47,784 nucleotides of DNA from contig WFQU01000114.1 in assembly GCA_015486845.1 (NCBI GenBank), positions 1-47,784 of the forward strand, written 5' to 3'. A program made the translations under genes and the position numbers. Below are positions 1 through 47,784 of this stretch, piece after piece. Below the pieces are notes generated by a model. The model saw only the letters and a list, made by a program, of their open reading frames with translations, made no database searches and was not told where the DNA came from. The DNA is from Anaerolineae bacterium. GTDB taxonomy: Bacteria; Chloroflexota; Anaerolineae; JAADDB01. Position 1 is the first letter of the stretch; every line of letters begins with the position of its first letter.

Positions 1-230
1 GCTATAACTGCGCAACCTGCCTGCGCAGGTTGCAAGCTAATCGCCGTAGGGCGATTTTGCAGATGTTGCCGTGACTTTTAGTCACTGGGCCGAATCGCTA
101 CCCCCGGCCCCCAATTCTGGGGGTGTGTTAATTCCCCCCCTCCAAGGTTTGGGGAATAGGGGGCGTTTTCAGCCGCTGTGGTGCGCCTGCCTGCGTGCCC
201 GCACAGGCAGGCCGCAGGCCCATGCCGATA
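1..230 (-). repeat. Composite intergenic element, copy C1 (left end cut off by the window)
   Basis: Reverse complement contains CACCACAGCGGCTGAAAACGCCCCCTATTCCCC, the palindrome GTGACTAAAAGTCAC, AATCGCC-CTAC-GGCGATT and GCAACCTGCGCAGGCAGGTTGC, all found again near 4.6, 16.0, 30.1, 32.0 and 34.7 kb. Confidence 0.85.
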
Positions 231-304
231 AACTGTTCATGTCTTTACGAGTAGTGTTAGCAACGACAACGTGCCCCACTTTGGAGTCAGGCAGTCTCAG
301 CATG

Positions 305-502
305 TTAGCTCCACTGTTTTATCGCATCAAACGGGCAAACTTCAACACATTCCAAGCAGCCTATGCACTGGCCGGGATTGATAATTGGCGTGTTGTCTTG
401 CCCGCGTCGAATAATGGCCTGGGTAGGGCACACTTCCTGCGCGGGACAACGCCCGCACTTGCGGCACTTCTTGGGATCGATCTGGATATAAAGCGGTTTC
501 AC
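305..502 (-). CDS. Small ferredoxin-like protein with two 4Fe-4S motifs
   Basis: GTG start at 502, one base after the stop of the upstream flavoprotein gene; about 65 aa, MKPLYIQIDPKKCRKCGRCPAQEVCPTQAIIRRGQDNTPIINPGQCIGCLECVEVCPFDAIKQWS. The longer ORF to 712 is an out-of-frame read-through of the upstream gene. Confidence 0.8.
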   Translation of the reverse strand: MKPLYIQIDPKKCRKCGRCPAQEVCPTQAIIRRGQDNTPIINPGQCIGCLECVEVCPFDAIKQWS

Positions 503-503
503 G

Positions 504-1841
504 CTATTTCGCCACGTTCGCCGCGACCAAAACAGGATCCCAAACCGAGGCGAACGGCGGGGCATACGCCATATCCACTTCCCGCAGCTTGTCCACCGTC
601 CAGCCAGCGTGCAAAGCGGACGCGATGGCATCGATCCGCAGGGCACCACCTTTACTGACGATCTGGCTGCCCAAGAGCCGGCGTGAATCCGCTTCGTAAA
701 CCAGCTTGACACGCATCGGTCTGTGGGCCGGAATATAATGGGCTTGATTGGGCGCCGTAATGGCGGATGTTTTCACAGCCAGACCTTCCCGGCGGGCGAC
801 TTTCTCCGTCAAGCCGCTCTGCGCAATCTGTAAGCTGAAAACCTTCACGATGGCGGTTCCGGCGATACCAGCAAAACGAGCCTCGCCCCCGGCTGCATTC
901 TCGCCGGCCACCCGGCCCTGTTTATTAGCCGTGGTGCCCAACGGTACATACGTCGGCCGACCAGTAACAATATTCATCGCTTCCGCCACGTCCCCGGCGG
1001 CAAACACATCCGGCACATTAGTGCGCTGGTGGTCATCCACGGCAATGCCGCCGGTGGTGCCCAGCGCGACGCCGGCCTCCGCGGCCAATCGTGCCGCCGG
1101 CCGCACGCCCACGGCAACGATGACAATCTCCGCCGGCAATTCCCCGGCATCGGTCAAAACCCGCTGCACACGCCCCGCCGCGCCGGCAAAACCAAGCACT
1201 TTTTGTTCCAGCAGCAAGTCAACATCATGTTCGGCCAGCTCATCATTAATCAGGGCGGCGATCTCTGGATCCAGCGTGGGTAAAACCTGGGGCAACATCT
1301 CCAGGACGGAAACGTGTACACCGCGAGCGCAAAGCGCTTCCGCCATTTCCAGGCCGATGTATCCGGCGCCGACCACTATGCCCCGGGCTGGTTTCTTGCT
1401 CTCGATAAATCGCTGAATCGCCAGTGCGTCCTCGACAGTGCGCAACGTGAAAACGCCGTCCAGATCGAAGCCGCTGAAAGGTGGCCGCGTCGCCATGCCG
1501 CCGGTAGTCACCACCAATTTGTCCCAGTGATCGTTGAATTGGGCACCGGTGTCCAGATTGTGCACGGTCACGCTGTGTGCCGCCACGTCGATGGCTGTGA
1601 CTTCGTGATGCACGTGCACCTCGATGTTCTTTTGGGCGAATTGCTCCGGCGTGCGCACGATCACATCCTCGATTTTCGGCACCACGCCGCCGATGAAATA
1701 GGGAAAACCGCAGGAGCCGTAAGAAACGTACCCCGATTTCTCGTACACCACGATTTCCATTCCTTTGGCCACGCGCCGCGCTTTGCTGGCTGCGCTCATA
1801 CCGGCCGCTACACCACCAATAACTATTAAGCGTTCTGTCAT
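504..1841 (-). CDS. CoA-disulfide reductase / NADH oxidase family FAD-dependent pyridine nucleotide-disulfide oxidoreductase
   Basis: N-terminal dinucleotide-binding motif (VIGGVAAGMSAASKARR), YGSCGFPYFIGG with the single conserved Cys, second nucleotide-binding motif GIVVGAGYIGLEMAEAL, and C-terminal dimerisation domain. Confidence 0.85.
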   Translation of the reverse strand: MTERLIVIGGVAAGMSAASKARRVAKGMEIVVYEKSGYVSYGSCGFPYFIGGVVPKIEDVIVRTPEQFAQKNIEVHVHHEVTAIDVAAHSVTVHNLDTGAQFNDHWDKLVVTTGGMATRPPFSGFDLDGVFTLRTVEDALAIQRFIESKKPARGIVVGAGYIGLEMAEALCARGVHVSVLEMLPQVLPTLDPEIAALINDELAEHDVDLLLEQKVLGFAGAAGRVQRVLTDAGELPAEIVIVAVGVRPAARLAAEAGVALGTTGGIAVDDHQRTNVPDVFAAGDVAEAMNIVTGRPTYVPLGTTANKQGRVAGENAAGGEARFAGIAGTAIVKVFSLQIAQSGLTEKVARREGLAVKTSAITAPNQAHYIPAHRPMRVKLVYEADSRRLLGSQIVSKGGALRIDAIASALHAGWTVDKLREVDMAYAPPFASVWDPVLVAANVAK

Positions 1842-1872
1842 CTTTATCCTCCTTTTTTCCGGCTTAAGTAGG

Positions 1873-4497
1873 TTAACCGGACGAACGACTTTCCTGGGCT
1901 AAGCGTTGCAATTCATATAATTTGTTCAAAGCGCCTATGGGTGTTAGTTCTTCCAAGTTTAGCGCCAACAACATCTCCACCGCTGGGTTTTCCTCGATGA
2001 AAAGCGGCATCTGCACGACCTCTGCCGGTAATGTCGGATCACGCGGCCCAGTCGCCTCCAGCCGTTCCATGATCTCCTGGGCGCGATGAACGACAGAAGC
2101 CGGCAACCCGGCCAAACGGGCCACATGGATACCGTACGACTTATCCGCGCCGCCAGCGACAATTTTATGCAGAAAGACTACGCCGCCGCCAGTTTCCGCC
2201 ACAGCCACATTGTCGTTGCGCACTCGTGGTAGCAGATGTTCCAGCTCTACCAGTTCGTGATAATGGGTAGCAAAAAGCGTTTTACAACCCAAATGTGGAT
2301 TATTATGGATGTATTCGACAATAGCCCAGGCTAACGCCAGCCCGTCGTAAGTGCTGGTGCCCCGGCCCAATTCGTCCAGAATAATCAGGGAGCGGCTGGT
2401 AGCATGGCGCAGGATATTGGCCGCCTCCACCATTTCCACCATGAACGTGGATCGCCCTCGATGGATTTCGTCGCTGGCACCGATGCGGGTGAAAATGCGG
2501 TCCACCAACCCAATGTGCGCCGACTGTGCGGGCACGAAAGAGCCGATTTGGGCCAGCAATGTGATCAACGCCACCTGGCGCAAATAGGTGGATTTACCGC
2601 TCATGTTCGGGCCGGTGATAATGTGGATGGCGCTTTCTGGGTACAGCGAAGTGTCGTTAGGCACGAATGGCTCATCGTGCAGCAGCAATTCTACCACCGG
2701 GTGGCGCCCTTCCACAATCTCAATGGCGTCATCAGTGGCCAGTTCTGGGCGCACATAATTATAACGGGCAGCCACTTCCGCTAACGCGGCATAAACATCC
2801 AATTCCGCCACCGCCCGCGCCGTTTCCAGCAGCCGTTGGCCGCGTCGGGCCAGATCTTTCACTAAATCGCGAAACAGGTCCCGCTCCAAAGCTAAAACGG
2901 CTTCCTGCGCGGTGAGAATCTTCGCCTCGTACTCCTTCAAGGCAGGGGTGATGTAGCGCTCAGCGTTCACTAAAGTCTGTTTGCGGATATAATCGTCCGG
3001 CACAGCCTGGCTATTCGCTTTGGTGACCTCAAGATAATAGCCGAATACCTGGTTGAAGCCCACTTTCAGCGACTTGATGCCGGTGCGCTGCCGCTCTTGC
3101 CGTTCTAAGTTGGCAATCCACGCTTTGGCCTGATCCATTTCTCGATGGAATTGATCCAGATCGGCCGCGTAGCCGGCGGCAATGACGCCGGGATGTCCTA
3201 ACACGGCGGGCGGATCCGGAGCCAGGGCACGTTGTAGCAAGTCATGTTCTGCGGTGCATGCATCCAACCGGGCGGCTAAAGCGCGTAATGGATGTTCGTC
3301 CGGCACAGCAGCGTGCTGCAGCAGCTTGAGCAATTGTTGGCGGATGGCCGGCAGCTTGGCCAGCGCCTCCCGAATGCCAACCAGGTCACGCGGTGTGACC
3401 GACTGGTTGAGCAACCGGTTCGTCCACCGTTCCAGGTCTCCCAAACCGCGCAACGCCTCCCGTAGCGCATCCCGCTGGGTGCCGTTTCCCACCCCCAGCG
3501 CCACCGCATCCAAACGGGCTTGCAGCGGCTCGACTTGCAACAACGGCTGTCCTAACCAGCGACGCAACAGGCGTCCGCCCATGCTGGTTCTTGTTTGATC
3601 CAGCACACCGAGCAAAGAACCTTGTTTCTCGCCGCCCCGCAAAGTCTCCGTCAATTCCAGGTTACGCCAGGTCGCTTCGTCGATGTTCATGAAATCGGAC
3701 AGATCGTAAGTGGTCAAATTATCCAACTGCTTCAGCGCCTGTTTCTGTGTGTCTTCTAAGTAGGCTAAAAGTCCACCGGCCGCACGGATAGCCAGCAATT
3801 TCCCTTCGCAGCCAAATCCGCCCAATGAGGAAACGCCAAAATGGCGCAGCAGGCCATTGCGGGCGTTATCCAACTCGAATTGCCAGGCCGGAAAAGCAGA
3901 ACGCGCCGCTTCCAAGCCGCGCAGCGATGGGGGCAACGCAGGCTCGCCGATCGTTCCATCGCCGGGAATGAGCAATTCCGCCGGAATCAACCGGTTAATC
4001 TCTTCGCGCAACCGTCGGTCGAGATCGCCACCTTCAATCTGTGTGGTGGCAAATTCGCCGGTGCTAATATCCGCATAGCTGATGCCAACTCGATCCCCGG
4101 CCGTCACGACGGCAACGATGTAATTATTGCGTCGATCCGGTAGCAGCGTAGGCGCCAAAATCGTGCCCGGCGTGATGATTTGCCGCACATGCCGGGGCAC
4201 CAGCCCGTTCACGGCTTGGTTACCCTGCTGCTCACAGATGGCTACTTTGTGCCCCGCTTTGATTAACTTGGCCAAGTATCCCTCAACGCTGTGATAAGGC
4301 ACGCCGGCCAGCGGCACGCGCTGTCCTTTGCCCACCGGCCGGGTAGTCAGCGTAATATCACAAACAGACGAAACAATTTTAGCGTCTTCATCAAAGGTCT
4401 CGTAGAAATCCCCCAGCCGAAAAAGGAGGATAGTATCCGGATATTGTTTTTTAATCTCTAAATATTGCCGTCGCATAGGTGTGATTTTATTCGTCAT
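1873..4497 (-). CDS. mutS: DNA mismatch repair protein MutS
   Basis: Full-length MutS: MRRQYLEIKKQYPDTILLFRLGDFYETF, Walker A TGPNMSGKSTYLRQ, LDELGRGTSTYDG. Start taken at ATG 4497 (MTNKITPM) rather than the TTG at 4533. Confidence 0.95.
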   Translation of the reverse strand: MTNKITPMRRQYLEIKKQYPDTILLFRLGDFYETFDEDAKIVSSVCDITLTTRPVGKGQRVPLAGVPYHSVEGYLAKLIKAGHKVAICEQQGNQAVNGLVPRHVRQIITPGTILAPTLLPDRRNNYIVAVVTAGDRVGISYADISTGEFATTQIEGGDLDRRLREEINRLIPAELLIPGDGTIGEPALPPSLRGLEAARSAFPAWQFELDNARNGLLRHFGVSSLGGFGCEGKLLAIRAAGGLLAYLEDTQKQALKQLDNLTTYDLSDFMNIDEATWRNLELTETLRGGEKQGSLLGVLDQTRTSMGGRLLRRWLGQPLLQVEPLQARLDAVALGVGNGTQRDALREALRGLGDLERWTNRLLNQSVTPRDLVGIREALAKLPAIRQQLLKLLQHAAVPDEHPLRALAARLDACTAEHDLLQRALAPDPPAVLGHPGVIAAGYAADLDQFHREMDQAKAWIANLERQERQRTGIKSLKVGFNQVFGYYLEVTKANSQAVPDDYIRKQTLVNAERYITPALKEYEAKILTAQEAVLALERDLFRDLVKDLARRGQRLLETARAVAELDVYAALAEVAARYNYVRPELATDDAIEIVEGRHPVVELLLHDEPFVPNDTSLYPESAIHIITGPNMSGKSTYLRQVALITLLAQIGSFVPAQSAHIGLVDRIFTRIGASDEIHRGRSTFMVEMVEAANILRHATSRSLIILDELGRGTSTYDGLALAWAIVEYIHNNPHLGCKTLFATHYHELVELEHLLPRVRNDNVAVAETGGGVVFLHKIVAGGADKSYGIHVARLAGLPASVVHRAQEIMERLEATGPRDPTLPAEVVQMPLFIEENPAVEMLLALNLEELTPIGALNKLYELQRLAQESRSSG

Positions 4498-4554
4498 AGG
4501 CCCTATTGTACGTGGGAATTGGCTTTGCGTCAACGTCTTTGATAGCGGTTAACC

Positions 4555-4935
4555 GGTAGAGCGTGACCGAGAAGTTCAACTTCTCGCAGAAGTTGAACTT
4601 CTCAAGAGTCGGCATGGGCCTAGGGGCTGCCTGTGAGGGCACGTAGACAGGCACATCACAGCGGATGAAAACGCCCTCTATCCCCCAACCTTGGGGGATT
4701 AACACACCCCCAGAATGGGGGGCCGGGGGGGCATAGATGGCCCAGTGACTAAAAGTCACGGCAACATCTGCAAAATCGCCCTACGGCGATTAGCAGGCAA
4801 CCTGCGCAGGCAGGTTGTGCAGTTATGGCAGCGATTTCTAATCGCCGGACAAGGCAGACTGCGTTGATCTGCGTTCTATTTTTCGAAGGGGAGGGTAGCC
4901 GAAGGCATTGCCTTCGGCTACCCTTCACAGAAGTT
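4555..4935 (+). repeat. Composite intergenic element, copy C2 (near full length)
   Basis: Successive modules: GAAGTTCAACTTC/GAAGTTGAACTTC hairpin (about 4569-4603), CGGCATGGG...CACAGCGGATGAAAACGCC, CCCCCAACCTTGGGGG (4682-4697), GTGACTAAAAGTCAC, AATCGCC/GGCGATT, CCTGCGCAGGCAGG, GCGATTTCTAATCGCC, GATCTGCGTTCTATTTT, and hairpin GGGTAGCCGAAGGCATTGCCTTCGGCTACCC (4893-4923). Confidence 0.85.
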
Positions 4936-4936
4936 T

Positions 4937-5036
4937 GTCATTGCGAGGCCCGACAGGGCCGTGGCAATCTCCCTCACTGGCGTTAGAGATTGCTTGACCA
5001 AAAAGAGGGTCACACTGTCGCTTCGCTCGCAATGAC
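4937..5036. repeat. Short MITE-like/REP-like element with perfect 11-bp terminal inverted repeats
   Basis: GTCATTGCGAG (4937-4947) and CTCGCAATGAC (5026-5036); a second copy with identical termini at 8681-8763. Confidence 0.8.
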
Positions 5037-5209
5037 ACGACTGATTTTAAGGCATTGCGTCAGCTATATTTAGGGGTGACTCCTCCCCTAAGCTGCGCTT
5101 AGCTTTTTCCCCTCCCCGATACGGGGAGGGGAAGGCTTGCCGCCCTTTTGGGCGGTAAGCCAGGAGAGAGGTCCTATTTTCAAAGAGGTCTTATTTTCAG
5201 AGAAGCACA

Positions 5210-6472
5210 TCAAGAATGCGGCTTGACCGTCAACATAACAGAAAGAACCTGCTTCTTGCCCTGCCGCAATATCGTGAGCAATAGCGTGTCGCCGGGCTTT
5301 TTGTTCAATTCCAAGTAGTCATTGAGATTTTCCCAGCTTGTTGCCTTGTTTCCATCCCATTGCAAGATCAAATCGCCGCCAATAAGCAAACGACGGTTGC
5401 CCACGACGACTGCCTGGGTGGCACCATGTAGTCCAGCCTTAACCGCAGGGCTGTCGCTATACAATTGCGCTACCAACAAGCCATGATCCACCGGTAGATG
5501 CAGCGCGTGGGCCAAGGCAGGCGTTACGGTATAACCCACAGCGCCAAACCAAGGATGCGGGTAGTAGCCGTTCTGGATGAGAGCCGGCACGACCCGGGCG
5601 ACAGTGCTTGCCGGAATAGCAAAGCCAACGCCAGCCGAAGTGCCGGAGGGACTAAAGATCGCCGAATTCACACCCACCAGCCGGCCACTGCTATCCAACA
5701 GCGGGCCGCCGGAATTCCCTCGGTTGATGGCTGCGTCCGTTTGAATCGCTTGGCGTAAACGCCGGTCACTCGTTTCAATAGTGCGATTCAGCGCCGAAAC
5801 GACACCCACAGTTAGTGTACGACCAAAGCGCCCGAAAGGGTTACCAATAGCCAGTACGGTTTGCCCCACCAAGAGATGACGAGAATCGCCTAACGGTATC
5901 GGTTGCACGTCTGCCGGCACTTGTTTAACTAACAAGACAGCTAAATCGTTTTCGGGATCTGTGCCGACAATCTTCGCTTTTTCCGCCAAACGACCGGAAA
6001 AAGTTACTTCCACCGATTGTGCACTCTCGACTACGTGGTAGTTCGTCACAATATGCCCGGCGTGATCAAACAAAAAGCCGGAGCCACTGCCTTCTTCCGG
6101 GATAGGGCCAAAGAAGAAGTCTTCTTGGATGATGTGGCTCGTTACATTGACCACGGCCGGGCTTACCCGCTGGTAAATCGTGACAACGCGCTTCTCCGGG
6201 GCCGTCAGCGTTGATGGCAACATGGGGACAGGTGTCATTGTAGCTTCTGCCGTTGGTGTAACACCGACGGCCAGCACATTATGGCCTCCAGATAGCGGCG
6301 AAGTAGTAGGCAGTGCTGTTGGCGCGATGGTCGGCCGGGTCGTGGCGGCTATAGCTACAGCGGGCAATGGCGTAGCTGTCCTTGGCCCCTGTTTTATCAA
6401 AATGGGCCCACACGATGATAGAACAATGCTGAATAGCAAGACAATCACGCCATATAGCCAGCGACGTCGCAT
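5210..6472 (-). CDS. HtrA/DegP-family trypsin-like serine protease with PDZ domain, predicted lipoprotein
   Basis: Signal peptide with lipobox-like LSSC, Pro/Thr-rich linker, catalytic-region motifs TNYHVVE, NDLAVL and GNSGGPLLD, C-terminal PDZ-like region. Confidence 0.9.
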   Translation of the reverse strand: MRRRWLYGVIVLLFSIVLSSCGPILIKQGPRTATPLPAVAIAATTRPTIAPTALPTTSPLSGGHNVLAVGVTPTAEATMTPVPMLPSTLTAPEKRVVTIYQRVSPAVVNVTSHIIQEDFFFGPIPEEGSGSGFLFDHAGHIVTNYHVVESAQSVEVTFSGRLAEKAKIVGTDPENDLAVLLVKQVPADVQPIPLGDSRHLLVGQTVLAIGNPFGRFGRTLTVGVVSALNRTIETSDRRLRQAIQTDAAINRGNSGGPLLDSSGRLVGVNSAIFSPSGTSAGVGFAIPASTVARVVPALIQNGYYPHPWFGAVGYTVTPALAHALHLPVDHGLLVAQLYSDSPAVKAGLHGATQAVVVGNRRLLIGGDLILQWDGNKATSWENLNDYLELNKKPGDTLLLTILRQGKKQVLSVMLTVKPHS

Positions 6473-6572
6473 ATTTCACCCTCCTGGAACAACAAAGATT
6501 GTAAAGCAGCGCTCCGGCCAAGAAGAATATCCTGACCAGAGCGTTTTAACGGGACGAAGCTTCCTTACTCTA

Positions 6573-7787
6573 TTAATGTTTCGGCCGAATCGTCAAAGTG
6601 ACTGGGATAGTAACCGTTTTCCCGTGACGCAGCACGTGCAATTGTACGGTATCTCCCGGCGAAGCGTAGCGGAACAGGTAGACTAAAATGTCATCGAACT
6701 TCCGCACGGGTTGGTTCTCGATGCCGACAATGATATCGCCGCCAGCCATCAAATGCAATGGCTGACCTTGTGAGTCCAGCCCAAGGATCTTTCCAGTATC
6801 CTCATTGCCCGCTTTAAGCCCCGCTTTGGCGGCCGGGTAGTCGGGCAACACAGAAAGCACATAAGCCCCTCTCTGCTTTAACGGCAATCCTAGTACCTTG
6901 TTCAATTCCGGAGAGAGGGTAATGCCACGCATACCGATAAACGGGTGATCGTAGTGTCCTTTTTGGATCAGCGAGGGTACGACGCGTTTCACGACTTGCA
7001 CCGGAATGGCGAAGCCAATGCCGGAGCTTGCTCGCACCGGGGATTCAATTTGTGAGGTCACACCGATAACGCGGCCTTGGTAGTCCAATAAAGGGCCACC
7101 AGAATTCCCCGGGTTGATCGCAGCATCCGTCTGGATCGCTTCCGGGATCGCATAGCCGCTGGGTGCCTGAATCGTGCGACCAATAGCGCTGACAATGCCC
7201 ACCGTCATGGTTCCCACCTGGCCAAAAGGATTGCCGATGGCAATAGCCCGTTCGCCCGGTTTCAAGTGAATTGAATCGCCCAATTGGACCGGTCGCAAAT
7301 TTAAGCCGGCTGGATCCACTTTGATCACGGCCAAGTCGCTATCCGGATCTTGGCCCACTAAAGTCGCCGGTACAGAAGCATCATCACTAAAAGTGACCCT
7401 AATCTGTTTAGCGCCGTTTACCACGTGGTTGTTAGTCACGATGTGTCCTGCCTTATCCCAAACAAAGCCAGAGCCGGAGGCATTACCCACGTCGATGTAT
7501 ACCACAGAAGGATTGACCTTCTGGTAAATGCGCATATATTGCTGAGCGACGCCATCTTCGGGCACACTACCAGTCACGGATGCCATTGTCGGCACTGGCG
7601 TTGGCGTCCGTTGCACTGGCGGGATCGTCGTAGCACGTTCTACAGAAGCCACCGGGCCGTGTGCCATCTGGGCGACACCGCTATTGACCAGGAGTAGGGC
7701 ACCACCAACGCAAACGCCGGTCAAAAGCAAGATTAGAATCAAAATAGCAAATACAGCAAGAATTTTATTATTCGATCTTTCCATCAT
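6573..7787 (-). CDS. HtrA/DegP-family serine protease with PDZ domain, predicted N-terminal membrane anchor
   Basis: N-terminal hydrophobic helix; TNNHVVNGA, DSDLAVIKV and NPGNSGGPLLD; C-terminal PDZ-like region. Confidence 0.92.
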   Translation of the reverse strand: MMERSNNKILAVFAILILILLLTGVCVGGALLLVNSGVAQMAHGPVASVERATTIPPVQRTPTPVPTMASVTGSVPEDGVAQQYMRIYQKVNPSVVYIDVGNASGSGFVWDKAGHIVTNNHVVNGAKQIRVTFSDDASVPATLVGQDPDSDLAVIKVDPAGLNLRPVQLGDSIHLKPGERAIAIGNPFGQVGTMTVGIVSAIGRTIQAPSGYAIPEAIQTDAAINPGNSGGPLLDYQGRVIGVTSQIESPVRASSGIGFAIPVQVVKRVVPSLIQKGHYDHPFIGMRGITLSPELNKVLGLPLKQRGAYVLSVLPDYPAAKAGLKAGNEDTGKILGLDSQGQPLHLMAGGDIIVGIENQPVRKFDDILVYLFRYASPGDTVQLHVLRHGKTVTIPVTLTIRPKH

Positions 7788-7811
7788 TAACCTCCATTAA
7801 ATGTACGCTTT

Positions 7812-8486
7812 TTATTGACGTCGTCCGGATAGCAAAGAAGCATAGTACAAGAAAATCATTACCGCTTGCACCGCCGCTGCCACATAGGTCAAAGCCGCCG
7901 CGTCCAGCACCGCGTTGACCCCTTTTCGTTCTTCAGCCGTGACAATACCTTGTTCGACGAGAATCTTCTTTGCTCGGCGACTGGCGTCGATTTCTACCGG
8001 TAATGTTACGAATGCGAAAACCACAGTCAAGCCAAAAAGGATTAATCCAATTTGGGCGACCCCGATCCAGTTGATCATCCAGCCTAAGAAGAACAAAATA
8101 GGCCCCAACCAGGAGCCGATTTGCACGGTAGGCACGATAGTCGTGCGCACTTGCAACGGCCAGTAATGTTTGGCATCCTGGATGGCGTGGCCGGATTCGT
8201 GTGCGGCGACACCAACAGAAGAGACCGACACGCCGTTATACACGTCGGGTGAAAGCCGCAACACCCGGCTACGAGGATCGTAATGATCGCTCAAGAATCC
8301 TTTGACCTTTTCCACCGTCACATCGTATAAGCCATTGGCGTCCAGAATCGCTCGCGCAGCTTGTGCGCCTGTTAGGCCACGGCGAGTACGCACGCGGCTA
8401 TATTTATTAAAGGCCCTTTTGACCTTCATTTGGGCGTAGAGTCCCAGCAACAAGCCGGGCAACGCGTACAATAAATACAGTACCAT
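7812..8486 (-). CDS. YugP-type neutral zinc metallopeptidase (Zn_peptidase_2-like membrane protein)
   Basis: HExxH-type motif AAHESGHAIQDAKHYWPLQVR, the conserved SDHYDPRSRVLRLSPDVYNGVSVSSVGVAAHE segment, several TM helices. Confidence 0.85.
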   Translation of the reverse strand: MVLYLLYALPGLLLGLYAQMKVKRAFNKYSRVRTRRGLTGAQAARAILDANGLYDVTVEKVKGFLSDHYDPRSRVLRLSPDVYNGVSVSSVGVAAHESGHAIQDAKHYWPLQVRTTIVPTVQIGSWLGPILFFLGWMINWIGVAQIGLILFGLTVVFAFVTLPVEIDASRRAKKILVEQGIVTAEERKGVNAVLDAAALTYVAAAVQAVMIFLYYASLLSGRRQ

Positions 8487-8680
8487 CTCTTTATACCTCC
8501 TAACTCAAACCCAAACACCTAATCACTCTCTAAGCTGCTACTATTTAACCATCATAAGATGAAAAGGAAATAAAAGCAATATAAGAAACGCGTTATAAAC
8601 GCGACGGTTTCAATTTATTTCCGGGGTAAGCTACGCCCCCCCCCCCCTTAGTAATCGTCCAAGAATAAATTCCCCCAACT

Positions 8681-8763
8681 GTCATTGCGAGCGGGCGTAG
8701 CCCCGAAGCAATCTCTGCCTTGCAAACTTGGGGAGTGCTTCGGCCTATCAGCCTCGCAATGAC
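8681..8763. repeat. Second copy of the GTCATTGCGAG-bounded element
   Basis: Perfect termini GTCATTGCGAG / CTCGCAATGAC identical to the copy at 4937-5036; the interior is different. Confidence 0.8.
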
Positions 8764-8913
8764 ACAAACGGGAAGTCATTTTTTGACAGCCACTTAGGGC
8801 GGTAAAATTCCATGGAGAGGCTTGCGTTAAACGCATTTTCGGGATAGACTTGTAGTGTGTGTGGCAATATTTTTCGACAACGGTTGTCTATCGAACAAGG
8901 AGGTTTGACTCTT

Positions 8914-10053
8914 ATGGTTGACTTTTCTCTTTCTGAAGAACAGCTCTTCATCCAAAAACTGGCCCGTGATTTTGCTCGGAACGAAATGGCGCCAGTGGCG
9001 GCCGAGTACGACAGGGAAGCGAAATTTCCTTGGCCGGTGGTGCGCAAGGCGTTCGAAGTGGGTTTACTCAGCACCATTGTCCCAGAGGAAAATGGCGGCG
9101 CCGGAGCGGATGCGCTGACCGAATGCATCATCGCCGAGGAACTTTTTTCCGGCTGTGCAGGCATGGGCACAACTATCCTGGCGAATAATTTGGCATTAGC
9201 GCCCATCGTCATCGGCGGTTCGCCCGAACAAAAAGTGCGTTTCTTACAACCTTTTACCGAGAAACCGATTCTTTCTTCTTTCTGCTTGACCGAACCGGGT
9301 GCCGGATCCGATGCCGCGGGCCTGCGCACCCGCGCCGTGCGTGAAGGAGATCACTACATCCTCAACGGCGTAAAACGCTTCATTACTAACGGCGGCGTGG
9401 CTTCGCAATACACTGTGTTTGCCACCACGGATCCTGCCTTGCGACATAAAGGGATTATCGCATTGGTTGTGCCGGCCGACACACCAGGAATATCAGTGGG
9501 CAAGGAAGAGGACAAAATGGGGCAGCGCGCCTCCAACACCACCGAGGTCATTTTCGAGGACGTGGCTGTCCCGGTGGAGAATCGTTTAGGCGCTGAGGGT
9601 ACCGGCTGGAAATTAGCCATGCGCACGCTAGATGGCTCCCGGCCGGGGATTGCGGCTTCGGCGTTGGGTATCGCTCGGGCAGCCATGGATGCGGCGGTAC
9701 AATACGCCAAAGAGCGCCAACAGTTCGGCCGGCCGCTGGCGGCTTTCCAAAGCATCCAGTTCATGCTGGCGGATATGGCCATTAAAGTAGAAACAGCCCG
9801 TCTCATGGTGTGGAAAGCAGCCTGGCTGCGGGATCAAGGTTTGCCGAACAATTTTGAGTCTTCCATCTCCAAAGCGTATGCCACCGATATCGCCATGCAA
9901 GTCACCACGGACGCCGTGCAGATTTTCGGCGGCTACGGCTACACCAAAGATTTCCCGGTAGAGAAATACATGCGAGACGCGAAGTTGATGCAAATTTATG
10001 AAGGCGCGAACCAAATTCAGCGCATTGTTATCAGCCGTCATTTGTTGAAATAG
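8914..10053 (+). CDS. Acyl-CoA dehydrogenase
   Basis: Start at ATG 8914 after AAGGAGG; MVDFSLSEEQLFIQKLARDFARNEMAP, CLTEPGAGSDA, YGYTKDFPVEKYMRDAKLMQIYEGANQIQRIVISR. Confidence 0.93.
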   Translation: MVDFSLSEEQLFIQKLARDFARNEMAPVAAEYDREAKFPWPVVRKAFEVGLLSTIVPEENGGAGADALTECIIAEELFSGCAGMGTTILANNLALAPIVIGGSPEQKVRFLQPFTEKPILSSFCLTEPGAGSDAAGLRTRAVREGDHYILNGVKRFITNGGVASQYTVFATTDPALRHKGIIALVVPADTPGISVGKEEDKMGQRASNTTEVIFEDVAVPVENRLGAEGTGWKLAMRTLDGSRPGIAASALGIARAAMDAAVQYAKERQQFGRPLAAFQSIQFMLADMAIKVETARLMVWKAAWLRDQGLPNNFESSISKAYATDIAMQVTTDAVQIFGGYGYTKDFPVEKYMRDAKLMQIYEGANQIQRIVISRHLLK

Positions 10054-10123
10054 TAAACAGGAATCGCAGCAAAGCGATTCGATATGCATTCCCCGCTTCG
10101 TAATGGGGATGAAAGAGGATAAT

Positions 10124-10981
10124 ATGGAAATAAAAACTGTAGGCGTCGTCGGTTGCGGACAAATGGGGGGGGGCATTGTGGAAGTGATAGCCAAAGCCGG
10201 CTATCCGGTCATCACCAGAGAAATCAACCAGGAATTACTGGATAAAGGATTGGCACATATCCGCAAATCCATGGATAAAGCGGTCCAGCGGGGCAAACTG
10301 AGTCCTGAGGATCGGGATGCCGCCTGGTCGCGCATCTATGGCACGTTGGACCTGGCCGATTTTGCCCAGGCTGATTTCGTCATCGAGGCGATCATCGAGC
10401 GTATGGACTTGAAACAAGCTGTGTTTGGCGATTTGAGCAACATATGCCCGCCGACAACAATTTTCGCCAGCAATACATCTTCCCTAAATTTAGCCGAAGT
10501 GGCTGCCACCAGCGACCGGCCGGACCGTTTCTTGGGCACTCATTTCTTCAATCCGGCGCCGGTAATGCCGCTGGTCGAAATCGTGCGGGCACTGGCCACC
10601 AGCGACAAAACGCTGGCAACGGGGCAGGCATTCGTGATTAGTTTGGGCAAGAAACCGATTTTAGCCAAAGATTCGCCCGGTTTCGTAGTCAACCGCCTGT
10701 TAATTCCGTACCTCATCGATGCGATCCGGGTTTTCGAGCACGGGTTAGCCAGCCGGGATGATATTGACAAAGGGATGAAATTAGGCGCCGGCCATCCCAT
10801 GGGGCCGCTAGAACTGTGCGATTATATCGGCTTAGATACGATGCTGTATGTCGCTGATGTCCTTTACGAAGAATTGGGAGATGCGTGGTTGAAAGCGCCA
10901 CCACTCCTCCGCCGGATGGTTGCGGCCGGCTATTTGGGACGCAAATCCGGCCGGGGATTCTACGATTACAATAAGTCATAA
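10124..10981 (+). CDS. 3-hydroxybutyryl-CoA (3-hydroxyacyl-CoA) dehydrogenase
   Basis: Start at MEIKTVGVVGCGQMGGGI (Rossmann motif); GTHFFNPAPVMPLVEIV, KDSPGFVVNRLLIPY, KLGAGHPMGPLELCDYIGLDT. Confidence 0.93.
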   Translation: MEIKTVGVVGCGQMGGGIVEVIAKAGYPVITREINQELLDKGLAHIRKSMDKAVQRGKLSPEDRDAAWSRIYGTLDLADFAQADFVIEAIIERMDLKQAVFGDLSNICPPTTIFASNTSSLNLAEVAATSDRPDRFLGTHFFNPAPVMPLVEIVRALATSDKTLATGQAFVISLGKKPILAKDSPGFVVNRLLIPYLIDAIRVFEHGLASRDDIDKGMKLGAGHPMGPLELCDYIGLDTMLYVADVLYEELGDAWLKAPPLLRRMVAAGYLGRKSGRGFYDYNKS

Positions 10982-11015
10982 CAGATCAGGAACATGCAAG
11001 AAAGGATTATAAATT

Positions 11016-11789
11016 ATGCGAACACCAATTATTGCTGGCAACTGGAAAATGCACAAGAATATCAGCGAAGCGAAATTGTTAATATGCGACTTACTTTCCA
11101 CATTGCCCAAAGTACCAAAAGTGGAAAAGGTGCTTTGTCCGCCTTATATCGTCCTGCCGGCCGCCGAGGAAATGCTGCAGGATAGCGGCATCGGTCTGGG
11201 AGCTCAAAACGCGTTTTGGGAGGATGAAGGCGCTTTCACCGGTGAAGTATCGGCTTACATGTTGGACGGACTGGTTTCCTATGTCATCTTGGGCCATTCC
11301 GAACGGCGCAAATACTTCGGCGAGACGGACGAAACAGTCAACAAGCGCGTACATGCCGTGGTACACTACGGCATGACGCCTATTATTTGCGTGGGTGAGG
11401 TATTGGAAGAGCGAGACGCCGGCCAAACGGACGAAGTGGTCACCCGCCAGGTGCGGGGTGCGCTGTCCGGCCTGGACGCCGCCACGGTGAGTAAACTTGT
11501 AATGGCATACGAACCGGTGTGGGCCATTGGCACCGGGCGGGCGGCTACCGCTGAGGAAGCCAACAGGGTTATCGGGCAGGTAATACGGGCCACGATTGCC
11601 GACTTATACGACCATGATGTCGCCCAGGCTGTACGTATCCAATACGGGGGCAGTGTGAAGCCGCACAACGCGGCCGAGATCATGAGCCAGCCAGAGATCG
11701 ACGGCGGCTTGATCGGCGGCGCCAGCCTGAAAGCGGACGATTTCTTGGCCATCGTGCAGGAAACCGCGCGCGTGTACGACTTTATGTAA
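11016..11789 (+). CDS. tpiA: Triosephosphate isomerase
   Basis: RTPIIAGNWKMHK, LGHSERR, AYEPVWAIGTG, IQYGGSVKPHN, GGLIGGASL. Confidence 0.97.
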   Translation: MRTPIIAGNWKMHKNISEAKLLICDLLSTLPKVPKVEKVLCPPYIVLPAAEEMLQDSGIGLGAQNAFWEDEGAFTGEVSAYMLDGLVSYVILGHSERRKYFGETDETVNKRVHAVVHYGMTPIICVGEVLEERDAGQTDEVVTRQVRGALSGLDAATVSKLVMAYEPVWAIGTGRAATAEEANRVIGQVIRATIADLYDHDVAQAVRIQYGGSVKPHNAAEIMSQPEIDGGLIGGASLKADDFLAIVQETARVYDFM

Positions 11790-11915
11790 CGACTTGAGAA
11801 CTGCACTTTTGACAGCAGTTCCCATGCCACAAGGAGTAGAGGCTTTAGCCGGTTGCGAGCACAAGATATGGGCCGCCTAAAAGCTCGATTCCGGATTGGT
11901 CAAAAGTCCAATGAG

Positions 11916-11952
11916 AAAGGTCTTCCAGGTTTTCAAAACCTGGAAGACCTTT
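11916..11952. terminator. Perfect 18-bp-arm palindrome between convergent genes; probable bidirectional terminator
   Basis: AAAGGTCTTCCAGGTTTT c AAAACCTGGAAGACCTTT between tpiA (+) and the DUF4340-like gene (-). Confidence 0.7.
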
Positions 11953-11984
11953 ATGCGGTGTTTTTCCGTTAGCCGACATTTGTT

Positions 11985-12587
11985 TTATGGCGTCGGCGTG
12001 GGTGTTGTTTTAGGCGCTGCCTTAGTGGCGGTGGCCGTCGGCGTGGGCGTCGGTGGGTAAGGCGGCGACGTAGCCCATTTGAGAACACTGTCTATAGCAC
12101 TTTTGTACACCAAATAGACCTCCTGCACCCCTTTTTTCTGCACGTAATAGGAGCCGCCGTCCAATGTCGGCGCACCGATTAATAACGTATGTTGACTGCC
12201 GTCCTTGAGCACGATGTCTATTGTTGCCATAGGCTTACTCAGCCCGTATTGCGCAAAATTCTGCACGCTGCCAAAGGAACGGTGAGCGTTTACCAGTGTG
12301 ATAACACTGATCCCACCGTTGACTTTGGACGTATCAGCTTGGCCCCCGTTTGCCGGCACGACAAATTGCCACTTGGCGGCATGTTTTTCTAGATCGACTG
12401 TTTTGTCGCCCCGATGTATATTGATACCTACCACATCCGCTGTCTCAATTTTAGGAAAAAGCCCAATGGCAGCTACTGTCGGTGTCGTCTGGGCCGATGG
12501 AGCGGGTTTGTTCCACTCGGCAAAATAGACATAGGCGCTCAACGCGATGAGCAATATTAAGACGATAATCGTGTTACGTGAGTTCAT
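11985..12587 (-). CDS. DUF4340-like protein, membrane-anchored, with Pro/Thr-rich C-terminal tail
   Basis: N-terminal TM helix; VVGINIHRGDKTVDLEKHAAKWQFVVPANGGQADTSKVNGGISVI...YVQKKGVQEVYLVYKSAIDSVL; last gene of a GldA/F/G-like operon. Confidence 0.7.
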   Translation of the reverse strand: MNSRNTIIVLILLIALSAYVYFAEWNKPAPSAQTTPTVAAIGLFPKIETADVVGINIHRGDKTVDLEKHAAKWQFVVPANGGQADTSKVNGGISVITLVNAHRSFGSVQNFAQYGLSKPMATIDIVLKDGSQHTLLIGAPTLDGGSYYVQKKGVQEVYLVYKSAIDSVLKWATSPPYPPTPTPTATATKAAPKTTPTPTP

Positions 12588-12688
12588 GGTACCTCCCCGC
12601 TAATTTGTTTCTTTCCCCGTGCTGCGGCAAGCCATGACAAAACAACGACCTGCCGCAGCGACGGTTCATCCGGTAAGAAATAATATGC

Positions 12689-14221
12689 TTACCGGCGCTC
12701 CCACCATACATATAGACCGATGATGAGAATCAACAAAGGCAAGAACACAACGGTCACATAGTAAATGAGCGAGCGCTGTCCGGCCGTCAGCGGCTTGATG
12801 GGATGCGACGCCGGCGGCTTGGGCGGAATGGAGATGAGCTGTTCGTCTTCAGCCAGCCAGTTCAGCGCATTCATGAACAGGGTCGCGTTGCCAGTGCCTT
12901 GCACCCGATTCAGAAGTCCATTACTGACGAAATCGGAATCCGCAAACAGCACTAAACGCCCTTTGCCGGTCATAGCAGTAACGGACGCCGCCAACGATAA
13001 CGGTCCTTTGGTATCCTTGCCGGCATCAAAATGCACGCTCTTGGCATTCTTCCAATTGGTTTCCCCCCAGCTATTAGAGCTGGTCTCGAACAGCGATGTA
13101 ACCGTTTTACCTTTAGGCGCTGGGGACACGATTTCTAACGAATCGGCGCCGGGGAATATGGTGCGTATTCCTTCCATATCCTTGGTGACCGTGGAATAGT
13201 GATATTTGGAAATTAGCGGCGTAGTCGGATCGCCGAAGAAAGACGAGCGCGGGTCAATGACCAGATCCGCACGCGGGTAAACACCCCAGGCTTTCAGTTC
13301 AGGCTTCATGGCCGAGAAGTCCAAGCCGTTATCAGAGAGAATCATCAACTTGCCGCCTTTGTTGAGGTAGTCGAACAGGATTTTTACTTCCCTTTTAGCC
13401 AAAGGCTTCTGTGGCGCTGCCAGCACTAAGACATTGGCATCCGACGGCACAGTGGTGGTAATGGTCGCCAGGTCTAGTTTCTTGACTTTGAAGAAATCGT
13501 TGTTCATGGCCGTTTTGATGCTGCTGTAGCCGACATCCGTGTATTGATCCGGGTTGCGTTCGCCGTGCCCGGTGATGAAATAGACGATTTTCGGTTTGTT
13601 ACGAATCACTTTGAGCAGCGTGCTGGTTAGCGCTTGCTCGTCAGTGCCGTAGGTCTCCTGCCGGCGCTCGCCGCGCACGAAAACTAAGACGCCGGGGCTG
13701 GTGACTTTGTATTGCATCACTTTAGCCCGGTCTTTCTCGGCATCGACGATTTGATAAGAAAAATACTTGGAATGTGCAGCATAGCGTTGCAACATTTGCC
13801 TCGCGTCCCCTTGCCTGGAGTCGTTTGGCAGGAAGAAAGCTAGAACCTTGACCGGCTCTTTCAAGTTTTCAAGGATTTTAACCGTTTCATCAGACAGCGT
13901 GTACTGTTTGTTGGCCGTCAAATCGAAGGTTTTATCGTGACGGTTAGCCAGGAAATTGATCATCACTAAAATAGCCAAAACCGCGACGACAATCACTAAA
14001 GCATTGCCGCCATAACGCACCTGGCGGCCGGAAAAAGCAGCCAAGACAGCGTGCCAATTCAACACGATGTAAAGCAAGAAAACAGCAACACCCAAGCCGG
14101 CTAACGCGTAAGCTACAGCATCTGACCCTAAACTTTGCCAACGAGCAATCAACGCTAATGCTAATAGGATCAAACCGATGCTGGGCAGAAAGGTCAACCA
14201 GCGCTCTTTTTCTCGGTTCAT
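12689..14221 (-). CDS. GldG-like auxiliary ABC-transport protein (IFT52/DUF4350-type domain, TM segments at both ends)
   Basis: FDLTANKQYTLSDETVKILENLKEPVKVLAFF; IVYFITGHGERNPDQ; C-terminal TM helix. Start at 14221 gives a TGATG overlap with the permease gene; the ORF track extends to 14230. Confidence 0.8.
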   Translation of the reverse strand: MNREKERWLTFLPSIGLILLALALIARWQSLGSDAVAYALAGLGVAVFLLYIVLNWHAVLAAFSGRQVRYGGNALVIVVAVLAILVMINFLANRHDKTFDLTANKQYTLSDETVKILENLKEPVKVLAFFLPNDSRQGDARQMLQRYAAHSKYFSYQIVDAEKDRAKVMQYKVTSPGVLVFVRGERRQETYGTDEQALTSTLLKVIRNKPKIVYFITGHGERNPDQYTDVGYSSIKTAMNNDFFKVKKLDLATITTTVPSDANVLVLAAPQKPLAKREVKILFDYLNKGGKLMILSDNGLDFSAMKPELKAWGVYPRADLVIDPRSSFFGDPTTPLISKYHYSTVTKDMEGIRTIFPGADSLEIVSPAPKGKTVTSLFETSSNSWGETNWKNAKSVHFDAGKDTKGPLSLAASVTAMTGKGRLVLFADSDFVSNGLLNRVQGTGNATLFMNALNWLAEDEQLISIPPKPPASHPIKPLTAGQRSLIYYVTVVFLPLLILIIGLYVWWERR

Positions 14222-14931
14222 CAGCGCCACCTCCTCATTTCCACGACCCGAGTCGCAATATACAGAGAGCCAAATATAACACTAAGTAAATAAATGATGT
14301 GCTTGATGTCAATAACCCCCTGAGAAAAATCACTGATGTGATTGGAAAGAGCTAAGTAATTCAGAAAAGAAGCCAACGGGCCGGAAAGCAATTGCGACCC
14401 GCCGCCGACGATCCAAAGACCGAGAGTGATGACCACACCCAAGACAGCAGCTACGATCTGGTTCTGCGTCAAGGATGATGTAAAAACCCCCAGCGCCAAC
14501 AGCGCACCGCCCATGAGCATGAGGCCTAAATAGCCGGACCAAATTGGCCCCCAATCCGGCGAGCCGTAGACCTTCAAAATGAACGGATAGATCAAGGTCA
14601 ACAACAGAATGAATAGCCACAGGATAAAGCTGGCTAACCATTTGCCCCAAACGACTTCCCAATCGTTAATCGGCGAGGTAAGCAATAGCTCAATAGTGCC
14701 GGAACGTTGCTCTTCAGCCAACAGGCGCATGGTCAAAATAGGCGCGACGAAGAGCATAATGGTGATCAGGTTAGAAAAGAGATAACTGAGCGTTGCTTCT
14801 CGCGAGAAAAATAGGATCAAAGAGAAGAAATTGCTGGTTAAGGCAATAAGCGCAGCCACTACAATATAAGCAATGGGCGAAGTGAAATAAGAGCCCAACT
14901 CACGCCGGGCAATAATCCACATATTGCGCAT
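14221..14931 (-). CDS. ABC-2 family permease (GldF-like)
   Basis: About six TM helices; RRELGSYFTSPIAYIVVAALIAL; RLLAEEQRSGTIELLLTSPINDWEVVWGKW. Confidence 0.88.
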   Translation of the reverse strand: MRNMWIIARRELGSYFTSPIAYIVVAALIALTSNFFSLILFFSREATLSYLFSNLITIMLFVAPILTMRLLAEEQRSGTIELLLTSPINDWEVVWGKWLASFILWLFILLLTLIYPFILKVYGSPDWGPIWSGYLGLMLMGGALLALGVFTSSLTQNQIVAAVLGVVITLGLWIVGGGSQLLSGPLASFLNYLALSNHISDFSQGVIDIKHIIYLLSVIFGSLYIATRVVEMRRWR

Positions 14932-14978
14932 GACAAATCCTCCTTTACAATAGAATCATGGTTAGAGGGAAGCACTAC

Positions 14979-15935
14979 TCAAGCAGCTTCCTCTTGGTTT
15001 TCTTCCTTACTTTCTTCATCGACGACTAAATGGAGGAATATTTCTTCCAAACTCATGCTGGCATAGTGCAATTCTAGCAGGTCCCAGTCGTTCTGAACAA
15101 TAGTACGGGCGATCAACGGCCGGGGGTCTTTCTCCGCTTCATAACGCAAGTCAAACTTCCCCGCTTTATCCATCGCTTCGACTTTGTTCACGCCGGGCAA
15201 GTTTTTGAGCGCAACAATCACTTTATCCACCGGCGGGGCATTGCGCAGCTCCAGAATGACCCGCTCGCCGCCGGAAAGAAGCACCGTCAAGCCTTGCGGT
15301 GTGTCCACAGCGACGATGCGCCCGTGGTTGATGATAATGATGCGAGTGGAAACTTCACTCACTTCCGGCAAAATGTGGCTGCTCAGGATGACCGTGTGCT
15401 CACCTTGCAAGCTACGAATGAGTTGACGCACGTCAATAATTTGTCGTGGGTCTAATCCGATGGTCGGTTCATCTAATATGATCACATCCGGATTATGCAA
15501 AAGCGCTTGGGCCAGACCGACCCGTTGCCGGTAGCCTTTGGATAGGGTGGCAATGCGATCGTCCGCCCGGTCGACGATATTCACTTTGTCCATCACTTCG
15601 CCAATCCGCTGCCGCCGATTTTCTACCCTTCGCAGGCTACCCATGTAATCTAAATAGCTGGCGACTGTCATCTCTTTGTACAATGGCACATTCTCCGGCA
15701 TGTAGCCAATATGCCGGCGGGCTTGCATGGACTGCTTGAAAACATCGTAGCCGGCAACTTTGGCCGCCCCCTCCGATGGCGGCATGTAGCCGCTCAAAAT
15801 GCGCATGGTCGTTGTTTTCCCGGCACCGTTAGGGCCCAAGAAGCCCAGAATTTCCCCTTTTCCCACATTGAAGGACAAATCCTGGACGGCCGCAAAGTCG
15901 CCATAATACTTTGTCAAGCCTTCGACTTCAATCAT
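14979..15935 (-). CDS. ABC transporter ATP-binding protein (GldA-like)
   Basis: GPNGAGKTTTMR (Walker A), LSKGYRQRVGLAQALLHNPDVIILDEPTIGLDP. Start at ATG 15935 (MIEVEGLTKYYGD) with AAGGGAGG upstream; the longer ORF start lies inside the repeat element. Confidence 0.93.
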   Translation of the reverse strand: MIEVEGLTKYYGDFAAVQDLSFNVGKGEILGFLGPNGAGKTTTMRILSGYMPPSEGAAKVAGYDVFKQSMQARRHIGYMPENVPLYKEMTVASYLDYMGSLRRVENRRQRIGEVMDKVNIVDRADDRIATLSKGYRQRVGLAQALLHNPDVIILDEPTIGLDPRQIIDVRQLIRSLQGEHTVILSSHILPEVSEVSTRIIIINHGRIVAVDTPQGLTVLLSGGERVILELRNAPPVDKVIVALKNLPGVNKVEAMDKAGKFDLRYEAEKDPRPLIARTIVQNDWDLLELHYASMSLEEIFLHLVVDEESKEENQEEAA

Positions 15936-15939
15936 ATTG

Positions 15940-16130
15940 TTCCTCCCTTGAAAATAAAATAGGACGCAGATCAACGCAGGCTGCGCACGCAGTCTGCCTT
16001 GTCCGGCGATTAGAAATCGCTGCTACAACTACGAAACCTGCCTGCGCAGGTTGCATGCTAATCGCCGTAGGACGATTTTGCTATTTTAGAAGTTCAACTT
16101 CTTGAAGAAGTTGAACTTCTATTCGACAGC
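15940..16130 (-). repeat. Composite intergenic element, copy C3; its 3' end abuts the ABC ATPase gene start
   Basis: Reverse complement: AGAAGTTCAACTTC hairpin, AATCGTCCTACGGCGATTAG, CAACCTGCGCAGGCAGG, GCGATTTCTAATCGCCGGACAAGGCAGACTGCG, TTGATCTGCGTCCTATTTTATTTTCAAGGGAGG. Confidence 0.82.
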
Positions 16131-16139
16131 GTTCTCCGC

Positions 16140-16262
16140 CCGAGCACACGGGGGGTCAAATCCCCGTGCTACGTCGCCAAGAAGCCCCCTGAAAGGGGGC
16201 TGGTGTTGCGTAGCCTCTTGGCAGCGGATGCTACCTTGACATACCCCGCCGCCGTAACGGCA
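16140..16262 (-). repeat. Second repeat family E7, copy A
   Basis: Reverse complement GCGGGGTATGTCAAGGTAGCATCCGCTGCCAAGAGGCTACGCAACACCAGCCCCCTTTCAGGGGGCTTCTTGGCGACGTAGCAC is closely similar to the window's right end. Confidence 0.75.
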
Positions 16263-16681
16263 AGCGGAGGATGGAAGGTAGAAAATAGATAATCGGGACG
16301 GTAAGAAAGTCTGCTTCCCCTTCTCTCTTTCCTTTCTCCCTTTTTCTCCCCCCAAGGTTTAGGGATAGAGCGCGTTTTCATACGCTGTGCCGCGCCTACG
16401 CCGAACCCGGTCCTCTTGCTAACAAGAACAATGGGCCGCCGACAGCAGTAAGCTGTGCTAAAGCCCCCGGTTATAGCGATAGCACAGCTCGCGTCGCGAA
16501 CGACTCAGGTTCCGGTTCGTTCTAATCATCATCGATGCCATGATAGTACAGGATTATGAAAATGTCATTAAATCTATGTTACAATTCTGTCAGTAAACGT
16601 GTTTCTCGCTTACCACGGGGGCACTTATGCAGCCGCGGGGCAATTGGGGCGCGGATAACAGGCAGAGCATGATACTGCGGG

Positions 16682-18886
16682 TTACTTTCCCGGTGTAGTC
16701 GTGTAATCCAACCCTGTCTCTGTAGCCGTCGCCGGGATTTTCTTGAACAATTCTACGTAAAATGTGCTGCCCTGCCCCGGCTCACTTTCCACGCCGATGC
16801 GACCGTGATGGTTCAACACGATATGCTGACAAATAGTCAGACCCAGGCCGGTGCCCCGGTAAGCCCGGCGTTCACTGGCGTCTACCTGGTAAAAGCGGTC
16901 GAAGATCTTGGCTTGCTCGGCGGTTGGAATGCCGATGCCACTATCTTGTACCCAAATACGCACCTTATCCCCCAAATCCTGACCATCCACCAACACCAGC
17001 CCGCCGGGCGGCGTGAATTTGATGGCATTCTCGGTCAAATTGGTAAGCACTTGCTCCATGCGCATGTAATCCGCCTCGACATCGGGAAAATCGTCCGGCA
17101 GACGATTTTCTAAGCGCAATTGTGCTTCCCGCGCCAGCGGCTCCAATTTCTGCACGACGCCGGCCGCCACCGCCGCCAGGGAAATCTCTTCCACTTGCAG
17201 GCGGATACGCCCCGCTTCCAAGCGGGAAAAAACCAGCAAATCTTCAATCATCCGTTGCAAGATCTTAGTCTGATCGCTGACAGTGGTGAGGAAATCTTTC
17301 TGGGTCGGTGTGAGAGGGCCGGTTTTGCCCATGAGGATAATCTCCACGAACCCTTTAATGCTGTGCAACGGCGTTTTCAACTCGTGCGAGACTGCGGAAA
17401 GGAAATTGGACTTCATCCGTTCCAGCTCTTTCTGAGCGGTGATATCGCGCAGGACGGCGACGACGCCGCGTTCTAAATGACTGCGCACCGGCGCTGCGAC
17501 GACCTGGTAAACCCGTTCGCCAGCTGTCGGCGTGGGGATATTGAATTCACGGCTGAGCACTTCGCCGCCGGTCTGGGTCTCTCTGAATAAATCAGGTAAA
17601 TCCGCCAGTCGCGGCGGCTGGCCGGCCCGCAGCTTGGCCCCGAAAATTGTCTCGGCCACACGGTTGAATAGCGTCACATTCCCTCGACTGTCCACCACCA
17701 GAACGCCATCGCCGATGCCCTGCAAAATTGCTTCCAACTCCTGTCGTTGCTCCAGAACACTTTCGTAAAGGCGGGCATTTTCCACGGCAGTGGCGGCAAA
17801 ATAGGCAAAGCTATCGGCCAACTGTGCTTTTTGCTCGTCCAACTCGGCTGCCGATTGATTGGCGGCCAACACTAATACCCCCAACAACCGCTCCCGGTAA
17901 ACCAAAGGCGAAAGCAATAGCGGTTTACCCTTTAACTGCTGATCGAATTGCCTGGCTAAAGGGCCGGCTTGGGGGCCAAAATCCTGCCAGGCGGTCTGGC
18001 CATGCTCGACAAGATATTGCAACAGGGGATCGGGAAACGTGATGGGCCAACTTTCGTCTATTAACGTCAGTGTGCCCGGCTGGCTGCCGACGAAACGTGC
18101 CTGTCCAATCTCTGGATTGACCAGTAACAGGCCACAGCGGGCAAAGCCGGTCAATTCCGATAGGCGATGCACGATAATGCGGACGGCATCCTCTAAATGC
18201 AGTGAGGCAGAGAGAGCACGGGAGACATCTTGCAACGAGCGCAATTGCAGAACACGGGCCCCCAAATCGCCGGCGGTCTGCTGCAGGACCTCGGTGTTGC
18301 GCGCTAAATCCGCTTGCTGGGCGGCTAAATCTGTTTCTAAGCGGTGGATAAGGGCGCGCAAACTGGCGATGCGCCGACCTAACGCCGTGGCGATGGTGAG
18401 CAGCAAAAGTAGCAGGATGAAACGAGCCAAGAAATCCGTTTCCAAGAGGAAAAACCAGTAACCAACAGCCCAATAAAGTGCCAGTACGTACAAAGGGCCG
18501 GCCAAGAAAAGTCCCCAGCGTAAGGAAGGCAGACCCTCGGCCTGATAAGCAGCTTTGATACCCAAGAGGGCAAAAAAGAACGGGAACGGGGATGAAAGCC
18601 AGCTAAAAGCGATGAGCGCCGTAACGAAAAGCATATCGGCGGCGAAAGTCAGGTAAAGGGACCAGGCGCGTCCATCCTCGAACCAAAGGAACCATATCGT
18701 GCTGGCCAGTGTAAAAACAGCATATAACCAGAGCCAGGGAGAAGGCCAGTTGCCGAACGGCTGATTCTGCTGGCCGTAGATGAGCCAGACGCCAACAGCT
18801 AAAAGTAGCCAGCGGATGGCAAGGCCGATTCGTCGTTCGGTGGCAATAGCTTCTGGTACCGACTTCTTGAGCATATTCGACCTCAT
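16682..18886 (-). CDS. Membrane sensor histidine kinase (multi-TM N-terminus, GAF-like, PAS, HisKA, HATPase)
   Basis: FLSAVSHELKTPLHSIKGFVEII (H-box), LTENAIKFTPPGG (N-box), DSGIGIP, GTGLGLTICQHIV; coiled-coil; PAS-like GIGDGVLVVDSRGNVTLFN. Start 18886 overlaps the upstream gene by ATGA. Confidence 0.93.
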   Translation of the reverse strand: MRSNMLKKSVPEAIATERRIGLAIRWLLLAVGVWLIYGQQNQPFGNWPSPWLWLYAVFTLASTIWFLWFEDGRAWSLYLTFAADMLFVTALIAFSWLSSPFPFFFALLGIKAAYQAEGLPSLRWGLFLAGPLYVLALYWAVGYWFFLLETDFLARFILLLLLLTIATALGRRIASLRALIHRLETDLAAQQADLARNTEVLQQTAGDLGARVLQLRSLQDVSRALSASLHLEDAVRIIVHRLSELTGFARCGLLLVNPEIGQARFVGSQPGTLTLIDESWPITFPDPLLQYLVEHGQTAWQDFGPQAGPLARQFDQQLKGKPLLLSPLVYRERLLGVLVLAANQSAAELDEQKAQLADSFAYFAATAVENARLYESVLEQRQELEAILQGIGDGVLVVDSRGNVTLFNRVAETIFGAKLRAGQPPRLADLPDLFRETQTGGEVLSREFNIPTPTAGERVYQVVAAPVRSHLERGVVAVLRDITAQKELERMKSNFLSAVSHELKTPLHSIKGFVEIILMGKTGPLTPTQKDFLTTVSDQTKILQRMIEDLLVFSRLEAGRIRLQVEEISLAAVAAGVVQKLEPLAREAQLRLENRLPDDFPDVEADYMRMEQVLTNLTENAIKFTPPGGLVLVDGQDLGDKVRIWVQDSGIGIPTAEQAKIFDRFYQVDASERRAYRGTGLGLTICQHIVLNHHGRIGVESEPGQGSTFYVELFKKIPATATETGLDYTTTPGK

Positions 18887-20283
18887 CGAGACGGCGGCGG
18901 GCCGGGCGTGCGCGTCGGCGTGGCTGTTGGGAACGGCGTCATGGTAGCCGTCGGGCTCACCGTGGTGGTGGGCGTGCGGGCCAACATAGCAGTTGGCGTG
19001 ACAGCCGGAGGGGGCGGCACCGGCGTATTGGTACATGTGGCTGTGAGTGTCGGACGCGCGGTCGCGGTCGGCGGCACTGTCTTTGTTGGTGTCGAGGTCA
19101 ATGTGACGGGAGGCGTAGCCGTGGCCGGATGCGCCGGCGCCAGCGTGGGCGTAGCTGTCGGAGATGGCGTGTTAGTCGGCGTAGGCGTAGCGGTAAAAGT
19201 AGGCGTCGGCGTGGCTGTAGACGTAGCGGTGGCGGTCGGCTGCCCTTGTTGGCGCCACCAAAGCCCATCGTTCCCCACGGCATACAGCCGGTCCGGTTGC
19301 ACCGGATCAATGGCGATATACCGAGCCATAGCAGCCGAAAGCGATTCCGGTAAAGGCCGCCAGCGCGCGCCGCCGTTATCCGAAAACCATATCTGACCGT
19401 TGCTGCTGAGCAGGAAAAGATAACCCGCCAACACAGGGTGAACGACCAACTGCAGGGGTGCGCCGGGCGGCAACGCCCGACGGCGCACTGTTCCGTTAGT
19501 CGTCGAAACTTGCCAAAGAGATTCCGTTCCCAAGAGGTAAAGCGCCCCCCCTTTCTGTTCCGCTGTAACCATCTGAAAAACATGCCGGGACGGCACAGCA
19601 CAAAAACGACGCCAAGTCTGCGCTTTGGTTGTTCTCTGCCAGAGATCGCCTTTTTGATCCAGCAGCCACAACGTTTGCCGGCCCAACAGCAACTGGGCTG
19701 GCTTGACGCCAAGGGGCCAGGGGATGTTTTTTTGCAGATGGCCCTGTTCGTCGAAAGCCAAAATGCTCCCTTCTGTGGGCCAAAGGAGATTCGCATCACC
19801 GAACCAGCCAGCCAACAAGGGCCATAGCCTTGTGCCGGCAGGCAATTGTCGCAGGCGTTGCCATTGATCTTCCCCATCGAGGCGGTAAAGGGAGACATAT
19901 GATCCTTCACTGGCAACAACGGCCAGTTGACGGCCATCTTGGGGCGAAACGGCCACATCCAAAAGCTGCACGCGCCCCCATTGGTCACGCGGCAAGCCCT
20001 CTTGCAAAATCATCCAGGTCATGCCACCATCCACACTGCGTTGCAATGCGCCGTTCGCCGACCAAAGGTAAATGCGGGTCAAACCTTCCCATTGAGCGGT
20101 GAGGATACCGTTCCAATGCTCTCGTTTCCCTCCGATGATTTGCCAGGCGAAAGTGTGTCGGCCGGCCGCTATGGGGATGAGCAACAAAGGGGCAGTGAAA
20201 ATGGCAACGGCCAGCAACCAGGTCGCCAATCGCCGGCGGCGAGGCTGGCTAAGTCCCGTGATAGGAATGTGAAGCCCCTTCAT
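18883..20283 (-). CDS. BNR/YCF48-like beta-propeller protein with N-terminal TM helix and long Pro/Thr-rich C-terminal tail
   Basis: Repeats such as NGALQRSVDGGMTWMILQEGLP and NGQIWFSDNGGARWRPLPESL, then roughly 120 residues of T/P/A-rich tail. Confidence 0.78.
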   Translation of the reverse strand: MKGLHIPITGLSQPRRRRLATWLLAVAIFTAPLLLIPIAAGRHTFAWQIIGGKREHWNGILTAQWEGLTRIYLWSANGALQRSVDGGMTWMILQEGLPRDQWGRVQLLDVAVSPQDGRQLAVVASEGSYVSLYRLDGEDQWQRLRQLPAGTRLWPLLAGWFGDANLLWPTEGSILAFDEQGHLQKNIPWPLGVKPAQLLLGRQTLWLLDQKGDLWQRTTKAQTWRRFCAVPSRHVFQMVTAEQKGGALYLLGTESLWQVSTTNGTVRRRALPPGAPLQLVVHPVLAGYLFLLSSNGQIWFSDNGGARWRPLPESLSAAMARYIAIDPVQPDRLYAVGNDGLWWRQQGQPTATATSTATPTPTFTATPTPTNTPSPTATPTLAPAHPATATPPVTLTSTPTKTVPPTATARPTLTATCTNTPVPPPPAVTPTAMLARTPTTTVSPTATMTPFPTATPTRTPGPPPSR

Positions 20284-20290
20284 GATCAGC

Positions 20291-21757
20291 TCATCGTTCT
20301 GGCGTTGGCACCGGCGTTGACGTCGCCGTGGGCCGCGGCGTGGGTGTATGCGTGGGCGGCGGTGGCGGTGGCGGCGTGGCGGTCGGGGGGCGCGGTGTAA
20401 AAGTCGGCGTCGGCGTGGCGGTTGGCAGCGGCGTTGCTGTCAACGTGGCCGTGGCGGTGGACGTTGGCGTCGGCGTGGCCAACGCTTTCAGCAAAGCGTC
20501 GATCTGGTGTTGTGCTTTCCCCGTATCCGCCACTGGCAAAGCGGCCGCCTGGCGGTAGATTTTCAACGCCGTTTGATAATCCCCGGCGGACAGATAAGCT
20601 TGCCCTTGTTGCAACAACAGCGTGTATAGGTGTTCCGGCACCTGGCCATCGGCGTAAGTCGGTGCTCGTTGGTAGAGCAACTGCCAACGCGATAAAGCTG
20701 TATTGGTCTCATGGCGTTGTTCTGCTAAACGAGCATTCAGGTAAAGACTAACCAACTCTCGTTGTTGGGCAGCTTCTTCGTTCTTCGGATGAAGCGCCAA
20801 TGCCGTGCCAAAATATTGCAAAGCCAAACGCATAGTATCCGTATTGGCTTTGTCCCCCTGGGCAACAATCCGCTCACCTTCTTTCAAATAGCTATTGAAA
20901 AGGTATTCCGTGACCGCATCTTGCCGATAACTGGGCGCTGTTTTGCGCACCCAGGCAAAAGTAGAGATAGCCTCGGCCCATTTACCGTGATCGAAAGCGG
21001 TCACACCAGCATTGAAATGCTCCGCCAATTGTTTTTGTTGGTTGGCGTAAGTTAATAGTTCTTGGACGTCCTGGTAATTGGGATCAATAGCAACAATAGC
21101 GTTGAGTTCTGCCAGCGCCTGATCCCAATTTTTAGTTTTAATGGCAGCCTGGGCCTGGCGATAATGATTAGCCAGATTGCGCAGCCGTTTAGCGCGCGCT
21201 AAACCCACTTTGGCTGCGCTTTCGTTGGGCGCGAGGCGGGAAAGTTTTTCGAAAGTAGAGACAGCCGTATCGTAATCACCGGTAGCCAGTGCAGCCAAGC
21301 CTTGATCATATAACGACCGTTGTTCGTCTTGTAATTGACGATTGGTGAACCCAGGCAACCAACCCTGATGGGCCCCCCACAGAAAGAGCGCGATGGCCAG
21401 GAATAAGGGGATGAGCAACCAAAAATAGCCTCCGGCACGTTTTTTATGCTGCTCACCCGGCAAGGGCTTTATTTTTTCTGCGGCAATGGCAGCGGCTAAA
21501 CGTCCCGGCTCCACTTCTTCCAATTGGATAAACCAACGTACCTCGTCCAGCAGTGCGTCCACGCCGGCCCAGTTCGGATAATCCGCTTTCAGTTCACTAA
21601 AAGCGGCCAACGCCAAACGCCAATTGCGCTGGCGATAGGCCTGCATGCCACGTTGATAAAGCAGCTCGGCAGCAGAGACGGCTCCCCCGTCCGTAGTGGA
21701 GGTCTCTGTTGTCATCGTTTTTGAGGACTGAGAAGCTTGGGCTGGGCGTTCAGTCAT
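20291..21757 (-). CDS. TPR-repeat protein with one internal TM helix and Pro/Thr-rich C-terminal tail
   Basis: TPR-like helical repeats (LYDQGLAALATGDYDTAVSTFEKLSRLAPNESAAKVGLARA), TM segment YFWLLIPLFLAIALFLWGA, TPTPT tail. Confidence 0.8.
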   Translation of the reverse strand: MTERPAQASQSSKTMTTETSTTDGGAVSAAELLYQRGMQAYRQRNWRLALAAFSELKADYPNWAGVDALLDEVRWFIQLEEVEPGRLAAAIAAEKIKPLPGEQHKKRAGGYFWLLIPLFLAIALFLWGAHQGWLPGFTNRQLQDEQRSLYDQGLAALATGDYDTAVSTFEKLSRLAPNESAAKVGLARAKRLRNLANHYRQAQAAIKTKNWDQALAELNAIVAIDPNYQDVQELLTYANQQKQLAEHFNAGVTAFDHGKWAEAISTFAWVRKTAPSYRQDAVTEYLFNSYLKEGERIVAQGDKANTDTMRLALQYFGTALALHPKNEEAAQQRELVSLYLNARLAEQRHETNTALSRWQLLYQRAPTYADGQVPEHLYTLLLQQGQAYLSAGDYQTALKIYRQAAALPVADTGKAQHQIDALLKALATPTPTSTATATLTATPLPTATPTPTFTPRPPTATPPPPPPPTHTPTPRPTATSTPVPTPER

Positions 21758-21789
21758 AAGAATTTATGTCATCTCCCGCGCTGCATTCA

Positions 21790-24700
21790 TTATCGTTCAT
21801 TATCGCCGAATAGGCCAGGCGGAAAAACCGCAGGGCGATTCGGTTGTGGCACTGTCACCGATGCACTCCCCATCTGTCCTGTTATAGTGGGAAGGTAAAC
21901 ATGATGGTTAATCTGGTTGTCTTGCACCTGGACGTCATCCACTATCGTCCAGGTATTATACAAATTATCCCAGCGATTCCAATTAGCTAAGCGCACCATT
22001 ATCATCTGCCCGGCATAAGGCGTTAGATCATAAGTGAAATGTTTCCACCCCAAATCGTGCTCGACGCCGTAATCCACGCCAGCCACCGGCGGGTTATGGC
22101 CTCGATAACCGTCGATGAGCGGTTTGGCCAATTGTTTGCCCTCTGGCGTCAAAATAGTAACCTCGAACGTATCCTGCCAGCGGTGGTGCGAATAAGCATA
22201 ACGGACGTCCCAGGTGATCATGTGATACCACAATGAGAGATACGGATGGGTCATCTGATTCTGATCGGGCACGCGCAACACTTGCCAAATCTCCGCGGCG
22301 CCGATGGGCACTTTGCCTGGGTGTTCGTTGGTCCCATATTCGTCCGGATCGCCTAAATAGGCCACCAGCGAAGTGTTGCCGTTGTAGGATAGCCCCGTGC
22401 GCACCGTTCTCTTCAAGCCGTCTTCGTTGCCCGACCAGAAACGGAACGTGCCGGTCTCAAAGCCGCCGTCCACCACCAATTGCAAATTGGTGTAGCCATC
22501 ACCGTTCGGATTGGCGCTAAAAGGCTGCGTGTGCCCAGCTTTGTCTTTGGCCCGCACCCGGAAAAAATAGGTGTGTCCCAACTGGCCAAAATAATCACCA
22601 CCACTGTCCGTCGTGCTCACTTGCCAAATTAGCCAGCTACCGTGCCACCCTTCGCGCACTTGCACGTCGTAAGAAGCAATGCCGCTGCCCGGCGCCGGAT
22701 CGACGCCGCCCCAATTCACGTGAAAAAGCACGTTATCGCCGAAGATCGGCCGGTACCGGGTGGTATACGAAGGCAAAGGACGCAAATAGGCAATGGGTGC
22801 GTATGAATCGATATTGAGGGCTACCGGTTGTGCCGTTTGGACATTGCCGGCCTGATCATTAGCCCAAACGTGTAAAGTGTGTTGACCTTGTGTTTTCCAG
22901 ACGAAGTTAGTCGTGTCGGTGAACGGCTGGCCGTTGTCAATGCGCACCCACACATGGCTCAAACCAGAAACGGTGTCCTGAGCATGCAAGCTGACGCTGA
23001 TGGGACCGGTGAACCAGCCATTGCTGCCACGCTCCCCGGTCAGTTGCACATCAAGGTGCGGCGGCGTGCCATCATACCAAATCGCTCGCGGCAAACGCAA
23101 CGCATGCCGGTAAGCGGCGTTACCGGCGTTATCCTGCAACCAGAGGTAGAGATCGAACTTTCCTTCAGCTGAGATTGTGAGATGGGCCGGGCTATCTCCC
23201 GCGTAAAAAGTGCCGTCGTCGGGAAAAGCCGGCGCACTGCCCACCTTATACCAAATGCCGGCAATGCCACTATCATCCAACGGTGCCTGCCAGGTGACTG
23301 TGTACACGCCGCTGGTCGTCCAGCCATGGGGCGCAATGGCAGCGTGCCGCAGAATTGGTGGCGTCGTATCCAGCCGCACGGTAATCCGATTAGCTGTTTC
23401 CACATTGCCCGCTTGGTCGACGGCCCGGTAAAACAGGATATGCTTGCCATCCTTATTGACAACAGCCTGGTTTCCCGTTTGCCACGGGTTGCCATCAATG
23501 GCGTATTCAATGTGATCCACACCGGAGAGGGTATCAGTGGCGGTGAAAGTCGCCGTAACTGGCCTATTGTACCACGCTTCCGGCTCCGTTGTGTCGGGCG
23601 GCGGCAAAGTAATCGTAGTGTGAGGTGGTGTAGCATCAAAATGAAACACATTACGCGCCCTGATATTTTGCCGGAAATCAGCATTGCCGGCGCCATCCTG
23701 CAACCAGAGGTAAAGATCATGCACCCCTTCGCCGGATACTGTGATGCCGCTGGCGCTGTGACCGCCGCTGCTGTAATGACCGTCATGGTCGCCGGTAGGA
23801 GGCTGATCGACCTTGTAATAAGCGCCTGCAACGGATGAAAGGTCGGCCGGCGTGCCCCATGTCACGGTAAAGCTGTTCTGGTTGGTCCAGCCCGACGGCT
23901 GAATGAACAAAATAGTCGGCGCGGGCGGCGCCGTTTTGTCGATCCAGATATCGGTGGGATAGCTAACTTCCCTGTGCCCGGCGTTATCCACCGAATAGAA
24001 CCAAATCGTGTGGCGGCCGTCCTCGGTCAGGGCAAAAGAGGTGCCCTGTTGCCAGGCGCCCTGATCCACCCGGTAAAAAGTACCAGCAATGCCGGACCCG
24101 TCGTCTTTAGCCACTAACGTCACGCTAACAGCACTGCGATACCACGGTTCGTTGCCAGGAACCCCATCCACGATATACGTGGTAGTTGGCGGTTGTGAAT
24201 CTAAGCAAACATCAATAGGCCCCGAATCTCGGTAATTGCCGGCCATATCAATGCTGCGCACGCGTAATGTGTGCTTCCCATCTTGATTAAAGACAATGGT
24301 TTTCCCTTTTTGCCAAGCCATATCATCAACGGCATAGATAACTTTGTCCAGCCCGGATGTGTTATCCGTCGCTGTGACGGTCACCGTGACCGGTTCGTAG
24401 AACCAGCCACTGGCCTGACGTGACGCTGAATAATGGAGCGCCAAAGTTGGCGGTGCCCTGTCAATAGCAACGCTCTGCGAAATGACTGCCGATACATTGC
24501 CGGCGAGATCGTCCGCTTTAGCGGTGACCGTGAAGAGGCCGTCTTGGCTAAGCTGCACCGTATTGCCCTCTTGCCATGTGCCCGACGCCAAACGATAGTA
24601 ACGCGTTTGCACGCCGGAGGCGGCATCTTGGGCATCGATATGAACCTGAACGCCGCCAGTGTACCAACCATGAGCGCCAAGCGGGCCGTCCAGATTCAGT

Positions 24701-26091
24701 TGCACCGATGGGGGCGTGCCATCGAAAGAGAACGCAGCTCGTTTGACATTGCGCGTGTTGGGATTGCTGTTACCGGCACCATCCACCAACCAGAGATAAA
24801 CATCGTAAACGCCGTCGCCGGGCATTTGTAAGTCGCTAATGCGCTGCAACGCGTTGCCGGAGACGAATGTGCCATCATCGACGGCAGCCGGCTCACCGTT
24901 GAACCGATACCAGGCACCGCTAATGCCGCTAAGGTCGACAGGGTTTTGCCAGGTGAGGGTGAAACTGTTCACGTTTTGCCAACCGGTCGGGGTGGCATGC
25001 AGTGCGACCGGGGCACCCGGCGGTGTGTTGTCGTAACGCACGACGCCGTTAGCCGGGCTTTGCCAGCCAATATTTCCCGCGCCGTCTTGCAGCCAAAGGT
25101 AGAAACTGGTTGCGCCTTCTTGCGGCACGGTCAGGCTAAGGCTGTCGATGCCGTCCCCGGCGACGAATACGCCGTCGCCCGGCCCGGTTGGGGGCGCTTG
25201 CCAGCGATACCAGACGCCAGCAATGCCGCTGGCGTCATCCGGATTGCGCCAGGTGGCTGTGAAAACAGCGCTGTTCTGCCAGCCACTCGGTGTGATGGTC
25301 ACGCTTTGCGGCACACCAGGCGGGATGTTATCCACTCGGAAATTTATAGGTGTGCTAAGCTTCGTCCAGCCAGCTACGTCAACAGCGCGAGCTGTAGCGG
25401 TATACACGGCTTGCTCCTGCCACGTCGGCAGTGCTGTGACCTGCCATGTTGTCGTGCCCGCGGCGTCGATCCAAGTAGAACCATCCTGCCAGCCGCTGCC
25501 ATTCCAGAATTCCCCTCGCTGATTCTGCAGGGAAAGCGCTACTCCGGCGAGGCCGGATGTGGCATCAGAAGCATTGCCGGCAATGGCGGTCACCGCGGTA
25601 TAGAGGCCGCTCGCCTGTGGAAAAGTAATAGCTATTTGCGGCGGCACCGTATCGATTTGGCGGTTAAACCCGGGGCTGACCGCTTCCTCCCCGCCGCTTG
25701 CTTGCTCACGAAAGCGCACCCAGTTGCCAGCGCCGTCCGGCAGCGCTAACTGGGTGACGCTGATTAGCGCTGTGCCAGTCAGCGGGCTGCTGACGGCCAG
25801 GCTATCCGTGAGCCAGGCACTCCAGGAAACCTGATTGTCCGTGGAAAAAGCATAGCGGATGGTATCCAGATGTGTGGCGCCTAAACCCATTGCCTTAACG
25901 TGCACGCTGATGGGCGTGTGCGTTATCCAGCCGGGTGCGTCCTGATCTTGCCAAACGACAACATTTATTTGCTGCGGCGCTTGTGCCCAAACCGAACCAA
26001 AACTGATTAAGAGGAAGGTTGCCAACAATAATGGAACGCATATTTTTATGTGCTGGCGTTTCCGGACGAGAAATCCACGAATCTTGTTCAA
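21790..26091 (-). CDS. Large secreted multidomain protein: tandem Ig-like/OmpL47-type repeats and a C-terminal jelly-roll-like domain
   Basis: 1433 aa; N-terminal hydrophobic signal region; about ten modules separated by (D/N)xTPP motifs; each contains YLWLQDGAGN-like or W(Q/Y)xGxxxxxxxDGxHTxxxxxxDxAGN-like sequences. Confidence 0.82.
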   Translation of the reverse strand: MNKIRGFLVRKRQHIKICVPLLLATFLLISFGSVWAQAPQQINVVVWQDQDAPGWITHTPISVHVKAMGLGATHLDTIRYAFSTDNQVSWSAWLTDSLAVSSPLTGTALISVTQLALPDGAGNWVRFREQASGGEEAVSPGFNRQIDTVPPQIAITFPQASGLYTAVTAIAGNASDATSGLAGVALSLQNQRGEFWNGSGWQDGSTWIDAAGTTTWQVTALPTWQEQAVYTATARAVDVAGWTKLSTPINFRVDNIPPGVPQSVTITPSGWQNSAVFTATWRNPDDASGIAGVWYRWQAPPTGPGDGVFVAGDGIDSLSLTVPQEGATSFYLWLQDGAGNIGWQSPANGVVRYDNTPPGAPVALHATPTGWQNVNSFTLTWQNPVDLSGISGAWYRFNGEPAAVDDGTFVSGNALQRISDLQMPGDGVYDVYLWLVDGAGNSNPNTRNVKRAAFSFDGTPPSVQLNLDGPLGAHGWYTGGVQVHIDAQDAASGVQTRYYRLASGTWQEGNTVQLSQDGLFTVTAKADDLAGNVSAVISQSVAIDRAPPTLALHYSASRQASGWFYEPVTVTVTATDNTSGLDKVIYAVDDMAWQKGKTIVFNQDGKHTLRVRSIDMAGNYRDSGPIDVCLDSQPPTTTYIVDGVPGNEPWYRSAVSVTLVAKDDGSGIAGTFYRVDQGAWQQGTSFALTEDGRHTIWFYSVDNAGHREVSYPTDIWIDKTAPPAPTILFIQPSGWTNQNSFTVTWGTPADLSSVAGAYYKVDQPPTGDHDGHYSSGGHSASGITVSGEGVHDLYLWLQDGAGNADFRQNIRARNVFHFDATPPHTTITLPPPDTTEPEAWYNRPVTATFTATDTLSGVDHIEYAIDGNPWQTGNQAVVNKDGKHILFYRAVDQAGNVETANRITVRLDTTPPILRHAAIAPHGWTTSGVYTVTWQAPLDDSGIAGIWYKVGSAPAFPDDGTFYAGDSPAHLTISAEGKFDLYLWLQDNAGNAAYRHALRLPRAIWYDGTPPHLDVQLTGERGSNGWFTGPISVSLHAQDTVSGLSHVWVRIDNGQPFTDTTNFVWKTQGQHTLHVWANDQAGNVQTAQPVALNIDSYAPIAYLRPLPSYTTRYRPIFGDNVLFHVNWGGVDPAPGSGIASYDVQVREGWHGSWLIWQVSTTDSGGDYFGQLGHTYFFRVRAKDKAGHTQPFSANPNGDGYTNLQLVVDGGFETGTFRFWSGNEDGLKRTVRTGLSYNGNTSLVAYLGDPDEYGTNEHPGKVPIGAAEIWQVLRVPDQNQMTHPYLSLWYHMITWDVRYAYSHHRWQDTFEVTILTPEGKQLAKPLIDGYRGHNPPVAGVDYGVEHDLGWKHFTYDLTPYAGQMIMVRLANWNRWDNLYNTWTIVDDVQVQDNQINHHVYLPTITGQMGSASVTVPQPNRPAVFPPGLFGDNER

Positions 26092-26200
26092 AATACTTTC
26101 CCTCTGTCACAATACGCTAAACGGGTGACTTCCACCTTCCCAACCGAGAAAGTGACCGTCACCCCCTGAAATCGTCACGTCTGATGAATGTTGGCGTTGT

Positions 26201-26902
26201 TCACCGCGCTGGTGGGCTGGCAAATTTGTAGCCCACGCCGCGAGCGGTTAACAAATATTTAGGATGATCCGCATCCACCTCGATTTTGCGCCGCAACCGA
26301 CGCATGTAAACAGCCAGTTGGTTAGAATAACCCTCGTAGTCATAGCCCCACACATTGTTTAGCAATTGATCGTGGCTAAGTACCCTGCCCGCGTTGCGCA
26401 TCAAAGTATAAAGCAAGCGGAATTCGATGGGGGTCAGGTCAATTTGCCTGCCGTCCGGCATGACAACGACGTTGTCCACCGGTTCTAAACGTAAGCCGGC
26501 GACGACCACCCGCCCGGCTTTGTGGGGATCGCTAAACGCTTCGGCACGACGCAATAACGCTTTAACCCGAGCCAAGAGTTCTGTAGGCTCGAATGGCTTG
26601 GGCAGATAATCATCTCCGCCGGCCTCCAAGCCGCTGACCCGATCACCTGTTTCCCCTTTGGCAGAGAGAAAGATAACCGGCACATTGTTAGACTCGCGGA
26701 TCTGCTTGCACACTTCCAGTCCATCGATGTATGGCATCATGACATCCAAAATGACCAAGTCAGGGGCTGTATCTCGAACCATGCGCAGTGCATCGAACCC
26801 ATTGGCAGCCGTAATGACTTCATACCCTTCTTCGTTTAGGAGAAAAGCAATCATTTTGACACTGGGGGGATCATCGTCGACAACCAATACGCGCGCCGGC
26901 AT
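26201..26902 (-). CDS. OmpR/PhoB-type DNA-binding response regulator
   Basis: MPARVLVVDDDPPSVKM; LVILDVMMPYIDG; FLSAKGETGDRVSGLEAGGDDYLPKPFEPTELLARV; winged-helix C-terminus ending LTARGVGYKFA. Confidence 0.95.
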   Translation of the reverse strand: MPARVLVVDDDPPSVKMIAFLLNEEGYEVITAANGFDALRMVRDTAPDLVILDVMMPYIDGLEVCKQIRESNNVPVIFLSAKGETGDRVSGLEAGGDDYLPKPFEPTELLARVKALLRRAEAFSDPHKAGRVVVAGLRLEPVDNVVVMPDGRQIDLTPIEFRLLYTLMRNAGRVLSHDQLLNNVWGYDYEGYSNQLAVYMRRLRRKIEVDADHPKYLLTARGVGYKFASPPAR

Positions 26903-27182
26903 GCTTTTTTCACATCCCTTCTCTTGAATTTGAGCATTTGTCTTTTGATTCGGCACATTATACCACGGCTGTAACAACGCGCAAAGTCCTTCCTTTTCAC
27001 AATTTTCCAGCAGACAATGCATGGATGCGGGTCTGCTATTCCCTCTCTCTATTATAAAGCGGGAAAATGAACAACAGATGAATGCCAGGCCGGCCCAGCG
27101 TGACAAAATGCTCAGAAAAGTATCAGGTTGTGATGCAAAGCTGACGCGAAGACCCTGAGGTTTTATAAAGGCGTCTGCACGC

Positions 27183-29948
27183 TCACGGGGCCGGCGGCAA
27201 ATGTAGCGCTTGGCGCTCTTCGATTTGCCATTTATGGTAATCTTCTAACAACATTTCCCGCTTGGGCAATTTAGCCGCTATGCTCGGATCGTAATGCCCG
27301 GCAGCGTTCCAGAAAAGCCATCCGTCGGCGTGTGCGTCTTCTGCGGCCAGCCGTTGCACTTGATATTCTTCGTTGGGGTACCAATAGGCTTGCAGCCAGG
27401 GACGTAGCAACGCGTTGGCAGGCATGCGTTTTTGCCCTTGTAACACAGATTTGTGCACTAATTCGTAAGGATAAAGAGATGGATAATCAAGACCTATAGA
27501 ATGTTTGGCGAACGTTGATGGATAGATCATCGGGCTCACATAATCCACATAGGGAGCGACATCGATCACGCGCTGGCCAATGCCCATATCTTGCTGGGGC
27601 GACACCCAAATAGTTAAACCGAAAAGGTCAGCGGACAGTGCGACGGGGTATGGCGAGAGGCGCTCCCTGGTCGCTTTGACAAATGTGCGCAAAGCAGTTG
27701 TGCGCGTGGTCGCGGAGAAATCTTTGGGCCAGTTTATGACCGTCAAATCACCGTCAGAAGGAAACCGCAAATAGTCCAACTGGATCTCATCCAGTCCCAA
27801 CCTCGCTGCCTCGGTCAATAGATCGAGCATATACGACCGCACCTGCGGCAAAGAGACGTCGCCCCAAGCCAATTTCTCCCGATCTCGCCAAATGGTGCCA
27901 TCCTTTCGCTGAACCGCCCAAGCCGGCTTGGCCTCGGCCAACGGGTTATCCTTGAAGGTTACAAAGCGGCCAATGAGGTAAATGCCCCGGCGGTGTGCTT
28001 CGGCCACCAACCATTTCAACCCTATATGTTGGCCCATTTTGTTATGAACACCCAATGCGGCTGCGTGCGGACTATTCCACGCCAAATAGCCATGATCTCC
28101 TTTAATATCCACGACGATGGTGTTCAAGTGCGGCGAGTGTGTGACCAAATCCAGCAGGGCCAGCACCTGTTTCTGATCATAAAGCAAACCCATAGGCAGA
28201 TAAACGCCATAAGCAGTCCACGGTGCAGCTTTGATCTGCAAACAGGCATCGTAAGGACAGTTTTCTGTTTGTAACTGTGCTGCACCGCCTTGTAGCTCGC
28301 CGTAGCTACGGCGCCTGATTCCTTTCTCCGACCAGGTCCAAGCTGCGGCTAAATAACCGGGCGCGTGCAGTGTCACGGTCACGCCACTGTTCACCCCCGG
28401 CAAGAAAAAGGAACCGTCGTCTGCTGTAGTCGTCGTTATCGTTCCAGCCACAAGCAGCGCCTGGGCCAATGGTTTTCCGGCCGACGAAGTCAGTTTGCCG
28501 CCCAGCCCATGGGGATGCAGTTTCACGATCACCGGCTTGCCTTCACGGTAAGCAAATTGCCGGGCGTGGTACCCCGCTTTAGTCAAAGTAACTTTCCCCT
28601 GCGCTGGCACGCCCAACAGCAGAAAACGGCCGTCGGCAGTGCTGCTGGCGTGTCGCTCTCCGACCGCAACGCGCACGCCGGCCAATGGCTTTCCGTGCGT
28701 ATCGTACACACTGCCCAGCAATCGGTTAGCCGCTAAGCAGAAAGTGCGTCCGCCGGCTAACTGTCCCGTTGTCATTTTCTGGATCCGAAAGCCAGTCGCC
28801 ATTACGAACAATGGGGTCGCAGCCCACGCTGTTTGTACGGCCTGGTGCAATAAAGGGGCCAGATCCGCAGGCGGCGCTGACAATGCCGCTTCCAGGGTCA
28901 TAGTGATGCACGCCAGCGGCGCTGGGGGCGTGATCGTCAAAGTTAGCGGTGCGCCTAGCGAGAGACGCCGCCAGCGCGCCTGGCCCCTGGCCAAAGGGAT
29001 CGTTGCTTCCGCGGTCCGCAATTGGCCGGCCAAAGAAGCGGGCTTGCCCCTGTTGACAAGCGTGCCGCTGATAACCGCCGTGACCGCTGATAGCGTCGCC
29101 GTGTACGTTCTGCTCACGTTGGTCGGCAGCGTCATTTGCCGGCGGTAATAGCCAGGTTTGTGCAAGACAATTTGCAAAGGCAAAGATAAACGACTCAAGA
29201 AAATACGTCCGTTTTCATCGCTTTTGTGTGCTACGCCTGCTGCCGTTTCCATATCCGCGCCGCTCAATGGTTGTCCCATTTCATCCAGCAGTTGTACAGT
29301 CACCTGCCGGGGCGAGAGTGCTACGGTCCAAATTTGATCCGCCGTCGTGGCAGGAAAAACGCGGACGCCGCTGCGATAACCGGGCGCGGCGAATTCGATC
29401 CGTTCACGGGGCAGTAAACGTGATAAAGTGAAAGTTCCATCCGCTCGGCAAGGCAGATGTAGTTCCCCGCGGAAAAGGGTACAGTTAGAAAGCGCCGAAC
29501 CGTTTTCGGCATCCATGACGTACCCACTCAAACGAACGGGAGATAGAGGCAATGTTACTTCCGGTTGCCAGAAGGAATTGCTATTGCCCAAGACAGCCTG
29601 GACGGGATGGTAACCGGGGGCTTTGACGAATAGGACACCCCGAGACCAAAAACGGGTTTGCCAGACGCCTGTGCTTTGTTCTTTAAGCGATTCGCCGTGC
29701 AATACGACCTGTGCCGATGGCACAGATTGACCGGTCTCACGGTCTTCTAAGTAAATGGTGTGCGAAAAAGGCCAGCCGGTGTGCATGGAAAAGAGCGATA
29801 GGGCAAAAAGAATGCCTATCCCGACTATACCGAAGTGCCGCACCTGGATTCGCTTTGTCAAATGATGCCTTTCTTTACGCAAAGCAAGCCAGCAGCCACT
29901 GCTTTGGTCGTGATATGTCATGGGCGTGGGGAAACGCATGATTTTCAT
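27183..29948 (-). CDS. Putative glycoside-hydrolase-like protein (DUF4015 type) with N-terminal carboxypeptidase-regulatory-like domains
   Basis: Several beta-sandwich-type repeats (LLDEMGQPLSGADMETAAG, VYDTHGKPLAGVRVAVGERHASSTADGRFLLLGVP), then NTIVVDIKGDHGYLAW...GIYLIGRFVTFKD...GLDEIQLDYLRFPSDG. Confidence 0.8.
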   Translation of the reverse strand: MKIMRFPTPMTYHDQSSGCWLALRKERHHLTKRIQVRHFGIVGIGILFALSLFSMHTGWPFSHTIYLEDRETGQSVPSAQVVLHGESLKEQSTGVWQTRFWSRGVLFVKAPGYHPVQAVLGNSNSFWQPEVTLPLSPVRLSGYVMDAENGSALSNCTLFRGELHLPCRADGTFTLSRLLPRERIEFAAPGYRSGVRVFPATTADQIWTVALSPRQVTVQLLDEMGQPLSGADMETAAGVAHKSDENGRIFLSRLSLPLQIVLHKPGYYRRQMTLPTNVSRTYTATLSAVTAVISGTLVNRGKPASLAGQLRTAEATIPLARGQARWRRLSLGAPLTLTITPPAPLACITMTLEAALSAPPADLAPLLHQAVQTAWAATPLFVMATGFRIQKMTTGQLAGGRTFCLAANRLLGSVYDTHGKPLAGVRVAVGERHASSTADGRFLLLGVPAQGKVTLTKAGYHARQFAYREGKPVIVKLHPHGLGGKLTSSAGKPLAQALLVAGTITTTTADDGSFFLPGVNSGVTVTLHAPGYLAAAWTWSEKGIRRRSYGELQGGAAQLQTENCPYDACLQIKAAPWTAYGVYLPMGLLYDQKQVLALLDLVTHSPHLNTIVVDIKGDHGYLAWNSPHAAALGVHNKMGQHIGLKWLVAEAHRRGIYLIGRFVTFKDNPLAEAKPAWAVQRKDGTIWRDREKLAWGDVSLPQVRSYMLDLLTEAARLGLDEIQLDYLRFPSDGDLTVINWPKDFSATTRTTALRTFVKATRERLSPYPVALSADLFGLTIWVSPQQDMGIGQRVIDVAPYVDYVSPMIYPSTFAKHSIGLDYPSLYPYELVHKSVLQGQKRMPANALLRPWLQAYWYPNEEYQVQRLAAEDAHADGWLFWNAAGHYDPSIAAKLPKREMLLEDYHKWQIEERQALHLPPAP

Positions 29949-30039
29949 TATAACACGCGATAGCTGTGGGGTGTAATTTTCTGGCGCCGGGTGTTTGGCT
30001 GCGAGACGCTTTTTGTGCTAAGCTTGTCCTGTTGACAAA

Positions 30040-30360
30040 TGACTAAAGCATCGGCACGTGGCTACAGGTGCACCACAGCGGACGAAAACGCCCCCTATCC
30101 TTCAACCTTGGGGGAGCAACACATCCCCAGAATTGGGGGCCGGGGGGCGTTTAGCTTGCAACCTGCGCAGGCAGGTTGCGCAGGTGTAGCAGCGATTTCT
30201 AATCGCCGGACAAGGCAGAGGGTAGCCGAGGGCATTGCCCTCGGCTACCCTCCAGAGAAGTTTATTTTCAAGGGAGTTATCATGAGCCTACGGCGCACCA
30301 CAGCGGATGAAAATTAAGATCAGCGTGCATCAGCGTTAATCTGCGTTCTATTTTCAGAGG
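30040..30360 (+). repeat. Composite intergenic element, copy C4, upstream of the ABC importer genes
   Basis: CACCACAGCGGACGAAAACGCCCCCTAT, CCTGCGCAGGCAGG, GCGATTTCTAATCGCCGGACAAGGCAGA, GGGTAGCCGAGGGCATTGCCCTCGGCTACCC (30220-30250), and a second CGCACCACAGCGGATGAAAA, ending ATCTGCGTTCTATTTTCAGAGGAG. Confidence 0.85.
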
Positions 30361-30378
30361 AGATCAACAGTTAAAGCC

Positions 30379-31170
30379 TTGGATCAAGATATGATCGATA
30401 TCAATGCACTTACTTTTTCTTATCCGGGCAGTGCGGCTATATTCCGGGATTTTTCCTGGCGTGTGGGCAGCGACGAGATTTGGGCAGTTATCGGGCCTTC
30501 TGGCTGCGGCAAAAGCACCCTGCTCTATCTCATCGCCGGGCTACTGCAGCCACAACAAGGGCGGATTGCCGTAGCCGGAGAAAGCGTGCCCCGCAAAGCA
30601 CATCGCGGCGGTACCGGTCTCATTTTGCAAGATTACGGCCTGCTGCCCTGGGCTACACTGCGCGAAAATGTGGCCTTAGGCTTACGCATCCAAGCCTTTT
30701 ACGGGCAGAGTCGTTGGCAAAACCAGCCGGCGGAAATGGTGCGACAAGTGGGACACTGGCTGCAACGGTTAGGAATTGCCGACGTGAGCGATCGCTATCC
30801 GAACCAGGTCAGCGGGGGACAACGCCAGCGCGCCGCAATTGCCCGCACTTTGGCGCTGCAGCCCGATATTTTGCTCATGGACGAGCCATTCTCCTCTTTG
30901 GATGCTTTGACCCGCGAGAACTTGCAGCAATTGACCCTCTCCTTATGGCAGGAAACGCAACTGACTACCGTATTAGTCACCCACAACATCGAGGAAGCCG
31001 TTTACTTGGGCCGGCGGATTCTAGTTCTTTCGGATGCCACGAATAGCCACCCGGTGATTTTCACCAACGAACGAGGTGGTGACCTATCTTTCCGCGGCAA
31101 CGAACGCTTTTTGGCGCAATGCACGGCGCTGCGAGCGCTGTTACAGGATGGTCGACATGAGACGTCGTGA
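30379..31170 (+). CDS. ABC transporter ATP-binding protein (nitrate/sulfonate/taurine-type importer family)
   Basis: GPSGCGKSTLLYLIAGLL; LILQDYGLLPWATLRENVALGL; VSGGQRQRAAIARTLALQPDILLMDEPFSSLDALTRE. Start may be TTG 30379 or ATG 30391. Confidence 0.9.
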   Translation: MDQDMIDINALTFSYPGSAAIFRDFSWRVGSDEIWAVIGPSGCGKSTLLYLIAGLLQPQQGRIAVAGESVPRKAHRGGTGLILQDYGLLPWATLRENVALGLRIQAFYGQSRWQNQPAEMVRQVGHWLQRLGIADVSDRYPNQVSGGQRQRAAIARTLALQPDILLMDEPFSSLDALTRENLQQLTLSLWQETQLTTVLVTHNIEEAVYLGRRILVLSDATNSHPVIFTNERGGDLSFRGNERFLAQCTALRALLQDGRHETS

Positions 31171-31912
31171 CATAATATTGGCAGCACTGCTGTTGCTGCT
31201 CCTGTGGGAAATCGCTTCTTGGCTGCTGCACATGGAAGTGTTGCCAGCGCCGGGAGCGGTGTTGGTCGCTTTTGGCCGGGGGTTAGCCGGCGAATTGGGC
31301 CGGGATTTCTTGGTGAGTTTCGCCCGCGTTGTGGCCAGTATCATCGTCAGCATCACTTTAGCTACGCCGTTGGGGCTGGCATTGGGACAAAGCCGTCGCT
31401 TGGACCGGGTTTTCGCACCGTTCATTTATTTACTCTACCCCATCCCGAAAATCGTTTTCTTGCCCATCATTATCCTTTTCTTGGGCGTGGGCAACGTTTC
31501 TAAAGTTTTCATCATCTCGCTAATTCTCTTTTTCCAGATCTTGGTTGTCGTGCGGGATGCAGCCAGCAACCTGCGGCCAGAGTTGATCGCTTCGGTGCGC
31601 TCGTTAGGCGGTGGCCGGCGGGCGCTTTTCCGCTTTGTCTATTTGCCAGCTTGCTTGCCAGCCGCCTTGACGGCGTTGCGAGTCAGCATCGGCACAGCCG
31701 TGGCGGTACTTTTCTTCGCAGAGTCCTTCGCCACCACATCCGGCTTGGGCTATTACATCATCGTGGAGGCGTGGGGCAGATTGGCTTATACGGAAATGTA
31801 TGCCGGCGTGGTAGCCATGAGCGTGCTAGGATTGCTGCTCTACGTTATTGTGGACTTCTTGGAACGTCGCTTTTGTCCCTGGCTCAGCCAACCAGACCAA
31901 CCAACCTTGTGA
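31157..31912 (+). CDS. ABC transporter permease (nitrate/sulfonate/taurine-type)
   Basis: TM-rich; EAA-loop-like ELIASVRSLGGGRRALFRFVYLPACLPAALTALRVSIGTAVAVLFFAE; overlaps the ATPase gene. Start at ATG 31157. Confidence 0.88.
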   Translation: MRRRDIILAALLLLLLWEIASWLLHMEVLPAPGAVLVAFGRGLAGELGRDFLVSFARVVASIIVSITLATPLGLALGQSRRLDRVFAPFIYLLYPIPKIVFLPIIILFLGVGNVSKVFIISLILFFQILVVVRDAASNLRPELIASVRSLGGGRRALFRFVYLPACLPAALTALRVSIGTAVAVLFFAESFATTSGLGYYIIVEAWGRLAYTEMYAGVVAMSVLGLLLYVIVDFLERRFCPWLSQPDQPTL

Positions 31913-31994
31913 ACGTAACCGGCGTGTTCTCTTGCGAAGTGCGCAGGAAAAAAGACAAGGTTTGTCATAACCAGCCGGTTGGGCTATTATATTA

Positions 31995-32112
31995 GTCGAG
32001 TGACTATAAGTCACGGCAACGTCTGCAAAATCACCCGGCGGCAATGAGCATTCAACCTGCGCAGGCAGAGCTTGCAACTGTGGCAGCGATTTCTAATCGC
32101 CGGACAAGGCAA
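31995..32112 (+). repeat. Composite intergenic element, copy C5 (degenerate)
   Basis: GTGACTATAAGTCACGGCAACGTCTGCAAAATCACC, CAACCTGCGCAGGCAG, GCAGCGATTTCTAATCGCCGGACAAGGCA. Confidence 0.8.
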
Positions 32113-32141
32113 ATAATAAGCAGTACACGGACAGGAGACAG

Positions 32142-32855
32142 ATGAAAGCGCCGACAAAAGTTTTGCCCAAACGAGAAGAAAAGCGGGACTACGTGCAGAA
32201 CATGTTCAGCGGCATTGCCGGCCGTTACGACTTCATGAATCGGCTGATGACGTTAGGGCAGGATCAACGTTGGCGGCGGCAGGTCGTGCGTCTTAGCAAG
32301 CTGCCGCCGGCGGGCAGCCTATTAGACGTGGCTACCGGGACCGGGGATATCGCTTACCAGGCCTGGCAGCGCCGGCCCCGTGCGCAGGTGGTGGGACTGG
32401 ATTTTGCCGCTGGGATGTTGCGGGTGGCACAAACGAAGTTCGCCGAGACACCCCTCACTTTTGTCAACGGCGATGCGCTGCATTTGCCGTTCCCGGATGA
32501 TAGTTTCGACGCCGCCACCAGCGCATTTATGATGCGCAATGTGGTGGATGTGCGCCGCGCTTTCGCCGAGCAACGCCGGGTGGTACGGCCGGGGGGCAAA
32601 GTGGTCTGCTTAGAAACGACCCGACCGGCCAACATGTTCTTTCGGGCATTCTTTGATTTGTACTTCTTCTATATCGTCCCGGCTCTCGGCGGTTTGTTCA
32701 GCGCTAAATCGGCTTATAACTACCTGCCCAATTCCACCGTGCTATTCCCCCCGCCGGATCAAGTGCGCTACATCATGCTCTCGGCAGGCCTAAAAGATGT
32801 CTTCTACCGCAAACTCATGTTCGGCACAGTGGCTATTCATGTGGGAACGGTTTGA
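32142..32855 (+). CDS. UbiE/MenG-type quinone C-methyltransferase
   Basis: KRDYVQNMFSGIAGRYDFMNRLMTLGQDQRWRRQ; LLDVATGTGDIAYQ; RNVVDVRRAFAEQRRVVRPGGKVVCLETTRP. Confidence 0.92.
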   Translation: MKAPTKVLPKREEKRDYVQNMFSGIAGRYDFMNRLMTLGQDQRWRRQVVRLSKLPPAGSLLDVATGTGDIAYQAWQRRPRAQVVGLDFAAGMLRVAQTKFAETPLTFVNGDALHLPFPDDSFDAATSAFMMRNVVDVRRAFAEQRRVVRPGGKVVCLETTRPANMFFRAFFDLYFFYIVPALGGLFSAKSAYNYLPNSTVLFPPPDQVRYIMLSAGLKDVFYRKLMFGTVAIHVGTV

Positions 32856-32888
32856 CAATGGGCGTGAATGACTTTCGGAGGTGATCTG

Positions 32889-33452
32889 TTGTCTCAAAAA
32901 CTCATCGTCGCTCTGACCGGCGCCAGCGGTCAAACTTACGGCATCCATTTGCTACAAGCAGCCCATTCGTTGGACATTGAAACGCATTTAGTTATCAGTC
33001 GGGCAGCCCAGTTGACCATCACCCAGGAAACAGATTACGCTGGGGGCGAGGTGGAAGCGTTGGCTGACGTGGTGTATCCGCCGGGGAACGTGGGCGCGGC
33101 GATCGCCAGTGGCTCCTTCCCGGTGGCCGGCATGGCTATCGTCCCTTGCAGCATCAAAACGCTTTCCGCGGTGGCGCATTCGTATAGCAGTGATCTCATT
33201 AGCCGGGCGGCGGATGTCCAATTAAAAGAAGGTCGACCGCTGCTTTTGGCCGTGCGAGAGACACCGCTACATTTGGGACATCTGCGACTACTGCTGCAAG
33301 CAGCAGAAGCCGGCGCCATTATCTTCCCGCCTCTGCCCGCTTTTTACCAGCGTCCTCGCAGCATCGACGAAATGGTCGACGCCACGGTGGGACGGATGTT
33401 AGCCCGCCTTGGCTTCGCAAATGCGCTTTACAATAGCTGGCAAGGACTATGA
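32889..33452 (+). CDS. ubiX: UbiX-type flavin prenyltransferase
   Basis: SQKLIVALTGASGQTYGIHLL; PCSIKTLSAVAHSYSSDLISRAADVQLKEGRPLLLAVRETPLHLGHL. TTG start at 32889, 5 nt after GGAGGTGA; the ORF-track start at 32868 precedes that ribosome-binding site. Confidence 0.9.
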   Translation: MSQKLIVALTGASGQTYGIHLLQAAHSLDIETHLVISRAAQLTITQETDYAGGEVEALADVVYPPGNVGAAIASGSFPVAGMAIVPCSIKTLSAVAHSYSSDLISRAADVQLKEGRPLLLAVRETPLHLGHLRLLLQAAEAGAIIFPPLPAFYQRPRSIDEMVDATVGRMLARLGFANALYNSWQGL

Positions 33453-33967
33453 CAGGGAAAGCCATGATCTGGCCGGCAGTGGTTGCCGCGTTCCTGGCCG
33501 CGCACAACACGCTTACTTTGGCCACGGTGGATGAAAACGGCTTACCCGCGGCGGCGGCGCTTTTCTATGCCGAGGATAGTACGTTGAACCTCTACTTCCT
33601 CTCGGAAGCGGGCAGCGGCCATGCCCGGCATATCACCCAGCAGCCATGGGCGGCGGTCACCATCCAGGCCGATGGCCAGCATTGGCAGAATATCCAGGGC
33701 TTGCAACTCTGCGGCGTGGTGACGAAAGTCAGCGGCGCTGAACGTGTGACCGCCATGCGCATTTATGGCCGCAAGCACCCTTTTCTGCAACCACTTTTCC
33801 GGGGGGAAAAAGGGCCGGCCACTTTGCTGGCGGCGCTGCGCACGGCTACATTTTACCGGCTGCGTCCTTGCTGGCTGCGGCTGATCGATAATCGCCGCAC
33901 TTTCGGCTACAAAGAGAGTTGGCAGTTCCCGTGTGAGGAGACACCTTTAGATGACCACGAAGATTAG
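33449..33967 (+). CDS. Pyridoxamine 5'-phosphate oxidase-like FMN-binding split-barrel protein
   Basis: AHNTLTLATVDENGLPAAAALFYAEDSTLNLYFLSEAGSGHARHITQQPWAAVTIQADGQHW. Confidence 0.75.
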   Translation: MTGKAMIWPAVVAAFLAAHNTLTLATVDENGLPAAAALFYAEDSTLNLYFLSEAGSGHARHITQQPWAAVTIQADGQHWQNIQGLQLCGVVTKVSGAERVTAMRIYGRKHPFLQPLFRGEKGPATLLAALRTATFYRLRPCWLRLIDNRRTFGYKESWQFPCEETPLDDHED

Positions 33968-34718
33968 AACGGCAGCAGAAGCAGCCCGGTTTGGGCATCC
34001 CAGCTACGTTTGGCAGGCCGGCCAAGAACGCCGGCTGCAATTAGTGCGCCAATGGGTCAATCTTGAAAACGCCCACGTCCTGGTAGATGGCTGCGGCATT
34101 GGCATGTATATGCGGGCGTTCCACCGTTTCACGCCGCACGTTTACGGCATTGACATCGACCCCCCCATCGTGCAACAGGCTGCGCAAGCGCTGCCGCTAC
34201 TAAGCGTGGCCGCCGGAGAGCATTTACCCTTCCCCGACGACAGCTTCGACTTCGTTTTCAGCCATGAAGTGATAGAACACGTACAAAATGATCGTTGGAC
34301 TGCAGCCGAGATGGTACGGGTGCTGCGTCCCGGCGGACGCATCGTTATTTTCTGCCCTAACCGACTTTATCCCTTCGAGACCCACGGCCATTTCTGGCGG
34401 GGCAAATACCATTTTGGTAACACGCCTCTCATCAACTGGTTGCCCAACCCATTGCGAAACCGGTTGGCGCCGCACGTGCGGGTTTACACCGCATCCGGCC
34501 TGCGCCGGCTGTTCGCCGACCTGCCGGTGCGTGTCCTTCACCATGCTCAGGTTTTCCCGGGCTACGACAAAGTCGTTGCTCGACGCCCCCGCTTAGGCCG
34601 CTGGTTGCGGCAGACAACCTATTTTTTAGAAAGAACGCCATTGCGCTGCTTCGGAATCTCCCATTTCCTGGTTTTGGAGAAGAACCCCGCTGGACCTGCA
34701 GCGCACCACCGCGAATGA
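33951..34718 (+). CDS. Class I SAM-dependent methyltransferase
   Basis: HVLVDGCGIGMYMRAF; GIDIDPPIV; HLPFPDDSFDFVFSHEVIEHVQNDRWTAAEMVRVLRPGGRIVIFCPN. Confidence 0.85.
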   Translation: MTTKIRTAAEAARFGHPSYVWQAGQERRLQLVRQWVNLENAHVLVDGCGIGMYMRAFHRFTPHVYGIDIDPPIVQQAAQALPLLSVAAGEHLPFPDDSFDFVFSHEVIEHVQNDRWTAAEMVRVLRPGGRIVIFCPNRLYPFETHGHFWRGKYHFGNTPLINWLPNPLRNRLAPHVRVYTASGLRRLFADLPVRVLHHAQVFPGYDKVVARRPRLGRWLRQTTYFLERTPLRCFGISHFLVLEKNPAGPAAHHRE

Positions 34719-34990
34719 AAACGTCCCCTATTCCCCAATTTTGGGGGCCGGGAGGGGGGCGATTTCTCGGCGCCCAGCGACTAAAAGTCACGGCAATATC
34801 TGCAAAATCGCCCTACGGCGATTAGCTTGCAACCTGCGCAGGCAGGTTTCGCAGTTGTAGCAGCGATTTCTAATCGCCGGACAAGGTAGACTGCGTTGAT
34901 CAGCGTTCTATTTTTCGAAGGGGAGGGTAGCCCGAAGGCATTGCCTTTGGCTACCCTTCAGAGAAGTTTATTTTCAGGGGAGAAACAACA
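34690..34990 (+). repeat. Composite intergenic element, copy C6 (near full length), running into the ribosome-binding site of the next gene
   Basis: GCAGCGCACCACCGCGAATGAAAACGTCCCCTATTCCCC; GACTAAAAGTCACGGCAATATCTGCAAAATCGCCCTACGGCGATTAG; GCGATTTCTAATCGCCGGACAAGGTAGACTGCG; hairpin 34925-34956; ends TTATTTTCAGGGGAG directly before ATG 34992. Confidence 0.87.
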
Positions 34991-34991
34991 A

Positions 34992-35555
34992 ATGAAGATT
35001 TATACCAAGACCGGCGATACCGGTCAGACATCCCTATTTCGGGGCGGACGGGTGACCAAAGACGATGTGCGCGTAGAAGCTTATGGCCAGATCGATGAAT
35101 TGAACTCACTTTTGGGATTCACCTTAGCGCAAGGTTTGCCATTGCCGCTTGCGTCCGCTGTGGAGCGGCTGCAGGCAGAGTTATTCGACTTAGGCGCTGA
35201 TTTAGCCACTCCAGCGCAAGCCGAGGGGCGCAGCACCGTCGTCCGTTTCAGCGAAGCACCCATCATCCGGCTGGAACAAGAGATTGATCAGTGGGAAGCG
35301 ACTTTACCGCCTTTACGGCATTTCATTTTACCCGGCGGTGCTGGCGGTGCTGCTGCCTTACAACTGGCTCGCGCCGTCTGCCGCCGGGCCGAGCGCGCTG
35401 TCGTAAAATTAGCCCGCGCTGAGACCATCAACCCCCTATCGTTGCGCTACCTGAACCGTCTTTCGGATTGGCTTTTCATAGCCGCTCGGGTGGCGAATCA
35501 AACGGCCGGAAAAGCAGAAACGCTCTGGGTTCCTCCCAATCAACGAGAAAGTTGA
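34992..35555 (+). CDS. PduO-type ATP:cob(I)alamin adenosyltransferase
   Basis: MKIYTKTGDTGQTSLFRGGRVTKDDVRVEAYGQIDELNSLLGF; FILPGGAGGAAALQLARAVCRRAERAVV; LRYLNRLSDWLFIAAR. Confidence 0.93.
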   Translation: MKIYTKTGDTGQTSLFRGGRVTKDDVRVEAYGQIDELNSLLGFTLAQGLPLPLASAVERLQAELFDLGADLATPAQAEGRSTVVRFSEAPIIRLEQEIDQWEATLPPLRHFILPGGAGGAAALQLARAVCRRAERAVVKLARAETINPLSLRYLNRLSDWLFIAARVANQTAGKAETLWVPPNQRES

Positions 35556-35669
35556 GCATCACGGCCTTAAACATGCTCCGTCGGTCAGGTGATAGTCTGC
35601 CTGACGGCGAAGCACGTCACTTTTTAGCGGGACAAAATTGCAAAAACTATCATTTTTTCTAATAACCTA

Positions 35670-35698
35670 TTGACTTATCCCTTTTTATATGCTATAAT
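35670..35698 (+). promoter_or_regulatory. Strong housekeeping-type promoter for the rpsU-rpoD operon
   Basis: TTGACT (35670-35675), 17-bp spacer, TATAAT (35693-35698), with TG just upstream of the -10. Confidence 0.8.
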
Positions 35699-35708
35699 GC
35701 ACAAAGCG

Positions 35709-35820
35709 GTAAAAACTGGCAGGGTGGCAAGGACGGCATACAGGGCACGGCAAGAAACGTGCCCTGTTGTTACGTTCAGCCATCATGCATAGCGCGTTAT
35801 GTGCTATTAGCCAGTTTTAC
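35709..35820 (+). promoter_or_regulatory. Structured 5' leader of rpsU (predicted three-way junction)
   Basis: AAAACTGGC (35712-35720) pairs with GCCAGTTTT (35810-35818); inner hairpin CAGGGCACG (35741-35749)/CGTGCCCTG (35758-35766); second ATAGCGC (35789-35795)/GTGCTAT (35801-35807). Confidence 0.5.
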
Positions 35821-35851
35821 AAATCAGGCGGAAGAAAAGAGGTGAATTCAT

Positions 35852-36064
35852 TTGGCATCAGTAACATTACGTCCGGGCGAAAGTCAAGACCAACTCTTGA
35901 AACGTTTTCGCAAAACTGTCGCCAAAGCACGCATATTAAGCACAGTGCGACGCAAGCGATGGTTTACATCCAAGAGTGAGTTGCGCCGGATCAAACACCA
36001 GAAAGCGGTGCGTCGGGAAAGGCGACGACGACACAAAATAGAGGCACGCCGAGGATATCGCTAA
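35852..36064 (+). CDS. rpsU: Small ribosomal subunit protein bS21
   Basis: TTG start after AGAGGTG; MASVTLRPGESQDQLLKRFRKTVAKARILSTVRRKRWFTSKSELRRIKHQKAVRRERRRRHK, typical bS21. Confidence 0.9.
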   Translation: MASVTLRPGESQDQLLKRFRKTVAKARILSTVRRKRWFTSKSELRRIKHQKAVRRERRRRHKIEARRGYR

Positions 36065-36143
36065 AAAACAGTACCATCATAGCGTTATAGTCCGGTACGG
36101 CGCTTAGAAAGTAATAAGAGAAGTGCCGAACAAAGGTAATACA

Positions 36144-36344
36144 ATGACAGAAAGTAAGTCGGATAAGAACAATAAGCATCCTTCTCGATCACGACGACCG
36201 CGCCGGCGGCGAGGAAAACGTCATCAGCCGGTCAAAGCAAAGCAAAAAGTACAGTCGGCGCAGAAGCATAACAGCCGCATCAAACAGAACGAGCCGGAAG
36301 TGTTCGTTTACACTTACCGGACATGGAAAAAGAACACGCAATAA
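36144..36344 (+). CDS. Small highly basic hypothetical protein (66 aa) between rpsU and rpoD
   Basis: MTESKSDKNNKHPSRSRRPRRRRGKRHQPVKAKQKVQSAQKHNSRIKQNEPEVFVYTYRTWKKNTQ; AAAGG 7 nt upstream of ATG 36144. Confidence 0.65.
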   Translation: MTESKSDKNNKHPSRSRRPRRRRGKRHQPVKAKQKVQSAQKHNSRIKQNEPEVFVYTYRTWKKNTQ

Positions 36345-36425
36345 GAAACACAGCACCAGACGCGGACAGATGACCAAGCCGCTCCTTGGTGCCCGATCTG
36401 AGTCACAACGGTTTGTGAATCTATA

Positions 36426-36462
36426 GGCTTGACCAGGCAATTTTCTTTGGCCTGGCCAAGCC
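36426..36462 (+). promoter_or_regulatory. Hairpin just upstream of the rpoD ribosome-binding site
   Basis: GGCTTGACCAGGC / GCCTGGCCAAGCC, 13-nt arms with one mismatch and an 11-nt loop, no U-tract. Confidence 0.5.
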
Positions 36463-36500
36463 ATGATTCTCATTTTGTAAAGGAGCTAACAAAATCCCAG

Positions 36501-37730
36501 ATGGAACAGCGGGAAGAAGTGAAAAGTGAAACGCTTCTGGAGTCGAACACCGGAGAAACGGTGGAAGAAGAAGTCATGACTCCCGAGGAAGCGCTAAGCT
36601 TTCTACTGCAAACAGCTTCAGAACAACACTATATTACTTACGAAGACATCCTGACAATTCTGCCGGAAGTGGAAGAAAACCTTGACCTGTTAGAAGAGCT
36701 CTTTGCGCGCTTGCAGGCTAAGGAGATACCCGTTTACGAAAGTGTAGAGGAAGCCGAAAAAGAAGAGGAAGCAGGGGCTGAGACTGCCAAAAATTCAGAT
36801 GAGGCAGCTACCCTGAACGTAGTCCCCGTTGGGGACACAGTCGACCTTTACTTTCGCGAAATGGGCCGCGAGCCGCTATTGACGGCAGAGGAAGAAGTGG
36901 CTTTAGCCAAACGCTTAGTGCGGGGCGAAGAATCCGAGGCGCGACTGCGTGAAGATGAAACACTTTCCCTAAAAGATATTCGCGCTTTAGAGGCTTTCAT
37001 TGCCGATGCTGAGGATGCCCGGCAGACCTTAATCAAGGCCAACACACGCTTAGTTATCAGCGTGGCGAAACGCTATATCGGCCAAGGCGTGCCTTTCTTA
37101 GATTTGATTCAGGAGGGCAATTTAGGGCTTATGAAAGCCGTGGATAAGTTCGACTACACCCGTGGTTATAAGTTCAGCACTTACGCGACCTGGTGGATTC
37201 GACAAGCCGTAAGCCGTGCTGTAGCCGATCAAGGCCGGACCATCCGCCTGCCAGTGCATGTGGGGGACAAGCTGCGCCAGCTACATCGCGCCGCGCAATC
37301 TTTAGAACAAAAGATCGGCCATCCACCTTCACCAGAGGAGATCGCAGTAGAATTAGAATTGCCACCGGAGCGGGTACGGCGTTATTTACGCGTCTCCCGG
37401 CGTCCATTGTCGCTGGAACAGCCGGTGGGCGAAGAAGAAGAAAGCAATTTAGGCCAATTCATCGAAGATGAAGGGGTCGAATCGCCGCCTGACGCTGCGG
37501 AACAAACGCTATTGCGGGAAAAAATGGAGGATTTACTGGATACATTACGACCTCGCGAAGCCCGCATTTTACGCCTGCGGTTCGGCTTCCAAGATGGCCA
37601 TACTTACACCTTGGAAGAAGTCGGACACAAATTTGGTTTAACACGAGAACGTATTCGCCAAATCGAAGCGCAGGCCTTAGCACGGTTACGCCATCCAAGT
37701 CGCAGCCGACAATTACGCGATTACATGTAA
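36501..37730 (+). CDS. rpoD: Primary (group 1/2) sigma-70 family RNA polymerase sigma factor
   Basis: LYFREMGREPLLTAEEEVALAKRL; IQEGNLGLMKAVDKFDYTRGYKFSTYATWWIRQAV; LRLRFGFQDGHTYTLEEVGHKFGLTRERIRQIEAQALARLRHP. Start taken at ATG 36501. Confidence 0.92.
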   Translation: MEQREEVKSETLLESNTGETVEEEVMTPEEALSFLLQTASEQHYITYEDILTILPEVEENLDLLEELFARLQAKEIPVYESVEEAEKEEEAGAETAKNSDEAATLNVVPVGDTVDLYFREMGREPLLTAEEEVALAKRLVRGEESEARLREDETLSLKDIRALEAFIADAEDARQTLIKANTRLVISVAKRYIGQGVPFLDLIQEGNLGLMKAVDKFDYTRGYKFSTYATWWIRQAVSRAVADQGRTIRLPVHVGDKLRQLHRAAQSLEQKIGHPPSPEEIAVELELPPERVRRYLRVSRRPLSLEQPVGEEEESNLGQFIEDEGVESPPDAAEQTLLREKMEDLLDTLRPREARILRLRFGFQDGHTYTLEEVGHKFGLTRERIRQIEAQALARLRHPSRSRQLRDYM

Positions 37731-37756
37731 ATCGCGAGGGCTATACCCATATTCCC

Positions 37757-37789
37757 AAAGGACGTATCCCCACCGATACGTCCTTTTTT
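37757..37789 (+). terminator. Rho-independent terminator after rpoD
   Basis: AAAGGACGTATC cccacc GATACGTCC followed by TTTTTT. Confidence 0.9.
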
Positions 37790-37990
37790 CATAATGAACC
37801 GGCTTACGGCAATTGAATCCGCGGCAGCCTTTGCTAAACTGACTTCTGTCAGTTCGATGTACCATCGGGGCAAGGTAACTTAGCAAGAGTTAGTACGAGT
37901 TTCAACTGCTGCATGGCAGACCGGTTTGGGTCATTATTTTTTCCTTCGCCAGCAAGAACCGGAATGATGTGGTCCGGTTAGAGGTGTTTC

Positions 37991-39181
37991 ATGCTATCAT
38001 TGATGTCTAATCGTCGCTTTCTCGCCGTTGCGTTAGGCCATTTCGTCGTAGATGGACTAACCAGCGCCGTGCCACTCATCGTGACGATATTAAGTTTGCG
38101 TTTAGGCTTGAGCGATGCCGGCATTGGTTGGGCAGTCGGCATCTACACGGCTGTGATTGCGCTGAGTCAACCGTTTTTCGGCTACTGGGGAGATCGCTGG
38201 AATGGCCGGCTATTGGCCGCCGGCGGGGTAGCCTGGATGGTTTTCTTCTTCTTGCTGAGCGGCTTGGCCCCGACGAAATTAGTCATTCCTACGCTGGTTG
38301 TCGCAGCTTTAGGTTCCGGTGCTTTCCATCCCCAAGGTGCTGCCAACGCCGCGTATGCCGATTTAGACCATCGCTCCACGGCTACAGCCACATTCTTTCT
38401 CTTCGGGCGGGCCGGGTTTACGTTGATGCCGCTCATCGCCGGCATACTCTTCACCCTGTTCGACACGCATGGCCTGTTAGCCATGACCATCTTCTTTACG
38501 CCAGTGCCTTTATTGCTTTGGCGCTGGCTGCCAGATCACGTCCAAAGCGGCACAGTCGGCGAGGAAAAAGCGCACTCGACTAAAAAGACAGACCATTACC
38601 ACCATTTGGCCGTAATTCTATCGCTCTTTGCCCTATTAATCATTGCTCGCTATAGCGCCATGGGCGGTATTCGCACGTTCATCCCCAAATACTATCAACT
38701 GCGCGGGTGGTCTGCCGCACAATACGGAGCGTTGAGCTCATTTTTCATGTTAGGCGGTGCCGTGGGAGGTTTCTTAGGAGGGGTTGCGGCGGATCGTTTT
38801 GGCATTCGGCCGGTTGTCATCATTTCCATGTTATTGGCCGGCATAGCTGCTTATATTTTCCCTGCCATGACCGTTATTTGGAAAATTTATCTCTTCGTCG
38901 GCCTTACTGGCTTTATGCTCGATGTCTCGCATAGTTTGTTAGTGTTAATCGCCCAAAGTTTGGTAGCGGGTTGGCAATCATTAGCCTCAGGGCTAATATT
39001 AGGCTTTATGTTCATCGTCCGTGCGGGCGGTGCTATTGCGTTAGGCATTTTAGCAGATCGCTTTAGCTTAGCTTTCCTGTTACCTAAACTCGGTTTTTTC
39101 TTTCTCATAGCCGCGTTCTTCGCCCTGTTTTTGCCGGTTCAGCAAAAAAGCACTATGCCGGTTGCTGCAACCGGCAAATAG
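37991..39181 (+). CDS. MFS transporter, fosmidomycin-resistance-like
   Basis: 12-TM-type protein; LGHFVVDGLTSAVPLIVTILSLRLGLSDAGIG; GYWGDRWNGR; GSGAFHPQGAANA. Confidence 0.85.
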   Translation: MLSLMSNRRFLAVALGHFVVDGLTSAVPLIVTILSLRLGLSDAGIGWAVGIYTAVIALSQPFFGYWGDRWNGRLLAAGGVAWMVFFFLLSGLAPTKLVIPTLVVAALGSGAFHPQGAANAAYADLDHRSTATATFFLFGRAGFTLMPLIAGILFTLFDTHGLLAMTIFFTPVPLLLWRWLPDHVQSGTVGEEKAHSTKKTDHYHHLAVILSLFALLIIARYSAMGGIRTFIPKYYQLRGWSAAQYGALSSFFMLGGAVGGFLGGVAADRFGIRPVVIISMLLAGIAAYIFPAMTVIWKIYLFVGLTGFMLDVSHSLLVLIAQSLVAGWQSLASGLILGFMFIVRAGGAIALGILADRFSLAFLLPKLGFFFLIAAFFALFLPVQQKSTMPVAATGK

Positions 39182-39504
39182 AGAGCCTTCAGCACGCAGA
39201 CCAGCCCAGAACAGCGGCTGAAAATCTCATTTCAAGGTTGGCGTTGGTAGGTTTGAGAAGCAATGCCACGGGAATAGGAATGGGGTTAGTTGGTGACGGC
39301 TAACAATCTCTTTTTGTTTTCTTTCTTGGGGGAGAAAAAGGAGGCGAGTTCAGCGTTGATCAGCGTTTTATGCTCCATGGAGCCAAATTTCAAACTATAA
39401 CGGCAATTTTCGCCAGATGCCCGTGGCAGCGTTTAAAATAGGCGCGTGGAGGAGAAACATAAAACTAAATAGAATCTCACAATCAATAAGGAGAAGAAAC
39501 CGCT

Positions 39505-41034
39505 ATGATTCCAGAAAGAGAACGTTTGGCCCTTTTTTCCGTTTCCGATAAAACGGGCCTGCCATCCATCGCCCAGGCGGCATTAGATGCCGGCTATCGG
39601 CTGGTGGCCAGCGGCGGCACCGCCCGGCATTTGCGCACCGCCGGACTGTCGGTGACCGAAGTCAGCGAAATGACCGGCTTCCCGGAAATACTCGGCGGCC
39701 GTGTTAAAACATTGCACCCCATCGTGCACGGCGGCATCTTAGCCCGACACAGCGATGCGGATTTGGCCGAACTGGATCAGCATGGCATTGCACCTATCGC
39801 GCTCGTCGTCGTCAATCTGTACCCGTTCCGGGAAACCATCGCCCATCCGGAAACAACCCTGGCCGACGCCGTGGAACAAATCGACATTGGCGGCGTGGCT
39901 TTGCTGCGGGCCGCGGCCAAGAACTTCGAAAACGTGACCGTGCTTTGCGATCCAGCCGATTACGAAGCCGCGGCGAAAGCGTTGCGTGAGGGAGAAGTAC
40001 TGCTCGCCGAACGACAACGTTTAGCCCTGAAAGCTTTTCGGCATACTGCGACCTACGATGCCGCCATCGCCGATTACCTGGCCGGGCAAACAGAGGCCGA
40101 AGTTCTGCCAGAACAATTACACATTACCGCTCGGAAATGGCAAGCACTCCGCTACGGCGAGAATCCGCACCAGCAAGCAGCGCTTTACCTGCCGGAAGGC
40201 GCCGAACCGGCCTTCGTGACCTTGCACGGTAAGGCAATGAGCTACAACAATTGGCGGGATATGGACGGCGCCTGGAATGCGGTGCTGGATTTCGACCTGC
40301 CGACAGTCGTCATCAGCAAACACGCCAACCCGTGCGGCATTGCCTCGGCAGAAACGTTGTTAGCAGCTTACCAGGCCGCCTTAGCATCCGACCCAATTTC
40401 GGCGTTCGGCTCTGTCATCGCTGTGAATCGACCGCTGGACTTGGCCACGGCTGAAGCGATGAAAGGGCTGTTCATCGAAGTCCTGGTCGCGCCGGATTTC
40501 CACGAAGATGCCCTGGCCCGGCTCAAACGCAAGTCGAAGAACCTGCGCTTGCTGCGTGCCACCGGTCAAGAACGGCCACGCTTGATTGTGCGCACCAATG
40601 TGGCCGGCCTGCTGGCCATGACCCCGGATCGGAGCACCGAGCCGGCCGCCGGTTGGCGCATCGTCGGGCAGCGCCCGCCCAGCGCCGCGGAGTTATCCGC
40701 TTTAGACTTTGCCTGGCGTGTGGTGAAACACGTGAAATCCAACGCCATCGTTTTCGTCAAAGGGAACGCGACCGTGGGCGTCGGCGCGGGGCAGATGAGC
40801 CGGGTGGACGCGGTGCGCTTAGCCGCAGTCAAGGCCGGCGACCGCAGCCGCGGCGCGGTACTCGCTTCCGACGCCTTTTTCCCTTTCCCTGATGGCGTGG
40901 AAGCCGCTGCCGAGGCGGGCGTCACGGCCATCGTGCAGCCGGGCGGTTCCAAACGCGATGCAGAAGTCATTGCGGCCGCCGACCGGCTTGGCTTAGCGAT
41001 GCTTTTCACCGGCGTGCGCCATTTCTTGCACTGA
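39505..41034 (+). CDS. purH: Bifunctional AICAR transformylase / IMP cyclohydrolase
   Basis: [106 protein letters not shown]. Confidence 0.97.
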
Positions 41035-41097
41035 CGTTTCCTGCTATGTGGCTAACTACCCCCAATGCCGGATGCCACTGATGGCCACAGCTTCAAC

Positions 41098-41150
41098 GAC
41101 CAACAAAAAAGAGAGTCGGGAATTATGTCCCGACTCTCTCTCTGTTGGTC
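41098..41150 (-). terminator. Terminator hairpin at the end of the sugar ABC operon
   Basis: GAGAGTCGGGA/TCCCGACTCTC 11-bp arms inside an outer GACCAACA/TGTTGGTC stem; A-run on + strand gives a U-run for minus-strand transcripts. Confidence 0.75.
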
Positions 41151-41153
41151 AAA

Positions 41154-41186
41154 GTGACCGGCACCTTTGTCAACCGTGCCGGTCAC
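41154..41186 (-). terminator. Second perfect hairpin next to the terminator
   Basis: GTGACCGGCAC (41154-41164) / GTGCCGGTCAC (41176-41186), 11-bp arms, no clear U-tract. Confidence 0.5.
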
Positions 41187-41213
41187 CAAAACACTACTTT
41201 GTCAGCGGCTAAA

Positions 41214-43736
41214 TTACTTGTTAGGCTTATTCAGTCCTGCTTCTTTCACGCATTTCAACGCGTCTGCCTGCATCGCCTTGGCGGCGTCAGCCGGCGTTGC
41301 CGAATTGGACATCACCGCTTCCAGGTTCGGGCGCATAGCATCCCAGGCACAGCGCATTTGCGCTGCTGCCGGCATACCACGGCCATGGCTCAATTGCTCC
41401 ATCGAACCCTTCAAAATAGGATCTGTCTTGATCAGGTCGCTTTGAGCTGCTTCTTTGTTGGAAGGCAGTCGCTTGAACTTCTTCAGCCACTGCAACTGCA
41501 CATCTTTAGACGTCATGAAGACGACAAACTGCTTGGCCGCTAACATTTTATCCGCGTTGCCTTTCAGCCCGGTGGAAAACATCCAGTACTTACCGGAGGT
41601 CATCGGCGTCGGCCAAAGTTTAGTGGAGGTCACCTCTGGAATTGGTGCCACACCTAGCTTGTCGCCCAAAGCTTTAGCATAACCGCCCAATGACCAGTCA
41701 CCGTTAATGATCATGGCCGCTTTGCCTTCTTTGAACATCGTATCAGCGGTGTTGTAATCCGCTTCCGGCGGGATCACCTTGTCCTTAAATTTCAGGTCCT
41801 GTACGAACTGCAACGCACTGACCATCGCCTTACTATCCAGCGTTGGCATATCATCACTGCCCAAAGGCCAACCACCAAAACCGCCTAACCACGGCGCCAG
41901 CCAAAACGGTTCGTTTTCGTTGTAAACGAAGCCCCAGGTGTCGCCTTTTTTCAACGCTTTGGCCATTTTAATCAGTTCATCGGTATTCTTTGGCGGCGTT
42001 TTCACCATATCTTTGTTATAGAGCAACATCAGATGGTTACCATAATTATCTGGAACGCCCCAAATCTTACCCTTTACCTTGGTCGGTTCCAATGCGCCGG
42101 GGAAGAATTGCCCCAAGAAACCAGTGCTGAACACATCCTCCATGGGCATGATGATCTTCAGTTCGCTGAACGGTCCAGCGAAATCGTTAGGTACACGAAC
42201 TAAATCCGGAGCTGAGTTAGCCAAACTAGCAGTCTGGAATTGATCTCGCAATTCTTCATTGCCGTAGTGCGTGCGTTCAATGCTAATCTTCGGGTGTTTC
42301 TTTTGGAATTGAGCGATCAGGTCATCCATAAACGCTTCCACATCGTCCGCTTCCTGATCCCAAACCGTCAGTTTCACTGGCTTGCTCAAAGAAACGCCTA
42401 AGCCTGCCTCTTCGACGCATTTCATCGCGTCGTCCTGCATCGCCTTAGCGGCTGCGGCCGGCGTCTCCGAATTAGACATCACTGCTTCCAGGTTCGGGCG
42501 CATGGCGTCCCAGGCACAACGCATTTGCGGTGCTGCCGGCATGCCTCGACCATGGCTCAACTGCTCCATGGAACCTTTCAAAACGGGGTCTGTCTTGATC
42601 AACTCGCTCTGAGCAGCTTCTTTGTTGGAAGGCAGTCGTTTGAACTTCTTTAGCCACTGCAGCTGCACGTCCTTGGACGTCATGTAAGAAACGAGCAACT
42701 TTGCCGCGGCCAGTTTATCGGCATTCCCGTTCAGCCCGGTGGAGAACATCCAGTATTTGCCAGAAGTCATCGGCGACGGCCAGAGCCCCGTGGAGGACAC
42801 CTTCGGAATGGGCGCCACGCCCAACTTGTCGCCTAACGCCTTAGCATAACCACCCAACGACCAGTCACCATTGATAATCATGGCGGCTTTGCCTTCTTTG
42901 AACATCGTATCAGCGGTGTTGTAATCTGCTTCCGGCGGAATAACCTTATCCTTGAATTTCAGATCCTGCACGAACTGCAATGCTTTGGCCATGGCATCAG
43001 TGCCCAAGGTCGGCATGTCTGTGGCATCATTCAAAGGCCAACCACCAAAGCCACCCAGCCAAGGTGCCAGCCAGAACGGCTCATTCTCGTTATAAACGAA
43101 GCCCCAGGTGTCGCCTTTTTTCAACGCTTTGGCCATTTTGATCAGTTCGTCGGTGTCCTTCGGCGGCGTTTTCACCATATCTTTGTTGTAAAGCAACATA
43201 AGGTGGTTGCCGTAATTATCCGGCACGCCCCACAAGGTGCCTTTGACCTGAGCCGGGCTAAGAGCGCCAGGGAAGAACGCATTCAAAAAGGCCTGATCGT
43301 ACACCTTAGTCGCCGGAATCACAATCTGTAATTCGCTGAACGGCCCGGCGAAATCGTTGGGCACCCGAACCAGATCCGGCGCTTGACCGGCCAGGCTCGC
43401 GGTCTGGAACTGATCCCGCAATTCTTCATTGCCATAATGTGTACGTTCAATGGTAATATTGGGATGATCCTTCTGGAACTGAGCCAGCAAGTCATCCATG
43501 AAAGCTTCCACGTCATCCGCTTCTTGATCCCAAACCGTCAGCTTCACCGGTTTCGTCACCGCCGCGGCTTTCGTCGGGGCTGGTTTCTCTGCCGCCTTCG
43601 TCGGGGCAGCCGCTTTCGTCGCTACCGGGGCTTTCGTCGGTGCCGTCGTGGGCGTTGCCTTCTGTCCGCACGCCGATAGAAGCATGCTGAACACCAACAC
43701 CAAAGTAATTAACATAAACCACTTCTTGTTACGCAT
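41214..43736 (-). CDS. Sugar ABC transporter substrate-binding lipoprotein with two tandem full-length binding domains
   Basis: Lipobox-like LLSACG, Pro/Thr/Ala/Lys linker, then KPVKLTVWDQEADDVEAFMDDL... occurring twice (starts 43553 and 42383, 1170 bp apart, in frame). Start at ATG 43736 after GGAGGGAG. Confidence 0.92.
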   Translation of the reverse strand: MRNKKWFMLITLVLVFSMLLSACGQKATPTTAPTKAPVATKAAAPTKAAEKPAPTKAAAVTKPVKLTVWDQEADDVEAFMDDLLAQFQKDHPNITIERTHYGNEELRDQFQTASLAGQAPDLVRVPNDFAGPFSELQIVIPATKVYDQAFLNAFFPGALSPAQVKGTLWGVPDNYGNHLMLLYNKDMVKTPPKDTDELIKMAKALKKGDTWGFVYNENEPFWLAPWLGGFGGWPLNDATDMPTLGTDAMAKALQFVQDLKFKDKVIPPEADYNTADTMFKEGKAAMIINGDWSLGGYAKALGDKLGVAPIPKVSSTGLWPSPMTSGKYWMFSTGLNGNADKLAAAKLLVSYMTSKDVQLQWLKKFKRLPSNKEAAQSELIKTDPVLKGSMEQLSHGRGMPAAPQMRCAWDAMRPNLEAVMSNSETPAAAAKAMQDDAMKCVEEAGLGVSLSKPVKLTVWDQEADDVEAFMDDLIAQFQKKHPKISIERTHYGNEELRDQFQTASLANSAPDLVRVPNDFAGPFSELKIIMPMEDVFSTGFLGQFFPGALEPTKVKGKIWGVPDNYGNHLMLLYNKDMVKTPPKNTDELIKMAKALKKGDTWGFVYNENEPFWLAPWLGGFGGWPLGSDDMPTLDSKAMVSALQFVQDLKFKDKVIPPEADYNTADTMFKEGKAAMIINGDWSLGGYAKALGDKLGVAPIPEVTSTKLWPTPMTSGKYWMFSTGLKGNADKMLAAKQFVVFMTSKDVQLQWLKKFKRLPSNKEAAQSDLIKTDPILKGSMEQLSHGRGMPAAAQMRCAWDAMRPNLEAVMSNSATPADAAKAMQADALKCVKEAGLNKPNK

Positions 43737-43807
43737 TTTCTCCCTCCTCATTCAAACAAAGTAACATTCCGTGTCGCACTATAACGACACAACATCACAA
43801 AACCGGC

Positions 43808-44707
43808 TTAACCTTTGACACTGCCTAAGGTCAGGCCGGAGACCAACCACTTAGAAGAATACAAGAACAGGATCATTACCGGCACGGCCACCAAAATGGA
43901 ACCGGCGGCGAAACGTCCAGCCGCCAACGTATACTGCCCGGCGTACGTCCACAAGCCCAATGGCCAGGTGTACATATCCTGCTTCTGCAAGACCACCCGA
44001 GCCACGATGTACTCACTCCAGGAGCCCATGAAATTGAACAAGAATACAATGACCAACGCTGGCGTGGAAAGGGGCAATATGATCCGGTAGAAAGCGCTGA
44101 GGTATGTGGCTCCATCAATGCGCGCTGCCTCCTCCAAATCCGGCGGAATCGTATCGTAATAACCTTTTAGAATCCAGATACTAAAAGGCACCGATGTGAC
44201 AGAATAAGCAATGATAAGTCCCAAATACGAATTGATCATGTGGAAGCGGACGAGCATCATGTAAATGGGCAACAAGAGCATGGCGGCCGGTATCATCTGC
44301 GTCGTCAGCAAGAAGATCATGGCCGGGCCACGGCCCGGAAAGCGAAAGCGCGAGAAAGCATATGCGGCGGTCGCCGAAAGGATGACGCCGACCAAGGCCG
44401 TCGTCACCGTGATGCTAAGACTGTTCCACAGCCAGAGAAAGAAATCAGAGCGCAAATGCCGGCTGGGATCGCCGAAAAGCACAAGTTGATAATTGCGCAA
44501 AGTAGCGTCCGGCGGGATGATGGCTAAGCTAGTGGAGAGGGCCCGATCCCCCGGGCGCAGCGAAATGCTGAAAATACGCAGCACAGGATAAATGGCAATG
44601 ATCGAAGAAAAGATCAGAGCTAAATGAATCCACATGCGCTTAAATGGACTATCGCCCCGCCGCGAGCCATGAAAGAACCGGTAAGCAAGTGATTTCTTCT
44701 GTTGCAT
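43808..44707 (-). CDS. Carbohydrate ABC transporter permease, MalG family
   Basis: TM-rich; EAA-loop GYYDTIPPDLEEAARIDGATYLSAFYRIILPLSTPALVIVFLFNF. Confidence 0.92.
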   Translation of the reverse strand: MQQKKSLAYRFFHGSRRGDSPFKRMWIHLALIFSSIIAIYPVLRIFSISLRPGDRALSTSLAIIPPDATLRNYQLVLFGDPSRHLRSDFFLWLWNSLSITVTTALVGVILSATAAYAFSRFRFPGRGPAMIFLLTTQMIPAAMLLLPIYMMLVRFHMINSYLGLIIAYSVTSVPFSIWILKGYYDTIPPDLEEAARIDGATYLSAFYRIILPLSTPALVIVFLFNFMGSWSEYIVARVVLQKQDMYTWPLGLWTYAGQYTLAAGRFAAGSILVAVPVMILFLYSSKWLVSGLTLGSVKG

Positions 44708-44801
44708 GATGCGCCTCCGTTACGTCGTTCTCTATCTCTCCTACTTAAATTCCGAGCTGATAAACATTGCAATCACTCTTTCAATTGCTTTTGGGTATGC
44801 G

Positions 44802-46004
44802 TCACTCATACACGGCTTTCAAGCCGCCGGAAATACGCAGGTAAACCAAAGCAAACGCCAACAGGAAAACGAAGATCACCAGAGCAAAAGCAGCAGAGAA
44901 CCCATACCGGTAAAACGAGAAAGCCGCTTTGTACAACGACGTCACCAAAATATCGGTCCTTTCCTGGGGCCCGCCCTGGGTGATAAGGTAAATGACGTTA
45001 ATATTGTTGAAGGTCCAAACAGAGCCTAAAATGATAGCAGGCGTTAGCACCGGTCGCAACAACGGCATAGTCACGTTCCAGAATTGATGCCAGGCATTGG
45101 CACCGTCCATTTCCGCCGCTTCGTAATACTCTTTGGAAATGCTCTGCAGGCCGCCTAAAATAATAACCATCATAAACGGAATGCCAAGCCAGATATTAGA
45201 GATAACCACTGCCACAAAGGCCCAATGCGGATTTTGCAGCCAAGAGATAGGTTGCAAACCGACACCCCTTAGCATTACATTGAAGAATCCGTACATGTAG
45301 TTGAATTCGTTGCGTAACGACATCGCCGCGATGGTCTGCGGAATAGCCCAGGGGAAAACCAACAACGTGCGATACAGGCCACGCAATTTCATGGGGCGGT
45401 TCAACAAAAGAGCCAATACCATGCCACCTGTTACGTGAAAGAAAACGTTAATAACGGTCCACAAGATAGTGCGAATGAGCACTTCCCAAAAAGTCGCTTT
45501 GTGCGCCACCGTGCCAGTGAAAACATCCTTGAAATTAGTCAGGCCGTACTGCAAGCCAAAAGCCGGGTGACGCATAGTTCTGAGGGCAGCATTCGTAAAG
45601 GCCAAATAGATTTCGTAGCCGAACGGATACAAAATCAGGAATAGAATACCTAAGAAAGCCGGTGCTATCAAAAGATAGGCTAAACCTAACTTTGTAGTAC
45701 GTCGTGTCGAAAGCAAGAAAATAACCACTAAGCTAATAACAAAAAACAGGGCGCCACCTTGCAGCAAAGTTGCGGAGGGCGTTTTAGCGGCGACTAGCAT
45801 AAGATAGAAAAGAGCTACCAGCGCGGCAGCATCGATTACCTCTAATCCGTAGAAAAACACACCCATCCACTTCTGCCGCGGCTTACGATAAAAAACCAGG
45901 TATAAATATGCTTCCAACAAAGCAACTAATAAGACAATGACTATTAAAAACTCACCGATAATACCCAGACTGTCAATAATGCGTTGCCATGTCAGCGTGA
46001 TCAC
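44802..46004 (-). CDS. Carbohydrate ABC transporter permease, MalF family, with N-terminal TM extension
   Basis: EAA-loop GLQSISKEYYEAAEMDGANAWHQFWNVTMPLLRPVLTPAIILG; about 120-residue hydrophobic N-terminus before the canonical LLIAPAFLGILFLILYPFGYEIYLAFTN. Confidence 0.9.
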   Translation of the reverse strand: MITLTWQRIIDSLGIIGEFLIVIVLLVALLEAYLYLVFYRKPRQKWMGVFFYGLEVIDAAALVALFYLMLVAAKTPSATLLQGGALFFVISLVVIFLLSTRRTTKLGLAYLLIAPAFLGILFLILYPFGYEIYLAFTNAALRTMRHPAFGLQYGLTNFKDVFTGTVAHKATFWEVLIRTILWTVINVFFHVTGGMVLALLLNRPMKLRGLYRTLLVFPWAIPQTIAAMSLRNEFNYMYGFFNVMLRGVGLQPISWLQNPHWAFVAVVISNIWLGIPFMMVIILGGLQSISKEYYEAAEMDGANAWHQFWNVTMPLLRPVLTPAIILGSVWTFNNINVIYLITQGGPQERTDILVTSLYKAAFSFYRYGFSAAFALVIFVFLLAFALVYLRISGGLKAVYE

Positions 46005-47236
46005 CCATCTTCTCCTTTTGCCGAATTTGCTTCAGCCAGCACATCTCGGACATAAGCTTGCCTGCGATTTTCCCAAACCAACGCAACGCCACCCAGTGGC
46101 GTCGCTTGCCCAGCTAGGCGTGAATAGCGAATTTCTAAATTGCGTGACGCAGCCCGTAAAGCTTTTCGATGTAGCGTTTTCACCAACGCATCCGTAATCA
46201 AAACGCCCGCCTTGAGGATTGCTTCCCCCCCCAATATAAGCAGGCGCGGGTTCAACAGATTCACCAGATCTCCCAAAGCAACGCCAATCTGTGTGCCGGC
46301 CAGCGCCAGAACCTGACGGCTTGTTTCGTCCCCCCTTTGGGCGCACTGCACAACATCGTCAATAACCAATGGGTGTTGGGCGGCCCTCTCTGCCAACAGC
46401 GTAGGATGTCCAGCCCGAACCGCCTGGGTTGCCCTCGCCACAATAGCAGGCTCACCAGCCATAGCTTCTAAACAGCCATTGTTACCACAAGAACAAGGAG
46501 GGCCATCTTCGTCAATGCTTACATGTCCGATCTCGCCGGCAACGCCCCACGCCCCGCGGAACAATTGTCCCCGCAAAATGAACCCTGCGCCAATGCCACT
46601 ATTTACTTTCAGGTAGACGAGGTTCGCAATACCTCGCCCTTCACCATACGTATATTCCCCCAAGGCGCCCAGATTAGCATCGTTATCCAAATAGACCGGC
46701 ATGGATAGCGCATCTTGTAATTGCTGGCGCAAAGGGTAACCATCCCAGCCGGGCATGATCGGAGGGGAAAGAGGAATACCTTCTTCGTATAAAACAGGAC
46801 CAGACATGCCAATTGCTGCGCCAAGCAATTTATCGTTTGGCACACGGGCCTCTTTTAATAGCTTTTGGGACATGGCAACGATCGTTGTCAGAGCAGACGC
46901 CGGCCCATCATTAACATTAAAGGGCTGACCTTGCATACTCAGGACTTTTCCTCCCAAGTTGCTCAAAACGCCAACGATGCGGGTTACATCCAATTCGAAG
47001 CCCATGGCATAGCCGCAATCGTCGTTGAACTGCAACAAGATTGGTCGCCTACCGCCCCGAGAGATGCCTTGGCCGCTTTCGACGACTAATGCTGCATTCA
47101 AGAGATCTTTGACGAAAACTGTCGTGGAGGCGCTGCTCAAATGCAGGCGCCGAGAAATGGCAGAACGCGAGATTGGGCCTTCTTGACGTATCAAATTAAA
47201 AACGAGATACCTCTTATCCACAAGAGAAAATACCAT
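46001..47236 (-). CDS. ROK-family transcriptional regulator (NagC/XylR-like)
   Basis: N-terminal HTH (EGPISRSAISRRLHLSSASTTVFVKDLL), ROK motifs LDNDANLGALGEYTYG and GEIGHVSIDEDGPPCSCGNNGCLEAMAG; ATGA overlap with the MalF gene. Confidence 0.93.
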   Translation of the reverse strand: MVFSLVDKRYLVFNLIRQEGPISRSAISRRLHLSSASTTVFVKDLLNAALVVESGQGISRGGRRPILLQFNDDCGYAMGFELDVTRIVGVLSNLGGKVLSMQGQPFNVNDGPASALTTIVAMSQKLLKEARVPNDKLLGAAIGMSGPVLYEEGIPLSPPIMPGWDGYPLRQQLQDALSMPVYLDNDANLGALGEYTYGEGRGIANLVYLKVNSGIGAGFILRGQLFRGAWGVAGEIGHVSIDEDGPPCSCGNNGCLEAMAGEPAIVARATQAVRAGHPTLLAERAAQHPLVIDDVVQCAQRGDETSRQVLALAGTQIGVALGDLVNLLNPRLLILGGEAILKAGVLITDALVKTLHRKALRAASRNLEIRYSRLAGQATPLGGVALVWENRRQAYVRDVLAEANSAKGEDG

Positions 47237-47273
47237 CACGGCTCCTTTACCGGTTATTTGCCCAATGCTACAA

Positions 47274-47302
47274 ATTATAGTTACCCTACTTCATTACGTC
47301 AA
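47274..47302 (-). promoter_or_regulatory. Promoter of the ROK-MalF-MalG-SBP operon
   Basis: On the minus strand TTGACG (47302-47297), 17-bp spacer, TATAAT (47279-47274), about 40 nt upstream of ATG 47236. Confidence 0.75.
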
Positions 47303-47579
47303 ATTATAAACGAACCCGCTGCAATTCAAGGAAAACAGGGCCAATCTCGAGGCCAAAACAGCGAAACCCGTCCATCTTTGTTCATTTTTTGAACAATCCC
47401 TCTATATTGTTCCGGGTAAGGCACACAAAACCAGACCACAAATTATCTACAACGCTCTCAAAATAAGTTACGTAGCCTATGCCCAACCTCGCTCCTCTTC
47501 CTCTATTATTAATGGCTTTCCTGAAAAAAGTCTTCTTACCGCAGAGCTCGCGGAGAACGCAGAAATAAAAACAGCTATT

Positions 47580-47784
47580 TCGGAGGAGTCGGCATGGGTC
47601 TGCAGCGCACCACAGCGGATGAAAACGAAGCGGCTGGTGTCAAGCCTTTAGGTGGGTTGGTGGGTCTACCACCGGCTAAAGCTTCGATTCCGGTACGGTG
47701 GCGGGGTACGTCAAGGTTGCGTCCGCTGCCAAAAGACTGCTCAACACTAGCCCCCTTTCAGGGGGGGTCTTGGTAACGTAGCAC
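47580..47784 (+). repeat. Composite element start module (copy C8) followed by E7 copy B (47690-47784), truncated by the window end
   Basis: GAGTCGGCATGGGTCTGCAGCGCACCACAGCGGATGAAAACG; then GCGGGGTACGTCAAGGTTGCGTCCGCTGCCAAAAGACTGCTCAACACTAGCCCCCTTTCAGGGGG, matching the 16.2 kb copy. Confidence 0.78.

Follow-up and report, generated by a model that had tools for sequence, protein, structure and literature searches.

Several kinds of short repeated element are known from the intergenic DNA of bacteria. Repeats of the GTAG type, which belong to the REP/BIME literature, have been reported in Chloroflexi (PMC2817692, PMC6006769, PMC8266576, PMC3733652). The ends of IS200/IS605 elements comprise a target tetranucleotide in the left flank, a subterminal hairpin and a final tetranucleotide within the right end, and these elements insert without duplicating their target (PMC6006769). 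Some of the BOX elements of Streptococcus pneumoniae influence the expression of downstream genes (PMC3049150). The TAACTGA repeats of Beggiatoaceae are found directly upstream of start codons, mostly in the sense orientation, with a patchy distribution over distant taxa (PMC4679880).

Here we describe repeat arrays of an Anaerolineae bacterium, starting from one complete contig of 47,784 nt (contig C114, WFQU01000114.1), which we call the window. A sequence-only reading of the window had reported a dispersed family of multi-hairpin elements. The feature that unifies these arrays is not the hairpins but a right end carrying a Shine-Dalgarno (SD) motif, which is common to otherwise unrelated modules.

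Results

Repeat arrays in the window

All of the eight full or partial copies reported earlier are present essentially where they had been placed (Table 1), and several pairs of them are 90-96% identical across 60-160 bp. Because of this identity, and because a query taken from copy C2 (4640-4935) scored 75 full or partial matches across the source genome (471 first-look candidates), the likeness of the copies is not a matter of chance. The limits of some copies had to be redrawn: C2 continues to the right, through H and I modules and then TATTTTCAGAGAAG, as far as ~5205, the H-like match of C1 and both limits of C3 are as given in Table 1, and C8 meets the contig end. Three divergent or solo modules, on the minus strand, had been missed (last rows of Table 1).

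Table 1. Repeat features of the window (LE, left end; RE, right end; letters designate modules)
Feature	Position	Strand	Content	Basis
C1	1-298	-	array cut by contig end; H-like match 222-298, B/C hairpins, D 1-88	HMM matches
C1, left end	167-210	-	LE with extra hairpin (A2)	HMM matches
C2, start	4570-5205 (whole copy)	+	K hairpins 4570-4604, LE (A2) ~4613-4670, B/C hairpins to 4734	
C2, middle		+	D 4742-4850, N/F tail with RE-like 4877-4893, G hairpin 4890-4924	
C2, right part		+	H 4934-5072, I 5078-5185, RE 5192-5205	
C3	15943-16256	-	L, K, D, N modules; terminal RE 15943-15956	
C4, first part	30065-30362 (whole copy)	+	LE remnant, B/C, truncated D, G hairpin, RE 30263-30276	
C4, A-M unit	30277-30362	+	LE 30281-30313, M cargo, RE 30349-30362; called gene start 28 nt further	
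C5	31999-32112	+	solo D block without LE or RE	
C6, left	34691-34982 (whole copy)	+	degenerate LE 34701-34721, D 34774-34882	
C6, right		+	N/F tail with RE-like 34909-34925, G hairpin 34922-34957, terminal RE 34969-34982	
C7	39231-39375	+	degenerate O module (39231-39303) and M-like tail	
C8	47586-47784	+	LE 47593-47625, J 47634-47696, beginning of L; contig end cuts array	
Solo H-like	8666-8764	-	GTCATTGCGAGG palindrome	
Solo J hairpin	11833-11894	-	within inverted-repeat element (GGACTTTTGAC...GTCAAAAG)	
D-like	37807-37910	-	very diverged match (31 bits)	

The terminal RE of C3 is separated by 7 nt from the ATG of an ABC-transporter ATPase gene (14979-15935, -), and that of C6 by 9 nt from the ATG of a cobalamin adenosyltransferase gene. 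Both genes flanking C2 run antisense to it, and the gene downstream of C5, which encodes a ubiE-like methyltransferase, has an SD of its own. The absence of a block from C4 would be consistent with deletion between short GGCGATT/GGCGTTT-like repeats. Upstream of C6, a methyltransferase ORF (33951-34718, +) takes its stop codon from the left-end module, and the insertion of C6 seems to have altered the C-terminus of the protein.

No Rfam family matched the window at gathering thresholds, and no transposase was found among 30 window ORFs scanned with Pfam, which supports the earlier statement that the window contains none. Two other repetitive features of the window lie in coding sequence: a single ORF at 41214-43736 (-) with two tandem solute-binding-protein domains that stem from a ~1.17-kb internal duplication (79-84% identical), and low-complexity GGCGTNGGCGTGGC-type repeats of the minus strand at 18900-20480.

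Unrelated modules meet at one type of junction

The source genome (G000) is a MAG of 3.28 Mb in 182 contigs. Array and placement statistics were collected over 718 kb of it, in stretches mostly from contigs with a match, and patterns were counted genome-wide; gene calls were home-made, and the genomes compared were mostly drafts. The sequence-only reading had allowed that a wider search might reveal only the few copies of the window, or that these would match an Rfam family; neither was the case. Profile HMMs built from 17 module seeds defined by eye (the short B seed yielded no model) gave 563 non-overlapping module matches forming 161 arrays in the 718 kb, and only 5 of the 563 lay mostly within called genes. 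Many contigs of the source genome, including that of the window, end inside modules.

The fixed order of modules that had been claimed is kept only in A-B-C-D-F-G, the most frequent composite; across the genome, modules are joined combinatorially at a single junction type, and L-K-N, P-H-I, A-J-L-K and A-M are further recurring part-orders. The mosaic assembly suggested from the window is correct and was understated; unrelated modules mix freely at a common SD-bearing right end. Modules N, G, M, I, P, C, H and J all terminate in the same TATTTTCARRGGAG, which is followed, in many combinations, by a gene start or by A, H, N, C, Q or G. With respect to the next gene, 62 of 82 arrays were sense and 20 antisense; for tandem gene pairs, the numbers were 37 and 11.

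Conventional mobile elements supply part of the cargo. Solo D and M/N-like blocks reside within elements of ~80-180 bp with inverted ends GTRACTRCTCAGCC, and other inverted-repeat elements enclose H- and J-like hairpins; the arrays are a mixture of MITE interiors and SD-punctuated units. The GTRACTRCTCAGCC-ended elements, with D-like or M/N-like interiors, form a separate short-element family on contigs C17, C21, C108, C165, C178 and C180 of the source genome. An apparent transposon between distant GTRACTRCTCAGCC ends on contig C56 was rejected, as it resolves into two short, unconnected elements on either side of ordinary genes. Solo H GTCATTGCGAGG palindromes (contigs C162, C98, C175 and C180) are embedded in two or more different elements, each with flanking repeats of its own, AGTTACGCAGTT...AACTGCGTAAGT in one and GTGGCTGTCTAAAAAC... 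in another. RNA covariation in the D block was unsupported (9 alifold pairs only, a gappy alignment and no double changes).

The right end often lies before start codons

The punctuation sequence that joins modules, CTATTTTCARRGGAG, has an SD motif at its 3' end, and the junction between modules is a predicted ribosome-binding site. There are 119 exact copies in the source genome, versus none of the reversed control. What follows an RE is another module or a host start codon, often 4-13 nt away. The 718 kb contained 145 punctuation-like sites, against 18 altogether for the reversed pattern; 32 of the 145 lay 2-15 nt before a same-strand start, and 31 of these 32 were attached to a module, corresponding to 31 of the 481 called genes. 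A same-strand start was located 4-13 nt past the end of 25 of the 35 LE-RE chains.

The gene caller slightly favors starts preceded by an SD, and the placement was therefore retested on bare ORFs of at least 80 codons. An ATG or GTG start was present at 4-10 nt for 19 of 45 exact RE sites, compared with 7 of 135 windows further downstream and none of 45 mirror-side windows. Any intergenic GGAG has a start at the same spacing in 250 of 1212 cases (21%), which indicates that part of the gene-start enrichment of the RE is generic SD-like behavior; the enrichment of the RE over any SD-like motif in the source genome is about twofold.

The left end and the complete unit

The commonest left end reads GGAG-N5-CATG-hairpin-RATGAAAAT. 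In the window, the A-M unit directly follows the RE of the first part of C4 (Table 1). This unit occurs at 19 loci of the source genome with 0-5 mismatches over 68 nt, preceded by the right ends of many different modules or by Q (...GGTAG) and followed by a gene or a module. Three of its copies are identical across 90 bp, and the best copy from another genome, Anaerolineae bacterium S014_12 (G003), is 98% identical. The stems of 21 LEs from 13 genomes, which are not independent of one another, were modestly more stable than shuffled sequences (mean z -0.77, combined -3.5).

Terminal inverted repeats were not found at the LE and RE termini of the unit. TGAAAAT of the LE and ATTTTCA of the RE are the sole inverted-repeat pair, internal on the left, and inspection of LE variants revealed no compensatory change between the two. 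A conserved upstream peptide, MSLRHTTADEN, was considered and rejected, since the RE is found in all three frames and some LEs have no ATG. The upstream ORF that begins in the LE often stops ahead of the RE; in some units, it ends near the main start or overlaps it.

Units in other genomes and in a viral contig

The LE core was scanned through the GTDB collection; among the matches listed, it also occurs in S014_12, a member of the same family as the source genome but of a different genus, and in Chloroflexi bacterium G576. In the S014_12 loci compared, no protein was common to the source sample at the level of at least 95%. G576 has 23 copies of the LE core at one mismatch or fewer; its units have identical ends and other cargo (GGAGTGTCAAACTATAGTTTGACACTCC, TTCGCCATTCGCACATTCGC, CGGCGGTCGGCGGTC and more), and by reading, ~12 of 15 are directly ahead of a gene start.

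Across the class, 199 genomes were examined for the CTATTTTCARRGGAG pattern; 21 contain it, and the reversed control matched 4 times over all 199. The source genome is followed by S014_12 with 21 copies, G128 and G202 with 13 each, G165 with 12 and G018 with 6, fewer being present elsewhere; the lone copies in some of the 21 genomes may be chance matches. Looser left ends, GGAG-N5..8-(CATG)-hairpin-RATGAAAAT with other stems (for example GAGCCCAGGCTC, CTGGTGCGCCAG, GAGCGTGCGCTC and GTCCCTGGCGGGAC), are found in further Anaerolineae families, LEs beyond the two nearest genomes having been recognized by eye. In 19 further genomes, an ORF start lay 4-11 nt past the RE in 45 of 75 cases, as against 3 of 150 and 3 of 64 control windows. 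The units form a large group that is patchily spread over Anaerolineae, most members of the source genome's family and class being without them.

A unit with an exact LE core was also seen at a gene start in an IMG/VR contig (IMGVR_UViG_3300043543_000122, ~350-530, -). Its layout is AAGGAG-TTGCCC-ATG-AACCGGTGGTT-CACCACAGCGGATGAAAAT...ATTTTCACTGGAGG-AAAC-ATG, with a diverged right end, and its upstream ORF of 29 codons overlaps the following start codon as ATGA. An exact 18-mer match alone could be due to chance in such a large collection, but the combination of features makes the viral unit credible, and the contig is a possible vehicle for the transfer of units. A search of viral contigs for an RE followed by ATG gave 38 stretches, none with a convincing LE and nothing beyond chance, and a plasmid search with the A-M unit gave no match.

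Insertion sites and a candidate enzyme

Units that open an array have a purine-rich, SD-like left flank. The hexamers to the left and right of a unit agreed at 3.51 of 6 positions versus 3.61 for permuted pairs (p=0.84, in a test of limited power). As the two hexamers of a unit show no similarity beyond that of permuted pairs, the GGAG at the right looks element-borne and not like a target duplication. The sequence-only reading had proposed a comparison with empty orthologous sites, and one pair was informative. In this same-genus pair, G055 has AGGAG-ATGACGCG-ATG behind the right end of a unit, and G147 has the same AGGAG-ATGACGCG-ATG behind ACGGGAAAAA; the end of the upstream gene can be aligned in both, G147 having a different insert upstream of the SD. 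Two further pairs were uninformative, same-genus relatives hold other repeats in these regions, and G043, considered as an empty-site partner of G159, had no alignable locus. From the junctions within arrays and this one external pair, we infer an insertion model in which a unit would enter 3' of the native SD and its RE would replace that SD.

The earlier distinction from a simple MITE stands for the LE-RE unit, the termini of which are not inverted and for which no duplication was detected, so that a simple element with terminal inverted repeats and target-site duplication was rejected as a description of it; the distinction does not extend to some of the solo modules, which do have inverted ends.

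In the family of the source genome, Y1 transposase domains are frequently encountered, also in genomes that lack units. The source genome itself has a REP-associated Y1 gene (contig C99, 6781-7116, -), truncated where the contig ends, and a broken Y1 copy (contig C73, 8267-8521, -). The former scored 70.5 bits against NF047646 (curated cut-off 80). Hairpins of the AGAAGTTSAACTTCT type (K) are near both genes, with no LE or RE; the AGAAGTTSAACTTCT palindrome has 87 exact copies in the DNA examined. At the loci examined, there was no transposase between or beside LE and RE.

Discussion

The architecture and placement of the units are evident from their ends, their junctions, their differing cargo, the enrichment at gene starts and the patchy spread. 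The interpretation that we favor, and consider reasonably probable, is that the arrays are non-autonomous, modular and probably mobile cassettes that park between an SD and a start codon with a replacement SD. A complete unit would consist of an LE (~5 nt, usually CATG, a short hairpin and the tail RATGAAAAT), variable hairpin cargo typical of the host, and the RE; its left boundary would lie immediately 3' of an SD-like GGAG rich in purines, and it would close with a GGAG of its own. When it lands between SD and start, the old spacer and start codon would be kept behind the replacement SD, so that translation of the gene would survive the insertion. Every RE would double as a fresh landing site, which could explain why units pile up head-to-tail in so many orders. 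The near-identical units at many loci, and the 98% identical unit in another genus, suggest that units have moved recently. Counting against the proposal are the antisense arrays (20 of 82) and the fact that a single external empty-site pair was informative, its relative having a different insert upstream of the SD. So do the 21% of generic intergenic GGAG motifs that stand before an ORF start, the lack of a transposase at the loci examined, the modest stability of the LE stems, and the D-block hairpins, in which no compensatory change was seen. We are more tentative, and stop a little short of endorsement, about the wider claim that this is a class-wide mobile cassette family with the SD as insertion target and an SD end of its own, which would build arrays of species-specific cargo, leave the gene translatable and perhaps be carried by viruses.

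One could envision instead that ordinary MITE and REP repeats have gathered between genes, that their tails were homogenized by recombination or gene conversion, and that placement at gene starts reflects survivorship with no targeting. The solo D and M/N-like blocks inside conventional inverted-repeat elements, the module losses by which arrays differ and which fit short-repeat deletion, the antisense arrays and the other repeats that fill these regions in same-genus relatives all agree with such accumulation. It seems to us unlikely, although it deserves serious attention, because the same 15-mer RE is present in several families with unrelated cargo, which recombination within a genome does not explain, and because tolerance alone would give no preference for gene starts over other neutral intergenic sites. 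Another possibility is that a conserved cis-acting leader, composed of an upstream start, a hairpin and an SD, tunes translation of the downstream gene and has spread with genes, the middle repeats being passengers. Such a leader would fit the SD and ATG that the LE usually provides, the canonical spacing of the SD in the RE and the upstream ORFs that end near or overlap the main start. We regard it as improbable: there is no common frame or peptide, the upstream ORF often terminates before the RE, the genes concerned appear unrelated, the units recur in tandem and in nearly identical form at many loci, and the greater part of the family and class is without them. That chimeric contigs were joined at repeats by assembly or binning could be suspected from the contigs that end within modules, but the same architecture is present in assemblies that were submitted separately (S014_12, G576 and others), mostly inside contigs and with distinct flanks, and the S014_12 loci compared share no such closely matching protein with the source sample; we give an artefact hardly any credence.

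If units are mobile cassettes as proposed, their mobilization in trans is plausible. As to the enzyme, our first guess would be an HUH/Y1 transposase that acts on single strands, of the IS200/IS605-REP type, although this mechanism, taken alone, is doubtful. The guess derives from the resemblance of the ends to a tetranucleotide-hairpin geometry, from the lack of a detected duplication and from the REP-associated Y1 protein encoded by the genome.

Should the cassette proposal be correct, selfish DNA would live between the ribosome-binding site and the start codon, among the most constrained places of a bacterial genome, by carrying a ribosome-binding site of its own, and such cassettes may be able to accumulate before genes without switching them off. 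The SD would be replaceable for a share of the genes (31 of 481 in our sample), and the proposal would help account for the assembly breaks in these genomes and for their long leaders filled with repeats. The units would also provide a specific signature that can be searched for and tested in other phyla.

Comparison with known systems

A text search of openly licensed papers for the RE sequence and for intergenic repeat families of Chloroflexi or Anaerolineae returned nothing relevant. With REP/BIME repeats and TnpA_REP (RAYT) (PMC2817692, PMC6006769, PMC8266576, PMC3733652), the arrays share high-copy intergenic hairpins, mosaic arrays and a patchy spread, as well as a GGAG or GTAG tetranucleotide near a hairpin and a REP-associated Y1 protein in the source genome. 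They differ in that the units are head-to-tail, with two different ends, variable cargo and the SD of the RE at start codons, and no transposase gene linked to units, as would be expected of REP/RAYT, was found at the loci examined. REP has a GTAG-type tetranucleotide at the 5' foot of the hairpin; GGAG is at the hairpin foot in the G module and several nucleotides before the stem in the LE. REP cleavage at CT beside GTAG-footed stems (PMC8266576) has no direct match in the layout of LE and RE. This layout resembles the end geometry of IS200/IS605 elements (PMC6006769), unlike which the units were found to contain no TnpA gene and have unrelated hairpins as cargo.

The TAACTGA repeats (PMC4679880) share with the units the placement at start codons, the sense bias and the patchy spread; they consist of a heptamer in simple tandem copies, have little SD character and overlap the place where an SD would be expected, whereas the units described here are modular hairpin units that would bring an SD. 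Prokaryotic MITEs with terminal inverted repeats and target-site duplications (PMC10969869) are likewise short, non-coding, non-autonomous and multi-copy, and some solo modules here have inverted ends, but the LE-RE unit lacks terminal inverted repeats, and no duplication of its target was detected; the MITE review (PMC10969869) does not mention ribosome-binding sites. BOX elements (PMC3049150), compared by their architecture, also combine constant outer modules with variable middle modules at a similar size; an SD-carrying end is not known to be reported for them, and the units described here have many unrelated, genome-specific middle hairpins. None of the known systems tested matches the arrays fully, and the closest are the mosaics of BIME/REP, BOX and MITE elements.
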